A stretch of DNA of 50,712 nucleotides from Muribaculaceae bacterium (GTDB taxonomy: Bacteria; Bacteroidota; Bacteroidia; Bacteroidales; Muribaculaceae), in contig JAFQKI010000019.1 in assembly GCA_017396945.1 (NCBI GenBank), positions 1-50,712 of the forward strand, given 5' to 3'. A program made the position numbers and the translations under genes. Positions within the stretch are counted from its first letter, which is position 1, and the number at the start of each line of letters is the position of its first letter. Shown here in pieces: positions 1-50,712 of this stretch. The notes beneath the pieces are model-generated. The model was given only the letters and a program-made list of their open reading frames with translations. It did not search any database and was not told the origin of the DNA.

Positions 1-109
1 CCATCAACGCCTCTGCCCGGTCAAGCTCAGACTCATAGCGCATAGCTCCGCCACATGCCGCAAGCAGTGTGACTAAGCATAATAATATGACTGCCGTTTT
101 GAGTTTCAT
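1..109 (-). CDS. Partial lipoprotein (N-terminus only)
   Basis: Only the first 36 codons lie in the window; the rest runs off the left edge. The ATG is at 109-107 and is followed by a basic, hydrophobic signal sequence with a lipobox ending LLAAC (Cys19), so the product should be a lipid-anchored envelope protein. After the Cys comes GGAMRYESELDRAEALM. In Bacteroidales this helical style often opens TPR-containing lipoproteins, but that is inference from a very short piece. Function unknown. Confidence 0.6.
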   Translation of the reverse strand, partial: MKLKTAVILLCLVTLLAACGGAMRYESELDRAEALM

Positions 110-159
110 CACCACAAAGTGAGTCATTTATTTTCACAAGTCGCCATTGGCAGTTAAGA

Positions 160-196
160 AAAACAAGAGGCTATGTCTTGGGGTGAACATAGCCTC
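160..196 (-). terminator. Intrinsic terminator of the 2-oxoacid oxidoreductase operon
   Basis: A 10-bp perfect stem (167-176 with 187-196, 10-nt loop) is followed on the minus strand by a T-rich run (TTGTTTTTC). It lies about 30 bp past the stop of the last gene of the operon. Confidence 0.75.
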
Positions 197-224
197 GATG
201 ATATGAGAGATGTGTATGATTTAA

Positions 225-761
225 TTAAGGGATAAGTGCCATGCCTCGTGTAATGGCTTCTTCGTTCATTGGAATCAGGTGGTGGTGACGTTCCGGGAGA
301 GTTTTTTTTAGCCCCTTTATAACGCTTGCCATTGGCACCATTGGTTTAGCTTTTAGGAGGGCGCCGAGCACGACCATGTTGTAGGCTTTGGCATTTTCCA
401 TGTCAAATGTAGCTTCCATTGCGTCGATGCGGTGGATTGTGATGTCGGTGCGCTTGGGTGGACGATTTACTCCGTATGGGTCATAGATCAATGTGCCACC
501 CGGTTTTATTGCGTCCTCAAATTTGTCGAGACTTTGTTGGTTGAGGATTACAGCGGTATCAAATGTGTTGAGAATTGGCGAACTGATGGGGGAGTCGCTG
601 AGAATTACGGTCACGTTGGCTGTGCCACCGCGTTGTTCTGGACCATAAGAGGGCATCCAAGAGACTTCGAGCCCGTCCATGAGGGCAGCGTAAGCCAAAA
701 TTTTACCCATTGACAAGACTCCTTGACCGCCAAAACCGGCTATTATGATTTCTTCTTTCAT
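225..761 (-). CDS. korC: 2-oxoacid:ferredoxin oxidoreductase, gamma subunit
   Basis: Gamma-type subunit (178 aa) of a cytoplasmic 2-oxoacid:ferredoxin oxidoreductase, which oxidatively decarboxylates a 2-oxoacid to acyl-CoA while reducing ferredoxin. It opens with the family hallmark EIIIAGFGGQGVLSMGK (a glycine-rich nucleotide-type loop) and has the conserved SYGPEQRGG and GxLI stretches. The start chosen is the ATG at 761, which overlaps the stop of the beta gene as ATGA; an upstream in-frame ATG at 824 would add 21 residues without family similarity and run deep into korB. It is the last gene of a ferredoxin-alpha-beta-gamma operon. Substrate (2-oxoglutarate versus branched-chain 2-oxoacids) is not decidable from this subunit. 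Confidence 0.9.
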   Translation of the reverse strand: MKEEIIIAGFGGQGVLSMGKILAYAALMDGLEVSWMPSYGPEQRGGTANVTVILSDSPISSPILNTFDTAVILNQQSLDKFEDAIKPGGTLIYDPYGVNRPPKRTDITIHRIDAMEATFDMENAKAYNMVVLGALLKAKPMVPMASVIKGLKKTLPERHHHLIPMNEEAITRGMALIP

Positions 762-1537
762 TGCTTTACTGTGTTTTTGATGTCGCCAAGAGGATATTTG
801 GCAAACATGTTTTCTTCCATCCATTTATTGGCTTGCACCGGAGTCATTTTCCAACCTGAGCTACAGGTGCTGACGATTTCAACAAGTGATGTGCCTTTGC
901 CGTCCATAGAGTTTTGAAATGCTTGTTTGATGGCATTCTTGGTTTTGCGCACGGCGGCAGGGGTGTGAACTGCTTGGCGAGTGACGTAGCACGTGCCGTC
1001 GAGTTGTGCTACAAGGCTTGTGATATTGAGTGGGTAACCGTTAAGGTCGATGCGACGTCCATAGGGGGTTGTTGAGGTCTTCATCCCTTCGAGGGTGGTT
1101 GGTGCCATCTGACCACCTGTCATACCATAAATACCATTGTTGATAAATATGATGACGATGTTTTCGCCACGATTGGCGGCGTGGATCGTCTCGCAAGTAC
1201 CTATTGCGGCAAGGTCGCCGTCGCCTTGGTAGGTGAAGACCATGCGAGAGGGATTGAGGCGTTTAACAGCGGTAGCGATTGCCGGAGCTCGACCATGAGC
1301 GGCTTCGATCCAATCGATATCTACATAGTTGTAGGCAAACACGGCACATCCTACGGGGGCAATGCCTATGGTTTTGTCCTCTATTCCCATTTCTTCGACA
1401 ATCTCGGCTATGAGACGATGTACGACACCATGGCTACAACCGGGGCAGTAGTGCATATTATTGTCGTTTAACAAGCGGGGCTTAGCGTAAACGCGATTTT
1501 CGGGCTTTATGATTTCTTCGATAGTCATAGTGGTCAT
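758..1537 (-). CDS. korB: 2-oxoacid:ferredoxin oxidoreductase, beta subunit (TPP-binding)
   Basis: Thiamine-diphosphate-binding beta subunit, 259 aa. Visible signatures are the Cys motif PGCSHGVVHRL near residue 33, VGCAVF, and the TPP/Mg motif GDGDLAAIG followed about 25 residues on by NNGIYGMTGGQ. This subunit carries out the decarboxylation and passes electrons to the ferredoxin-like subunit. The ATG at 1537 overlaps the alpha stop codon (ATGA), and the gene overlaps korC in the same way, so the three subunits are translationally coupled, fitting a fixed stoichiometry. An internal ATG three codons in is an alternative start. Family assignment is firm; 2-oxoglutarate or isovalerate-type specificity is inferred only. 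Confidence 0.92.
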   Translation of the reverse strand: MTTMTIEEIIKPENRVYAKPRLLNDNNMHYCPGCSHGVVHRLIAEIVEEMGIEDKTIGIAPVGCAVFAYNYVDIDWIEAAHGRAPAIATAVKRLNPSRMVFTYQGDGDLAAIGTCETIHAANRGENIVIIFINNGIYGMTGGQMAPTTLEGMKTSTTPYGRRIDLNGYPLNITSLVAQLDGTCYVTRQAVHTPAAVRKTKNAIKQAFQNSMDGKGTSLVEIVSTCSSGWKMTPVQANKWMEENMFAKYPLGDIKNTVKQ

Positions 1538-2625
1538 TTTTTTGCGTCGGGAAATTTGTTGTTAAACGCTTCAAGAACTTCTTGCGGATTGGGGACGATG
1601 CCTCCGAGGCGACCAAAGTGGTGAACAGGGAGATTACCTTCGACGGCAAGTCTTACATCTTCAATCATTTGTCCGGCATTAAGTTCTACCACAAGAATGC
1701 CTTTGACTTTGTCGGACAATTCTTTGATTGCCTGATAGGGGAATGGCCATAGGGTAATAGGGCGAATGAGACCTATTTTGATGCCTTGCTCTCGGGCTTC
1801 CTCGATGCTCTTTTGGCAGATGCGTGCCATAGAGCCGAATGCGACAATCAAGTAGTCGGCATCTTCGGTCATGAATTTCTCATATCTCACTTCGTTTTGC
1901 TCGATGACATGATAGGTGCGTTGGTAGCGCTCGTTGTTGCGCTCCATCTGTGCGGTGTCGAGTTCAAGAGTGGTGATGACATTGGGCTTGCGAGTCGCGG
2001 GGCGTCCTGTGATAGCCCAGGGGCATTGACGAGCGATTTCCTCGTCGGTGCGTCGCGGACGAGCCGGTGGCAACACCACTTTTTCCATCATTTGCCCGAC
2101 GATACCGTCGGCAAGGATCATGGCGGGGGTGCGATATTTAAACGCGAGGTCAAAACCTAATGTGACGAAGTCGGCCATTTCTTGGACGGTAGATGGCGCA
2201 AGCACGATTAAATGATAGTCGCCATGACCACCACCTTTTGTAGCTTGAAAATAGTCGGCTTGAGAGGGGTGGATTGTTCCAAGACCGGGACCTCCACGCA
2301 TTACGTTGACGATGAGCGCGGGTAATTCTCCGGCAGCAATATAAGAAATCCCTTCTTGTTTCAAACTCACACCCGGACTTGACGACGAGGTCATTACCGC
2401 TTTACCACAAGCGGCACCGGCATAGACCATGTTGATGGCGGCTACTTCGCTCTCGGCTTGAAGTACAACCATCCCGGTTGTTTCCCAAGGCATCTCAGCC
2501 TCTAATGTCTCAAGAATTTCGGATTGTGGGGTAATTGGGTAGCCAAAGTATCCGTCCACGCCATAGCGTATTGCGGCATGGGCGATAGCTTCGTTACCTT
2601 TCATCAATCTCACTTCTTCTTTCAT
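1534..2625 (-). CDS. korA: 2-oxoacid:ferredoxin oxidoreductase, alpha subunit (KorA/VorB type)
   Basis: Alpha subunit, 363 aa, with the pyrimidine-binding pyruvate-flavodoxin fold: MKGNEAIAHAAIRYG, the GYPITPQSEI motif, and a C-terminal transketolase-C-like half (DYLIVAFGSMARICQ, LIRPITLWPFP). Length and motifs match the KorA/VorB group, in which 2-oxoglutarate and 3-methyl-2-oxobutanoate enzymes are hard to separate by sequence; databases often name Bacteroidales members VorB. The gene follows the ferredoxin subunit gene by 29 bp and overlaps korB by 4 bp. It likely supplies succinyl-CoA or branched acyl-CoA and reduced ferredoxin in an anaerobic cell. Family certain, substrate open. Confidence 0.9.
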   Translation of the reverse strand: MKEEVRLMKGNEAIAHAAIRYGVDGYFGYPITPQSEILETLEAEMPWETTGMVVLQAESEVAAINMVYAGAACGKAVMTSSSSPGVSLKQEGISYIAAGELPALIVNVMRGGPGLGTIHPSQADYFQATKGGGHGDYHLIVLAPSTVQEMADFVTLGFDLAFKYRTPAMILADGIVGQMMEKVVLPPARPRRTDEEIARQCPWAITGRPATRKPNVITTLELDTAQMERNNERYQRTYHVIEQNEVRYEKFMTEDADYLIVAFGSMARICQKSIEEAREQGIKIGLIRPITLWPFPYQAIKELSDKVKGILVVELNAGQMIEDVRLAVEGNLPVHHFGRLGGIVPNPQEVLEAFNNKFPDAKK

Positions 2626-2654
2626 ATATTTGATATTAATTGATGATACTTGAG

Positions 2655-2885
2655 TTATTTAACAATGACGCGATATACTTCGATACATCCATCGGGGCAT
2701 ACGGTCGCACATGAGCTACAGCCTATACATGCTTCGGGGTTTTGCATATAGGCAAAATGATAACCTTTGTTATTAACTTCTTTGGGTTGCAATGCCAATA
2801 CTTTAGTGGGGCAGGCAACAACACACAAGTCGCAGCCTTTGCAACGCTCTTGATTGACGGTTACGGCACCTAAAACTTTAGCCAT
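2655..2885 (-). CDS. korD: 2-oxoacid:ferredoxin oxidoreductase, delta subunit (2x[4Fe-4S] ferredoxin)
   Basis: A 76-residue ferredoxin-type subunit with two [4Fe-4S] motifs, CKGCDLCVVACP near residue 15 and CIGCSSCATVCP near residue 53. It wires electrons from the TPP site to soluble ferredoxin. First gene of the operon; its ATG at 2885 lies about 38 nt inside a TAAATTTG -7 box. Length is normal for KorD/VorD subunits and neither cluster lacks a Cys. Confidence 0.92.
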   Translation of the reverse strand: MAKVLGAVTVNQERCKGCDLCVVACPTKVLALQPKEVNNKGYHFAYMQNPEACIGCSSCATVCPDGCIEVYRVIVK

Positions 2886-2923
2886 AGTCTATAATTGTTT
2901 TGATTGTATCTCTTTTTGCGATG

Positions 2924-2931
2924 CAAATTTA
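2924..2931 (-). promoter_or_regulatory. Probable -7 promoter box for the korDABC operon
   Basis: Minus-strand TAAATTTG matches the Bacteroidetes TAnnTTTG box. No clean TTTG is seen at the expected -33 spacing, so the call rests on the -7 element and its position upstream of korD. Confidence 0.45.
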
Positions 2932-3008
2932 ATAAAAGTTTTTGTAACTATATAGTAAATAATAAAACCTTAACCAATGGCACAGATTGTATTAAAATGT
3001 GCCGAGTT

Positions 3009-3039
3009 TTTGTTGTTAATAAATTAATGTTTAATTTTG
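3009..3039 (+). promoter_or_regulatory. Promoter of the GT2 gene
   Basis: TTTG (3009-3012), exactly 19 bp, then TAATTTTG (3032-3039): a perfect Bacteroidetes -33/-7 pair. The start site would fall about 5-6 nt downstream, practically on the ATG at 3045. Confidence 0.65.
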
Positions 3040-3044
3040 GAGTG

Positions 3045-4064
3045 ATGAAAAGCAATTTCCCTATCATAAGTATCATAATCATAGCCTATAATGAGGAGAA
3101 ACGCATTAAGAAGGCTATAAAGTCGGCAATGCGACAATCGATGAAAGAGATTGAGATTATTGTTGTCGATGATGGCTCGACCGATAGGACAGTTGAGAGG
3201 GCTATGTCGCTTGCTGGTTTCGATAAGCGAGTGAGGGTTGTGCAACATCGTGAAAATAGGGGAATGGTGTCGGCTCGTGTTACCGGAATTGAAGCTGCCG
3301 TGGGCGAGTATGTGACATTCCTTGATGCTGACGATACGCTTTGTGACCGCGCTGTGGAGGAGATGCATAAAGTTGTCCGAGAGCATGATGTAGATGTTGT
3401 GCAGATGGGGTGTTATGTTGAGATGAAACATCTGCCTAAACGATTTAGGTATTTTATACCCTCATCACGCCTTGATAAAGACGTATATGATGTTGATGAT
3501 GCGCGTGAAGTATTGTATTCGGGTAAAGCTCTGAATAATGTGTGGAGCAAACTTTATCGTCGGAAATTGTTGTTGACGGTGGGATTGCGTCGAAGCGGGA
3601 ATAATTATGGCGAGGATATAATGTTTAATCATCAGGTGTTTTCACATGGCGCGACATTGGCGACAACTGATTATTTAGGTTATAATTATCGTATGGCCGA
3701 TGCCGGATTGTCGAGACTTAATCGTTGGAGAGACGTGATGACTGCCCATGTAGAGATGTTGGACGTTATGACTGACGGTAATGAGTCGTTGCGTCGCGCC
3801 TATGCCGATCGTATAGCACAAGATATGATTTCATCAATAGCCTTAAGATTATTGAACCCATTTAACAACCGTCGATTGATAAGGCAGTTTATTACAACCG
3901 AGCTTTATGGAATAATTTGGAATAATCGAGTCTTGCCGTTGCTTGGGGATAATCGCAAGGCTTTTATAACTCGAGATGTGGATTTGATTTTTAATGAGGG
4001 TAAGAGGTTTTTGAGACAACATTATTTGGGTTGCTCATTGTCCTATCTCATGACGATAATATGA
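3045..4064 (+). CDS. Family 2 glycosyltransferase
   Basis: GT-A type glycosyltransferase, 339 aa, expected to transfer a sugar from a nucleotide-sugar donor to a cell-surface glycan. The N-terminus is classical GT2: PIISIIIIAYNEEKRI, then IIVVDDGSTDRT, and the DXD-like metal site LDADDTL near residue 93; NVWSKLYRR near residue 170 is also typical. No membrane segment is evident, so it is likely cytoplasmic or peripheral. The ORF stays open back to 2904, but the GT2 fold begins right after the ATG at 3045 and a strong promoter lies inside the upstream extension, so 3045 is preferred. It is a single gene with a terminator behind it. Acceptor unknown. Confidence 0.85.
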   Translation: MKSNFPIISIIIIAYNEEKRIKKAIKSAMRQSMKEIEIIVVDDGSTDRTVERAMSLAGFDKRVRVVQHRENRGMVSARVTGIEAAVGEYVTFLDADDTLCDRAVEEMHKVVREHDVDVVQMGCYVEMKHLPKRFRYFIPSSRLDKDVYDVDDAREVLYSGKALNNVWSKLYRRKLLLTVGLRRSGNNYGEDIMFNHQVFSHGATLATTDYLGYNYRMADAGLSRLNRWRDVMTAHVEMLDVMTDGNESLRRAYADRIAQDMISSIALRLLNPFNNRRLIRQFITTELYGIIWNNRVLPLLGDNRKAFITRDVDLIFNEGKRFLRQHYLGCSLSYLMTII

Positions 4065-4084
4065 ATATCGTGTAACGAATATAA

Positions 4085-4123
4085 CAATAGGCGGATTGTC
4101 AGAGGTTGACAATCCGCCTATTG
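4085..4123. terminator. Bidirectional hairpin between GT2 and gldN
   Basis: A 16-bp perfect inverted repeat (4085-4100 with 4108-4123, 7-nt loop) separates the convergent ends of the GT2 gene and gldN. T-runs are weak on both sides, but position and stem strength fit a shared terminator. Confidence 0.75.
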
Positions 4124-4138
4124 TGTATCTTGTGAGTA

Positions 4139-5254
4139 TTATCGACGTCTTCTTACAGAGCGCACCGGTGCGGCTGTATTGCTTGGACGATCGTTGTCGC
4201 CGTTGTCAACTCTTGCAGGGCGACGTCCGCGACTTGAGCGAGCAGGGCGATCTTCATTTTCTTGCTCATTGTTGTCAACATTGGCAGGGGCGTTTGCCTC
4301 GTTGTCGCTTGGTGCCGCGCTTGCTCCGGCACTTTGTGCGGCGAGTTCTTCACGAGTCGGAACCCATAACTTGTCTTCAAATGTGTCAAGACGACGTTGT
4401 ATGCTGTCTTGAGCTTGGCTTAATGCTGCCGAGTCGGGATAAAGTTGAGTCATGGAACGATTTTTGAGATTGCGAGTTTTGTAAATCTCACCATCGTACA
4501 TGGTCATCAAGAAATAATCATCGTAGTTGTATTGTGCCAAATTGTTGTCGTCGTCAATGAATATCTGTTGTTGTGCGAGATATGGACGCAAATCGTTGTA
4601 TTTAACCCAGAACATAGGATATTTAATGGCTTCGCCACCAAAGTCGCCTGAACGATGAAGCACAGGACACAATGCGAGAACGCGAGTCTTTAGATTGTTG
4701 CTGCGAGAGTCAAACTCCCAACGTTCGATAACGTAGTAGGACAAAACCTCATTGGCGGGAACATCGCTTTCCTCGATTGTGAATTTGGGATTTTTCTCGG
4801 TTGAGCCTTTCGCATCGGTGTAAAGGATGTGGAAACGATCGAGCATATCTTTTACTTTTAACTTGTAGTCTTCGGTAAAAATCTCACGCCCATCAAGATA
4901 TTCGTATGCCGAAATTTGATTGTTGGCAAGTAGTTTCATGATTATGCGGAAAAGGCTTTCTTGTCCTTCGATCGGCTCTTCAGGGAAATACAGAGGTGCG
5001 TTTTTATCTTGTTCCAAGTCGATTTGACGGTATATGACACGCATCCATGCAAGGTCGGCATCGGCAGGCACGTCTTCTTCAAAAAACGCTTGCATACGTT
5101 CTGTTACTTGAGGACCATCTTGGGCTTCACCTCTGCCGGGGCGTCCGTCGGTGCGACGCACGATGCCACTTGATGATGATTCTTGTGCGATTATCACACT
5201 GCCTACACCTATTAGTGCAAGAGCTATTAGAGCATATCTTTTTAACGATTTCAT
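4139..5254 (-). CDS. gldN: Type IX secretion/gliding protein GldN (PorN)
   Basis: GldN/PorN, 371 aa, periplasmic partner of the GldK lipoprotein ring of the type IX secretion system. A Sec signal peptide (MKSLKRYALIALALIG...IIAQ) is followed by the family domain, with VIYRQIDLEQDKNAPLYFP, LFRIIMKLL and FDSRSNNLKTRVLALCPV recognisable between about residues 70 and 290. The last 80 or so residues form an Ala/Asn/Glu-rich tail ending in Arg-rich runs (SSRGRRPAR, SVRRRR), probably disordered. It is the last gene of porT-porP-gldKLMN, 32 bp after gldM. Assignment is supported both by its own sequence and by the diagnostic gene order. Confidence 0.93.
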   Translation of the reverse strand: MKSLKRYALIALALIGVGSVIIAQESSSSGIVRRTDGRPGRGEAQDGPQVTERMQAFFEEDVPADADLAWMRVIYRQIDLEQDKNAPLYFPEEPIEGQESLFRIIMKLLANNQISAYEYLDGREIFTEDYKLKVKDMLDRFHILYTDAKGSTEKNPKFTIEESDVPANEVLSYYVIERWEFDSRSNNLKTRVLALCPVLHRSGDFGGEAIKYPMFWVKYNDLRPYLAQQQIFIDDDNNLAQYNYDDYFLMTMYDGEIYKTRNLKNRSMTQLYPDSAALSQAQDSIQRRLDTFEDKLWVPTREELAAQSAGASAAPSDNEANAPANVDNNEQENEDRPARSSRGRRPARVDNGDNDRPSNTAAPVRSVRRRR

Positions 5255-5286
5255 AGTTGTGTTATGTCGTAATGTCGGTTACTTAT

Positions 5287-6852
5287 TTAGTTTACAATTA
5301 CTTCCATTGGAGATAGATCGCGAGTGGTTCCGTCGGGACCTTTGGCTTTCACACGAGAGATGTAGAAGCGTTTTCCGCGAGACAATCGGCGGAATTGGTC
5401 TTTCTGTCTTTGAGAGAAGTTGGCTCCGTCAGAAACTTCGGGAATAGCGTTGCCCATTGAGTCAAAAAAGACGGTCTCAAAACTGATAACGGTAAATTTG
5501 GTGTTTAGCAATCCGTCATCAATGGCGGCTTCAAGTCCGCTTGATTGAAGTAATAAGGTTTTAGGGAACGGTTTAGATCCTTTATATCTCTCGTCATTAC
5601 CTTGAGCGTCCTTATAAGCGATAAACGGAGTGGGATCGGGTAATTTGCGAACACGGAATGTAGTTGTCGCTACAGTTTGTGAGCGTCCATCCATATTGGC
5701 GGTGACAGTGACAACTGCGTCTTTGCCTACGGCAGAGGGGCGTGCAATCCAATTGTCTCCGCTACGAGTTAAAGAACCGTTTGTCATGGTCGCTGTTACT
5801 TGGTTGTTTGCGACACCGGGGACAGAAATGCTGATGGGGTTGTCTATACCGGCATAGAGTACATTCATCATGGTCGCTGAAACGGTAGCCGAGGGCTCTA
5901 TAACAGTATATTCTGAAGAGAAATCGTGTCTCATCATTGTTCCATCGGGGCGTGGAACTTCAAGATAGCCATTATAACTGAATGTGCCGGTTGATCCGGT
6001 GACTAATTCATATATTCCTCGGTTGTTGTTTAACTTAGCTCCATTGATATATATTGCGGGACGTTGAGTGGTATCAACTGCCGCAAGAACGATGTTGGCT
6101 TGATATGCCCCACCTCTCATGACGAGACGTGATTGGGGGATAACAAATGCGTTTAGCTCGTTTACTCTCACGTCGCCTGCGTCAACGCCTGCAAGAAGAG
6201 CCGAAAGGGCTTCTCCCTCGGCATATCGTATATCGTTTTGTAGTTTGGCAAGTAATGTGACGGCGGCAACAACCGGTTGGTTCTCAAATTTGGCTTCTTC
6301 CCATTTCTGAGTTCCGATAGAGCCTTTTATCTTAACCGGAGCGGTAGATAATGCGTGTTCGATATTGGTGCGTTTGAGCGAGTCGATCATTAGTGATGAA
6401 ATGTAGCCACGATAATTGTCGATAGCAGTGCGCAATCGTTCGCCTTCGTTGTTGCCGGGAGCTAACATCACAACCGACGCGGCTTCGAGGTCGTCACGGT
6501 TTTCGATGTTGTTGGGGTCGGCATCTTCTCCATCGGCGGCAACTACAATTTGGCGTTTCAAAGAGTCAACATACTGGTATAATTGAGCTGTAACCTCTCT
6601 GACTTCAGTCGCTTTATTGAGCCAAATGGTTCCTTTGTCGGGGTTCTGTTCGGTAAATGCGACCAATTTGTTGTAGATGTCTTCATTGCGTTGTGCCACG
6701 TTGTCATTGGAGCGGTTCAGCCCTTCTTCAACTTGAGTAAAGCCATCAAGCACATCGCTCGAAACATTGAGGGCGAGCATGGCTGTGAGGACGATATACA
6801 TCAAGTTTATCATCTTCTGACGTGGAGAAAGCCTTGTACTATTTGATCCCAT
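5287..6852 (-). CDS. gldM: Type IX secretion/gliding motor protein GldM (PorM)
   Basis: GldM/PorM, 521 aa, the inner-membrane protein whose long periplasmic shaft transmits motion from the GldL motor to the GldK/N ring. The N-terminus (RLSPRQKMINLMYIVLTAMLALNVSSDVLDGF) holds the single transmembrane helix expected at about residues 16-36. A helical region then leads to several Ig-like beta domains ending in SRVKAKGPDGTTRDLSPM. Length agrees with characterised GldM/PorM proteins. It lies 25 bp after gldL. No truncation or unusual feature seen. Confidence 0.95.
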   Translation of the reverse strand: MGSNSTRLSPRQKMINLMYIVLTAMLALNVSSDVLDGFTQVEEGLNRSNDNVAQRNEDIYNKLVAFTEQNPDKGTIWLNKATEVREVTAQLYQYVDSLKRQIVVAADGEDADPNNIENRDDLEAASVVMLAPGNNEGERLRTAIDNYRGYISSLMIDSLKRTNIEHALSTAPVKIKGSIGTQKWEEAKFENQPVVAAVTLLAKLQNDIRYAEGEALSALLAGVDAGDVRVNELNAFVIPQSRLVMRGGAYQANIVLAAVDTTQRPAIYINGAKLNNNRGIYELVTGSTGTFSYNGYLEVPRPDGTMMRHDFSSEYTVIEPSATVSATMMNVLYAGIDNPISISVPGVANNQVTATMTNGSLTRSGDNWIARPSAVGKDAVVTVTANMDGRSQTVATTTFRVRKLPDPTPFIAYKDAQGNDERYKGSKPFPKTLLLQSSGLEAAIDDGLLNTKFTVISFETVFFDSMGNAIPEVSDGANFSQRQKDQFRRLSRGKRFYISRVKAKGPDGTTRDLSPMEVIVN

Positions 6853-6877
6853 CTGAGTGAGTCGATTTCTTGATTAA

Positions 6878-7864
6878 TTATAGGTTGTTGGTTGGTTCTG
6901 TCGCTTCAGGTTGTTGAGAGATCCCAGGCATTTCTCCTCCCATCATGGGTCGATACATGTTGATAGTCATCGCTGTAATCATTTTTTCATACACAGAGTT
7001 GAGCTGTTGCATGTAGCGAGCCATTTTTTCGGTTTCTTCGCAGTAGCGTGCGCTTTGAGCCGAACTCTTTTCATACATGTCGCGGATGTCTTTGATGCCA
7101 CGGTTCACGCGATCGATTGAGTCGAGTTGAGATGAAACGCTCTTGAGCTGAATTTCATAAATCGTATTCAACCCACCGATATTGCGGTTGAGGTCTTGCA
7201 TCTGTTCAACATAACCTGTAGAACTGCGAGTGATGTTTTCGGAGTTTTCGGTAATGGCGCGATAAGATTCCAACAATACGTCTGAAACTTGGTTGAGAGC
7301 TTGGGTTGTGTCTCTGAGGTGTTGCATTTCGCTTGCAATTGCCGACATCTGGTCAAGATATTGTTGTGTCGCGCTTGTCAACTCTGCCATGCGTGCAAGT
7401 TGGTCAGATGCTGCTGCCATTTTTGCGATACTCTCAGAAAGAGAACGAGTGTCATCTTCGCTAAGATTTATATTTGAAGGGATACCGGCCGCGTTGCGTG
7501 CTTGTTCGCCACTTACAGCGATACCATTAGCAGAACCATTGCCTCCTCCAGCGATTACAATGCCACCACCGCCATTGAAATCGGGGCGGTCTTCGGGATT
7601 TTTTGTTCCTAAGACAGGGAATACCTCTTCCCAATTATAGTCTTTTGGCGGACGGTCAAAAGCTGTTAAGATAAACATCAATACCTCGGTACCCATACCA
7701 ATGGATAGCAATGTGTTACCGCCCGGAAGGTGCAATATCTTGAATAGTGCTCCCCAGATTACGATAGCTGCACCAATACTATAGGCAAAGTTAAAAAATC
7801 GTTGTCCGCTTTCGCCTGAAAGGAAACGTTCGATGCTGTTTTTATATCTTTTTATTTTTCCCAT
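6878..7864 (-). CDS. gldL: Type IX secretion/gliding motor protein GldL (PorL)
   Basis: GldL/PorL, 328 aa, cytoplasmic-membrane motor component. Two helices are visible, about residues 25-45 and 51-69, with the conserved sequence ILHLPGGNTLLSIGMGTEVLMF. The membrane glutamate thought to respond to proton motive force is present (Glu60), as are Lys42 and His45. A long cytoplasmic region (about 120-310) is rich in heptad-like Leu/Met/Gln and should be coiled coil. The C-terminal tail is Met/Gly/Pro-rich. Longer than Flavobacterium GldL but in the range of PorL from Bacteroidales. It lies between gldK and gldM, as usual. Confidence 0.95.
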   Translation of the reverse strand: MGKIKRYKNSIERFLSGESGQRFFNFAYSIGAAIVIWGALFKILHLPGGNTLLSIGMGTEVLMFILTAFDRPPKDYNWEEVFPVLGTKNPEDRPDFNGGGGIVIAGGGNGSANGIAVSGEQARNAAGIPSNINLSEDDTRSLSESIAKMAAASDQLARMAELTSATQQYLDQMSAIASEMQHLRDTTQALNQVSDVLLESYRAITENSENITRSSTGYVEQMQDLNRNIGGLNTIYEIQLKSVSSQLDSIDRVNRGIKDIRDMYEKSSAQSARYCEETEKMARYMQQLNSVYEKMITAMTINMYRPMMGGEMPGISQQPEATEPTNNL

Positions 7865-7896
7865 TTTTGATGGTGATAGTTACGAATGAATAAATG

Positions 7897-9339
7897 TTAT
7901 CTTTTTACTGTTTTTTGACCACGGGCAAAGCCTATTTGGGTGCGTACACAACGGAACCCTATATAAGAGCGTTGTTCGTTTTGATATTCCCACATGCGAA
8001 TATCGCTGCGGATGTAGTGTGCGACGTCTTTCCACGAACCGCCACGCACGATTTTACGTTTCATGCGGTAGGGGTCTTCACCGGCTGCGTCATAGCGATA
8101 TTCTGGGTTGAGGTCACTTGTTAATTCTCCAACGCTTTCGGTATAGGCGGTTGAAGTCCATTCGCTTACGTTACCGGCCATGTCATATAGTCCGAAGTCA
8201 TTGGGTGAGTATGTTCCGACGCGGGAGGTGATGAGTTGTCCATCTCGCATGTAGTTGCCATCTGCGGGCTTGAAGTTGGCATAGAAGCAACCTTTACCTT
8301 CAGATAATGGGAGGTCTCCATCCCATGGGTACATGTTTTCATTGACGCCCGCGCGAGCGGCATATTCCCATTCGGCCTCGGTCGGTAAGCGGTATGGCTC
8401 AACATATACACCTTCTCGACCTAAAGAACGACGTAGGTAATCGGTGCGCCAATTGGCAAACGCGTTGGCTTGTTCCCAACTTACACCAACAACGGGGTAG
8501 TCGCTATAACCGCCATGAGAGAAATACATGCGCACATAGGGTTCGTTATATGCGTTGTTGAAGTCGTTAACCCATGCGGTGGTATCGGGGTAAACATTTA
8601 CAATGTAGGTGTTTAAGAAGTCATATTCTCCGGTAAGACCGCGAGTAATGGTTTCGCGGATGATTACACCTTCATCGTTGATATAAGCGGTGTCTTTAGA
8701 AATAACAGGAATTTCAGTTGGAACCGGTTTGTCGGTGTTATATTCGCGACGAGTCGGGTCAAGACGATATTTGCGTTGAGCCGCTGCGGTGTGATTGTAT
8801 ATCTCATAGCGATAGTTCATCTGAGTGTGGTCAAGTTCACGCACACCGGTAATAGGGTTGGTGCGATATACGCTTTCAATCGCACGAGCTTCATCTTCGT
8901 TGGCATTGCGCCAAGGAATTGGTTTGCTCCAATTGAGATATGGTTTGATGGGGTTGCCGTCGCGGTCTTCCTCGATTTTAAACTCTTCGTTGCCACCAAA
9001 AGCAGGGTCGGCAAGGCGTTCGCGGATAATCGAGTCGCGCACCCAAAAAACAAATTGTTTATACTTGGCATTGGTGATTTCGGTCTCATCCATCCAGAAT
9101 GCGTCAACCGAAATTCCTCTTGCGTTAGCAGGCATGTTCCATGCGCTATCGGCTTCTTGTGGACCTACTTCCATTGAGCCTCGTGACACGAGCACCATCC
9201 CATATGGCACCGGTTCTGACCATGCTGTTCCGCCCACGCCTGTAACTTCTCCACCGGCCGAACTTTGACCGCCAACGGCACATGATGTCGCCGTTGCGAG
9301 AGATATGAGTGACAATAGATAAATCGAAACTTTTTTCAT
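7897..9339 (-). CDS. gldK: Type IX secretion lipoprotein GldK (PorK)
   Basis: GldK/PorK, 480 aa, outer-membrane lipoprotein forming the periplasmic ring of the type IX secretion system with GldN. Signal peptide with lipidated Cys20 (ATATSC). The rest is a formylglycine-generating-enzyme-like fold without a known catalytic role: GMVLVSRGSMEVG near residue 47, FWMDETEITNAKY, RLPTEAEWEYAARAG, YDMAGNVSEWTS, VRGGSWKD and a C-terminal GFRCVR. The stop of porP is one base upstream of its start, so the two are tightly coupled; gldL follows after 32 bp. Confidence 0.95.
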   Translation of the reverse strand: MKKVSIYLLSLISLATATSCAVGGQSSAGGEVTGVGGTAWSEPVPYGMVLVSRGSMEVGPQEADSAWNMPANARGISVDAFWMDETEITNAKYKQFVFWVRDSIIRERLADPAFGGNEEFKIEEDRDGNPIKPYLNWSKPIPWRNANEDEARAIESVYRTNPITGVRELDHTQMNYRYEIYNHTAAAQRKYRLDPTRREYNTDKPVPTEIPVISKDTAYINDEGVIIRETITRGLTGEYDFLNTYIVNVYPDTTAWVNDFNNAYNEPYVRMYFSHGGYSDYPVVGVSWEQANAFANWRTDYLRRSLGREGVYVEPYRLPTEAEWEYAARAGVNENMYPWDGDLPLSEGKGCFYANFKPADGNYMRDGQLITSRVGTYSPNDFGLYDMAGNVSEWTSTAYTESVGELTSDLNPEYRYDAAGEDPYRMKRKIVRGGSWKDVAHYIRSDIRMWEYQNEQRSYIGFRCVRTQIGFARGQKTVKR

Positions 9340-9340
9340 A

Positions 9341-10339
9341 TTACATTATGCGAATACTCTTGTGTTTATTTTTATTTTTGTCTGATAAATCAAGTTTTAA
9401 ACTATATCCGGCAAATATCTCGTGACTACCGCTGCTTGCTTTTGAGATTGCCGATGTTGGATAGTCGTAGCTATAACCAATGTAAAAATTCTTAAACTCG
9501 GCACTGACCATCGCTGAAATCGCGTCGTTATATCGATAGCCTATCCCCGCGGTAAGAAATTTGTTATAGCGCACTCTTCCTGTAATTTCTGCCGTGGTAA
9601 ATGTCAAGTCGCTCTTTACCAAAACAGAGGGTATCACTTCAAATAACGTATTTTTTATGGGGATATTGCTTCCGGCCATAAAATATAGTGTGCGACCTAT
9701 TTGAAACTCATAGTTTTTTTCGGTTGTGGCATCTCCTCCGCCTGAGCCATTCTCGGCGTTCAGAGTTATGGTTGGAGATGTTATGTGGGTACATGATAGT
9801 CCTGCCCAAAAATACTTGTGTTTGTAGTAAATACCAACTCCAAGATCTAATGCGGTGCCTTTTATATCTGTAGTGGGAATGGCGTCATCGGTGCTTTCGT
9901 GATAATCATCGTCATCGGGGATATAAACTTCTGATCCTTTAAACGACTCATCAACAAAGCCTATTTGAAGCCCTGCGCTAAACTCGCCTTTAAATAATTT
10001 GAATTTATAACCGATTTGCGCACCAAGCATCATGTTTTTATATAGACCTAAACTTTCTTGTTGCATCATCAAACCAATGCCAAAGCGCTTGTTGAAGAGC
10101 TTTAATGGCATGTCGGCTGTGATAAGAAATGTTTGTGGAGCGTTGTCGATACCCACCCATTGAAGACGGCTGCCGCCTCTGATGCGAATGAAGTCGGTCA
10201 TGCCGGTGGCTGCGGCATTATAATATGATGGAACTTCAAAGTATTGGGTGAATTGCGCGTCGCTTTGAGCCTTAGTCCTTTCGGGCAGAATTAAGGTTAG
10301 CAGAGCTAATGTATATATTATAAAAAAACGTAATTTCAT
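9341..10339 (-). CDS. porP: PorP/SprF-family type IX secretion outer membrane protein
   Basis: 332 aa, signal peptide (to about residue 24), then the PorP/SprF signature AQFTQYFEVPSYYNAAATGM followed by alternating beta strands of an outer-membrane barrel (GIGLMMQQESLGLYK, IGYSYDYPTSAIS, HEIFAGYSL). The family works with GldK/N, PorV or SprE-like partners in the outer-membrane part of T9SS. Several paralogues normally exist per genome; this one is the locus-defining copy because it sits directly before gldK with a 1-bp gap. It starts 10 bp after porT. Confidence 0.92.
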   Translation of the reverse strand: MKLRFFIIYTLALLTLILPERTKAQSDAQFTQYFEVPSYYNAAATGMTDFIRIRGGSRLQWVGIDNAPQTFLITADMPLKLFNKRFGIGLMMQQESLGLYKNMMLGAQIGYKFKLFKGEFSAGLQIGFVDESFKGSEVYIPDDDDYHESTDDAIPTTDIKGTALDLGVGIYYKHKYFWAGLSCTHITSPTITLNAENGSGGGDATTEKNYEFQIGRTLYFMAGSNIPIKNTLFEVIPSVLVKSDLTFTTAEITGRVRYNKFLTAGIGYRYNDAISAMVSAEFKNFYIGYSYDYPTSAISKASSGSHEIFAGYSLKLDLSDKNKNKHKSIRIM

Positions 10340-10349
10340 TGCGGTAATG

Positions 10350-11078
10350 TTATTCGAAATAGAACGTTAGAACTACCATTTGAGAGGTGGCTTTTGAAAG
10401 TGATTGAGTGTATTTCATTTTGTCGGGGTCATCGGCAAGGTCGGGACGCTCATGTTGCAATACATCTGATAGCCCAAAGCAAAATTTCAACTCAGGAATG
10501 AGTTTGAAATATGGCAGATAAAAGTCGCACCCAAACCCCACGGTTAAGAAAAAGTCTGAAGTATTGAATTTTAAAAAGTCGCTGCGTTTTTTTGCAACGT
10601 CAAATGCCGGCATGATGCCACCTGTGATGTAGGGGCGTACGTTTCTGAAACGTTGTGACGCAAATTTCAAGTCGATTGGCGCAACAACGAGAGCCGATTT
10701 GATGTTCTGTCGCTCGTCTTTTCCTGTAGTGGTGTCAATCATTCTCACATCACGATTGCCAAAATACATCCCCGGTGAAAATCTCACGCTGAAATAATCG
10801 TTTAAACGAAATGAGATAAGTCCATTTACACAAAATCCCGGAGAAAAAGCGGGCTGCTCCATGAACCATGTCTCGCCGTTTTCTGTAACAAAACCATTGT
10901 GTGTGAAATTGACATCTTGGGTGTGTACACCTACCGAAAAGCCTAAGTGCCAACGTCGCATATCGGCGTATGGACGATTTAGCAACTTGTCGTTAAGTTG
11001 TTGGCATGATGCTTTTTCGCTTGTTGTCAGAGAAATAACTGCGATGACTGCAATTAGTATGTAACGCAATATATTCAT
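10350..11078 (-). CDS. porT: Type IX secretion outer membrane protein PorT (SprT)
   Basis: 242 aa, Sec signal peptide, then RPYADMRRWHLGFSVGVHTQD and a series of short beta strands consistent with an eight-stranded barrel. The sequence around NRPYADMRRWHLGF, the RPYITGGIMPAFD strand and the C-terminal VVLTFYFE match PorT, required for gingipain secretion in Porphyromonas. It heads the six-gene T9SS operon here, whereas in P. gingivalis porT lies apart from porPKLMN. The upstream 165-bp intergenic region is shared with a divergent gene; no convincing TAnnTTTG box was found for porT. Confidence 0.88.
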   Translation of the reverse strand: MNILRYILIAVIAVISLTTSEKASCQQLNDKLLNRPYADMRRWHLGFSVGVHTQDVNFTHNGFVTENGETWFMEQPAFSPGFCVNGLISFRLNDYFSVRFSPGMYFGNRDVRMIDTTTGKDERQNIKSALVVAPIDLKFASQRFRNVRPYITGGIMPAFDVAKKRSDFLKFNTSDFFLTVGFGCDFYLPYFKLIPELKFCFGLSDVLQHERPDLADDPDKMKYTQSLSKATSQMVVLTFYFE

Positions 11079-11195
11079 ATTCTATGAAAACGCAACCTTT
11101 CTTTGATTATTGCACCGATAGTGGAATTAATACACAACTTTTATTAATTAAGCGACTTTTTTCTAAAAAAAATGTCAGTTGTGCGTGAAAATAAT

Positions 11196-11203
11196 TATTT
11201 TTG
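11196..11203 (+). promoter_or_regulatory. Probable -7 box for the 11244-13773 operon
   Basis: TATTTTTG matches TAnnTTTG and would give a leader of about 35 nt. The nearest upstream TTG is too close (14 bp) to be a good -33 element, so support is partial. Confidence 0.4.
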
Positions 11204-11243
11204 TCGTCTGATTTATTATTGAAGTTCCAATAAATAGTTTTTT

Positions 11244-11621
11244 ATGGATAAAGACCTAAAGAAACAATTGTGTAAAGACCCAAACGGATTGTTGACTTAT
11301 GAATATATCGCCAATCACATTGACGCGCTTGATGATGTGGCAATGGGGGAACTTGTGGATAATATGATAATGGTTGATGTTTCCGGTCAGTTTCTCGCAA
11401 GCGCATCTCGTTATCTGTATGCGATAAATCCTGAGAAGTATGCGATGCACATCTCGCGTCTTATTGGTGCGGTAATCGACAAAGATCGCGAACATCGTTA
11501 TTTGCAAAGTTTGTTAATCGGGATTTGGGGCGAGGACTATGAAACACGTGCCGAAACTCTAAATGTAACAGACAACAATTTCCGTCGCATCTATAAAAGA
11601 GTTTATTCAAAAGGGATATAG
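11244..11621 (+). CDS. Unrecognised 125-residue protein
   Basis: No family is recognised. The 125-residue product has no signal peptide or membrane helix and looks helical: acidic N-terminus (MDKDLKKQLCKDPNG), a central LVDNMIMVDVSGQFLASASRYLYAINPEKY segment and a basic C-terminus (FRRIYKRVYSKGI). It is a genuine gene by context: it starts a co-directional run, with the cyclophilin gene 14 bp behind and the M16 peptidase gene overlapping that. It faces the T9SS operon across a 165-bp divergent region. A cytoplasmic regulator or adaptor is possible, but nothing in the sequence proves it. Confidence 0.75.
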   Translation: MDKDLKKQLCKDPNGLLTYEYIANHIDALDDVAMGELVDNMIMVDVSGQFLASASRYLYAINPEKYAMHISRLIGAVIDKDREHRYLQSLLIGIWGEDYETRAETLNVTDNNFRRIYKRVYSKGI

Positions 11622-11635
11622 TAAAAAAATATATA

Positions 11636-12538
11636 ATGAAAAAGGTAACATTATTAATAGCATTTTTTATCTGTTTGACGTCGGCTTGTTCTGCCAATGG
11701 TTCGGCTCCCGGAGAGAAAAAAGGGAATGCTTCTGCCGATGACAATAAAGGTAATAAAACAACAATTCAACAAATGGATACAATTAACAATTCAGGCACT
11801 CTCGTTGATATAAAAACTTCGTTGGGTGACATTCGTGTGCTACTTTATGATGGCACACCCAAGCATCGTGACAATTTTATTAAGCTTGTGAATGAAGGTT
11901 TTTACGAAGGCACATTGTTCCATCGTGTCATAAACAAGTTTATGATTCAGGCGGGTGACCCTGATTCCAAAGGGGCGTCGGCGGGCAAAGCTCTTGGTTC
12001 AGGAGGCCCCGGTTATCAAATCGATGCTGAGATAATTTACCCAACCTATTATCATAAACGTGGAGCTTTGGCGGCTGCGCGTCAAGGCGATCAGGTTAAT
12101 CCGCAACGCAAGTCGTCGGGTTCGCAGTTTTACATCGTTACCGGTGATGTTGTGCCGGCTGCACAATTGAGCCAATTGGAGGCGCATGTCGCCAATAAGC
12201 AAATGCAGACGATATTTAATGGTCTTGTGCAAGCTCGCATGGCAGAGATTCAACGAATGCAAGCCGCAGGGGATCAAGCCGGATTGCAAGCATTGCAAAA
12301 TGAACTTGTCGCGCTCACCGAAGCGGAATATGCTAAAAATCCTGTTGCTATAACAGAGGAAATGCGTAATGCCTATACAACCGTGGGTGGCACACCACAC
12401 CTTGACAATGATTACACAGTCTTTGGCGAAGTGGTTTCGGGAATGGATGTTGTGGCAAAAATCGAGAATGTAAAAACCGGAGCGATGGATCGTCCGGTGG
12501 AGGATGTGAAAATCATCAGTATGACCATAGTTAAATGA
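11636..12538 (+). CDS. Cyclophilin-type peptidyl-prolyl isomerase lipoprotein
   Basis: 300 aa. Signal peptide with lipobox LTSAC (Cys18) and a Ser/Gly/Asn-rich linker, then a cyclophilin domain: VDIKTSLGDIRVLLY, LFHRVINKFMIQAGDP (active-site Arg and Phe), and SSGSQFYIVTGD. The domain is interrupted by about 75 Gln/Ala/Met-rich helical residues before it resumes at GGTPHLDNDYTVFGEVVSGMDVV. The product should fold proline-containing envelope proteins in the periplasm. Such inserted helices are common in Bacteroidales members of the family. The stop overlaps the start of the M16 peptidase gene (ATGA). Confidence 0.92.
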   Translation: MKKVTLLIAFFICLTSACSANGSAPGEKKGNASADDNKGNKTTIQQMDTINNSGTLVDIKTSLGDIRVLLYDGTPKHRDNFIKLVNEGFYEGTLFHRVINKFMIQAGDPDSKGASAGKALGSGGPGYQIDAEIIYPTYYHKRGALAAARQGDQVNPQRKSSGSQFYIVTGDVVPAAQLSQLEAHVANKQMQTIFNGLVQARMAEIQRMQAAGDQAGLQALQNELVALTEAEYAKNPVAITEEMRNAYTTVGGTPHLDNDYTVFGEVVSGMDVVAKIENVKTGAMDRPVEDVKIISMTIVK

Positions 12539-13773
12539 TCGAAATAAATCGTTTTACGTTGCCCAATGGGTTGCGTGTGATACATAACTACGATAGTGCC
12601 ACCGCTATGGTGGCACTAAATGTCTTGTATGATGTAGGTGGTCGTGATGAAGATCCGGAATTAACCGGCATGGCGCACCTTTTTGAACATCTAATGTTTG
12701 GGGGCTCGGTTAATATCCCCGATTATGATGCGGCTATAGAGGCTGCCGGAGGAATGAACAATGCTTGGACTAGCAACGATTTTACTAATTTCTATGATAT
12801 AGTTCCCGCACAAAATGTAGAGACTGCATTTTGGCTTGAAAGCGATCGCATGTTATCACTTGCATTCAGTGATAAAGCACTTGAAGTGCAACGTAGCGTG
12901 GTGATTGAGGAGTTTAAACAGCAATGTCTCAATCGTCCTTATGGGGACTTATCTCATCATTTGCAAGCGATGTTATATAAAACACATCCTTATCGTTACC
13001 CGGTCATAGGCAAAGAGATAGCTCACATAGAGCGTGTTACACAAGAAGATGTTCGCAATTTCTTTTTTTCTCACTATGCGCCTAATAATGCGGTGGTTGC
13101 AGTGTCGGGCAACATCTCTTTTGAAGAAACTCGACGTCTCTCTGAAAAATGGTTTGGAGAAATACCTATGCGTGATATCGCTCATCGTCAATATCGCTTT
13201 GAAGCATATCCTGAGACTCCACGGCGAGTAGAAGTGTCGGGGAAAGTGCCACAGACGGCGGTTGTAGTTGCATTTCGTATGCCTGAATACTCATCGCCTG
13301 ATTATATAGTATGTGACATTATTACGGATTTGCTCGCATCCGGTCGCTCTTCTCGGTTTTATCGTAATCTATTGATGAATACCGACTTGTTTACCGAGGT
13401 TGACGCTTCGATAAGTGGGAGCAATGAGTCGGGCTTTTTGATGCTAAATGCCAAATTGCGGGAATCAACGCCGGAGAATGCGGCTCGTGCCGAGGCTATG
13501 ATGATTGAAGAGGCGTCTCGACTTGCGGTCGAAGGTGTATCACAATATGAGTTGACACGAGCGGTAAATCGCTTTGAGTCAAATTACACTTTTAGTAACA
13601 TAAATTTCCTCGCAAAAGCACAAGCGATGGCGCAATGTGAGATGAACAATGAGGATATTAATGGGATTGTGGCTCGTTACCGAGCGGTATCGGTTAAAGA
13701 TATATCGAGGGTAGCACGGGAGATAATAGATCCGCAACGGCGTTGCACTCTCATTTACTCTCCGGAATGGTAA
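12535..13773 (+). CDS. M16 family zinc metallopeptidase
   Basis: 412 aa, pitrilysin/processing-peptidase family. The inverted zinc motif HLFEH is at residues 48-52, and the downstream glutamate of the site lies in VVIEEFKQQ. The second (M16C-like) half carries PQTAVVVAFRMPEYSSPDYI. At about 45 kDa it is the single-repeat form that usually dimerises or pairs with a second subunit. No signal peptide: it starts directly with IEINRFTLPNGLRVI, so it is probably cytoplasmic, although it is translationally coupled to a lipoprotein cyclophilin. Substrate unknown. Confidence 0.92.
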   Translation: MIEINRFTLPNGLRVIHNYDSATAMVALNVLYDVGGRDEDPELTGMAHLFEHLMFGGSVNIPDYDAAIEAAGGMNNAWTSNDFTNFYDIVPAQNVETAFWLESDRMLSLAFSDKALEVQRSVVIEEFKQQCLNRPYGDLSHHLQAMLYKTHPYRYPVIGKEIAHIERVTQEDVRNFFFSHYAPNNAVVAVSGNISFEETRRLSEKWFGEIPMRDIAHRQYRFEAYPETPRRVEVSGKVPQTAVVVAFRMPEYSSPDYIVCDIITDLLASGRSSRFYRNLLMNTDLFTEVDASISGSNESGFLMLNAKLRESTPENAARAEAMMIEEASRLAVEGVSQYELTRAVNRFESNYTFSNINFLAKAQAMAQCEMNNEDINGIVARYRAVSVKDISRVAREIIDPQRRCTLIYSPEW

Positions 13774-13820
13774 AATACAATAATAGCGAGATTTTCACTA
13801 AATCTCGCTATTATTGTATT
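13774..13820. terminator. Bidirectional terminator between M16 peptidase and ferritin
   Basis: A 21-bp perfect inverted repeat (13774-13794 with 13800-13820, 5-nt loop) lies between convergent genes. The A/T-rich stem ends can serve as the U-tract in either direction. Confidence 0.9.
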
Positions 13821-13835
13821 GGGGTAATTTGTTGC

Positions 13836-14354
13836 TTATTCAGCCGCTAATGGCGCAGGGGTATTGAATACGCGGGTCGCAAGTTCGCGATCTAATGAAT
13901 ATATGCCCATTCCGTCATTGCCGATAAGTGTAAATTTGTCGATGAGTTCTTGTGCGCTATCTTCCTCTTCAACTTGTTCTTTTACAAACCAATTAAGCAT
14001 TTCGCGAGTAGCATAATCATGTTCGCTTTCGGCGATTGCATAAAGGTTATTGATTAATGCTGTTACCTTTTGCTCATGTTCAAGAGTGGCTTTGAATGCG
14101 TCAAGAGGTGTTGCCCATTCGGTTTCGACGGCGTCAATCGCTTTCAACAATACGCGTCCGCCACGTTGGTTGATGTAGTTCATGAAAATTTCGGCATGTG
14201 CTTGCTCTTCTTGGAATTGAATTTTAAACCAATTGGCAATGCCGGGTTTCCCGTCGGCTTCGAAATTGTGAGCCATTGAGAGATAGAGATATGCCGACCA
14301 TAATTCGGCATTGACTTGCGCATTGAGAGCGTCTTCTACTTTCTTGTTTAGCAT
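13836..14354 (-). CDS. ftnA: Ferritin
   Basis: 172 aa, non-haem bacterial ferritin. All ferroxidase ligands expected by family position are visible: Glu17, Glu50 and His53 (EEQAHAE) and Glu94 (LEHEQ), with YLYLSMAHNFEADGKPGIANWF typical of FtnA. It forms a 24-mer iron store and detoxifies Fe(II) plus peroxide, which matters for an anaerobe meeting oxygen. Single gene with its own downstream terminator; the His-rich lipoprotein gene ends 36 bp upstream of it in the same direction. Confidence 0.95.
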   Translation of the reverse strand: MLNKKVEDALNAQVNAELWSAYLYLSMAHNFEADGKPGIANWFKIQFQEEQAHAEIFMNYINQRGGRVLLKAIDAVETEWATPLDAFKATLEHEQKVTALINNLYAIAESEHDYATREMLNWFVKEQVEEEDSAQELIDKFTLIGNDGMGIYSLDRELATRVFNTPAPLAAE

Positions 14355-14390
14355 AGTTATATCAAATTATCAAGTTAATAAATTCTTATT

Positions 14391-14804
14391 TTATCGGTGA
14401 CGATGTCCGCCATTTGGGCGATTTCCGCCGGTTGGTCTGTGATTGTTGGAGCTGTTGCCGGGAGTGACATTTGCGCCGGGACGGTGTCCGTCATTGCTTC
14501 CGGGATTTACGCTTGGGGTATTATCCGGATGATTGTTGGGACGGTGGTCTCCACCGGGGCGAATGCCATCATCATTGGGTCGTCCACCACCATCCGGTCT
14601 ATGATCTTCACCGGGGTGATGCCCATTACCACCGGGGTGAGCACCGGGTGGAGGCGGGGGAGGACCTCCGGGTGGAGGCGTTGCGGGAGTGTAATAATTG
14701 TAGTCATAGTAGCCGGTATCGTATGAACTATCATACGTTCCGCAAGAGCTGACTGCAAATACAGCTCCTAATGCTATGCTTTTAATAAAAAAACTTCTTT
14801 TCAT
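14391..14804 (-). CDS. His/Pro/Gly/Asn-rich lipoprotein
   Basis: 137 aa. Signal peptide with Cys21 (AVSSC), a Tyr/Asp-rich stretch, a proline run, and then about 85 residues of low-complexity His/Pro/Gly/Asn/Asp sequence with loose repeats of the type HRPGG, NHRPTGG and GHRHR. No globular domain is recognisable. It has a perfect promoter upstream and a proper lipobox, so it is likely expressed and surface- or periplasm-exposed as a flexible tether; the many His side chains could bind metal. That role is speculation, encouraged only by the ferritin gene next door. Families of such sequence evolve fast, so homology will be weak. Confidence 0.75.
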   Translation of the reverse strand: MKRSFFIKSIALGAVFAVSSCGTYDSSYDTGYYDYNYYTPATPPPGGPPPPPPGAHPGGNGHHPGEDHRPDGGGRPNDDGIRPGGDHRPNNHPDNTPSVNPGSNDGHRPGANVTPGNSSNNHRPTGGNRPNGGHRHR

Positions 14805-14828
14805 AACTGAGTGATGTTTTATTAATCA

Positions 14829-14860
14829 CAAATTTAGTATCGACAGTTCTATATTCCAAA
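14829..14860 (-). promoter_or_regulatory. Promoter of the His-rich lipoprotein gene
   Basis: Minus strand TTTG (14860-14857), 20 bp, TAAATTTG (14836-14829): both boxes perfect, about 24 bp upstream of the ATG. Confidence 0.7.
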
Positions 14861-14913
14861 CAAAAAACAGATATTTTATAAACGTTTCTCGAAAACGATA
14901 ACAATTCAGAGTT

Positions 14914-15744
14914 TTATTTTGATTTGAAAATCTCGTTGAAAAAGAGAAGTTGATATAACACTGAGTTTTTCCAATAAGCCCAATTGTGTTTGCCGGGGCG
15001 TGAAATATAGTCGTGTGGGATTTTTTTGTCAAGCAGTTTTTTGTGTAAGTCGGCATTTACCTCGGCAAAGAAATCTTCTGATCCGCAGTCGATAATCAAA
15101 TTAATCTGACCGGGTTGTAGTGAATCGACAAGGTTAATGATAGTGTGAGATTTCCACACGTCTTTGTTGGTCTCATAGTTACCCAAGCGTTGAGCGATTT
15201 TCCATTTTCCGGAGAATGGGAGAATGTTAACACCTCCACTTGTAGAGCCTGCTGAGCCAAAAACGTCGCTGTGTCGCATCCCGAGCCACAATGCCCCATG
15301 TCCGCCCATGCTCAATCCCATTATTGCACGGTGGTTGGCATCGGCAATCGTGCGATAGTTGCTGTCGATATATGGAACAAGTTCTTTGATGAAAAATGAC
15401 TCCATCTGCATCTCAGGATCGATTGGAGAGTCCCAATACCAACTATCGCGACCGTCGGGACATACCAATATCATATCATATAGTGACGATAAACTGTCGA
15501 GAGTGTTTATTGCGGGCCATGAGGTATAATCACCGCCATATCCGTTTAATAGATAAACCACAGGATATGCTTTTTCTCCCTTTGGACAATAATCGTCGGG
15601 GACAATCACTGTCACTTTCATAGGTGACTTGATATAGGTTGCGGGAATTTTGATGGTGTCACCTTGAACATTAACACAACACTCTTTGGCATTAATTGCC
15701 AATATCATACACAATAACGAAATCGCTACAAAAAGTCTTTTCAT
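14914..15744 (-). CDS. Secreted esterase (putative esterase/EstD-like alpha/beta hydrolase)
   Basis: 276 aa with a signal peptide (MKRLFVAISLLCMILAINAK). The alpha/beta-hydrolase nucleophile elbow is GLSMGGHGAL around residue 146; the acid probably lies in DCGSEDFF and the catalytic His in RPGKHNWAYW near the C-terminus. YPVVYLLNGYGGDYTSWP is typical of the esterase-D/feruloyl-esterase-like family, which removes acyl groups from sugars or small esters. Periplasmic or secreted. A TATATTTG box lies about 25 bp upstream. Substrate cannot be read from sequence. Confidence 0.88.
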   Translation of the reverse strand: MKRLFVAISLLCMILAINAKECCVNVQGDTIKIPATYIKSPMKVTVIVPDDYCPKGEKAYPVVYLLNGYGGDYTSWPAINTLDSLSSLYDMILVCPDGRDSWYWDSPIDPEMQMESFFIKELVPYIDSNYRTIADANHRAIMGLSMGGHGALWLGMRHSDVFGSAGSTSGGVNILPFSGKWKIAQRLGNYETNKDVWKSHTIINLVDSLQPGQINLIIDCGSEDFFAEVNADLHKKLLDKKIPHDYISRPGKHNWAYWKNSVLYQLLFFNEIFKSK

Positions 15745-15768
15745 GTTATTTAATTTTAGTATTTATTG

Positions 15769-15776
15769 CAAATATA
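15769..15776 (-). promoter_or_regulatory. Probable -7 box for the esterase gene
   Basis: Minus-strand TATATTTG matches TAnnTTTG about 25 bp before the ATG. No clear -33 TTTG. Confidence 0.4.
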
Positions 15777-15859
15777 TAGAGAATGATAGATTTAATATAG
15801 TTATTCGGTAAAAGATTGGCGTGTTTTATTATTTTTTAGTAATACGCAATTTAAGTAAG

Positions 15860-16582
15860 TTATAATATGCGGGAGATTTCATTGAGGTTGGTAATCAATG
15901 TCGCTCCTTCTGGAGTAGGGAGAGTGTTGGTGTTGTCACGATTGAAATAGATTGCATGCCAACCGGCGGCAATTCCTCCGGCAATATCTGTTTCGGGATT
16001 GTCTCCAATAATAACGCATCTCTTGGCGGTGGTTGATGCCTTTAGTAGGGCGTGGTCAAAGATGCGACGGTCGGGCTTATTTATTCCTATATCGTCACTC
16101 AACACAACGACATCTATCAGATGCTCGATATCGCTTGACCGCAACTTGTTGTATTGAACTTCATAAAACCCATTGCTGATAATGCCTATTTTGTAGCCTT
16201 TGCTACGCAGATAGATTAACATTTCTCGTGCGCCGGGGACCAATAATGATAATTGTCCGAGACGACCAAGATATTCTTTGTCTAAGTGATGACAAAGGTC
16301 GGTAAGTCCCTCGTTGGAATATCCGGCGTTGGCAAGCACTTGACGGAAACGTTCGGTTTGCAGATGCTCTTTGGTTATTTCCCCGGCATTATATAGAGTC
16401 CATAGGCTGTGATTACATTCGAGATATTTTCTTATCCAATCATCTATGGATGGGAAAAATCTTGCAAGGTTTTCGGCATGATATAATTGTCCAAGCGCAT
16501 TGCGTGAATTTGTCGTGAAATCCCACAATGTGTCATCAAGATCTACCCATACCCATTCTATTCCAGCTTTATTTGCAGTCAT
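15860..16582 (-). CDS. YjjG-family HAD hydrolase (noncanonical pyrimidine nucleotidase)
   Basis: 240 aa, HAD superfamily with all four motifs: DLDDTLWDF, ISNGFYEVQ, the Lys in GINKPDRRIF, and IGDNPETDIAGG. The cap sequence and NSRNALGQLYHAENL fit the YjjG subfamily, which dephosphorylates pyrimidine nucleoside monophosphates including damaged or modified ones (house-cleaning). Cytoplasmic. Single gene, divergent from the lipid kinase; a TATATTTG box is present at 16606-16613. Subfamily call is probable, HAD phosphatase certain. Confidence 0.87.
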   Translation of the reverse strand: MTANKAGIEWVWVDLDDTLWDFTTNSRNALGQLYHAENLARFFPSIDDWIRKYLECNHSLWTLYNAGEITKEHLQTERFRQVLANAGYSNEGLTDLCHHLDKEYLGRLGQLSLLVPGAREMLIYLRSKGYKIGIISNGFYEVQYNKLRSSDIEHLIDVVVLSDDIGINKPDRRIFDHALLKASTTAKRCVIIGDNPETDIAGGIAAGWHAIYFNRDNTNTLPTPEGATLITNLNEISRIL

Positions 16583-16605
16583 GAAGTTATTCTTTTTTCA
16601 GGATG

Positions 16606-16613
16606 CAAATATA
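16606..16613 (-). promoter_or_regulatory. Probable -7 box for the YjjG-like gene
   Basis: Minus-strand TATATTTG about 24 bp before the ATG; -33 element not clear. Confidence 0.4.
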
Positions 16614-16641
16614 CTTATTTTTCGTTGATTTTTGGGAAGTT

Positions 16642-16671
16642 TTTGCAATTGAATAAATTTCATTATTTTTG
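16642..16671 (+). promoter_or_regulatory. Promoter of the lipid kinase gene
   Basis: TTTG (16642-16645), 18 bp, TATTTTTG (16664-16671); the ATG follows 21 bp later. Confidence 0.6.
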
Positions 16672-16692
16672 TCATGGAAAACGATTAAATAA

Positions 16693-17574
16693 ATGAGCAA
16701 GTTGCGACTGATTGTCAATCCCGTCTCAGGAACATGCGATAAACAACGCATTGTCGATAAAGCCCGGAAGCGTATTGCCGCTGCCGGTTTTGCTGTTGAG
16801 GTGACTCCTACCACTTGTCGTGGAGATGCTACACATCTTGCGCAAGAGGGAATCGCCGAAGGTTGTGACACGATTATTGCTATAGGGGGTGATGGGACGG
16901 TCAACGAGGTAGCGCGTGCATTGTGTGGTAGCGAGGTAGCGCTTGGTATTATACCATGTGGCTCAGGTAACGGTTTGGCACGTCATCTCAAAATACCAAT
17001 GAACGTTGATGGTGCGATTGATACGATAGTTCAACATAACGTTGTTGATTGTGACCATTGTACGATTAATGACATCCCATTCTTTTGTACGTTTGGGGTT
17101 GGGCTTGATGCTGTGGTAAGTAATCGTTTTTCGCATCTTAGTCATCGAGGTTTTTTTTCGTATATAAAAAGTGCAATTGCTGAGTATAAACATTATGCCC
17201 CTGAAACATACGAAATTAAAATCAACGGCGAGACGATAACTGAGACTGCTTTGATTATAGCGGGGGGTAATGCCTCGCAATATGGTAATAATGCCTATAT
17301 AGCTCCCGATGCCGACATGTCTGATGGTCTTATTGATCTGACGATAATTCATCATGGATCGTTTCTATCTGAAGCTTCTATGGCGGTAGAGCTATTCACC
17401 AAACGGCTGAATAAAAATCATCTTGTGACAACTATTCGTTCTTCTGAATTTGAAATAATTAGACCATCTGAGGGCCCGGCACATATAGATGGTGAGCCGC
17501 TTATATTGCCGGCTCACCTCAGCATCGAGTGTCATCATTCCACTCTCAAAATTTTAGCACCATTGACCAAGTAG
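16693..17574 (+). CDS. Diacylglycerol/lipid kinase family protein (YegS/DgkB-like)
   Basis: 293 aa. The DAGK catalytic domain is complete: LRLIVNPVSGT at the start, the nucleotide loop IAIGGDGTVNEVARAL near residue 62, GIIPCGSGNGLARHL, and a C-terminal beta-sandwich ending DGEPLILP. These enzymes phosphorylate diacylglycerol, sphingosine-like or other lipids at the inner membrane face. Bacteroidales make sphingolipids, so the lipid substrate is open. Its stop is only 7 bp from the stop of the convergent SGNH gene, with no hairpin between them. Confidence 0.92.
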   Translation: MSKLRLIVNPVSGTCDKQRIVDKARKRIAAAGFAVEVTPTTCRGDATHLAQEGIAEGCDTIIAIGGDGTVNEVARALCGSEVALGIIPCGSGNGLARHLKIPMNVDGAIDTIVQHNVVDCDHCTINDIPFFCTFGVGLDAVVSNRFSHLSHRGFFSYIKSAIAEYKHYAPETYEIKINGETITETALIIAGGNASQYGNNAYIAPDADMSDGLIDLTIIHHGSFLSEASMAVELFTKRLNKNHLVTTIRSSEFEIIRPSEGPAHIDGEPLILPAHLSIECHHSTLKILAPLTK

Positions 17575-17580
17575 TTTTCC

Positions 17581-18690
17581 CTATTTTATAAGCGGTCTCA
17601 AAACCGGGATAAGTTTGGCTGCATAGTATTTAAACCCGAGGTCGGTAAGATGAATGCCATCTACTGTTCCGTCATCCTCCACTCCGTCAAGATTTACGCA
17701 ATCCACATAATAGAGGTTATCGGGATTTTCTGCTTTCAATCGCTCATAGTTGCGACGGAACGCTGCGTTTTTGGCGGGTAGATAATTGCGGAAGAAAGAA
17801 TCATATCGAGCGTATGGATATATCGGTCCTTCTACCATCACAATCGGCACATCGGGTCGTGCTTGACGTATTATGTTTACAAAATCATAAGTTAAGGTGT
17901 CACACATCATTTCAGTGCAGTTGGGTATCGGATCTATTAAAAATAAATCGGCCTCAGGAATTTCAGCCATCGCACGAGCCATGCAATAGTCCATTTTCCC
18001 TTCTCCGCTGATGCCAATATTGACTACCTCGCAATTCAATTCACGGCTGATTATATTGGTCGCTGCCATGCCACTACGAGATGCGCATCCACCTTGGAGT
18101 ATGCTTGTGCCATAGGCGATGATTTTTTTGTCGTGGCGGATTAAATCGTAGTTTCCCGGTGTTATTGCCGCATCGCTGTCAACAGATACCCATAATTCTT
18201 CAACTCCGTCATATAAAGGAAAATAAATCATAAATTCTTTCATGCCAGGGTCGAGGTTTTCAACATAGACTTTTTCACAAACCTTTAGACTGTCGGTATA
18301 AGGACGGTTGGTGTTGACATGCCGCCACACCGAATCTCCTTCGTGGATATATAAGTCGGTACCTTTTAAACCGGTATCTGCCATGTGCATCATGTGTGTA
18401 TCCCACAAAAGTTGGTATTTAACACCTACGCGGGTGGAGTTTGTGGCAAACCGCACAGCAATCCCCGAACTACATTGAGCTCGTTCCCATAGGGTTGAAT
18501 TGACGCTGTCTTTAAGGAATGCTGGTAAACGGGTGTATTTCCTTAATGTGTTTTCCCAGCCCTTGTTTATTATTCTTAAATCCTGAGCGTCAACATATTT
18601 TAATTGTTTTGCAGGTTCGTCGGCTCGTGATATATTGCCGACCAACAATATCATTGCCAATAATACTAATAATCGTTTCAGGGTTTTCAT
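17581..18690 (-). CDS. Secreted SGNH/GDSL hydrolase (carbohydrate-esterase-like)
   Basis: 369 aa. The ATG at 18690 is preferred because a textbook signal peptide (MKTLKRLLVLLAMILLVGNISRA region) starts there; an ATG at 18732 would put 14 extra residues in front of it. An N-terminal beta-sandwich domain (about 30-165) precedes an SGNH domain: IAYGTSILQGG with the nucleophile Ser, IGISGEGKMD for the Gly block, and DGIHLTDLGFKYYA with the catalytic Asp/His. This arrangement is common in Bacteroidales esterases that deacylate polysaccharides. A perfect-spaced promoter precedes it. Confidence 0.88.
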   Translation of the reverse strand: MKTLKRLLVLLAMILLVGNISRADEPAKQLKYVDAQDLRIINKGWENTLRKYTRLPAFLKDSVNSTLWERAQCSSGIAVRFATNSTRVGVKYQLLWDTHMMHMADTGLKGTDLYIHEGDSVWRHVNTNRPYTDSLKVCEKVYVENLDPGMKEFMIYFPLYDGVEELWVSVDSDAAITPGNYDLIRHDKKIIAYGTSILQGGCASRSGMAATNIISRELNCEVVNIGISGEGKMDYCMARAMAEIPEADLFLIDPIPNCTEMMCDTLTYDFVNIIRQARPDVPIVMVEGPIYPYARYDSFFRNYLPAKNAAFRRNYERLKAENPDNLYYVDCVNLDGVEDDGTVDGIHLTDLGFKYYAAKLIPVLRPLIK

Positions 18691-18729
18691 AATCAGGTAT
18701 AAATTAATGTTTAAGATTGTTTGTTTTCG

Positions 18730-18759
18730 CAAAGATAACTAAAACATCGGCAATAACAA
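18730..18759 (-). promoter_or_regulatory. Promoter of the SGNH hydrolase gene
   Basis: Minus strand TTG (18759-18757), 19 bp, TATCTTTG (18737-18730). The start site near 18724 lies before the ATG at 18690 and excludes the longer start at 18732. Confidence 0.6.
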
Positions 18760-18802
18760 CAGATATATATGGTGATTTTTGCAGATAATTGAAAATTTAT
18801 AC

Positions 18803-18810
18803 TAACTTTG
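18803..18810 (+). promoter_or_regulatory. Probable -7 box for the DUF308-like gene
   Basis: TAACTTTG, with TTTTTG at 18776-18781 (21-bp spacing) as a possible -33 box. Leader of about 50 nt. Confidence 0.5.
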
Positions 18811-18865
18811 CCTTATAACAGATTGTTTAAAATTTGAAATTAATCAATAACTTAAATAAAAAGAG

Positions 18866-19459
18866 ATGAAAGGAAAGAAAAGTTTTCTAACCAACTTGCT
18901 GATAATGGTAGCAGGGGTGGTGTTGATTATTTTGCACTCTCCCAAGTTTTTTGAGGGAATGACTATTGTGTGCGGATTGATTTTTTTGGTGCCGAGCATT
19001 ATTAATGTTGTGATGTATATTGGTAATGGTAAGGATGAGAATGGTGAGCGGAAACAATCGTTGACTTCGACCGTCATAGGCTGGATTACAAGTATTGGTG
19101 GAGTGCTGTTGGGTTTGAGTATGCTGATATGGGCTGAATGGTATAAGGAAATTTTGCCGATGTTGTTTGCTGTAGTACTCATACTTGGCGCGCTGATGCA
19201 ACTCCACACATTGCTTATAGGTTATCGTCCGTTGAAGTTCCCTGCATGGTTTCTTGCTTTCCCTGCTGTATTGGCAATTGTAGGTTGTATTATTATGTTT
19301 GTCAAACCTGAGGAATCAACAACGGTATTGTTGACTGGTATATGCTTTGTTTTATTTTCGGTTGCTTGTTTTATGGAGGCTTGGGTTGTTAGAGCATTTA
19401 AAAAGGCTCAGGCTCTACGACAGCCCGATGAGATAGACCCAACACATCAACTAAAATAA
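18866..19459 (+). CDS. DUF308/HdeD-like membrane protein
   Basis: 197 aa, six hydrophobic segments in three pairs, for example LLIMVAGVVLIILHSP, GLIFLVPSIINVVMYI and ITSIGGVLLGLSMLIWAEW. The pattern of short helical hairpins with a Trp-rich middle resembles the DUF308/HdeD family of inner-membrane proteins, linked to acid stress in enterobacteria but without a known biochemical role here. A charged cytoplasmic tail (QALRQPDEIDPTHQLK) closes it. Single gene with a strong terminator. Confidence 0.75.
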   Translation: MKGKKSFLTNLLIMVAGVVLIILHSPKFFEGMTIVCGLIFLVPSIINVVMYIGNGKDENGERKQSLTSTVIGWITSIGGVLLGLSMLIWAEWYKEILPMLFAVVLILGALMQLHTLLIGYRPLKFPAWFLAFPAVLAIVGCIIMFVKPEESTTVLLTGICFVLFSVACFMEAWVVRAFKKAQALRQPDEIDPTHQLK

Positions 19460-19481
19460 ATCGCTACAAGTATATGCAATA

Positions 19482-19521
19482 AAAAAGATACCGCTTGGAA
19501 ATTTTCAAGCGGTATCTTTTT
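19482..19521. terminator. Bidirectional terminator
   Basis: Stem of 16 bp (19482-19497 with 19506-19521) whose ends are A5/T5 runs, so it gives a U-tract in either direction. It lies between the convergent DUF308-like and TPR genes. Confidence 0.9.
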
Positions 19522-19542
19522 GCAATATATTTTGAAGTTTTA

Positions 19543-20250
19543 TTATTTTCCGGCAGATGCTTTAGCTCGTTGGTAGTACTTTTCGATTTGATATTGGTTG
19601 TAGTACTGTGGGTATGAAGCTTTGATTGTTTCGTAAGCGGCAAACTCATTTTCGAATTCGCCCTTCTCACGATATATATTAGCTTTCTTAATTAAATACA
19701 CAGGAACCAACCAAGGGTTTTCATCGGCTTGATCAATTGCGTCATCATAACATTCCAACGCATTGTCATAATTGTCTTTGCCTAAGTTTACATAGCAGTC
19801 GCCTTGGAGTGAGTAACATGCCGAACCGATAACCTCTTCGTTGTGGTCAACATCCTCAAGCATAGCAAGCGCACCTTTGTAGTCTCCTTTTTGATACATC
19901 AAGATCGCAGCTTCCATGCCGGCGAGATTCCCAGGCGCAAAATTATTGTCGGCAGCGATTGATTTATACAGATTAATTACAGTGTCTCGTTTGAGAGAGT
20001 CAACAGCGACTTCATAACCGTTTTGTGAGTACATTTCGACTTTTTTTGCCTCAACTTTAGCGAGTTGTTGGTATCCGGCTGCTTCTTGGGGGTTACGTAT
20101 AACGAATATGTAAACCAAAATACCAATTGCTATGGCACCCACGCCGATTGATGACCACATTGCGATTTTTTTGATTTTTGCTGCTTTGAGCTTTTCTGCT
20201 TCTAATTGTTCGGCAGAAATTTGAGTTTTGTTTTCGTTTGATTCAGCCAT
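19543..20250 (-). CDS. Membrane-anchored tetratricopeptide-repeat protein
   Basis: 235 aa. A charged cytoplasmic N-terminus (about 27 residues) precedes one membrane helix (IAMWSSIGVGAIAIGILVYIFVI) and a periplasmic TPR domain: GMEAAILMYQKGDYKGALAMLEDV, ACYSLQGDCYVNLGKDNYDNALECYDDAI and KKANIYREKGEFENEFAAYETI. The topology matches YfgM-like/TolA-binding-type TPR proteins that assist envelope protein folding or complex assembly. Exact partner unknown. A TAATTTTG box precedes it, and a 7-bp hairpin (20290-20308) would sit at the very 5' end of its mRNA. Confidence 0.85.
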   Translation of the reverse strand: MAESNENKTQISAEQLEAEKLKAAKIKKIAMWSSIGVGAIAIGILVYIFVIRNPQEAAGYQQLAKVEAKKVEMYSQNGYEVAVDSLKRDTVINLYKSIAADNNFAPGNLAGMEAAILMYQKGDYKGALAMLEDVDHNEEVIGSACYSLQGDCYVNLGKDNYDNALECYDDAIDQADENPWLVPVYLIKKANIYREKGEFENEFAAYETIKASYPQYYNQYQIEKYYQRAKASAGK

Positions 20251-20313
20251 TTTATTGTTGTGTCTTTAATTATTCGATATATACAATTACGGAAAAATAT
20301 CTTTTCCGAACTG

Positions 20314-20344
20314 CAAAATTAGTGATTATTCCTTACATATAAAA
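20314..20344 (-). promoter_or_regulatory. Probable promoter of the TPR gene
   Basis: Minus strand TTTT (20344-20341), 19 bp, TAATTTTG (20321-20314); one mismatch in the -33 box. Confidence 0.5.
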
Positions 20345-20373
20345 TTTTTTAGTAATTATTTTGATTAAAAGAG

Positions 20374-20404
20374 TTTGATAATAGGTTGGATTGTTGTTTC
20401 TTTG
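20374..20404 (+). promoter_or_regulatory. Promoter of cdd
   Basis: TTTG (20374-20377), exactly 19 bp, TTTCTTTG (20397-20404; one mismatch to TAnnTTTG). A start near 20410 supports translation from 20439 and not from 20391. Confidence 0.5.
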
Positions 20405-20438
20405 CATTGAAAGAGCTATAAATTATAAACCGCAAATC

Positions 20439-20912
20439 ATGAAAACGATAGAGATTGCAACTCCTATAGAGATACTTTCATTTGATGAACTTAATGAAAT
20501 AGAACAAAATGTGGTCAATGAGGCTCGTGAGGCAACTCGACGATCCTATGCTCCATATAGCCGGTTTAATGTAGGGGCTGCTATTGTTCTTGATAATGGA
20601 GAGGTTATAACCGGTGCAAATCAGGAAAATGTGGCATATCCATCAGGTATTTGTGCTGAACGCGTCGCTTGCTATTATGCTCATGCTCGTTATCCCGAAG
20701 CGCGTTTTGTGATGATTGCCATATCGGCTCGAGGAACGGATGGAAATGAGATTGATCATCCTATTTCTCCATGTGGGGCGTGTCGCCAGGCATTACTTGA
20801 GTATGAAACAATTGCCGGGCATGATATTGCGGTTTTGCTAGTCGGGAAATCTGAAATATATCGACTTCCATCGGTGAAATCACTTCTCCCTCTCGCTTTT
20901 TCTGATTTTTAG
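20439..20912 (+). CDS. cdd: Cytidine deaminase
   Basis: 157 aa, small homotetrameric cytidine deaminase converting cytidine or deoxycytidine to the uridine form in pyrimidine salvage. Zinc-site motifs of the tetrameric class are present: ICAERVA (Cys ligand and catalytic Glu) and PCGACRQALLEY (two Cys ligands); SRFNVGAAIVLDNG is the usual N-terminal strand. The start at 20439 fits the family length and the promoter; an in-frame ATG at 20391 lies upstream of the predicted transcript start. It converges on mntP with 19 bp between stops. Confidence 0.94.
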   Translation: MKTIEIATPIEILSFDELNEIEQNVVNEAREATRRSYAPYSRFNVGAAIVLDNGEVITGANQENVAYPSGICAERVACYYAHARYPEARFVMIAISARGTDGNEIDHPISPCGACRQALLEYETIAGHDIAVLLVGKSEIYRLPSVKSLLPLAFSDF

Positions 20913-20931
20913 CGTTTTTTTGTTTTGGCGG

Positions 20932-21483
20932 TTAGAAGTGTTCTATCAAAATTTTGAGTCCGATAATGATTAATATCGCCCCACCAACAAATTCCGCGTT
21001 CTTTTTATATCTACAGCCAAAGAGATTGCCTATTTTTAATCCTAATACCGAAAATACAAAAGTGGTGACGCCGATAATGGCAATTGTTTGCCATATATCT
21101 ACTTGAGTGAATGAGAATGTTACACCTGCGGCAAGGGCATCGATACTTGTTGCCACCGCAAGAATAAACATTGATTTTGCCGAGAAACAAGCATCGATTT
21201 TCTCGCATCCCGATGACATCGCTTCACGTATCATGTTGAATCCTATTATCGTGAGAAGAATAAAAGCCACCCAATGGTCAATTGATGCTATCGCAGAAGC
21301 AAATGTTGAGCCTAAAAAATAGCCAATCAGAGGCATTAATGCTTGAAACCCGCCAAACCATAATCCTACTTTCAAGGCATGGCTTAGTCTGATTTTAGAT
21401 ACTGATAGCCCTTTCCCTATTGATACGGCAAACGCATCCATTGATAATCCTATGGCTATTAAGAGTATTTCAATTATTCCCAT
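20932..21483 (-). CDS. mntP: Manganese efflux pump MntP
   Basis: 183 aa, six transmembrane helices arranged as two repeats. The characteristic acidic membrane motifs occur in each half: GLSMDAFAVSIGKG (Asp16) and ATSIDALAAGVTF. Exports Mn(II) from the cytoplasm. No yybP-ykoY-like element is recognisable in the 130 bp upstream; a TACGTTTC box with TTTT 19 bp earlier on the minus strand is a possible promoter. Confidence 0.93.
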   Translation of the reverse strand: MGIIEILLIAIGLSMDAFAVSIGKGLSVSKIRLSHALKVGLWFGGFQALMPLIGYFLGSTFASAIASIDHWVAFILLTIIGFNMIREAMSSGCEKIDACFSAKSMFILAVATSIDALAAGVTFSFTQVDIWQTIAIIGVTTFVFSVLGLKIGNLFGCRYKKNAEFVGGAILIIIGLKILIEHF

Positions 21484-21617
21484 TGAGATAATTTTACTAT
21501 AGTATGAAACGTAAATGTTGGGGAATTATTTTAAAAATCGCAGATTGAGGACTCAACTTTTTCATCTTGTAAAATGTATTATAGTTATATAATAATGATT
21601 TAAATTAAGATGTGATT

Positions 21618-22817
21618 ATGAATTTTAAAGAGATTAAAGATGGGATTTACTATGTGGGAACCAATGATTTTACCACTAAATTGTTTGAAGCGTTATGGCC
21701 GTTACCTTTGGGTATTTCATATAATTCATATATTGTCAAAGGTGAGAAGATCGCATTGGTAGATTGTGTAGAGATCAGTCAAAGCAATAAATTGGCGAAT
21801 AATGTGAAAAGTATTATTGGTGTGAGGCATCCTGATTATCTGATTATAAATCATATGGAACCTGATCATTCCGGAGCGATAAATGTTTTACGCACATATT
21901 TTCCCGATATGAAGATTGTTGGTAATGCAATCACGCTTGATATGGTGAGGGGATTTTATGGCATATATGACAATCTGATAGAGGTGTCAGATAACGACAC
22001 TATCGATTTGGGTGGTAAGATATTGCGTTTTAGATTAACTCCAATGGTGCATTGGCCGGAGACGATGATAACATATATAGAGGAGGATAGGACGCTGTTT
22101 TCCGGTGATGCATTTGGTTGTTTTGGCGCTTTAAATGGCGGGATAGTTGATGCCGACATTAACACTACACCATATTTCCCTGAAATGTATCGCTATTATT
22201 CCAATATCATAGGAAAATATGGCAAAGCAGTACAACGTGCATTCTCTAAAATCTCAGATCTTGAAATTGAATACATCTGTCCGGCGCATGGTCCGGTGTG
22301 GTATGAAGAAATAGATAGGGTATTTTCGATATATAATCGATTGAGCCGATATATCGGCGAACCCGGAGTTGTAGTGGCTTATGGCTCAATGTATGGCAAC
22401 ACAGCGGCGATGGCCGATGCTATCGCAATAAGACTATCAAGTAACGGAATTAAAGATGTGAAAATATACAATGTGTCTTATTCACATCAGTCTTATATAT
22501 TAGGAGATATATTCCGTTATAGCGGGTTGGTAATCGGCTCTCCGACTTATTCCGGTGGATTGTTTCCTCCTATCGAAAACCTTATAGCCGCAATCAAAAA
22601 CCGAGGACTGTGCAATCGTGTGGTTGCGACATTCGGGTCTTTCTCATGGGGTGCTCAGGCGGTGAAAACTATGAACAGCATGCTTGAAAATTGCCGATTA
22701 CTGAATCTTGATAATATATCATCAGTTGAGTCAAAGCATGCGCCAACGCCATCGACAATCGCAGCGTGCTATCATCTTGCCGACCGCCTTTCCCGCAATC
22801 TTGTGAGTGAGTTTTGA
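21618..22817 (+). CDS. FprA-type flavodiiron protein
   Basis: 399 aa. N-terminal metallo-beta-lactamase-like diiron domain with HMEPDHSGAI (the H-x-E-x-D-H site) and further His ligands in PMVHWPETM and CPAHGPVW, then a flavodoxin domain starting VVAYGSMYGNTAAMADAI. Such proteins reduce O2 to water or NO to N2O in the cytoplasm of anaerobes, protecting oxygen-sensitive enzymes such as the 2-oxoacid oxidoreductase. The ATG at 21618 is preferred over a GTG two codons upstream. The gene converges with the outer membrane protein gene, 2 bp between stops. Confidence 0.94.
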   Translation: MNFKEIKDGIYYVGTNDFTTKLFEALWPLPLGISYNSYIVKGEKIALVDCVEISQSNKLANNVKSIIGVRHPDYLIINHMEPDHSGAINVLRTYFPDMKIVGNAITLDMVRGFYGIYDNLIEVSDNDTIDLGGKILRFRLTPMVHWPETMITYIEEDRTLFSGDAFGCFGALNGGIVDADINTTPYFPEMYRYYSNIIGKYGKAVQRAFSKISDLEIEYICPAHGPVWYEEIDRVFSIYNRLSRYIGEPGVVVAYGSMYGNTAAMADAIAIRLSSNGIKDVKIYNVSYSHQSYILGDIFRYSGLVIGSPTYSGGLFPPIENLIAAIKNRGLCNRVVATFGSFSWGAQAVKTMNSMLENCRLLNLDNISSVESKHAPTPSTIAACYHLADRLSRNLVSEF

Positions 22818-22819
22818 TT

Positions 22820-25621
22820 TTACATTCTTGGTGGTGGACCCATGCGACCCAGACCGCCAAATCCGGGGCCTCTCATGCCTCTTGCGTTTGGTTCATTCCC
22901 TGAGCCAAACGTATTAAATTTATAAGAGAATGAAATCATGAAATATCGTGTCAATGAGTTATACATTGTATCGTCAATGTAGTTGGCGGTTACAGAGCGA
23001 CGGATATTTTCTTTCTGTTGCAATAAGTCATAAACTTTGAGGGCTATAGTCGCGGCTTTGCCGGGAAGGAATTGGTAGGATATTGTGGCATTCCACAGCC
23101 ATTGTTGGGTGTCAAAGCCTTGTGAATAACCTTCGGTTGCCGAGTATGATAAATCGGTATTCAAGGTTACTCCAAATGGTGTGATATATGTGCCGTTGAA
23201 ATAACCGCCATAGGTATGCACATCACGATTAGAGCCGGTTTGTACAGAGTTACGGGTTGATTGCAAATTGTAGAATGGACGCAATTCAAGTTCGAGATTG
23301 TCGGGACGCCAAGCTATACCAAATGACTCGCCAATCATTACTGAGCCACTACGATTGCGCAACTCGTTGTTGTAACCGATTGTAGAACTATATGATCCAA
23401 ACAGATGATTTGAGATAGTCCATGCTTTGTTGCTGAAAGGCATTGAGAACATAGTCATCAATCGGGCGTTCCAAGCTCCGTTTACATTGGTATAAGTGGT
23501 TGTTTGTCCACCTGTTTCGGGATTGAACGTGGTTTTGGAGATAATGCTGTTTTGAGCGATTTGGACATCACCCATTGCCATTATTGAACGTTGTGACTCG
23601 GCGTGAAAATCTTGGAAACGCAAACGTATATTATGAGTGAATGTGGGGTCAAGCTCCGGATTACCAATCACAATTCTCAAGGGGTCTGACATATCTGCGA
23701 CAGGTTGTAATTGGCTCATTGTGGGTTGAGAAGAGCGTCCCATATAATTTACGTTTAAAGAACGAGCTTTGCCCAACTTGTAGCGATAGCGCAAGTATGG
23801 CGCGAAGTTCCATACCCAACGTTCGGGTATGTCGCGGGCTGAATTTATAAGGTCTTCGCTGCGAGACATGTTTGGAACAAGAGATAGACCTGCGTCAAGA
23901 GTATAGGTTTTGCGTACTTGCTTGAAGCCTACACGTATGTCTTGGTTAAAATACTCGTTACGGAAACTATTGCTGAGGTCTTCGTTAAATATCAGTTGGG
24001 TATAATCGACAATAGGGTCTCCGGTTACGCCATACTCTGGATATAAAACGGGGTGGTCGTAGGTTAGTTTGTCGGCATTGTTCCATTTGTATTGCGCACG
24101 GTATGCGAAAGTTAGGAAACGACCGTTTTTGGGATTTCCTAATGGCTCTGTCCAGGTCAAACGAGCTTGTACCATGTTGCTCCAAGTGTGATTGTCGGCA
24201 AATTGGTCGTAAAGGTCGATAGAATCGTTTAGAAGATAAAAGCGGTTGTGAGAATATGTGCTTTCGTCTTCATTAATGTTGCTAAATTGGTATCTTAGTT
24301 GTGCTGAAAATGCACGCCCGGGACGAGAACGGAATTTGTGATTATAGATTAATTGTCCGGTAAATTCAAAAGAGGTCCCTTCGGCATCGGCGGTATTGAA
24401 GCTGCGATTGACAGGGGTGCGGAGTGCGTTGCCAGCCGATGTCAATGTAGAGTCAAGGCTTGTAGAGTGGTTGAGGTTTACGGAGATGCGAGGACGGAAC
24501 TCAAATGTGTTTAATGTGTCGGGTTTCCATTGAAGACGGAAATCCGCACGGATGTTGTGCCCCTTGTCTCGGGTGTATTTACCAGTTTCGGCATACGAAG
24601 TAGAGTCGGTAAACAGGTATTGTCGGTTGCGTTGTTCTCGGGTATCTCGGTCGCTGTGAGAATACATTACATTCCCCCCAACACGGAAAATCTCGCCGTT
24701 ACCTACATTGAAGTTTATGCCAAAAGCTTGAGAGGTCGTGATGCCATTAGATCCTCCAAATCGACGAAAATTACCTCTGCCATCAGAAAAACCGAGTTCA
24801 TTTATATTGTTGAAGTTGCCGAGGAATGTTAACTGATTGTCATTCCAAAAACGGTTGACCATAAAGTTGGCTTTATAGCGGTCGTCAGTGCCATATCCGA
24901 CTTCGGCATTTCCAAACCATCCATTTTTCATGCCTTTTTTTACTGTGAGGTTGATAACAGTCTCTTCCTCGCCATCATCTACTCCTGTAAGACGAGCTAA
25001 GTCGCTTTTGCGATCTACAACTTGTACTCGGTCAATCATATCGACCGGAAGATTTTTTGATGCGACTTTGGGGTCGTCAGAGAAGAATTCCTGTCCATCG
25101 ACAAGGATTTTGGTCACGGATCGACCATTGGCTGTAATTGATCCATCGGAACCGACTTCTACACCGGGAAGTCGTTTTAATAAGTCCTCAACAACTGCGT
25201 TTGGCTGAGTTTTGTAGGTGTCGGCGGTGTATTCAACGGTGTCTTCCATTACCTTTATAGGGGTTCTTATTCCTACAACGGTTGCGTCATTAAGCAAAAC
25301 TGACGCCGGTCGCAACTTGATTGTCCCCATTGCCAAGTTGCCTGAAACCGTTATCTCTTTATAAAAATCCTCATAGCCCATGTAAGAGATATGAGTAATG
25401 TATTTCCCGTTTTTGAGAGATATATTGAAGTTGCCATTCATGTCGGCGGGTATGCCTTTCACAAATGAGCTGTCGCGGGCACTTAGTATTCTTACTCCGG
25501 CGTTGGAAAGTGGTTCACCTGTTTCGTCACAAACTTTACCTGTTACATTTGCGGCATTTATGCTTGCTGTTGATAATATCGCCAATAAAATCAGCAAGAT
25601 ACTATGTGTTATCTGTTTCAT
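22820..25621 (-). CDS. Outer membrane beta-barrel protein (TonB-receptor-like, OMP_b-brl_3)
   Basis: 933 aa. Signal peptide (MKQITHSILLILLAILST region), a carboxypeptidase-regulatory-like beta-sandwich (VTGKVCDETGEPLSNAGVRIL), a plug-type segment (TQPNAVVEDLLKRLPGVEV, SVTKILVDGQEFFSDDPKVA), then a long barrel of alternating strands. The group resembles SusC-like TonB receptors but lacks the SusC signature and a SusD partner, so it belongs to the OMP_b-brl_3 type of unknown cargo. A Gly/Met/Pro/Arg-rich tail (RGMRGPGFGGLGRM) ends it, similar to siblings in other Bacteroidales. The 25621 ATG gives the signal peptide; an ATG at 25672 does not. Confidence 0.9.
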   Translation of the reverse strand: MKQITHSILLILLAILSTASINAANVTGKVCDETGEPLSNAGVRILSARDSSFVKGIPADMNGNFNISLKNGKYITHISYMGYEDFYKEITVSGNLAMGTIKLRPASVLLNDATVVGIRTPIKVMEDTVEYTADTYKTQPNAVVEDLLKRLPGVEVGSDGSITANGRSVTKILVDGQEFFSDDPKVASKNLPVDMIDRVQVVDRKSDLARLTGVDDGEEETVINLTVKKGMKNGWFGNAEVGYGTDDRYKANFMVNRFWNDNQLTFLGNFNNINELGFSDGRGNFRRFGGSNGITTSQAFGINFNVGNGEIFRVGGNVMYSHSDRDTREQRNRQYLFTDSTSYAETGKYTRDKGHNIRADFRLQWKPDTLNTFEFRPRISVNLNHSTSLDSTLTSAGNALRTPVNRSFNTADAEGTSFEFTGQLIYNHKFRSRPGRAFSAQLRYQFSNINEDESTYSHNRFYLLNDSIDLYDQFADNHTWSNMVQARLTWTEPLGNPKNGRFLTFAYRAQYKWNNADKLTYDHPVLYPEYGVTGDPIVDYTQLIFNEDLSNSFRNEYFNQDIRVGFKQVRKTYTLDAGLSLVPNMSRSEDLINSARDIPERWVWNFAPYLRYRYKLGKARSLNVNYMGRSSQPTMSQLQPVADMSDPLRIVIGNPELDPTFTHNIRLRFQDFHAESQRSIMAMGDVQIAQNSIISKTTFNPETGGQTTTYTNVNGAWNARLMTMFSMPFSNKAWTISNHLFGSYSSTIGYNNELRNRSGSVMIGESFGIAWRPDNLELELRPFYNLQSTRNSVQTGSNRDVHTYGGYFNGTYITPFGVTLNTDLSYSATEGYSQGFDTQQWLWNATISYQFLPGKAATIALKVYDLLQQKENIRRSVTANYIDDTMYNSLTRYFMISFSYKFNTFGSGNEPNARGMRGPGFGGLGRMGPPPRM

Positions 25622-25721
25622 TATTACGTAATAATTGTTATAAACTAAACAAATAGACTTTTTAGGTCTCAAAAGGTTTAATCAATATGTGAGAATAATC
25701 AAAATGTAAAATTGGTTTTAC

Positions 25722-25747
25722 CCCATTATTAGCATGGTGATAATGGG
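25722..25747 (-). terminator. Probable terminator of the polyprenyl synthase gene
   Basis: 10-bp stem with one G-T pair (25722-25731 with 25738-25747, 6-nt loop), about 35 bp past the stop codon. The U-tract is poor on the minus strand, so efficiency is uncertain. Confidence 0.5.
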
Positions 25748-25780
25748 AGAGGATATTTTTTTGTTCTAATCTCGGTGGGG

Positions 25781-26746
25781 TTATTGCACACGAGTGCGAG
25801 TAGCGTCGATAAGCGTTGTGAAAAAGTCCATTGCATCGTCCGGGATTCTTGCCCGGTTGAGGGTTGTGAGTGCTTCAGATGCGTATAGATCAATAAGCTC
25901 GTGGCATCGTTCTCCAAGATTGAGAGTGTTGTAAACGGCTTTAACACGAGCGATTTTCTCGTTGGGAGCAATGGCGTTGTTGCCAATCAATTGTTTTAGC
26001 TCTCCCGAATTATCTTCAGTCATTGCCGAGATGAGCAACCATGTTTTTTTATCGTTTAGGATGTCTCCGCCGATTTTCTTGCCAAATACAGTCGGGTCGC
26101 CGTAGGTGTCCAAGTAATCATCTTGCAATTGAAATGCCATGCCGAGTTTGATCCCGAAGTCATAAAAAGCTTTGCGCTCAGAATCTAATGCCCCAGCCAT
26201 TATGGCTCCCAATTCACACGCGCAACCGAGTAGTACAGATGTTTTGAGTCGGATCATTTTGAGGTATTCCTCTACTGAGACATCATCGCGGTTTTCAAAG
26301 TCCATGTCATATTGTTGTCCTTCGTAAACTTCCATTGCTGTGCGGTTAAATAAAGTCATGACTTCCCAAGTTTTTGCGGCGTCACAGCGACTCATATATT
26401 GGGTTGCCAATGTGAGCATTGCATCGCCTGAAAGTATGGCGGTTGATTCATTCCATTTGATGTGGACCGTAGGACGACCGCGGCGTATGTCGGCTTTATC
26501 CATCACGTCGTCGTGAAGCAGTGTGAAATTGTGGAAAATCTCCACGCCTATCGCTTGGTTTTTTGCCGCGCCAATGTCTCCGCCAAGTGCCGAACATGTG
26601 GCGAGAGTGAGAAGCGGGCGTAAACGCTTGCCACCACCCGAAAGAGTGTATTCGATGGGTTCATACAATCCGCGAGGTTGAGCAGGGTAGGAAATGCTGT
26701 TAACTGCTTTGTTGATATACTCAATGAGGTAGTCGGCTTTAAACAT
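25781..26746 (-). CDS. Polyprenyl (farnesyl/geranylgeranyl-type) diphosphate synthase
   Basis: 321 aa, trans-isoprenyl diphosphate synthase condensing IPP units for quinone or undecaprenyl precursors. First Asp-rich motif DDVMD at residues 79-83 (LLHDDVMDKADIRRG), GGGKRLRP at 37-44, and second Asp-rich motif LQDDYLD. The first motif lacks the two-residue insert of bacterial type II FPP synthases, and an aromatic residue sits five positions before it, so the chain length may be short but is not certain. ATG 26746 is chosen since a TATCTTTG box at 26773-26780 places the transcript start downstream of the alternative ATGs at 26797 and 26770. Confidence 0.9.
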   Translation of the reverse strand: MFKADYLIEYINKAVNSISYPAQPRGLYEPIEYTLSGGGKRLRPLLTLATCSALGGDIGAAKNQAIGVEIFHNFTLLHDDVMDKADIRRGRPTVHIKWNESTAILSGDAMLTLATQYMSRCDAAKTWEVMTLFNRTAMEVYEGQQYDMDFENRDDVSVEEYLKMIRLKTSVLLGCACELGAIMAGALDSERKAFYDFGIKLGMAFQLQDDYLDTYGDPTVFGKKIGGDILNDKKTWLLISAMTEDNSGELKQLIGNNAIAPNEKIARVKAVYNTLNLGERCHELIDLYASEALTTLNRARIPDDAMDFFTTLIDATRTRVQ

Positions 26747-26772
26747 AAAATAATGTTGTTTAATTTTCATTG

Positions 26773-26780
26773 CAAAGATA
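26773..26780 (-). promoter_or_regulatory. Probable -7 box of the polyprenyl synthase gene
   Basis: Minus-strand TATCTTTG, about 26 bp upstream of the chosen ATG; no good -33 box. Confidence 0.45.
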
Positions 26781-26917
26781 CACAATTCAATCCACAAATG
26801 ATGATTTAATCGCTGTTAAAAGAAATAATTTACTAAAAATTTGTTATTCCCGAAAATTCTTGCGAAATTCGTAGTCGCTAATACCTTATAATAAAAAATA
26901 CTAACAAATATATTAAA

Positions 26918-28861
26918 ATGAGTTATTTAAAGTTTGATAAGAACCTAATGATTAACTTGGAGCAATCTCTGCCGAAAGAGATGTTACGCACTAATCAATC
27001 AGGAGCTTATCACTGTACGTCTATTGTGGGGTGTAATACCCGAAAACAACACGGGCTACTTGTAATCCCAATTCCTGAGATGGAAAACAAGCCTCATGTG
27101 TTGTTGTCGTCACTTGATGAGACAGTGATACAGCATGGCGCTCCATTTAATTTAGGTATTCATCGTTATTCGGGTGGGGTGTATAGCCCCAATGGACATA
27201 AGTACATCCGTGAATTTGATTGTGAAAGTGTGCCTCGCACAACATATCGTGTAGGTGGAGTTATTCTTACTAAAGAGAAAATTTTCATCTCACATGAAAA
27301 TCGGATTTTAATACGTTATACGCTTGTTGAGGCGCATTCGCCCACAACTTTGCAATTCCGCCCATTTTTGGCGTTCCGTGAGTCAAATGAGTTGTGTATG
27401 GCCAATGGTAGTCTTAATTCACAATGTGACGAAGTGAATAACGGGGTTTCTTGTTGTTTATATAAAGGATATCCTACTCTATACATGCAATTCAGCCGTA
27501 AACCTAATTGGGTTTATGACCCACATTGGTATAATGGTATTGAGTATGTGAAGGATCTTGAACGAGGTGTTCCTTACACCGAAGACTTGTGGGTTCCCGG
27601 ATATTTTGAAATACCTATCAAGAAAGGTGAGTCAATTATATTCTCTGCTGGTATTTCAGAAACTTCTCCTCGCTCTCTCAATAAAATTTATGAAGGGGAG
27701 ATCGCATATCGTACCGCTCGTTCAAGTTTCTATAACTGCCTTAAAAATGCGGCTAAGCAGTACTATCTTAAAGATCGTGATGGCGATTTTGTAATCTCAG
27801 GTTATCCTTGGGGAGTAGTGCTTGCACGCAATACATTCATGTCATTACCCGGGGTAACTCTTGCGATTGATCATAAAGCGGATTTTGAAAGCATTATGGC
27901 AACAGCAACAGCTGCGTTGACACACTTTATGGAAACCGGTGAACGCGATCCTCGTATTCAAGGAATTGATTTGCCAGATATCCCATTGTGGGCATTGTGG
28001 GCAATACAGCAATATGCCAAAACTCAAGGCAATGACGAGGCACGCTCTCGATACTTGGATCTTACCTCTCGCATTCTTGAATATATACTTGCCGGAGGTC
28101 ATCCCAATTTGTTTGTGGAAGAAAATGGTTTGGTGACAACTATTGGTACATCAATGCCGGTGTCATGGATGAATTCAATGTTGCATGGCCGTCCAGTTAT
28201 ACCTCGCACCGGTTATTTGGTAGAGTTTAACGCCCTTTGGTATAACGCGTTGATGTTTGGCGCGGCATTGGCTGAAGGTCAACCTGAATATACCGAATAT
28301 CGTGAAAAATGGCTTGCGCAAGCCGAGTTGATGAAGCAACCATTTATTGATACATTCCTCAATGATTATGGTTACTTGTATGACTATGTAACGGGGACGT
28401 TTGCCGACCCATCGGTGCGTCCAAATATGGTTGTGGCTATCGGTCTTGATTACTCTCCACTTGATCGCCGTCAACGCAAGGGAGTGCTTGATGTGGCGAC
28501 TCGTGAATTGTTGACTCCAAAGGGATTGCGTACATTGTCGCCGAGAAGCTATGGCTATCGTCCGTTCTATCTTGGTTCGCCAGAAGAACGTGAAATGTCA
28601 TTACACACCGGTCCGGCTCGTCCATGGTTGATAGGTTTTTATGCCGATGCCTATCTGCGAGTGTTTGGTATGAGCGGAGTTTCATATATCGACCGTATGC
28701 TCATCGGTTTTGAAGATGAAATGTCTCAGGGTTGTATCGGTTCATTATCGCAGTTGTATGATGGCAACCCGCCATTTGCTGGACGCGGAGCGATAAGCCA
28801 TGCAACCAATGTTGCTGAAGTATTGCGCACGTTGCGCACATTGAAGAAATTAAGTGTTTAA
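26918..28861 (+). CDS. Glycogen debranching enzyme (amylo-alpha-1,6-glucosidase)
   Basis: 647 aa, two domains: a bacterial/archaeal debranching N-domain (about 15-240; TSIVGCNTRKQHGLLVIPIP, LSSLDETVI) and a C-terminal (alpha/alpha)6 catalytic domain (about 285-640; GYPWGVVLARNTFMSLPGVTLAID, GRPVIPRTGYLVEFNALWYNAL, LRTLSPRSYGYRPFY). It hydrolyses alpha-1,6 branch points of glycogen in the cytoplasm. It opens a three-gene operon with a GT4 enzyme 23 bp behind and a GH57 enzyme after it. A CTTG-N19-TACCTTAT pair at 26859-26889 is a weak promoter candidate. Confidence 0.93.
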   Translation: MSYLKFDKNLMINLEQSLPKEMLRTNQSGAYHCTSIVGCNTRKQHGLLVIPIPEMENKPHVLLSSLDETVIQHGAPFNLGIHRYSGGVYSPNGHKYIREFDCESVPRTTYRVGGVILTKEKIFISHENRILIRYTLVEAHSPTTLQFRPFLAFRESNELCMANGSLNSQCDEVNNGVSCCLYKGYPTLYMQFSRKPNWVYDPHWYNGIEYVKDLERGVPYTEDLWVPGYFEIPIKKGESIIFSAGISETSPRSLNKIYEGEIAYRTARSSFYNCLKNAAKQYYLKDRDGDFVISGYPWGVVLARNTFMSLPGVTLAIDHKADFESIMATATAALTHFMETGERDPRIQGIDLPDIPLWALWAIQQYAKTQGNDEARSRYLDLTSRILEYILAGGHPNLFVEENGLVTTIGTSMPVSWMNSMLHGRPVIPRTGYLVEFNALWYNALMFGAALAEGQPEYTEYREKWLAQAELMKQPFIDTFLNDYGYLYDYVTGTFADPSVRPNMVVAIGLDYSPLDRRQRKGVLDVATRELLTPKGLRTLSPRSYGYRPFYLGSPEEREMSLHTGPARPWLIGFYADAYLRVFGMSGVSYIDRMLIGFEDEMSQGCIGSLSQLYDGNPPFAGRGAISHATNVAEVLRTLRTLKKLSV

Positions 28862-28884
28862 CCCCACATAAACCGTAAGAAAAG

Positions 28885-30147
28885 ATGAAAGCATTAATGT
28901 TTGGATGGGAATTTCCCCCTCATATCCTCGGAGGTCTCGGAACCGCCAGCTACGGTCTCACCAAGGGAATGTGGGAGTGTGGCAATATGGACATTACGTT
29001 TGTAATTCCCAAACCGTTTGGTGATGAGGAAAGAACGTTTGCCAACATTATCGGAGCGTCACAAGTTCCGGTGGCATGGCGTGATGTTAATCGTGAATAT
29101 GTTGATAGTCGCATCGGGCATTTGATGAATCCCGATTTATATTTCAGTTTGCGCAACAACATATATGCCGATTTTAATTATATGCGCACCAACGATCTCG
29201 GTTGTATTGAGTTCTCCGGTCGCTATCCCGAAAACCTGCTTGAGGAAATCAATAATTACTCAATAATGGCGGGAGTTGTGGCTCGCACAATTGATTTTGA
29301 TATTATTCACTCTCACGACTGGTTGACTTATCCGGCAGGTATTCATGCTAAACAAGTAACAGGTAAACCATTGGTAATCCATGTACATGCTACTGACTTT
29401 GACCGCTCTCGTGGGAATGTAAACCCGACAGTTTTTGGAATAGAGTGTGACGGTATGCATCATGCCGACCATATCATTACTGTAAGTGACTTGACTCGTC
29501 GTACAGTAATTGAGAAATATGGTATCGATCCGGGTAAAGTTACCACTGTACACAATGCGGTAGAGCCATTGAGTCCCGAATTGTTGAGTGTGACAGCTAA
29601 TAAGCCTAAAGAAAAAGTTGTGACATTCCTTGGGCGTATAACAATGCAAAAGGGACCCGAATACTTTGTTGAAGCCGCTGCTAAGGTGTTGAAGAATAAT
29701 CATAACGTACGTTTTGTTATGGCCGGTAGTGGTGATATGATGGACAAGATGATTCAACTTGCGGCTGAGCGTGGTATTGCCGACCGTTTCCACTTCCCCG
29801 GTTTCCAAAAGGGTAAGCAGGTTTATGAGATGCTTAAAGCCTCAGATGTGTATATCATGCCATCGGTTTCTGAACCATTTGGTATTTCTCCGCTTGAAGC
29901 AATGCAGATGGGTGTTCCATCGATTATCTCAAAGCAATCGGGTTGTGCCGAGATTCTCAATAATGTCATAAAGACCGACTATTGGGATATTGATGCAATG
30001 GCCGATGCCATTAACTCGATTGTGACCTATCCGGCAATGTATGAACAGTTGCGTGAAGATGGTCTTTATGAAGTTAATCAAATAACATGGGACAAGGCCG
30101 GAGCAAAGGTAATCGATATTTACAATCGCGTGTTAAGCAATTATTAA
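28885..30147 (+). CDS. GT4 glycosyltransferase (glycogen-synthase-like)
   Basis: 420 aa, GT-B fold. The N-domain begins ALMFGWEFPPHILGGLGTASYGL, with the Gly-rich loop of starch/glycogen synthase-like enzymes; the C-domain has VVTFLGRITMQKGPEYFVEAA and the donor-site E-x7-E motif SEPFGISPLEAMQMG. Set between a debranching enzyme and a GH57 enzyme, it is most likely the alpha-glucan (glycogen) elongating transferase; donor sugar nucleotide is not determined by sequence. Cytoplasmic. 23 bp and 28 bp gaps to its neighbours indicate one transcript. Confidence 0.9.
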   Translation: MKALMFGWEFPPHILGGLGTASYGLTKGMWECGNMDITFVIPKPFGDEERTFANIIGASQVPVAWRDVNREYVDSRIGHLMNPDLYFSLRNNIYADFNYMRTNDLGCIEFSGRYPENLLEEINNYSIMAGVVARTIDFDIIHSHDWLTYPAGIHAKQVTGKPLVIHVHATDFDRSRGNVNPTVFGIECDGMHHADHIITVSDLTRRTVIEKYGIDPGKVTTVHNAVEPLSPELLSVTANKPKEKVVTFLGRITMQKGPEYFVEAAAKVLKNNHNVRFVMAGSGDMMDKMIQLAAERGIADRFHFPGFQKGKQVYEMLKASDVYIMPSVSEPFGISPLEAMQMGVPSIISKQSGCAEILNNVIKTDYWDIDAMADAINSIVTYPAMYEQLREDGLYEVNQITWDKAGAKVIDIYNRVLSNY

Positions 30148-30175
30148 AACATTAACAAACATAATATAAAGCTAT

Positions 30176-31633
30176 ATGAAAGCTATCTGTTTTTATTTTC
30201 AGATTCATCAGCCATTCAGACTCAAAAGATATCGTTTCTTTGATATAGGTAATGATCATTATTACTATGATGATTTTGCCAATGATGATATTATCACTCG
30301 CATTGCTCAACGCAGCTATATCCCTGCGGCAGAGACATTGTTGAAGATGATCAATGATAACAAAGGCAAATTCCGTTGTGCTATCTCAATCACCGGTGTG
30401 GCTTTGGAACAATGTGAACAATATGTTCCCGAATTTATTGATTTGCTCAAAAAACTTGCAGATACAGGTTGTGTCGAATTTTTGGCTGAAACCTATGCAC
30501 ACTCTTTGTCATCGCTCACAGAACCGGAAGAGTTTGCCGCTCAGTTGAAAGCTCATGATGAAAAAATTAATGCGTTATTTGGCGTGAAACCCAAAGTGTT
30601 GCGCAACACTGAGTTGATTTATTGTGATGATATCGCTCCCCAAGCTCTTGCTATGGGTTATAAGGGTATAATTACCGAAGGCGCGAAACATATTCTTGGT
30701 TGGAAATCGCCAAATTATGTTTATTCTGCGGCTTCGGCACCCAAACTCAAGATGTTGCTAAAGAACTCTAAGTTGTCAGATGATATTTCTTTCCGCTTCA
30801 ATAATGCAGAGTGGGATTCATATCCGTTAACTGCCGATAAATACATCTCATGGATTGCTAATACTCCTGCTGAAGAGCAAATTGTAAACCTTTTCATGAG
30901 TCTTGAAACATTTGGAGAGTTGCAACCTCGCGAGTCAGGTATCTTCCAATTCCTTGAAGCACTTCCTCGCTTTGCTGCTGAACGTGGCATTGAGTTCTGC
31001 ACGCCGTCAGATGCTATCGCAAAACTTAAACCTGTTGGCGAGTTGAGCATACCTTATCCTATCTCTTGGGCTGATGAGGCACGCGATACTTCGGCATGGC
31101 TAGGTAATAAATTGCAAAATGAAGCGTTCAATAAGTTGTATTCAGTTGCGGAACGTGTACGCTTGTGTGATGACCGTCGTTTAAAACAAGACTGGAACTA
31201 TTTGCAGGCGAGCGATCATTTCTTCTATATGTCAACCAAACATCTTGCAGATGGTGCGGTTCACAGCCATTTCAGTCCATACGAAACGCCATTCCAAGCG
31301 TTTACCAACTATATGAATGTGCTTGCCGACTTTATCGTGCGTGTTGAGGAACAATATCCGTTGTCAATCGAAAACGAAGAGTTGAATGCGTTGTTGACTA
31401 CTATTCGTAATCAGGCTCGTGAAATCGAAACACTCAACAAAGAGGTAGTATCAATGCGTAAGAACATTGAGCATTTCAATGAAGAGCATAAACTTCGTGA
31501 AAAGCCGGTAGAAGAGGTTGCCGAAGCGCCTAAGGCTCCGGCAAAACGTAAATGTAGCAAAAAGGCGACGACTGAATTGAACGAAAAACCGGCAAAAGCT
31601 TCGGCTAAGAAAACTACAAAGAAGGCAAAATAA
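30176..31633 (+). CDS. GH57 alpha-glucan-active enzyme with a Lys-rich C-terminal tail
   Basis: 485 aa. GH57 beta/alpha barrel with HQPFR at residues 11-15 (conserved His11), EFLAETYAHSLSSL, and the nucleophile region RNTELIY (Glu146). Family members are alpha-amylases, 4-alpha-glucanotransferases or branching enzymes, fitting glycogen turnover with the two upstream genes. After the barrel come a coiled-coil stretch (about 405-442; LTTIRNQAREIETLNKEVV) and a 43-residue tail with 13 Lys plus Ala/Pro/Thr (AKRKCSKKAT, SAKKTTKKAK) that resembles histone H1-like tails and has no catalytic meaning. The function of the tail is unknown. Confidence 0.9.
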   Translation: MKAICFYFQIHQPFRLKRYRFFDIGNDHYYYDDFANDDIITRIAQRSYIPAAETLLKMINDNKGKFRCAISITGVALEQCEQYVPEFIDLLKKLADTGCVEFLAETYAHSLSSLTEPEEFAAQLKAHDEKINALFGVKPKVLRNTELIYCDDIAPQALAMGYKGIITEGAKHILGWKSPNYVYSAASAPKLKMLLKNSKLSDDISFRFNNAEWDSYPLTADKYISWIANTPAEEQIVNLFMSLETFGELQPRESGIFQFLEALPRFAAERGIEFCTPSDAIAKLKPVGELSIPYPISWADEARDTSAWLGNKLQNEAFNKLYSVAERVRLCDDRRLKQDWNYLQASDHFFYMSTKHLADGAVHSHFSPYETPFQAFTNYMNVLADFIVRVEEQYPLSIENEELNALLTTIRNQAREIETLNKEVVSMRKNIEHFNEEHKLREKPVEEVAEAPKAPAKRKCSKKATTELNEKPAKASAKKTTKKAK

Positions 31634-31663
31634 ATCATAGACATTTAAATAACTCAAATTTGT

Positions 31664-31703
31664 CGAGCGAGGATACTGTGGAGGTATTCTCGCTTGTTGT
31701 TTG
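31664..31703 (+). terminator. Terminator of the glycogen operon
   Basis: 13-bp stem with two G-T pairs (31664-31676 with 31684-31696, 7-nt loop), followed by TTGTTTG, 30 bp past the GH57 stop. Confidence 0.75.
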
Positions 31704-31750
31704 AAAATCAGGGTATTGTGTGGAAGAAGTGACTTTTTTAATGTTGGCAG

Positions 31751-31781
31751 TTGCTGAAACCGAAAAAAATGCGTACCTTTG
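31751..31781 (+). promoter_or_regulatory. Promoter of the SRP RNA gene
   Basis: TTG (31751-31753), 20 bp, TACCTTTG (31774-31781, perfect). The RNA's first paired base (31787) follows 6 bp later. Confidence 0.8.
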
Positions 31782-31786
31782 CAGTC

Positions 31787-31883
31787 GGGTAAGTCCTATA
31801 CGACCAGCTCCCCGAGAACTCCGCCAGGTCTTGATCGAAGCAACGGTATCGGGTTGTAGCGGTGCGATGTAGTAAGCTTACCC
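31787..31883 (+). ncRNA. ffs: Signal recognition particle RNA (small, 4.5S type)
   Basis: About 97 nt. The ends pair as GGGTAAG (31787-31793) with CTTACCC (31877-31883), and the apical SRP core is present: GCCAGGTC... then GAAGCAACGGT, corresponding to the conserved asymmetric and symmetric loops (CCAGGTC...GAAGCA) bound by Ffh. A T7 run (31884-31890) follows as an intrinsic terminator and a strong promoter precedes. It directs inner-membrane proteins to SecYEG with Ffh and FtsY. The exact 5' end may be a few bases earlier. Confidence 0.9.
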
Positions 31884-31890
31884 TTTTTTT
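31884..31890 (+). terminator. T-run ending the SRP RNA
   Basis: Seven T directly after the closing helix of the SRP RNA hairpin; tatD begins 26 bp later. Confidence 0.75.
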
Positions 31891-31916
31891 ATATCCCACT
31901 TATACACCCCAATAAA

Positions 31917-32687
31917 ATGATAATCGACACTCATACTCATCTTTACCTTGAGGAATTTCAAAATGACGGCATAGAAGCTGTAAACAGAGCAATTCATGCC
32001 GGAGTGGAGAAGATGATATTCCCTAATGTGGATCTTGCGACAATCGCACCAATGAAATCATTGCAAAGTCGATTTCCAGGTAATCTGTCGATGGCAATGG
32101 GGTTGCACCCGACCGAAGTTGGAGAGTGTTGGCAAGAGGATTTGCATAAGATTGAAGAAGAGTTGCGCGGTGGAGACAAGTATGTGGCGGTTGGTGAAAT
32201 CGGTATTGATATGTATTGGGATAAGACATTTCGAGCCGAGCAGATGGAGGTATTCTCTCGTCAAATAGATTGGGCTTTGGAGTTGGATTTGCCTATAATA
32301 ATACATTGTCGAGAGGGGCTTGATGAAATTCTTGAAGTATTTGAGACAAAAGAGAAGTTGCCAAGAGGTGTTTTTCATAGTTTTGGCGGTAGTGTTGAAG
32401 ATGTGAAGCGCATACGTCGATATAGTGATTTCTATTTTGGAATAAATGGCATTGTTACCTTTAAAAATTCAAAGTTGAGAGAAGTGTTGCCAGAAATCGG
32501 AGTTGAGCGTATATTGCTTGAAACTGATGCTCCTTATCTTGCTCCGGTGCCACATCGTGGTAAACGCAATGAAAGTGCCTATATTATTCACACGGCGGCA
32601 CACGTAGCACAAAATCTTAGTATAGGGATTGATGCGCTTGCCGAGATTACAACTCAATCGGCAATGGCGTTATTTGGTTTAGAGTGA
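31917..32687 (+). CDS. tatD: TatD-family metal-dependent hydrolase (DNase)
   Basis: 256 aa, amidohydrolase-fold TatD family. Metal ligands: DTHTHL at the N-terminus, the Glu in VAVGEIGID, the His in IIIHCREG, FHSFGG, and the Asp in LLETDAPYLAP; HRGKRNES is the usual downstream signature. Members are 3'-5' DNases/RNases for repair or turnover. It sits 26 bp after the SRP RNA terminator without a recognisable promoter of its own, so it may depend on read-through. Its last 9 bp overlap the 3' end of the convergent AlbA_2 gene. Confidence 0.93.
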   Translation: MIIDTHTHLYLEEFQNDGIEAVNRAIHAGVEKMIFPNVDLATIAPMKSLQSRFPGNLSMAMGLHPTEVGECWQEDLHKIEEELRGGDKYVAVGEIGIDMYWDKTFRAEQMEVFSRQIDWALELDLPIIIHCREGLDEILEVFETKEKLPRGVFHSFGGSVEDVKRIRRYSDFYFGINGIVTFKNSKLREVLPEIGVERILLETDAPYLAPVPHRGKRNESAYIIHTAAHVAQNLSIGIDALAEITTQSAMALFGLE

Positions 32688-33347
32688 AACCTCTGAGTCG
32701 TTTCTTGTTATTTTAAATCCTGACGGAGTATAGATAAACGTGAGAATGTCAATAGCAAGCAGTCGAGTGATTAATTCTTCGGCTGTGTGTCGAGAGATGT
32801 GTGTTGCCAGCATATATTCTTCAGTGGTTATAGAACCCTTATTATCAAGATATTCAAGTAAGTGAGACTCTGCTTGGCTTAACGAAAAGCAGATTCCGGA
32901 GGAGTCTTGTCGCATTTCCCATGCTTTGGTCATTAAGGCGGGTGCGACAATGTTTTCATCTGCAACTCGATAATAAGCGCGCCATGAACCATCGGGTTCT
33001 TGAGCGCATACGGGGCGATTGGTCGCCGGAGCAACTTCAGCTTTGATTACGACGCCGCCTTCGGTGTTGAAAGCGGTAAACTCGACCGATTGTGGAGGTC
33101 GGCAATATAATTGTGCCGCTTGCTCGATGACAAATATATCTTCTTCGTTGCGCACCCCGGCAATGTTGCCATTGTCTTTCACGCCAACGAGTAGTCGCCC
33201 GCCATCGTTGTTGGCAAACGCAGATATGGAACGAGCGATTTTGCGGGCATCGTTAATGGCAAATTTAAAGTCTTGATGCTCGTGCTCGCCCTCCTCAATC
33301 AGACGTTGGATGTAATACTTTCCTCGTATGGCTTTAATATCTTTCAC
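32679..33347 (-). CDS. AlbA_2/Schlafen-like ATP-binding-domain protein, putative regulator
   Basis: 222 aa. The AlbA_2 (Schlafen-AlbA) domain spans about residues 10-125: EHEHQDFKFAI, ISAFANNDGGRLLVGVKDNGNIAGV. A C-terminal winged-helix-like part follows (HLLEYLDNKGSITTEEYMLATHIS), as in putative transcriptional regulators of this family. It is the last gene of a tight minus-strand operon behind luxS (10-bp gap), so its expression is tied to AI-2 synthesis and the activated methyl cycle. Target unknown. Its end overlaps tatD by 9 bp on the opposite strand. Confidence 0.85.
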   Translation of the reverse strand: MKDIKAIRGKYYIQRLIEEGEHEHQDFKFAINDARKIARSISAFANNDGGRLLVGVKDNGNIAGVRNEEDIFVIEQAAQLYCRPPQSVEFTAFNTEGGVVIKAEVAPATNRPVCAQEPDGSWRAYYRVADENIVAPALMTKAWEMRQDSSGICFSLSQAESHLLEYLDNKGSITTEEYMLATHISRHTAEELITRLLAIDILTFIYTPSGFKITRNDSEVSL

Positions 33348-33357
33348 GACGTGGTTG

Positions 33358-33840
33358 TTAGTCGGGGTAATTGAGATTTTCGTGACGGAGGTTTGTCAAC
33401 ACTTCATCAAGATATTTGCGAGCCTCTTTGCGAGCCTCATCAAGGTCATTGTAAGTGTAGTTGCCACAATCGTGAGCGGTTGCTCCCGGAATTTCACCCT
33501 CAAACTCGGCAATGAAGCGGAATGTCTCTTGTATCAATGAGGCGATGTCGGTAGAAGTGTAGTCGCCACTGACGAGCAGATAGTTGCCGGTGCGACAGCC
33601 CATAGGACCCCAATAAACGATGTGGTCGCGCCATTCCGGGTGGTTGCGCAGATAAGTAGCGGCAAGGTGTTCGATTGTATGTAGAGCCGCACCCGATACC
33701 GCTTCCTCTCTATTGGGTTCTTTCATGCGAATGTCAAACGTGGTGACAACGTCACCACCGGGTAAGGAATCTTTGCGAGAAACAAAAATACCACGCGATA
33801 GGGTGAGATGATTTATTGTGAAACTTGCGATTTTTTCCAT
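33358..33840 (-). CDS. luxS: S-ribosylhomocysteine lyase LuxS
   Basis: 160 aa, complete. Zinc ligands His54 and His58 (HTIEH, with the catalytic Glu57) and Cys125 (HDCGNY), and the catalytic Cys82 in PMGCRTGNY. It splits S-ribosylhomocysteine to homocysteine and DPD, the precursor of autoinducer-2. It follows mtnN by 12 bp; together they recycle S-adenosylhomocysteine in two steps. Confidence 0.97.
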   Translation of the reverse strand: MEKIASFTINHLTLSRGIFVSRKDSLPGGDVVTTFDIRMKEPNREEAVSGAALHTIEHLAATYLRNHPEWRDHIVYWGPMGCRTGNYLLVSGDYTSTDIASLIQETFRFIAEFEGEIPGATAHDCGNYTYNDLDEARKEARKYLDEVLTNLRHENLNYPD

Positions 33841-33852
33841 TGTGTCGTGAAG

Positions 33853-34533
33853 TTAAATTGATGATATGACTTGGGTGAGAGCATCAAAGGTGTGTCGCGG
33901 AGCGTCTTCCCAGAAGTTTTCATATTGAGCGATGTTGTCGTCGCCTCCCGGAGTGTCGCTGATTACTCTCATGCAGAAGAACATCACGTTTTTCAAATAG
34001 CACACTTGCGCTATTGAGGCCGATTCCATATCGACAGCAAGCACATCAGTATATAATGAACGGATACGCTCAACCTCCTCGGCTTTGGAGATGAAGATGT
34101 CCCCTGAACAGATGAGCCCATGTTTGATTTTTTCATTCCCTTGCAAGCAGGGTAGAGCAGTCAACTCTTTAACGCTTTCAAAGAAGCGTGGACAGCCGGC
34201 AGCGTCGCCCCATTCGGTACCTGGGCCACACCACACATCGTGGTAGGCAATGCGCTCGGCGACAACCACATCAAGAATGCCGGCGGCATTGCCTGCGCCA
34301 CCCGCAACCCCGGTGTTGATAACCAAGTCGGGGTGGAAGTTTTCAATCAAAGTCAGTGTGCCGATTGCCGCGTTGACTTTGCCTATGCCACACTGCATGG
34401 CGGTGATGTCGTGATTGCCCATCTTGCCGGTGTGATAGGCAATGTCGTTTATTGTGATAGTCGAATGATTTTCGATGAGAGGTAGCAATAGGTTTAATTC
34501 TTTGCCCATGGCTACAATAATTCCGATTTTCAT
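33853..34533 (-). CDS. mtnN: 5'-methylthioadenosine/S-adenosylhomocysteine nucleosidase
   Basis: 226 aa, phosphorylase-like nucleosidase fold. It begins IGIIVAMGKELNLLLP with the catalytic-region Glu12, has NTGVAGG, VDMESASIAQVC (ribose-binding Met-Glu) and the catalytic Asp in ISDTPGG. Removes adenine from MTA and SAH, giving S-ribosylhomocysteine for LuxS just downstream. The transporter stub lies 13 bp upstream in the same direction, sharing its promoter. Confidence 0.95.
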   Translation of the reverse strand: MKIGIIVAMGKELNLLLPLIENHSTITINDIAYHTGKMGNHDITAMQCGIGKVNAAIGTLTLIENFHPDLVINTGVAGGAGNAAGILDVVVAERIAYHDVWCGPGTEWGDAAGCPRFFESVKELTALPCLQGNEKIKHGLICSGDIFISKAEEVERIRSLYTDVLAVDMESASIAQVCYLKNVMFFCMRVISDTPGGDDNIAQYENFWEDAPRHTFDALTQVISSI

Positions 34534-34546
34534 GATGTTGAGTTTT

Positions 34547-34753
34547 TTAGAATGGGAAAATTAAGGGTAACACAAGTATCATAACAATGCCGAGAATGAT
34601 TTGCAGTGGCAACCCGACTTTGATATAATCCATAAATGTATATTGTCCCGCCGGCATGACGAGCGCATTGGGCGGGGTTGAGAATGGCGATGCAAAACAC
34701 ATGCTTGCACCAAAACTGACGGCAAAAAGCAGTGTGAGTATGGTTGTCAACAT
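34547..34753 (-). pseudogene. C-terminal remnant of a SLC13/DASS-family permease
   Basis: A 68-residue open frame that matches only the last part of DASS (sodium-dicarboxylate/sulfate) transporters: ASMCFASPFSTPPNALVM, the GQYTFMDYIKVGLPL loop and a final helix ending LILPLIFPF-like. A full transporter has more than 400 residues, and an in-frame stop lies just upstream of the ATG with no permease sequence beyond it, so the N-terminal bulk is gone. The stub is preceded by a good promoter and leads into mtnN-luxS. It could be an inert relic or a short membrane peptide still translated as an operon leader. Confidence 0.75.
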
Positions 34754-34779
34754 AGTAAAATCGTTTTCAATTCAGACAA

Positions 34780-34810
34780 CAAATTTACAAAATATATTGT
34801 TGATTTGAAA
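34780..34810 (-). promoter_or_regulatory. Probable promoter of the stub-mtnN-luxS-albA_2 operon
   Basis: Minus strand TTTC (34810-34807; one mismatch), 19 bp, TAAATTTG (34787-34780, perfect); the stub ATG follows 27 bp downstream. Confidence 0.55.
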
Positions 34811-34840
34811 ATGCGAGCCGTGAGGAGTGGTATAGTTTTT

Positions 34841-35278
34841 CTATGGTCTCACTCGCCTGTCGGCTTTGCTCTGACCATAGGATGAGATGGAAATAAAGAA
34901 AGCGTCACGAAGTGCCGCTACAATGTGGGTGTTAATTCGCGCCCTTGCAGGCGCATATGTGTTGTCTCCTTTTCCGGAGGTTTCGCTACGCTCACCCCAC
35001 CGGCTATTCATATCGCCTGCCGGCTTCCAAGCCTTTACAGGCTTCATTGTTTAGAGACAGCTGATTGTAAATCTTTTTTTGCCACTTTCATGTGCTTACG
35101 CACGTGAATTGTCCCTCTGTCACGCAGTGATAGAGGGACGAGAGTTGGCAAAAGCCAACTCGGAGGGGGTTCAATATATGCTTGCACACGCACCTATCCA
35201 CATTCGGGATATAGCAAGCGCATAACGTCGGAGACGTTACATTATCACAACTCAATGCCAGAGTAACCTATTTACTCT
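34841..35278. repeat. Gene-free stretch with a chain of tight hairpins
   Basis: The 585-bp gap 34754-35338 has no credible gene but many inverted repeats: 34841-34848/34873-34880; 34939-34943/34950-34954; 35015-35019/35038-35042; 35087-35095/35100-35108 (9 bp, 4-nt loop); 35111-35123/35127-35139 (13 bp with one G-T, 3-nt loop); 35142-35149/35154-35161 (8 bp, AAAA loop); an imperfect pair 35177-35185/35214-35223; 35223-35229/35233-35239 (7 bp, 3-nt loop); 35260-35266/35272-35278. A 13-bp near direct repeat, CGCCTGYCGGCTT, occurs at 34854 and 35014. Short open frames here read as Arg/Ser-rich artefacts. It may be a structured RNA or a mosaic of palindromic intergenic repeats; no TAnnTTTG promoter is seen inside. 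Confidence 0.7.
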
Positions 35279-35338
35279 ATGGATTTTTTGTGGGAATAGC
35301 GCATAGGTGTGGTTTTGAATGAGGAAATTTGTAGGTTC

Positions 35339-35605
35339 TTAATTCTGTTTTTTGAAGGTGGATTTAAGGCGGCGCCAGCCGTCAACGCCGAGTATGGCGA
35401 GGGCGGTGTATTGTGAGGTTTTGGCGAGTCCGAAGAAAACGACCCAAAGTACACCTTTGGCGGTTGCTCTGATGGGTAGGAGCATTTGGGCAAATGAGAT
35501 TATATAGAAAACAACGCAGAGGGCGAGTATAAAAAGACCCGTGCGAAACGACAACCCTGAGAGCCATCGTTTCGCACGAGCTATTTTGCTGTTTTGATTT
35601 TTCAA
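35339..35605 (-). CDS. Uncharacterised 88-residue two-helix membrane protein
   Basis: 88 aa with a basic N-terminus, two hydrophobic segments (about 23-43, GLFILALCVVFYIISFAQML; about 50-70, KGVLWVVFFGLAKTSQYTAL) and a basic tail (GWRRLKSTFKKQN). No named family is recognised, although the style is that of a conserved Bacteroidales small membrane protein. Its ATG overlaps the nfnB stop (ATGA), so it is translationally coupled to a ferredoxin-linked transhydrogenase. A membrane anchor or accessory for NfnAB is an attractive guess but unproven. Confidence 0.75.
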   Translation of the reverse strand: MKNQNSKIARAKRWLSGLSFRTGLFILALCVVFYIISFAQMLLPIRATAKGVLWVVFFGLAKTSQYTALAILGVDGWRRLKSTFKKQN

Positions 35606-37071
35606 TCGAGAAGTGCTTTTGCCATAGACGCGGCAGCACGGCGACCGTCGCCCATAGCGAGGATTACAGTAGCACCACCACGCACGATGTCTCCACCGGC
35701 GTAGAGGTCGTCGAGCGAAGATTTCATTGAGTCTTCAGCGACCACGATTGTGCCACGGCGAGATACTTCAAGACCGTCAACGCTATTGGGAATAAGTGGG
35801 TTGGGCGATACTCCAACGCTCACGATAACTAAGTCAACAGGGATTTCTTTGATTGCGCCTTCAACGGGAACTGGAGAGCGACGACCTGACGCGTCGGGTT
35901 CGCCAAGTTCCATTTCTTGCACAAGCATCATGTTGACGCGACCTTTTTCGTCGCCACGATATTCAATGGGGTTGTGAAGAGTCATAAATTCAACCCCCTC
36001 TTCTTTGGCGTGCTTAACCTCTTCGACACGAGCGGGCATTTCTTCTTCGCCACGGCGATAAACGACCATTGCGCGTTCGGCACCCATGCGACGAGCAGTG
36101 CGCACAGAGTCCATAGCGGTGTTACCACCACCGATAACCGCAACGTTTTTGCCACGAAGCACCGGAGTGTCCCAATCGGGGCGACCGGCACCCATGAGGT
36201 TGACGCGGGTGAGGTATTCGTTGCTTGACATTACGCCGATGAGGTTTTCGCCGGGAATGTTCATAAAGCGGGGTAAACCAGCACCAGAGGCAACAAATAT
36301 GCCTTTGAAGCCCATTTCGTGTAAGTCGTTATAGCTTAGAGTTTTGCCGATGATGCAGTCTTTCTCAAATTTAACTCCCATTTGGCTTAAAGTGTTGATT
36401 TCGACATCAACAACGGCATTGGGGAGACGGAACTCTGGAATACCATATTTCAACACTCCACCAATCTCGTGAAGAGCTTCAAAAACGGTCACATCAAAAC
36501 CACGCTTAACCATGTCGCCGGCGAATGATAGTCCGGCAGGTCCTGAACCTACAACAGCTACTTTAATGCCATTGGCGGGAGCCATTGCGGGTAGTGAAGC
36601 GGTGCCACTTTGTTGCTCGCGGTCGGCGGCAAAGCGTTCGAGATAACCGATTGCTACTGGTTGTTTTTTCATTTTATGGTAGATGCAACGAGACTCGCAT
36701 TGTTTTTCTTGAGGGCAGACACGACCACACACCGCGGGGAGTGCGCTGGTTTCTTTGAGGACAACTGCGGCAGCCGCAAAGTCGCCACGCTCGATGTTTT
36801 TGATGAAGCCGGGAATGTTGATGTTAACCGGACAGCCTGTAACACATTGAGGATCGGGGCAGTCCATGCAACGAGAAGCTTCGACAAGCGCTTGTTCTTC
36901 GGTCAAGCCTTGGTTTACCTCTTCGGTGAATGTGGTGACACGATAGTCGGGATCCAACTCCGGCATTTTAACACGCTGTATGGCAGTGCGCTCTTTGGCA
37001 CTGTATTTTTTGCGTAAATCCTCGCGCCATTGAGCGTCGCGGGGCGCAGAGGTTATATTGTTTTCACTCAT
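35602..37071 (-). CDS. nfnB: NfnB: large subunit of NADH-dependent ferredoxin:NADP+ oxidoreductase
   Basis: 489 aa, GltD-like flavoprotein. N-terminal Cys cluster CMDCPDPQCVTGCP (Cys68, 71, 76, 80) plus CGRVCPQEKQCESRC for two [4Fe-4S] centres, an FAD loop VVGSGPAGLSFAGD, an NADP loop AVIGGGNTAMDSVRTARRMG and a C-terminal YAGGDIVRGGATVILAMGDG. Taken alone it would be annotated glutamate synthase small subunit/SudA, but it directly follows an NfnA gene (22 bp), which marks the electron-bifurcating transhydrogenase: it reduces NADP+ with NADH and reduced ferredoxin, or the reverse. No glutamate synthase large subunit is nearby. Confidence 0.88.
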   Translation of the reverse strand: MSENNITSAPRDAQWREDLRKKYSAKERTAIQRVKMPELDPDYRVTTFTEEVNQGLTEEQALVEASRCMDCPDPQCVTGCPVNINIPGFIKNIERGDFAAAAVVLKETSALPAVCGRVCPQEKQCESRCIYHKMKKQPVAIGYLERFAADREQQSGTASLPAMAPANGIKVAVVGSGPAGLSFAGDMVKRGFDVTVFEALHEIGGVLKYGIPEFRLPNAVVDVEINTLSQMGVKFEKDCIIGKTLSYNDLHEMGFKGIFVASGAGLPRFMNIPGENLIGVMSSNEYLTRVNLMGAGRPDWDTPVLRGKNVAVIGGGNTAMDSVRTARRMGAERAMVVYRRGEEEMPARVEEVKHAKEEGVEFMTLHNPIEYRGDEKGRVNMMLVQEMELGEPDASGRRSPVPVEGAIKEIPVDLVIVSVGVSPNPLIPNSVDGLEVSRRGTIVVAEDSMKSSLDDLYAGGDIVRGGATVILAMGDGRRAAASMAKALLD

Positions 37072-37093
37072 TTTTCAAAATTCAGATTAATGA

Positions 37094-37876
37094 TTAGTTA
37101 TAAGAACGCAAACGCATCAACATTTCATCGAAATCGACTTTGTGGGCGTCAAATTCGGGACCATCGATGCACACAAAGCGAGTTTTGCCATCGACTGTAA
37201 TGCGGCAAGCTCCACACATGCCTGTGCCGTCAACCATGATAGTGTTGAGTGAGCAGATAGTGGGAACTTCATATTTCTTAGTGAGCAATGCCACAAATTT
37301 CATCATAATAGCGGGTCCGATGGTAACAACTTGGTCAACTTTTTCACGAAGGATTACTTCTTCAACACCATTCGTTACCAAACCTTGTTTTCCGTAAGAG
37401 CCATCGTCGGTCATAATGATGACCTCGTCGGAGTATTCGCGTACTTGGTCTTCAAGGATGATTAAATCTTTGGTGCGAGCGGCAAGTACTGTAATCACCT
37501 TGTTGCCGGCTTGTTTCATCGCTTTGATAATGGGTAATAGAGGTGCGACACCTACACCGCCACCACAGCACACAACTGTGCCGACATTGGCAATGTGAGT
37601 TGCCTGACCAAGCGGACCAACAACATCGGTGAGATATTCTCCGGGGTTAAGTGCGCAGATTTTTGACGAAGAGTCGCCAATAGCTTGCACTACAAGTGTG
37701 ATTGTACCTTTTTCAATATCGGCGTCGGCAATTGTCAACGGGATGCGTTCGCCATGTTCACCCGCGCGCACAATCACAAAATGTCCGGGGCGGCGAGAAC
37801 GCGCAATCAGAGGAGCTTCAACGACAAGTTTTACTACTTTTTCAGAAAAATGCTCCTTTTCAACAATTTTATTCAT
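37094..37876 (-). CDS. nfnA: NfnA: small subunit of NADH-dependent ferredoxin:NADP+ oxidoreductase
   Basis: 260 aa, ferredoxin-NADP reductase-like fold: FAD-binding RRPGHFVIVRAGEHGERIPLT, pyridine-nucleotide part VCCGGGVGVAPLLPIIKAM, and a C-terminal [2Fe-2S] site GTGMCGACRITVDG...FVCIDG. The same family includes dihydroorotate dehydrogenase electron-transfer subunits (PyrK) and SudB; pairing with the GltD-like partner identifies the Nfn complex. It links the ferredoxin reduced by the 2-oxoacid oxidoreductase in this window to NAD(P)H pools. A perfect promoter lies 32 bp upstream. Confidence 0.88.
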   Translation of the reverse strand: MNKIVEKEHFSEKVVKLVVEAPLIARSRRPGHFVIVRAGEHGERIPLTIADADIEKGTITLVVQAIGDSSSKICALNPGEYLTDVVGPLGQATHIANVGTVVCCGGGVGVAPLLPIIKAMKQAGNKVITVLAARTKDLIILEDQVREYSDEVIIMTDDGSYGKQGLVTNGVEEVILREKVDQVVTIGPAIMMKFVALLTKKYEVPTICSLNTIMVDGTGMCGACRITVDGKTRFVCIDGPEFDAHKVDFDEMLMRLRSYN

Positions 37877-37907
37877 TTTATTCTAATGCTATTAATCGTA
37901 TAGAGTG

Positions 37908-37939
37908 CAAAGTTATCAAAATGTGTTTAAACCAACAAA
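37908..37939 (-). promoter_or_regulatory. Promoter of the nfnAB operon
   Basis: Minus strand TTTG (37939-37936), 20 bp, TAACTTTG (37915-37908); both boxes perfect, tucked between the gph-like stop codon and nfnA. Confidence 0.7.
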
Positions 37940-37942
37940 GAA

Positions 37943-38593
37943 TTAGGGGATAAAATCAAGAATTTCGATGGGAGCCTCAACAATGTGGTCGGCATAAAAT
38001 TCTTTTAATTCTTTTTCGGGGCGAAATCCCCAAGTCACTCCAACCGAGTTAACGCAGGCGCGTCGAGCAGTCTCCATATCGACACCTGAGTCCCCCACAT
38101 AAAGCACTTCGCTCTTGGGGGTAGGTGATTTTGAGAGGATTTCAAACACGATTGAAGGGTCGGGTTTGACAGGTACACCCTCTTTTTGTCCTTCAATGGC
38201 AACCCAATCGATGTTGGGGAAATAGTGGTTTATAATGTTGACGACGGCAGAGTGGTATTTGTTGGACGCAACAGCGAGTTTGATGCCCCGTCGCGATAGT
38301 GTCTCAAGTAGCTCGGTAATACCTTGATATGGGGTTGTGTGGACGCAATAATGAGTGTCGTAGTATGCGATGAAATACTCACGGAGTCGGTTGACAGTTT
38401 CTTCGGCACGGCATCCGTCGGGCAATACTCTCTCAAGCAGTCTCATTACTCCATTGCCGACAAAATAGGGATAGGATGAGATCTTGTGAGTGGGATATCC
38501 ACATTGCTCCAACGCATAGTTGGCAGCTGTAGCCAAGTCGTCAATAGTGTTGAGCAATGTCCCGTCAAGATCAAAAATGACTAATGATTTCAT
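37943..38593 (-). CDS. Phosphoglycolate-phosphatase-like HAD hydrolase
   Basis: 216 aa. HAD motifs: FDLDGTLLNTIDDL, VASNKY, KPDPSIVFEIL and YVGDSGVDMETARRA, with the small helical cap of the Gph/PGMB subfamily (VGNGVMRLLERVLP). Most probably a cytoplasmic phosphatase for 2-phosphoglycolate or a related small phosphate. It follows tamL by 19 bp and is probably cotranscribed with it. Substrate not provable from sequence. Confidence 0.88.
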   Translation of the reverse strand: MKSLVIFDLDGTLLNTIDDLATAANYALEQCGYPTHKISSYPYFVGNGVMRLLERVLPDGCRAEETVNRLREYFIAYYDTHYCVHTTPYQGITELLETLSRRGIKLAVASNKYHSAVVNIINHYFPNIDWVAIEGQKEGVPVKPDPSIVFEILSKSPTPKSEVLYVGDSGVDMETARRACVNSVGVTWGFRPEKELKEFYADHIVEAPIEILDFIP

Positions 38594-38612
38594 GAGAAGA
38601 TAATTAGTGGTT

Positions 38613-40940
38613 TTAAAATGGATAACCTACGGCAAAATGAAATGTGGCATCACGTCCCCACTTAGGGTGAATTAATGGCCAACGCTCTTGGTTTTGTGCC
38701 GGATTGTAGGCTTTCATACCTAAGTCAAAGCGAAGCAAGAAGTAGGTGAAATCAAGTCGAATGCCTGCGCCATATGACATGGCAATCTCTTTATAAAATG
38801 AATTGAAGTGGAACATGCCATCGGGTTGGTTCTCGTAGTTGTGGATGGTCCAAATGTTTCCCGCGTCAATAAACAATGCGCCTTCAAACACCCAGAATAG
38901 TTTGGCTCGATATTCAAGGCTTAAATCCAAACGGATGTCACCACATTGATTGATGAAGTCGGCAGATGAATTATGGGAGTCGTAGCTGCCGGGTCCGAGC
39001 GCGCGTACTCCCCAGCCTCTGACTCCATTGGCACCACCTGCATAAAATCGCTTTTCAAACGGCATTATTCGGGAATTGCCGTAGGGAACCCCAATACCTG
39101 TCCCGACATGAAATGCAATTGAATTGCGTAGGTTGAAGTTGTGAGTATAGGTGTAGTCAAAATCGACTTTGGCATACTGAGAGTAGGGGACTCCAACAAT
39201 TTTATAGACACCATCATCACGGTTTTGACCTATGAGGTTGGAAATGCCGTAAAGCAAGTTGCCGGCAATCTCAGCTGATGCACGCAATGTATATACCGAC
39301 TGTTGGAACGAGTTGCGTTGCATTAACATTGAATTTGGAGTGCGACGATTGGTTTTATAGTAGGTATAGCCCATCTTCATGATGAGGTGATCCTCATAAC
39401 TATATCGTAACAATGGATTGTCGGGGGCTACTTGGTCGATAAAGTCAATAGTGCTTTTGGGCAGATATACATAATCAAGGTCTATGAAGTCAAAAGTGTG
39501 TCTTTGTGTGTTTTGGCGGTTGCTCCAACGATATCGCCAAGCGGCTCCGGCGATTGTGCGGGTGTATTCGGGGCGTTCCTGATATGTAAATGACACAGCA
39601 AACTCGGTTGACGCTCTCATGCGTCGCTTGAAATCTTTGGATATAAACGGACACTCAAATTTGGGGAACGTTATGCCAACTTCTCCGGCAAATTCAATAT
39701 AATTGTCGTTTATTAATCCGTCAAGGTCACCCGATAGGCTTTCGTATGCCATGCGAGCTTTCGCGGTCAATAACTCAGAGCCTTTGGCAAGATTGCGATG
39801 CTGATATGTGAGTCCTAACCCAAAACCAAGGTCTCCTTCTGAGTTAGTGCCTTCCAACTCGACTGAAATGCTTTGTTTTTTGTTGCGAGATAGAAGAATA
39901 TAGAAATCCAATAGTGTGCTGTTTGGGACTTGTTTAGCCTCGATGTTGATGTATTTCAATATGCCGAGTTGTCCAAGAGATTCGTAAGTGCGATTTATAG
40001 AGTTAACGCGGTACATATCACCTGGACGAATGTAGCATTTCTCATCAATGGTCTGAGGCTTAAGATATTTATCATTGTTGTAGTATATATTTAATCCGTT
40101 ATGAACAACAATGTCGGTGGCCGAAAACGAGGTTGTATCTCTAACCATATCATAGTCGGTGATGATATGCACATTGCGGATGTGATAGGTTTGATGATCT
40201 GTTGAGACTGATGCGGAATCTACAACTTCAGATGGTTGGCTTATGAGCATTGTCAAGTCAACGTTTTTATTGCCGGCGGTAGTGTCGGCGATAAAAGTGA
40301 TATAGTCTTTCTTAAATGCGTAATATCCGTTGTTGCGCAATCGCTCAAGGATGAGAGTGCGCTCTGCGTCGAGGTCATCTCGGTTTAGTCTGTCCCCTGA
40401 ATTGATAGAGCGACGAGTGGAATCTCTAAGGACAATGCGACTAATTGCTGTGTCGGGAATTTCATATTTGATCGATGAAATGATATGTGGTTTCCCTGCG
40501 TGGATTATATAATTGACATCTATTTTCTTTTTCTTAGGGTACATGGTGGTGTCGATAGTAACAGTTGCGTCCATGTAGCCTTTGTTTATCATCGCCAATT
40601 GTAATTGATGCGCAGAGTTTTCGGCTTGTGAATAATCAAATATCACCGGGGCTTGACCAAGTTTTTTCAACCACTTGTTATACCATTTGGCGGTGTCTTG
40701 TCCTGCCATGTTGTAAGTGGCAAGTTGAAGTTTGAGAAATCCGAGAACTTTGTGATTGGGCGCTTGTCGCAGATAGTTGTAAAGCTCAGAAGATTTTACC
40801 TCATTGGCGTCTTTAATTGTAATTGTGGCATTGTCAAGGAGATATTTTCCATCGGGGACATGTTTAGTGGTACTGCAACTCACTGATATGGCGACAGTAA
40901 CACATAGTAACAAAAGATTTAGGAGTAATCTTAGTGTCAT
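38613..40940 (-). CDS. tamL: TamL-type BamA/TamA-family outer membrane lipoprotein
   Basis: 775 aa, Omp85 family. The signal peptide ends at a Cys (ISVSC, Cys22) followed by STTKHVPDGKYLLDNATI, the hallmark of the lipidated TamA homologue (TamL) of Bacteroidetes. POTRA-like repeats fill about residues 30-380 (LNRDDLDAERTLILERLRNNGYY, TYESLGQLGILKYINIEA), and a 16-strand barrel follows, with FYAGGANGVRGWGVRALGPG (VRGF/Y-like loop motif) and a C-terminal FAVGYPF. It helps insert barrel proteins in the outer membrane. No TamB gene is adjacent. Its -7 box is TACCTTTG at 40961-40968. Confidence 0.92.
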   Translation of the reverse strand: MTLRLLLNLLLLCVTVAISVSCSTTKHVPDGKYLLDNATITIKDANEVKSSELYNYLRQAPNHKVLGFLKLQLATYNMAGQDTAKWYNKWLKKLGQAPVIFDYSQAENSAHQLQLAMINKGYMDATVTIDTTMYPKKKKIDVNYIIHAGKPHIISSIKYEIPDTAISRIVLRDSTRRSINSGDRLNRDDLDAERTLILERLRNNGYYAFKKDYITFIADTTAGNKNVDLTMLISQPSEVVDSASVSTDHQTYHIRNVHIITDYDMVRDTTSFSATDIVVHNGLNIYYNNDKYLKPQTIDEKCYIRPGDMYRVNSINRTYESLGQLGILKYINIEAKQVPNSTLLDFYILLSRNKKQSISVELEGTNSEGDLGFGLGLTYQHRNLAKGSELLTAKARMAYESLSGDLDGLINDNYIEFAGEVGITFPKFECPFISKDFKRRMRASTEFAVSFTYQERPEYTRTIAGAAWRYRWSNRQNTQRHTFDFIDLDYVYLPKSTIDFIDQVAPDNPLLRYSYEDHLIMKMGYTYYKTNRRTPNSMLMQRNSFQQSVYTLRASAEIAGNLLYGISNLIGQNRDDGVYKIVGVPYSQYAKVDFDYTYTHNFNLRNSIAFHVGTGIGVPYGNSRIMPFEKRFYAGGANGVRGWGVRALGPGSYDSHNSSADFINQCGDIRLDLSLEYRAKLFWVFEGALFIDAGNIWTIHNYENQPDGMFHFNSFYKEIAMSYGAGIRLDFTYFLLRFDLGMKAYNPAQNQERWPLIHPKWGRDATFHFAVGYPF

Positions 40941-40960
40941 TAATGATTGTTTTCAGAATA

Positions 40961-41000
40961 CAAAGGTACGGTAATTTATCGATTTTATTTACTAATTTTG
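40961..41000. promoter_or_regulatory. Divergent -7 boxes for tamL and the GT4 gene
   Basis: Minus-strand TACCTTTG (40968-40961) points to tamL and plus-strand TAATTTTG (40993-41000) to the GT4 gene. They lie 24 bp apart in a 77-bp divergent region, so RNA polymerases would exclude each other. -33 boxes are poor on both sides. Confidence 0.5.
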
Positions 41001-41017
41001 TGATATAATTAATCACT

Positions 41018-42157
41018 ATGGCAGAAAAATTAAAAATAATCAGGTCGGCAACGGTGCCGACATCTCTTGATACATTTTGCCGAGACCAATTGAAAGAATT
41101 GTCGGCGATGTATGAAGTTGTGGCTGTATCGTCTCCATTGCCCGAACTTGAAACTGTCGCCAAGCGTGAAGGTGTGAGAGTTGTGGCGGTGATGATGAAT
41201 CGCCATATATCTCCAATCGCCGATTTGAAATCGATATGGAAAATGTATCGATTGCTGAGACGTGAGCGTCCTTGGCTTGTGCACAGCATGACACCAAAGG
41301 CGGGGCTTGTGTCGATGATTGCCGCATGGATGGCTCGTGTCCCTAATAGAGTACACACGTTTACCGGCTTGATATGGCCTACTGCGACAGGGATGAAGCG
41401 TCGTGTTTTGATGTTGACTGATAAAATCCTTTGTGCATGTGCGACACATATCATTCCGGAAGGGAATGGGGTGAAACGAGACCTTGAAAATCATCATATC
41501 ACAAGAAAACCGATGAAAGTACTTGCCAATGGCAATGTGCGAGGCATCGATATGGAACATTTTTGTCGCACGTCGGAAGTGATGGGTGTCGCCAATGAAT
41601 TGCGAAAAGATGGAGTTTTTACATTTGTGTTTGTGGGTCGAGTGGTGAGAGATAAGGGTATTCACGAGTTGGTTGCGGCTTTTCAACGTTTGAATGCGGA
41701 ATATGAAAATACTCGTCTTGTGCTTGTGGGACGAGCAGAACCGGAACTTGATCCATTGAATGATGAAACCATGAAGGAGATTGAGCAAAATAGCGCGATT
41801 GAGGCTGTTGGAGCGCAAGAGGATGTGCGCCCATGGCTTGCGGCATCAGATGTGCTTGCGTTTCCAAGTTATCGCGAGGGTTTCCCAAATGTGGTTATAG
41901 AGGCTGGCGCAATGGGGCTACCATCGATTGTAACCGACATAAATGGTTCAAACGAGATAATTATAGAGGATGAAAATGGGTTGATAGTTCCGGCTCACGA
42001 TGAGAAGTCGTTATATTACGCAATGTTGAAGATATATCAAGAACGTGAGTTGTATGGGCGATTGGCAAAAAACGCCCGACGATTGATCGCCGAGCGTTTT
42101 GATTGTCATATCGTGAGAAAAGCGTTGTATGATTTTTATGCGATGTTGCCTCGCTAA
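41018..42157 (+). CDS. GT4 glycosyltransferase (surface polysaccharide type)
   Basis: 379 aa, GT-B fold. N-domain: IRSATVPTSLDTFCRDQLKEL, VHSMTPKAGLVSMIAAW and HTFTGLIWPTATG. C-domain: FTFVFVGRVVRDKGIHELVAAF and the donor-binding SYREGFPNVVIEAGAMGLP with both glutamates. The HSMTPKAG and FTGL pattern is typical of capsule/O-antigen GT4 enzymes transferring sugars onto lipid-linked intermediates. It stands alone, with no polysaccharide cluster around, divergent from tamL. Its stop is 3 bp from that of the phosphoesterase gene. Confidence 0.9.
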   Translation: MAEKLKIIRSATVPTSLDTFCRDQLKELSAMYEVVAVSSPLPELETVAKREGVRVVAVMMNRHISPIADLKSIWKMYRLLRRERPWLVHSMTPKAGLVSMIAAWMARVPNRVHTFTGLIWPTATGMKRRVLMLTDKILCACATHIIPEGNGVKRDLENHHITRKPMKVLANGNVRGIDMEHFCRTSEVMGVANELRKDGVFTFVFVGRVVRDKGIHELVAAFQRLNAEYENTRLVLVGRAEPELDPLNDETMKEIEQNSAIEAVGAQEDVRPWLAASDVLAFPSYREGFPNVVIEAGAMGLPSIVTDINGSNEIIIEDENGLIVPAHDEKSLYYAMLKIYQERELYGRLAKNARRLIAERFDCHIVRKALYDFYAMLPR

Positions 42158-42159
42158 AA

Positions 42160-42666
42160 TCAGCATTTGACTTTCCCTAATTCAATCACTTCAAGATCAC
42201 GCATATTACCATTGTCGATGGTGAGGCGTATGAGGGTGCGTTCTTTTTGCCATCCATGATAGCCTGCTGCACCTGGATTGATGTGTAGCAGATTCATCTC
42301 TTTATCCCACATTACTTTCAAAATGTGAGAGTGTCCGGTAACCATGAGGTTGACGTTGTTGTCGCGCAATAGTCTCATTACTCCGGGTGCATAACGACCA
42401 GGATAACCACCGATGTGGGTCATCCACACATTAATCCCCTCGATAGTGAAATTTTCCACTTCGCGACATCGACGGCACACCTCGCCATGGTCGATATTGC
42501 CTGAAACGGCTCTTACGACAGGAACAATCGCTTCAAGTCGGCGAATGACGTCAATGTCACCCACATCGCCGGCATGCCAAATTTCATCGCATTTGGCAAA
42601 ATGTTTAGCGTAGCGATCATCCCAGCATGAATGGGTGTCGGATAATATGCCGATGAGTTTTGACAT
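42160..42666 (-). CDS. YfcE/MJ0936-family metallophosphoesterase
   Basis: 168 aa, calcineurin-like phosphoesterase with the complete metal set: SDTHS (Asp10, His12), GDVGD, GNIDH, THIGG and GHSH. Small enzymes of this group cleave phosphodiesters such as artificial or cyclic-nucleotide substrates; physiological substrate unknown. Its ATG shares one base with the GH13 stop codon (TGATG), so translation is coupled. Last gene of the three-gene operon. Confidence 0.92.
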   Translation of the reverse strand: MSKLIGILSDTHSCWDDRYAKHFAKCDEIWHAGDVGDIDVIRRLEAIVPVVRAVSGNIDHGEVCRRCREVENFTIEGINVWMTHIGGYPGRYAPGVMRLLRDNNVNLMVTGHSHILKVMWDKEMNLLHINPGAAGYHGWQKERTLIRLTIDNGNMRDLEVIELGKVKC

Positions 42667-44522
42667 CAGAAGTTTTGCAAAATGTAAATTGCACGTGGAG
42701 CAAATGTCATCTCTTCGGTGATTATAATTGTCTTTCCTGAAAGTATGTCTTTTAACTCGGTACCTATTGGTAACACTTCGAGAGTGCGTTCCATTGACGT
42801 TGTGACAGAACTATCATTGCCATTCATCAACACATGGATCTCTTTGTCCCCGAGTTTGCGAGTATATGCATATATGCCGTTCTGAGGCATGAAGTGTTTT
42901 AATGTCCCGCGAGCGATAACTTCATTGGCTTCGCCACGACGCCAATTGAGCAGTTTTGATAAGAAATTGTATGCTTCGTTTTGCATTTCGGTACGTCCTA
43001 CGGCAGTAAACGCATTTGTAGTGTCTCCGGGAAAGCCACCGGGGAAATCGCAACGCACATATCCATCGCTACCCTCCTTTGATCCGCTCATGAGCAACTC
43101 CGTACCATAATAAATCTGAGGGATACCACGAGAAGTCAGTAAGAATGCCTGAGCTTGTTTCCAGCAACCAAGGTCTTTGGGTTGCTCAAGAAGGAAACGA
43201 TCAGTATCGTGGTTGTCTAAAAAAGTTAAAATTTTTTGTGGATCAGGGAATAAGTAGTCAAGTGCAAGATGATCATATATCGCATTAAGTCCTGTCCAAG
43301 GATTGGTTTGCTCGCTGAATGCTTTGCGTGCTGTTATAGATAACACGAAGTCCATGACGGTGGGTAGGTTGGAGTTCCCGCGTGTACACACTTTGCTGTC
43401 ACGTTGCCAAAACGCCTCACCCCCTTCTGTGCCATACCAACATTCGCCAACGATATTGTAGTTGGGGTATTCGCGTTCAACCGCTGCAATCCAATCAGCC
43501 ATTGGCTGAAAAGCAGCATAAGGGTGGGTGTCCATGCGTATTCCGTCAATTTTGGATGACTCAATCCACCAAATGGAGTTTTGGACGAGATATTTCATCA
43601 AGTGTGGGTTGTTTTGGTTTAGGTCGGGCATTGACTCAACAAACCACCCATCAACAGTGCGACTCAAATCATAGTCGCTGACATAGGGATCGTAAAGTGT
43701 TGACAAGCGATAATTGGTCTGTACATATCCGTCGGGGAAGTTAAACCAATTTTTTGACGGACGGTCGGTAAACCAGATGTGGTTACTCCCACAATGGTTG
43801 AAAATCATATCCATCACAACTTTGATATCTCTTTTGTGCGCCTCTGAGATGAGGTCGTTCCACTCTTGGTTAGAGCCAAATCGAGGGTCAATGTTGTAAT
43901 AATCGGTTGTTGCATATCCGTGATATGTGCCACCGGGCATATCATTAGTGAGCACAGGATTAACCCATATCGCAGTAACACCAAGAGAGTCAATGTAATC
44001 AAGGTGATTGAGAATGCCTTTTATGTCTCCGCCATGACGCGCATTGGGATCTTGGCGGTCAACCATAACGGAATTGTCAAAATGTGAGATGTTGTCGTTG
44101 GATTCATCTCCGTTGGCAAATCGGTCAGGCATTATAAGATAAAGCACATCACCGGCATCAAATCCTTTATAATCTTCGGGATTGCGGTCGCGAGCCTTTA
44201 GCTCATAGTCAATGGTCGTTTTCTTTTTGCCATGACTGAATACCAGTTTCATTGTGCCGGCGTTGGCTTCGTCTGAAATTTTGAAATAAAGGAATTGATA
44301 ATTGGGGCTTTCTAAGCGGGTAACATCAATAAGTTCAACCCCATTATATGGTTCAAGTTTAACTTCGGCATCACGAATATCCTTACCATAAATCATTACT
44401 TGCAAGGTGTCGTTTGACATATCAACCCACCAATAGGGAGGGTCGATAGTATTAATTGTAGGTTTTGCAGCCCAACTTGTAAAAGTGGAGAGCAATATCA
44501 ATAATAAGAAGTGTCGTTTCAT
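42666..44522 (-). CDS. GH13 alpha-amylase (SusA/neopullulanase-like)
   Basis: 618 aa with a signal peptide (MKRHFLLLILLSTFTSWA), an N-terminal beta-sandwich (about 20-120) and a GH13 barrel: DRFANGD, MDMIFNH, the nucleophile in IDGIRMDTHPY, the acid in IVGECWYGTEGG and FLDNHDTDRF. Length and architecture match periplasmic SusA-type enzymes that cut malto-oligosaccharides or pullulan. No susCD pair or Sus regulator is nearby; instead it is coupled on both sides (4-bp overlap with the peptidase gene, 1-bp with the phosphoesterase gene). Confidence 0.93.
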   Translation of the reverse strand: MKRHFLLLILLSTFTSWAAKPTINTIDPPYWWVDMSNDTLQVMIYGKDIRDAEVKLEPYNGVELIDVTRLESPNYQFLYFKISDEANAGTMKLVFSHGKKKTTIDYELKARDRNPEDYKGFDAGDVLYLIMPDRFANGDESNDNISHFDNSVMVDRQDPNARHGGDIKGILNHLDYIDSLGVTAIWVNPVLTNDMPGGTYHGYATTDYYNIDPRFGSNQEWNDLISEAHKRDIKVVMDMIFNHCGSNHIWFTDRPSKNWFNFPDGYVQTNYRLSTLYDPYVSDYDLSRTVDGWFVESMPDLNQNNPHLMKYLVQNSIWWIESSKIDGIRMDTHPYAAFQPMADWIAAVEREYPNYNIVGECWYGTEGGEAFWQRDSKVCTRGNSNLPTVMDFVLSITARKAFSEQTNPWTGLNAIYDHLALDYLFPDPQKILTFLDNHDTDRFLLEQPKDLGCWKQAQAFLLTSRGIPQIYYGTELLMSGSKEGSDGYVRCDFPGGFPGDTTNAFTAVGRTEMQNEAYNFLSKLLNWRRGEANEVIARGTLKHFMPQNGIYAYTRKLGDKEIHVLMNGNDSSVTTSMERTLEVLPIGTELKDILSGKTIIITEEMTFAPRAIYILQNF

Positions 44523-45721
44523 TTTACACCAATTTTAGATGCGATGCCTGATGGGATTGCTTCTTTGTTTACTAAAATGCTTACGGTTTTTGCGAGGAAA
44601 TAGGCTTCTGACACGTAGAAGTAACCGCCATAAACTTGGTTGGTGTCCCATGAGTTTTTCACTTTGTAGTAGCGATTGCCCTCCTGATCGGTAGCGATAC
44701 CGATGATAACCATCCCATGGTCGTCGGTGGTTTCAAGTCGGTCAAACATCTCTTGGCGAGATTCTTGTGTTACAGTGATTTCTTCGGTAGGTCCATTGAT
44801 GGCATACATTTCGTCTTCGCGGTCTTTATCGCTCAATGTTACCCAACGAGATAACTCTGTGCCGTCCATGTCGCTTTCGGTTTTTGCTTTTGGCATAAGA
44901 GCGTAGCCTTCGCGCCATTTGAAACCTTTTTCACTTACGTCGGCAGCCCATACCACGCTATATCCTTTTTCGATGGCATTGTCAACAATGGCTTTTAGCT
45001 CGTCGAGTTTTACGTTCTGATATTGTCCCCATAGCCAGTTGTCGGCAACTTCAAGTACAAATGGTTTGTAGAATGGGTGGTGGGTAAATGATGATACCGC
45101 GACATAGTCGTTCATATTAAGTCCAAGTGACTGAGCATAGGATTGTGGAGTGTAAGTTTTGCCATTGTAGGTGAAAGTTTCGGGAATGTCGCCGAAATAT
45201 GCGTCTAAGATACCTTCAAAACCTTTGCGCCAAGCGGTTGATAACTTTTTGTTGGGGTTGGAGTTGATAGTTCTCATATATGCACCCAACACACCGTGAA
45301 GTTCGCCATGATTATGCTTCTCCTCTCCATAGTTAAGACCATTATAAACCTCTTCAGGGATTGTGCCATATCGCTCCCACACGTATGGCACATCAAGAAT
45401 GCTTCCACCGGGGGAGAATTGGGTTGAGCCATACATGCGCACATAGCGGTCGGCTTTTTCAGTATAGCAATAGCGCACGGTAAACATTTCAGATAAGTCA
45501 AGTTCTTGACCTGTTTTGCGCAAAATTTCATCTTCGAAGAATGAAGTTCCGGCAAAACACCAGCATGTGCCTGACTTGTTTTGATCTTTAACAGAAGTAG
45601 TTTTTACAATTGTTACGTCGGTAAATGTAAATCCGGTACTATCGGAATCGGCGGTGTTGTTATCGGCAGAGGCTGATGTGGCAATACTCAAACCGATAAT
45701 TAATGATGCAAAATATCTCAT
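44519..45721 (-). CDS. Secreted C1B papain-family aminopeptidase (bleomycin-hydrolase/PepC-like)
   Basis: 400 aa. Signal peptide (MRYFASLIIGLSIATSASA) then a papain-fold peptidase: oxyanion Gln47 and catalytic Cys53 in DQNKSGTCWCFAGTSF, the His in TTDDHGMVIIG, and the Asn in VKNSWDTN. The layout with long insertions matches the C1B group, which trims residues from peptide N-termini. Cytosolic in most bacteria, but this one should reach the periplasm. First gene of the operon with GH13 and phosphoesterase; a strong promoter lies about 24 bp upstream. Confidence 0.92.
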   Translation of the reverse strand: MRYFASLIIGLSIATSASADNNTADSDSTGFTFTDVTIVKTTSVKDQNKSGTCWCFAGTSFFEDEILRKTGQELDLSEMFTVRYCYTEKADRYVRMYGSTQFSPGGSILDVPYVWERYGTIPEEVYNGLNYGEEKHNHGELHGVLGAYMRTINSNPNKKLSTAWRKGFEGILDAYFGDIPETFTYNGKTYTPQSYAQSLGLNMNDYVAVSSFTHHPFYKPFVLEVADNWLWGQYQNVKLDELKAIVDNAIEKGYSVVWAADVSEKGFKWREGYALMPKAKTESDMDGTELSRWVTLSDKDREDEMYAINGPTEEITVTQESRQEMFDRLETTDDHGMVIIGIATDQEGNRYYKVKNSWDTNQVYGGYFYVSEAYFLAKTVSILVNKEAIPSGIASKIGVK

Positions 45722-45744
45722 AAATTAAATGTTTTTGTTTTCTG

Positions 45745-45776
45745 CAAATGTAGCAAAAAATCACATAATTGTCAAA
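45745..45776 (-). promoter_or_regulatory. Promoter of the C1B peptidase-GH13-phosphoesterase operon
   Basis: Minus strand TTTG (45776-45773), 20 bp, TACATTTG (45752-45745), both perfect. Confidence 0.7.
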
Positions 45777-45807
45777 TCTTTGAACTAAGACATATTTATA
45801 ATTGTTT

Positions 45808-45815
45808 TAATTTTG
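45808..45815 (+). promoter_or_regulatory. Probable -7 box of the thioredoxin gene
   Basis: TAATTTTG, 18 bp before the ATG at 45833; the nearest TTTG upstream (45779-45782) is spaced 25 bp, too far for a good -33. Confidence 0.45.
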
Positions 45816-45832
45816 AAAACTTAAAACAAATT

Positions 45833-46141
45833 ATGATCATGAAAGATTTTGATAAAATCGTGAAAGAAACCCCATGTGTGTTGGTCGATTTTTTTGCCAG
45901 TTGGTGTGGTCCTTGTGCGGCTCAAAGTTCAATTTTGGAACATCTCAAGCCAGAATTGGATGGAAAAGTTACAATTCTAAAACTTGATATTGAAAAAAAT
46001 GAAACGTTGGCAGAGCAGTTTGATGTTCGCTCGATACCAACGCTATTGTTATTTAAAAATGGAAATCAGGTTTGGCGAAAGACTGGAGTTCAATCGGCAA
46101 AACAACTGCTTGCAGAAATCAATAAAGCGACAACAATTTAG
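45833..46141 (+). CDS. Thioredoxin
   Basis: 102 aa, a complete thioredoxin fold with the redox motif FFASWCGPCAAQSS (Cys25, Cys28) and the cis-Pro loop VRSIPTLLLFKNG. No signal peptide, so cytoplasmic disulfide reduction. The first ATG (45833) or the one two codons later (45839) could start it. Monocistronic; its stop is 8 bp from the stop of the convergent transporter gene with no terminator hairpin between. Confidence 0.93.
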   Translation: MIMKDFDKIVKETPCVLVDFFASWCGPCAAQSSILEHLKPELDGKVTILKLDIEKNETLAEQFDVRSIPTLLLFKNGNQVWRKTGVQSAKQLLAEINKATTI

Positions 46142-46149
46142 TCTCTTAA

Positions 46150-47802
46150 CTACATGAAACTCAATACAAGCACTTGTGCGGCGACAACTCGCAGGAACAT
46201 AGTCAATGGATATACGGTTGAATATGCGACTGCGGGGGCATCGTTGCCGGTGCTGTTGTTGGCATAGGCGAGAGCCGGAGGATCGGTACAACCACCCGAC
46301 ATAAGGCCCATTATGGTCAAGAAATTGATCTTGAAACATGCACGAGCGATAGTGCCTACAATAATCAATGGTATTACGGTAATCATAAAGCCCCAAACTA
46401 CCCACCACATACCGGTGGTGTTAAACACGGTGTCGGCAAATCCGGCTCCCGAAGATATTCCCACCGAGGCAAGGAATAGGCAGATGCCGAGTTCGCGCAT
46501 CAACAATGATGCCGATGATGATGTGTAGGTAATGAGCTTAAATTTGTAGCCGAAGCGGCTGAGTAATATCGCAACTACAAGAGGTCCCCCTGCAAGACCG
46601 AGCTTCATGCCAAAGCCTACGTTGATAGAGCCGAGTATGATGCCAAACAAAATGCCGACGAATATCGTAATGAGGTTTGGTTCGTTAAGGCGTTTCATTG
46701 AGTTGCCGAGTTTAGTGGCGAGTCGTTCAATGTCTTCGGGGTTTCCTACTACAGTGATGCGGTCACCCATTTGTAGTCGTAAGTTGGGCGAAGCAAGCAG
46801 GTCAACTCCGGCGCGATTAACGCGAGTGGCATTTAGTTTGTATCCCATGCGCAAACGAAGAGAACCGATTGCGGCGCCGTTATATTCACTTCTGGTGACA
46901 AGGATGCGTCGGGACACGACCGGACTTTGTTGGGCATTCCAGTTCATTTCAATCTCAGGACCTAATACTGCTTTAAGTCTCTCTTCGTCTTGAGCTGACA
47001 TCACGATGTATAATTTATCGCCAAGTTGTAACGACGTTTCGGCTTTTGGGATGATGACTTTGCCGTCTTCATGCATCAAGCGAGATACAACAAAATTGCA
47101 TTGAATAATGTCATGTAATTCTTTAAGGGTTTTGCCTACGATGAGATTATTTGTAATTTGGAATGTTACGATATGAGGCTTCAATTGGCTGTTTTCCTGT
47201 TCGTCTTCAATCTCTTTAATCTCTTTATCTACTTTAATGCGGAATATCGCTTTGATAATAAGCATTGAGAGTATGATGCCGACAACGCCGAGAGGATAAG
47301 CAGCGGCATATCCCATTGCCATGGTATCGGCTTGCTCGGGTGACGTTGATTGTTGTGCTGCGGCAAGCCCCGGAGTATTGGTAATTGCTCCCGACATTAC
47401 TCCGACAAGTGCTTCGATTGGCGTTTCTCCGGCTTCAATAAAAAATATGGTCAAAACGATTAACACATTCAGAACAATTCCAAGAACGGCAAGTCCATTT
47501 AACGTCATGCCACCCTTCTTGAATGAGGCAAAAAAACCCGGACCGACTTGGAGACCGATGGAGAAAATAAACAGAATGAGACCAAATTCACGAACAAAAT
47601 GTAAAACATCATGATCAACCGTGTAGCCAAAATGTCCCATTAAAATGCCCACAAAAAGCACAAATGTTACACCTAATGAAACACCAAATAGTTTCATTTT
47701 TCCTAAATATACACCTAATGCTACTACAAATGAGTATAACACCAATGTGTTTGCCAATGAGGGATTATTGGTTGGACATAGCAGATTTTCAATCCATTCC
47801 AT
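46150..47802 (-). CDS. AspT/YidE/YbjL-family putative transporter with RCK_C domains
   Basis: 550 aa. Two blocks of membrane helices (about 15-185 and 375-550), each with the AspT/YidE duplication pattern (LGLILFIFSIGLQVGPGFF; LGICLFLASVGISSGAGF) and the matching Gly/Pro loops SGAITNTPGLAAA and SGGCTDPPALAYA. Between them are two TrkA-C/RCK_C ligand-binding domains (KTLKELHDIIQCNFVVSRLMHEDG, GDRITVVGNPEDIERLA). The family contains the aspartate:alanine exchanger of lactobacilli; the substrate here is unknown. A TAACTTTG box lies upstream at 47859-47866. Confidence 0.9.
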   Translation of the reverse strand: MEWIENLLCPTNNPSLANTLVLYSFVVALGVYLGKMKLFGVSLGVTFVLFVGILMGHFGYTVDHDVLHFVREFGLILFIFSIGLQVGPGFFASFKKGGMTLNGLAVLGIVLNVLIVLTIFFIEAGETPIEALVGVMSGAITNTPGLAAAQQSTSPEQADTMAMGYAAAYPLGVVGIILSMLIIKAIFRIKVDKEIKEIEDEQENSQLKPHIVTFQITNNLIVGKTLKELHDIIQCNFVVSRLMHEDGKVIIPKAETSLQLGDKLYIVMSAQDEERLKAVLGPEIEMNWNAQQSPVVSRRILVTRSEYNGAAIGSLRLRMGYKLNATRVNRAGVDLLASPNLRLQMGDRITVVGNPEDIERLATKLGNSMKRLNEPNLITIFVGILFGIILGSINVGFGMKLGLAGGPLVVAILLSRFGYKFKLITYTSSSASLLMRELGICLFLASVGISSGAGFADTVFNTTGMWWVVWGFMITVIPLIIVGTIARACFKINFLTIMGLMSGGCTDPPALAYANNSTGNDAPAVAYSTVYPLTMFLRVVAAQVLVLSFM

Positions 47803-47858
47803 ATATTGCTATTGTCAATTATTGGGATTAATCAAGAAGAATACGAAAAAATCGAGTG

Positions 47859-47866
47859 CAAAGTTA
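47859..47866 (-). promoter_or_regulatory. Probable -7 box of the AspT-like gene
   Basis: Minus-strand TAACTTTG, about 57 bp before the ATG; the only TTG upstream (47885-47883) is spaced 16 bp, so the -33 is weak. Confidence 0.45.
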
Positions 47867-47936
47867 CAACTTTTTCGCTAAACAAGAGGGTGTCTCAGTA
47901 TAAAAAATGAGTTTCAATAAAAACAATAGATATTAA

Positions 47937-47968
47937 TTTGTCAATATATGTAATTATGGTTAAATTTG
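47937..47968 (+). promoter_or_regulatory. Promoter of dapA
   Basis: TTTG (47937-47940), 20 bp, TAAATTTG (47961-47968); leader about 40 nt. Confidence 0.7.
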
Positions 47969-48013
47969 CGGTCTGAAATAATCGTAAACATAGTATAGAA
48001 GACGGTTTTTTAT

Positions 48014-48895
48014 ATGGCTATCAATCTCAAAGGTATGGGTGTGGCATTAATAACACCCTTCAAACAAGATAAATCAATAGACTTTGACGCGCTCGCCCGC
48101 TTGCTTGAGTATCAGATAAAAAGTGGCGTGGATTATTTGGTCGTGCTTGGTACGACTGCCGAAACTGCAACTTTAACTACTGCCGAGAAACAACAGGTGA
48201 AGCAGTTTATTGTTGAACGTGTGGCCGGCAGGGTTCCTCTTGTTATCGGGATTGGTGGGAATAATACGATGGCATTGGTTGAAGAGTTGCAAACGTCTGA
48301 TTTGACTCCGTTCAGCGCAGTGCTTTCAGTAGTCCCTTATTATAATAAACCCTCACAAGAAGGTATTTACCAACATTATAGCGCAATCGCAAAGGCTTCG
48401 CCCATTCCGGTGATTTTATATAATGTGCCGGGACGCACCGGGGTTAATATGACTGCAGAGACGACGTTACGTCTTGCTCGTGAACACTCAAATATCGTTG
48501 GCATCAAAGAGGCGTCAGGCAATATCACGCAGATGGATGATATTATTAAAAACAAGCACGAGGACTTTATGGTTATTTCGGGTGATGACGGTATCACGTT
48601 CCCGCTAATCACACTTGGAGCAGTCGGCGTAATCTCGGTTATCGGTAATGCGTTTCCAAAGGAATTTGCCAAAATGGTGAGATTGGCTCTTAATGGCGAT
48701 TTTGAAAAGTCATTGTTGATACATCACCGATTTACCGAATTGTTCAGTCTATTGTTTGTCGATGGCAACCCGGCCGGTGTGAAATGCTTGCTCAACGCAA
48801 TGGGGTATATCGAAAATGAATTGCGTCTGCCTCTCGTGCCAACACGCATTACTACCTACGAGAAAATACGCCAAGTGCTCGACAGCTTGAATTAA
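48014..48895 (+). CDS. dapA: 4-hydroxy-tetrahydrodipicolinate synthase
   Basis: 293 aa TIM barrel, first committed step of lysine/diaminopimelate synthesis: condensation of pyruvate with aspartate semialdehyde. Schiff-base Lys165 in GIKEASG, Tyr136 in LYNVPGRTG, GTTAETATL for pyruvate binding and SVVPYYNKPSQEG are all in place. Length is standard. Alone in its transcription unit; tRNA-Arg follows with its own promoter. Confidence 0.96.
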   Translation: MAINLKGMGVALITPFKQDKSIDFDALARLLEYQIKSGVDYLVVLGTTAETATLTTAEKQQVKQFIVERVAGRVPLVIGIGGNNTMALVEELQTSDLTPFSAVLSVVPYYNKPSQEGIYQHYSAIAKASPIPVILYNVPGRTGVNMTAETTLRLAREHSNIVGIKEASGNITQMDDIIKNKHEDFMVISGDDGITFPLITLGAVGVISVIGNAFPKEFAKMVRLALNGDFEKSLLIHHRFTELFSLLFVDGNPAGVKCLLNAMGYIENELRLPLVPTRITTYEKIRQVLDSLN

Positions 48896-48898
48896 AAT

Positions 48899-48929
48899 TT
48901 TGCAAAGTCACCGAAAATAACTAACTTTG
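48899..48929 (+). promoter_or_regulatory. Promoter of tRNA-Arg
   Basis: TTTG (48899-48902), exactly 19 bp, TAACTTTG (48922-48929), starting 3 bp after the dapA stop. Confidence 0.75.
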
Positions 48930-48981
48930 CACCACCAATAACATAACGATTGATTTATCGCAAGGTAAATCAAGGAAAGAT

Positions 48982-49055
48982 GGTCCAGTAGCTCAGCTGG
49001 ATAGAGCAACAGCCTTCTAAGCTGTGGGTCGTGGGTTCGAATCCCGCCTGGATCA
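48982..49055 (+). tRNA. tRNA-Arg (anticodon TCT)
   Basis: 74-nt cloverleaf. Acceptor GGTCCAG pairs with CTGGATC (one G-T pair), the D-loop AGCTCAGCTGGATAGAGC is normal, the anticodon arm ACAGC-CTTCTAA-GCTGT exposes TCT, and the T-arm GTGGGTTCGAATCCCGC is canonical. Discriminator A at 49055; CCA is not encoded. It reads AGA (and probably AGG) codons. Confidence 0.96.
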
Positions 49056-49071
49056 CTCAAAAAACAGAACG

Positions 49072-49100
49072 TAGCCACCTTAACGGGTGGCTATTTCGAT
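49072..49100 (+). terminator. Terminator of tRNA-Arg
   Basis: 8-bp stem (49072-49079 with 49086-49093, 6-nt loop), followed by TTTCGATTTT. Confidence 0.75.
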
Positions 49101-49117
49101 TTTGATGCAAAATTTGA

Positions 49118-49149
49118 TTTGGTGATATTGATAAAAATCTGTAATTTTG
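49118..49149 (+). promoter_or_regulatory. Promoter of the structured RNA
   Basis: TTTG (49118-49121), 20 bp, TAATTTTG (49142-49149), both boxes perfect; start expected near 49155. No ORF longer than a few codons follows on this strand before 49499. Confidence 0.75.
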
Positions 49150-49155
49150 TCATTG

Positions 49156-49447
49156 CTCAGTAGCCCGGTGGGGCATGTGGGCTTTTGTTTAAAATAAAAG
49201 GCGTTTATTGGACGCTTTCTTCTGGTCTCAGAAACTTCGCAAACTTTTGAACCTATCGGAAGAAGTGGCAACATAGACGCTCATGGTGATGTTTTATATG
49301 TCGCTCGTTTCCATGTAACCAATGGAGACAAGAGATGTAATATACATCATGGCGTGGGCTGGCTGAGTTGCTTATCTTGATAGGTGGGCAATGCGAAGGC
49401 CCTGAGACCGGGATAGGCAGAAAATACAGACTCCCATGCCTTTTTTT
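49156..49447 (+). ncRNA. Candidate large structured non-coding RNA
   Basis: About 290 nt between a perfect promoter and a T7 run (49441-49447), with no coding sequence. Helices found by eye: P1 49172-49181/49432-49440; hairpin 49197-49204/49212-49218; long-range P2 49220-49231/49402-49413 (12 bp including two G-T pairs); 49234-49238/49262-49266; a long imperfect hairpin 49287-49350 with apical pairs 49311-49314/49322-49325; and 49368-49377/49382-49391. All are nested, giving a multibranched fold closed near its ends. SRP RNA is elsewhere in the window, and the RNase P (GAGGAAAGTCC) and tmRNA (tRNA-like ends) signatures are missing. 6S RNA or the Bacteroidales-1 motif are possible identities; I cannot confirm either. 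Confidence 0.6.
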
Positions 49448-49498
49448 GTATTATTTTGAGCCTAAATCCGGGGAGGCTATAAGGGGTGTAAAATTTTT

Positions 49499-50182
49499 AT
49501 GATCAAAAAAATGTTGAAAATCCCATGCGCATTAACGGAGATGGCGTACGGTGTGCTTATTGTAATTGTTGCTTTTTATTCATCATGCTCTTCGGAAAAT
49601 AAAAAAGAAGAAGTTTCGCCCAAAGTAACTATTGAAAAGACTGTTGCAGATTACTTAAAGAACCAAATGAAAAATCCTGATTCATTTAAAATTGAATCGA
49701 TAGAAATTAGAAAGGACACATTGCCACCATATTTAACGGATGAAATGTTATCAATTGCTGAAGATTTTAATGAAGCAGTTGACGAAGTTGATCGATATAA
49801 AGATCGTAGTTATCTTTGGGCGGAAGAAAAATTAGAGGCAAGTATTAATTTTAGGACTCAGACGGAGATACTTAAATCGGCTTATTCTGTCGCAATGGAG
49901 TCGGGAGAAAGTGTTGTGGAATATGTAGCGTATGTAAAATATTCTGGGACAAACGCAATGGGTGGAACCGTTTCAAATAGAGCGATTGTTATAGTTGACA
50001 TTGATAGCCCTAATAATGTCTTAGGTTCATTCTCGGTAGATGAAGATTTTATAATGCAGATTTACGCTATAAAATTGGTTGGAACAGATTTTAAATTTGA
50101 ACTAAAACAAAATCGGTATGGTAAATACGAAACAGATGGGCTACCCTATATCGAGCAATTCATTTTTGGTGGAGCAATTTAG
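49499..50182 (+). CDS. Unrecognised putative lipoprotein, 227 aa
   Basis: No family recognised. The N-terminus is hydrophobic with a Cys at 30 (AFYSSCSSENKKEE), which looks like a lipoprotein signal; ATGs at codons 5 and 15 are alternative starts. The mature part is acidic and mixed alpha/beta: a helix KTVADYLKNQMKNPDSFKIESIEI, a charged EDFNEAVDEVDRYKDR region, then strands (EYVAYVKYSGTNAMGGTVSNRAIVIVDI). The DYLKNQMKNPDSF motif resembles small domains that begin bacterial periplasmic proteins of unknown role. It is visibly A+T-richer than the surrounding core genes, lies between the structured RNA and a terminator, and may be an accessory gene. Confidence 0.7.
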   Translation: MIKKMLKIPCALTEMAYGVLIVIVAFYSSCSSENKKEEVSPKVTIEKTVADYLKNQMKNPDSFKIESIEIRKDTLPPYLTDEMLSIAEDFNEAVDEVDRYKDRSYLWAEEKLEASINFRTQTEILKSAYSVAMESGESVVEYVAYVKYSGTNAMGGTVSNRAIVIVDIDSPNNVLGSFSVDEDFIMQIYAIKLVGTDFKFELKQNRYGKYETDGLPYIEQFIFGGAI

Positions 50183-50210
50183 TTTTGTATTAGATTTGGT
50201 TGAATGAAAT

Positions 50211-50255
50211 AACGACAAACGGCATCAGTGGGTTGCACTGATGCCGTTTGTCGTT
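50211..50255. terminator. Bidirectional terminator
   Basis: 20-bp perfect stem (50211-50230 with 50236-50255, 5-nt loop) between the convergent lipoprotein and ettA genes. Confidence 0.9.
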
Positions 50256-50273
50256 TATGCGTTAGATCGGGGA

Positions 50274-50712
50274 TTATTCCATGAGTTTGCGGTAGCGGCG
50301 GCGTGTGGGCTCTTTGCCTCCGTTGTGTTCGCGTTTGTACTCTTCATAGTCGGAGTATGAGCCTTCATAATAAACTACGTTTCCGTCACCCTCAAACGAA
50401 AGAATGTGGGTACAGATGCGGTCGAGGAACCAACGGTCGTGGCTCACTACAACTGCACATCCGGCAAAGTCGTCAAGCCCTTCTTCAAGTGCTCGAAGTG
50501 TGTTCACGTCGATGTCGTTGGTCGGTTCGTCGAGAAGAAGCACGTTACCCTCCTCTTTGAGTGCCATTGCTAAGTGTAAGCGGTTGCGCTCACCACCTGA
50601 GAGTACTCCGATTTTCTTTTCTTGATCGGCTCCTGAGAAATTGAATTTTGACAAGTAGGCACGAGCATTTACATCGCGACCACCCATGCGGAATGACTCA
50701 ACTCCTTGTGAA
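50274..50712 (-). CDS. ettA: Energy-dependent translational throttle protein EttA (partial, C-terminus)
   Basis: The frame stays open to the right edge; only about the last 145 codons are inside. The second ABC-F ATPase domain is seen from before the signature: LSGGERNRLHLAMALKEEG, Walker B VLLLDEPTNDID, the switch region VVVSHDRWFLDRICTHIL, then a C-terminal YEGSYSDYEEYKREHNG and a basic end TRRRYRKLME. The SGGERNR-HLA and EPTNDIDVNTLRALE combination is that of EttA, which binds the ribosomal E site and gates translation with the ATP/ADP ratio. Confidence 0.92.
   Translation of the reverse strand, partial: SQGVESFRMGGRDVNARAYLSKFNFSGADQEKKIGVLSGGERNRLHLAMALKEEGNVLLLDEPTNDIDVNTLRALEEGLDDFAGCAVVVSHDRWFLDRICTHILSFEGDGNVVYYEGSYSDYEEYKREHNGGKEPTRRRYRKLME

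What the first reader, a model, noticed from the sequence alone, without database searches (positions are those of the whole stretch)
49118..49447. Candidate undescribed ~290-nt structured RNA next to tRNA-Arg
Seen: a TTTG-N20-TAATTTTG promoter, a gene-free stretch with several nested helices, including a 12-bp long-range pairing (49220-49231 with 49402-49413), and a closing helix right before a T7 run. Known: this promoter/T-run framing is how free-standing Bacteroidetes ncRNAs look. Inference: a stable, non-coding transcript. I could not match it to RNase P, tmRNA or SRP RNA; 6S or Bacteroidales-1 remain possible and would make it a known class.
Basis: partly seen in the sequence, partly recalled or inferred. 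Interest (0 to 1): 0.75.

Follow-up and report, generated by a model that had tools for sequence, protein, structure and literature searches.

The report
Portable RNA switch before bacterial genes
A 300-letter stretch of RNA with an intricate knotted fold sits in front of many unrelated genes in gut bacteria, in up to about twenty places per genome, and looks like an undescribed on/off switch that can be swapped between genes.

Summary
In detail: window 49155-49447 is a conserved structured RNA. But it is not a free-standing RNA tied to tRNA-Arg. It is one copy of a large family with no Rfam 15 match. A model of its 3' domain hits 262 of 297 sampled genomes of the window's family, 24 genomes from other families of the order, and none of 246 others sampled across the phylum; rich genomes hold 12-21 matches. 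Cognate-versus-noncognate tests on up to 132 copies support a fold of two hairpin arms cross-linked by four further pairings. It has its own promoter and a U-tract, yet an ATG-started ORF follows within 120 nt in 94 of 142 copies, against 21 of 133 in the divergent direction. Each arm of the terminal helix has a second partner supported by covariation: the transcript's 5' end, and a hairpin about 23 nt before the start codon. I read it as a cis-acting attenuator/antiterminator leader, swappable between genes. Its signal is unknown; expression and termination are untested.

The parts
49118..49149 (+). Promoter: -33 TTTG (49118-49121) and -7 TAATTTTG (49142-49149)
   Evidence: TANNTTTG upstream in 115 of 131 copies versus 8 of 131 in 130 nt downstream
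49155..49166 (+). L0: 5'-end strand GCTCAGTAGCCC, pairs with 49356-49367 (helix P0), competing with terminal helix P6
   Evidence: z -13.6 (control -1.0); nt 5-32 after the -7 box z -13.9, nt 33-60 z -1.4 (n=111); coordinates
49201..49280 (+). 5' arm of the core: P1 49201-49208 x 49273-49280; P2 49216-49222 x 49259-49265; hairpin P3a 49232-49247 with loop 49235-49241
   Evidence: P1 z -7.4, P2 z -12.0 (n=125), P3a z -8.6 (n=132)
49224..49409 (+). Cross-arm helix P3: 49224-49231 x 49402-49409
   Evidence: z -38.7, n=132; z -32.7, n=93 non-redundant
49252..49384 (+). Cross-arm helix P12: 49252-49257 x 49379-49384
   Evidence: z -36.5, n=132; z -30.7, n=93
49235..49398 (+). Kissing-loop P4: CTTCGCA 49235-49241 x TGCGAAG 49392-49398
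   Evidence: z -11.8; 76 copies TTCGCA with GCGAAG, 53 CTCGCA-like with GCGAGA, 0 crossed, 3 other, of 132 (the loop was also the parser's anchor)
49268..49371 (+). Cross-arm helix P9: GCAAC 49268-49272 x GTTGC 49367-49371
   Evidence: z -3.2, the weakest; GCAAAC/GTTTGC in L012 and L015 (by eye)
49287..49349 (+). P5: variable hairpin between the two arms (49287-49300 x 49338-49349)
   Evidence: z -14.5
49351..49440 (+). 3' arm: P6 49351-49358 x 49433-49440; P7 49370-49376 x 49412-49418; P8 49387-49389 x 49399-49401 (P8 by eye). P6/P7 domain is model R1
   Evidence: 97.3% of cells paired, 8 of 16 pairs with two-sided changes in the 23 copies behind R1; P6 z -12.5, P7 z -12.1
49427..49435 (+). 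Tail CAGACTCCC, overlapping the P6 3' arm; pairs with the P13 loop
   Evidence: tail versus 100 nt downstream z -14.4; versus five other segments -1.3 to +3.6
49441..49447 (+). U-tract after P6: intrinsic-terminator-like end
   Evidence: U-run of 5 or more in 103 of 150 copies versus 1 of 150 thirty nt further on
49459..49478 (+). P13 hairpin with loop GGGGAGGCT (49470-49478), ending 20 nt before the start codon
   Evidence: flanking arms z -4.8, n=107; best tail-paired segment to ORF start median 23 nt, IQR 16.5-28.5, n=115
49499..50182 (+). Downstream gene: 227-aa protein, lipoprotein-like by eye
   Evidence: 3 of 149 family genomes (own included) have a homolog, and the two other homologs (45% and 28% identity) have no model hit within their loci

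Best explanation
A cis-acting 5' leader RNA that controls the gene behind it by strand exchange. Transcription would start a few nt after the -7 box. The 5'-end strand L0 can pair with the 5' arm of helix P6 and its junction (P0). A compact core folds from two hairpin arms cross-linked by P9, P12, P3 and the kissing loop P4. If the core and P6 form, P6 plus the U-tract stops RNA polymerase (OFF), leaving a discrete RNA of about 290 nt. If P0 holds the P6 5' arm, polymerase reads through (ON), and the freed 3' arm pairs with hairpin P13 just before the start codon, locking that state or tuning translation. The core would be the sensor for an unknown ligand, protein or RNA. Shown by computation: the helices, the alternative partners, promoter, U-tract and gene position. 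Inferred: the start site, termination, which state is ON, and sensing.
For: Cognate pairing beats shuffled pairing for P3 (z -38.7), P12 (-36.5) and tail x downstream (-14.4), while two wrong-segment controls give -0.3 and +2.0; kissing loop P4 -11.8. On 93 non-redundant copies P3, P12, P13, P0, P1 and P2 stay between -32.7 and -6.6. P0: z -13.6, control -1.0, confined to nt 5-32 after the -7 box. The shared parts co-vary with the alternative partners too: P6 5' arm x leader z -5.0, P6 3' arm x downstream z -3.9, n=93. U-tract in 103 of 150; -7 box upstream 115 of 131, downstream 8 of 131. ATG-started downstream ORF in 94 of 142 versus 21 of 133 divergent and 164 of 710 random. Gene paralogs 92% identical over 420 nt from the ATG have leaders only 50% identical, so the leader is a module.
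Against: No expression or termination data. P6 encloses 74 nt, unusual for an intrinsic terminator, and 47 of 150 copies lack a U-run of 5. P13 pairs in transcript made after the termination point, so it cannot itself decide termination. Non-cognate tail-downstream pairs are also fairly stable (mean -9.1 versus -11.7 kcal/mol), so single loci prove little; the tail without the P6 arm gives only z -0.6. That P0 duplexes cover the P6 5' arm (112 of 114) is no evidence by itself: non-cognate ones do so in 254 of 259. A loose test for a downstream ORF (60 aa within 200 nt: 135 of 150) is also met by 462 of 710 random positions. The 126 downstream proteins scanned share no function (69 Pfam families). 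16 of 20 rechecked RNA-less family genomes had no hit even with laxer filters, so nothing essential depends on it.
Confidence: 0.58

Rival explanations
1. Trans-acting sRNA: the terminated RNA is the product, and its tail (CAGACUCCC) base-pairs with target mRNAs near their start codons, the neighbouring gene included, much as multi-copy FopS sRNAs do in Bacteroides.
For: Own promoter and U-tract; non-cognate tail-downstream pairs are still fairly stable. FopS is a multi-copy sRNA family binding near start codons (PMC11697453, abstract and passages).
Against: Cognate downstream pairing is better than non-cognate, and a -7 box before the gene is rare (8 of 131), so most messages would carry the RNA in cis. 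A 290-nt knotted core is not needed for a seed. FopS RNAs are about 65-70 nt.
Confidence: 0.2
2. Mobile or selfish RNA element: the RNA recognises its own flanks (L0 and P13) with the two sides of the P6/P7 internal loop and spreads between genes, loosely like a bridge RNA or an intron's exon-binding sequences (analogy recalled).
For: Patchy presence within a genus, leader swapped at the P13/ATG boundary, gene homologs without RNA, both loop sides pair with the flanks.
Against: Promoter, U-tract and start-codon spacing are kept as one unit, which random insertion would not give. No recombinase or other enzyme was seen to recur beside it in the 25 loci (by eye) or among 126 downstream proteins. 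No blastn match in plasmid or phage records and 4 pattern hits in viral contigs.
Confidence: 0.08
3. Autoregulatory leader of the small Cro/C1-like HTH protein that often follows it, with the HTH protein as the factor for all copies.
For: About 15 of the 135 ORFs look like this HTH family by eye, and two of the three copies in the window's genome precede one (read by eye).
Against: The HTH family is found in 9 of 16 RNA-less and 9 of 16 RNA-rich genomes, and only 6 of 30 fetched HTH loci have the RNA.
Confidence: 0.06

Closest known systems
Transcription-attenuating riboswitch or protein-sensing leader RNAs (general kind; recalled)
   Same: 5' leader position, pseudoknotted conserved core, terminator-like helix with competing alternative pairings
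   Different: No Rfam class matches; both terminator arms have alternative partners, one at the transcript's 5' end and one before the start codon; up to 21 matches per genome, before unrelated genes
FopS sRNA family of Bacteroides (PMC11697453; abstract and passages seen)
   Same: Multi-copy RNA in Bacteroidales with pairing near start codons
   Different: FopS are about 65-70 nt and act in trans on SusC-type mRNAs; this RNA is about 290 nt, knotted and cis-linked
Bacteroidales-1 (RF01693), 6S / 6S-Flavo, Bacteroid-trp
   Same: Bacteroidetes structured RNAs (table of PMC2864571, passage seen)
   Different: None matches at E up to 10 on the window copy nor at E up to 0.1 on 20 other loci
HMP2_1881 (PMC8040213; passages and one section read)
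   Same: 108-bp Bacteroidetes candidate near radical SAM genes, expressed at all 13 sites those authors found; size and neighbours resemble our 3' domain
   Different: Cannot be compared: its sequence is not in the text open here. If identical, part of the element was listed before, as a 108-bp motif

Membership tests
Riboswitch / regulated leader RNA | Lies in the 5' leader of a co-directional gene | tested here: met
   ATG-started ORF within 120 nt in 94 of 142 copies versus 21 of 133 and 164 of 710 controls; -7 box upstream in 115 of 131, downstream 8 of 131. Not met in every copy
Riboswitch / regulated leader RNA | Conserved structured core supported by covariation | tested here: met
Riboswitch / regulated leader RNA | Mutually exclusive expression platform | tested here: met
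   by sequence only: both P6 arms co-vary with a second partner (z -5.0 and -3.9)
Riboswitch / regulated leader RNA | Direct binding of a ligand that changes expression | not testable with these tools
   no ligand or expression data
Intrinsic-terminator attenuator | GC-rich helix followed by a U-tract | tested here: met
   103 of 150 with 5 or more U in a row versus 1 of 150 control; termination itself untested, loop of 74 nt atypical
6S RNA / 6S-Flavo | Covariance-model match | tested here: not met
Bacteroidales-1 | Covariance-model match | tested here: not met
FopS sRNA | 65-70 nt sRNA | tested here: not met
   predicted length about 290 nt against 65-70 nt
FopS sRNA | R1 seed sequence | not tested
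   seed letters not compared
Bridge RNA / self-splicing intron | Linked recombinase, reverse transcriptase or endonuclease, or demonstrated excision | tested here: inconclusive
   no recurrent enzyme seen in the loci read; excision untested

The most novel reading that the evidence does not exclude
A new class of large sensor RNA: the cross-linked core binds one common signal (a second messenger, a stress metabolite or a protein) and switches a scattered set of accessory, often surface, genes across Bacteroidales by three-way strand exchange, with regulons growing by moving the leader onto new genes.
Probability: 0.4. Interest if true: 0.9.

Novelty: new variant of a known kind. Interest (0 to 1): 0.8.

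Why it matters
It is a large, heavily cross-linked RNA with no match in Rfam, and it is common: most sampled genomes of the window's family carry it, some with more than ten copies. If it senses a signal, it would reveal a regulon of accessory genes that gene-based annotation cannot see, and a signal that gut Bacteroidales use. Leader-swapping would also be a case of regulation spread by moving an RNA.

Tried and rejected
Rfam by gathering score and E<=10 and on 20 further loci: no match on the RNA. Conservation at the tRNA-Arg site: rejected. Two homologs of the window's downstream gene carry no RNA. Plasmids and phage records by blastn with the window copy: no match; viral contigs: 4 pattern hits in 2.9 million contigs, contexts not read. 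A closing helix between leader and tail: no covariation. HTH protein as partner: no co-occurrence. A coherent downstream function: not found. A first test of P2 with badly placed windows gave z -1.4, and P1 -5.9; wider windows gave -12.0 and -7.4. A pairwise identity table was useless because shuffled sequence scored 75%; replaced. The same call added the test of P4.

Rows dropped before counts: L013 and the second halves L025, L028; L018 and L023 from model R1; 8 of the 88 loci then held (L013 and second handles on the same places) not given; L154 (cut off); there 3 duplicates and 6 short-flank loci of 159, leaving 150; 18 of 150 by the anchor parser; 7 of 132 for odd spacing; 14 of 125 without a -7 box; 9 of 135 downstream proteins before A2; 8 of 150 with under 400 nt downstream.

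Full report
What is there. The window segment has a Bacteroidetes-type promoter (49118-49149; consensus recalled), a gene-free stretch that folds far better than shuffles (z -5.78) and a T7 run at 49441-49447. Rfam 15 has nothing for it.

It is a family. blastn found 27 further matching places in the 41 genomes searched; two pairs are halves of one copy and one (G040) is not a copy; 15 of 41 genomes, own included, had a match. From 23 of the 25 copies I built a model of the 3' domain only (R1, 91 positions, 16 pairs). R1 hits 262 of 297 genomes of the window's family, own included (178 of 204 of those at least 90% complete; 28 of 30 genera), 28 of 247 in the order (own, 3 more of the family, 24 from other families) and, of 247 across the phylum, the own genome alone (all three with stricter filters). 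In 15 genomes chosen as rich, 12 to 21 matches each; in the richest, 2 pairs among 16 matches fetched are near-identical over kilobases, probably assembly duplicates. Named carriers include Paraprevotella clara (9 matches), Bacteroides caecigallinarum (5), Xylanibacter rarus (3), B. bouchesdurhonensis (2) and Prevotella ihumii (1). Of 20 family genomes without a hit, 16 stayed without one under laxer filters and 4 gave weak hits (E 2.7e-4 to 0.0037).

The fold. I located the RNA in 159 loci and kept 150 with flanks. For each proposed helix I compared the duplex energy of strands from the same copy with strands dealt among copies. P3 z -38.7, P12 z -36.5, with wrong-segment controls of +2.0 and -0.3 (132 of 150 copies parsed). 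P5 -14.5, P6 -12.5, P7 -12.1, P3a -8.6, P9 -3.2; P2 -12.0, P1 -7.4, controls +0.7 and +1.5 (n=125). The kissing loop P4 gives -11.8: 76 copies have TTCGCA with GCGAAG, 53 a CTCGCA-like loop with GCGAGA, none is crossed, 3 fit neither. On 93 non-redundant copies P3 is -32.7 and P12 -30.7. R1 was built only from the 3' domain, so P1, P2, P3, P12, P4, P0 and P13 were not modelled in advance as pairs. The result is two side-by-side arms, P1-P2-P3a and P6-P7-P8, joined by P9, by P12 and P3, and by P4.

Where it sits. 115 of 131 copies have TANNTTTG upstream and 8 of 131 in the 130 nt downstream; 103 of 150 have a U-run of five or more right after P6, against 1 of 150 thirty nt further on. A loose ORF test is met by 135 of 150 but also by 462 of 710 random positions; the strict one (ATG within 120 nt; 100 aa, or 50 aa running off the locus) is met by 94 of 142 against 21 of 133 in the divergent direction and 164 of 710 at random. 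So the RNA ends in a terminator-like element, yet the next gene seems to depend on its promoter.

Two exchanges. The transcript's first part (nt 5-32 after the -7 box) pairs with the P6 5' arm and its junction (z -13.9; nt 33-60 -1.4). The P6 3' arm's tail pairs with a hairpin beyond the U-tract, about 23 nt before the start codon (z -14.4; five other segments between -1.3 and +3.6; spacing and hairpin arms z -4.8). Taken alone, the P6 5' arm co-varies with the leader (z -5.0) and the P6 3' arm with the downstream stretch (z -3.9); the tail without the arm does not (z -0.6). Each arm of the terminator helix therefore has a second partner supported by covariation. That P0 duplexes cover the arm is not evidence by itself: cognate 112 of 114, non-cognate 254 of 259. 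This is the basis for the attenuator/antiterminator reading; which state is ON, and that termination happens at all, are inferences.

What it controls. The 126 downstream proteins scanned hit 69 Pfam families, at most 5 members each; NCBIfam's commonest is a Cys-rich radical SAM target peptide, 6 members. By a crude test, signal-peptide-like proteins make 47 of 82 downstream ORFs of 150 aa or more against 177 of 507 other ORFs (p 2e-4), and 58 of all 135 (the background holds spurious ORFs). The RNA is portable: in one genome two gene copies 92% identical over 420 nt from the ATG have leaders 50% identical, while one of those leaders is 73% identical to that of a gene with a different product (one clear case). 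Two homologs of the window's downstream gene have no RNA, and tRNA-Arg is an accidental neighbour.

Is it in print? Searches of the open PMC library and Rfam 15 gave no description in the listings and passages seen. I read passages or single sections, never a whole text, of PMC11109978, PMC8040213, PMC7366714, PMC10994844, PMC11697453 and PMC2864571. HMP2_1881 of PMC8040213 may be a fragment of it; that could not be checked. Most subscription papers and all bioRxiv preprints are outside that library.

Noticed in passing
31780-31887 (+): Bacteroidales small SRP RNA (RF04183, 105.5 bits).
   Followed up: no
after tRNA-Arg 48982-49056, and L210-L219: The stretch downstream of dapA and tRNA-Arg differs among most of the same-genus loci read: a variable spot.
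   Followed up: partly
L006, L009, L019, L045, L054, L114, L127, L141, L149: Copies precede or lie near small Cys-rich peptides with an SRRDFFKKAAK-type N-terminus (6 of 126 downstream proteins hit TIGR04117, radical SAM targets), some beside an HTH gene.
   Followed up: partly
G282 and G285 copies: A number of copies lie within a few hundred bases of contig ends, and copies within G282 resemble each other, as if the element were a repeat that breaks assemblies and expands by lineage. Not quantified.
   Followed up: partly
L288-L291: Four IMG/VR viral contigs carry the RNA pattern; whether these are phages or host fragments was not read.
   Followed up: no
49201-49215: The P1 5' strand can also form a local hairpin (GCGT..ACGC), excluding P1, in many copies: a possible third alternative pairing (by eye, untested).
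   Followed up: no
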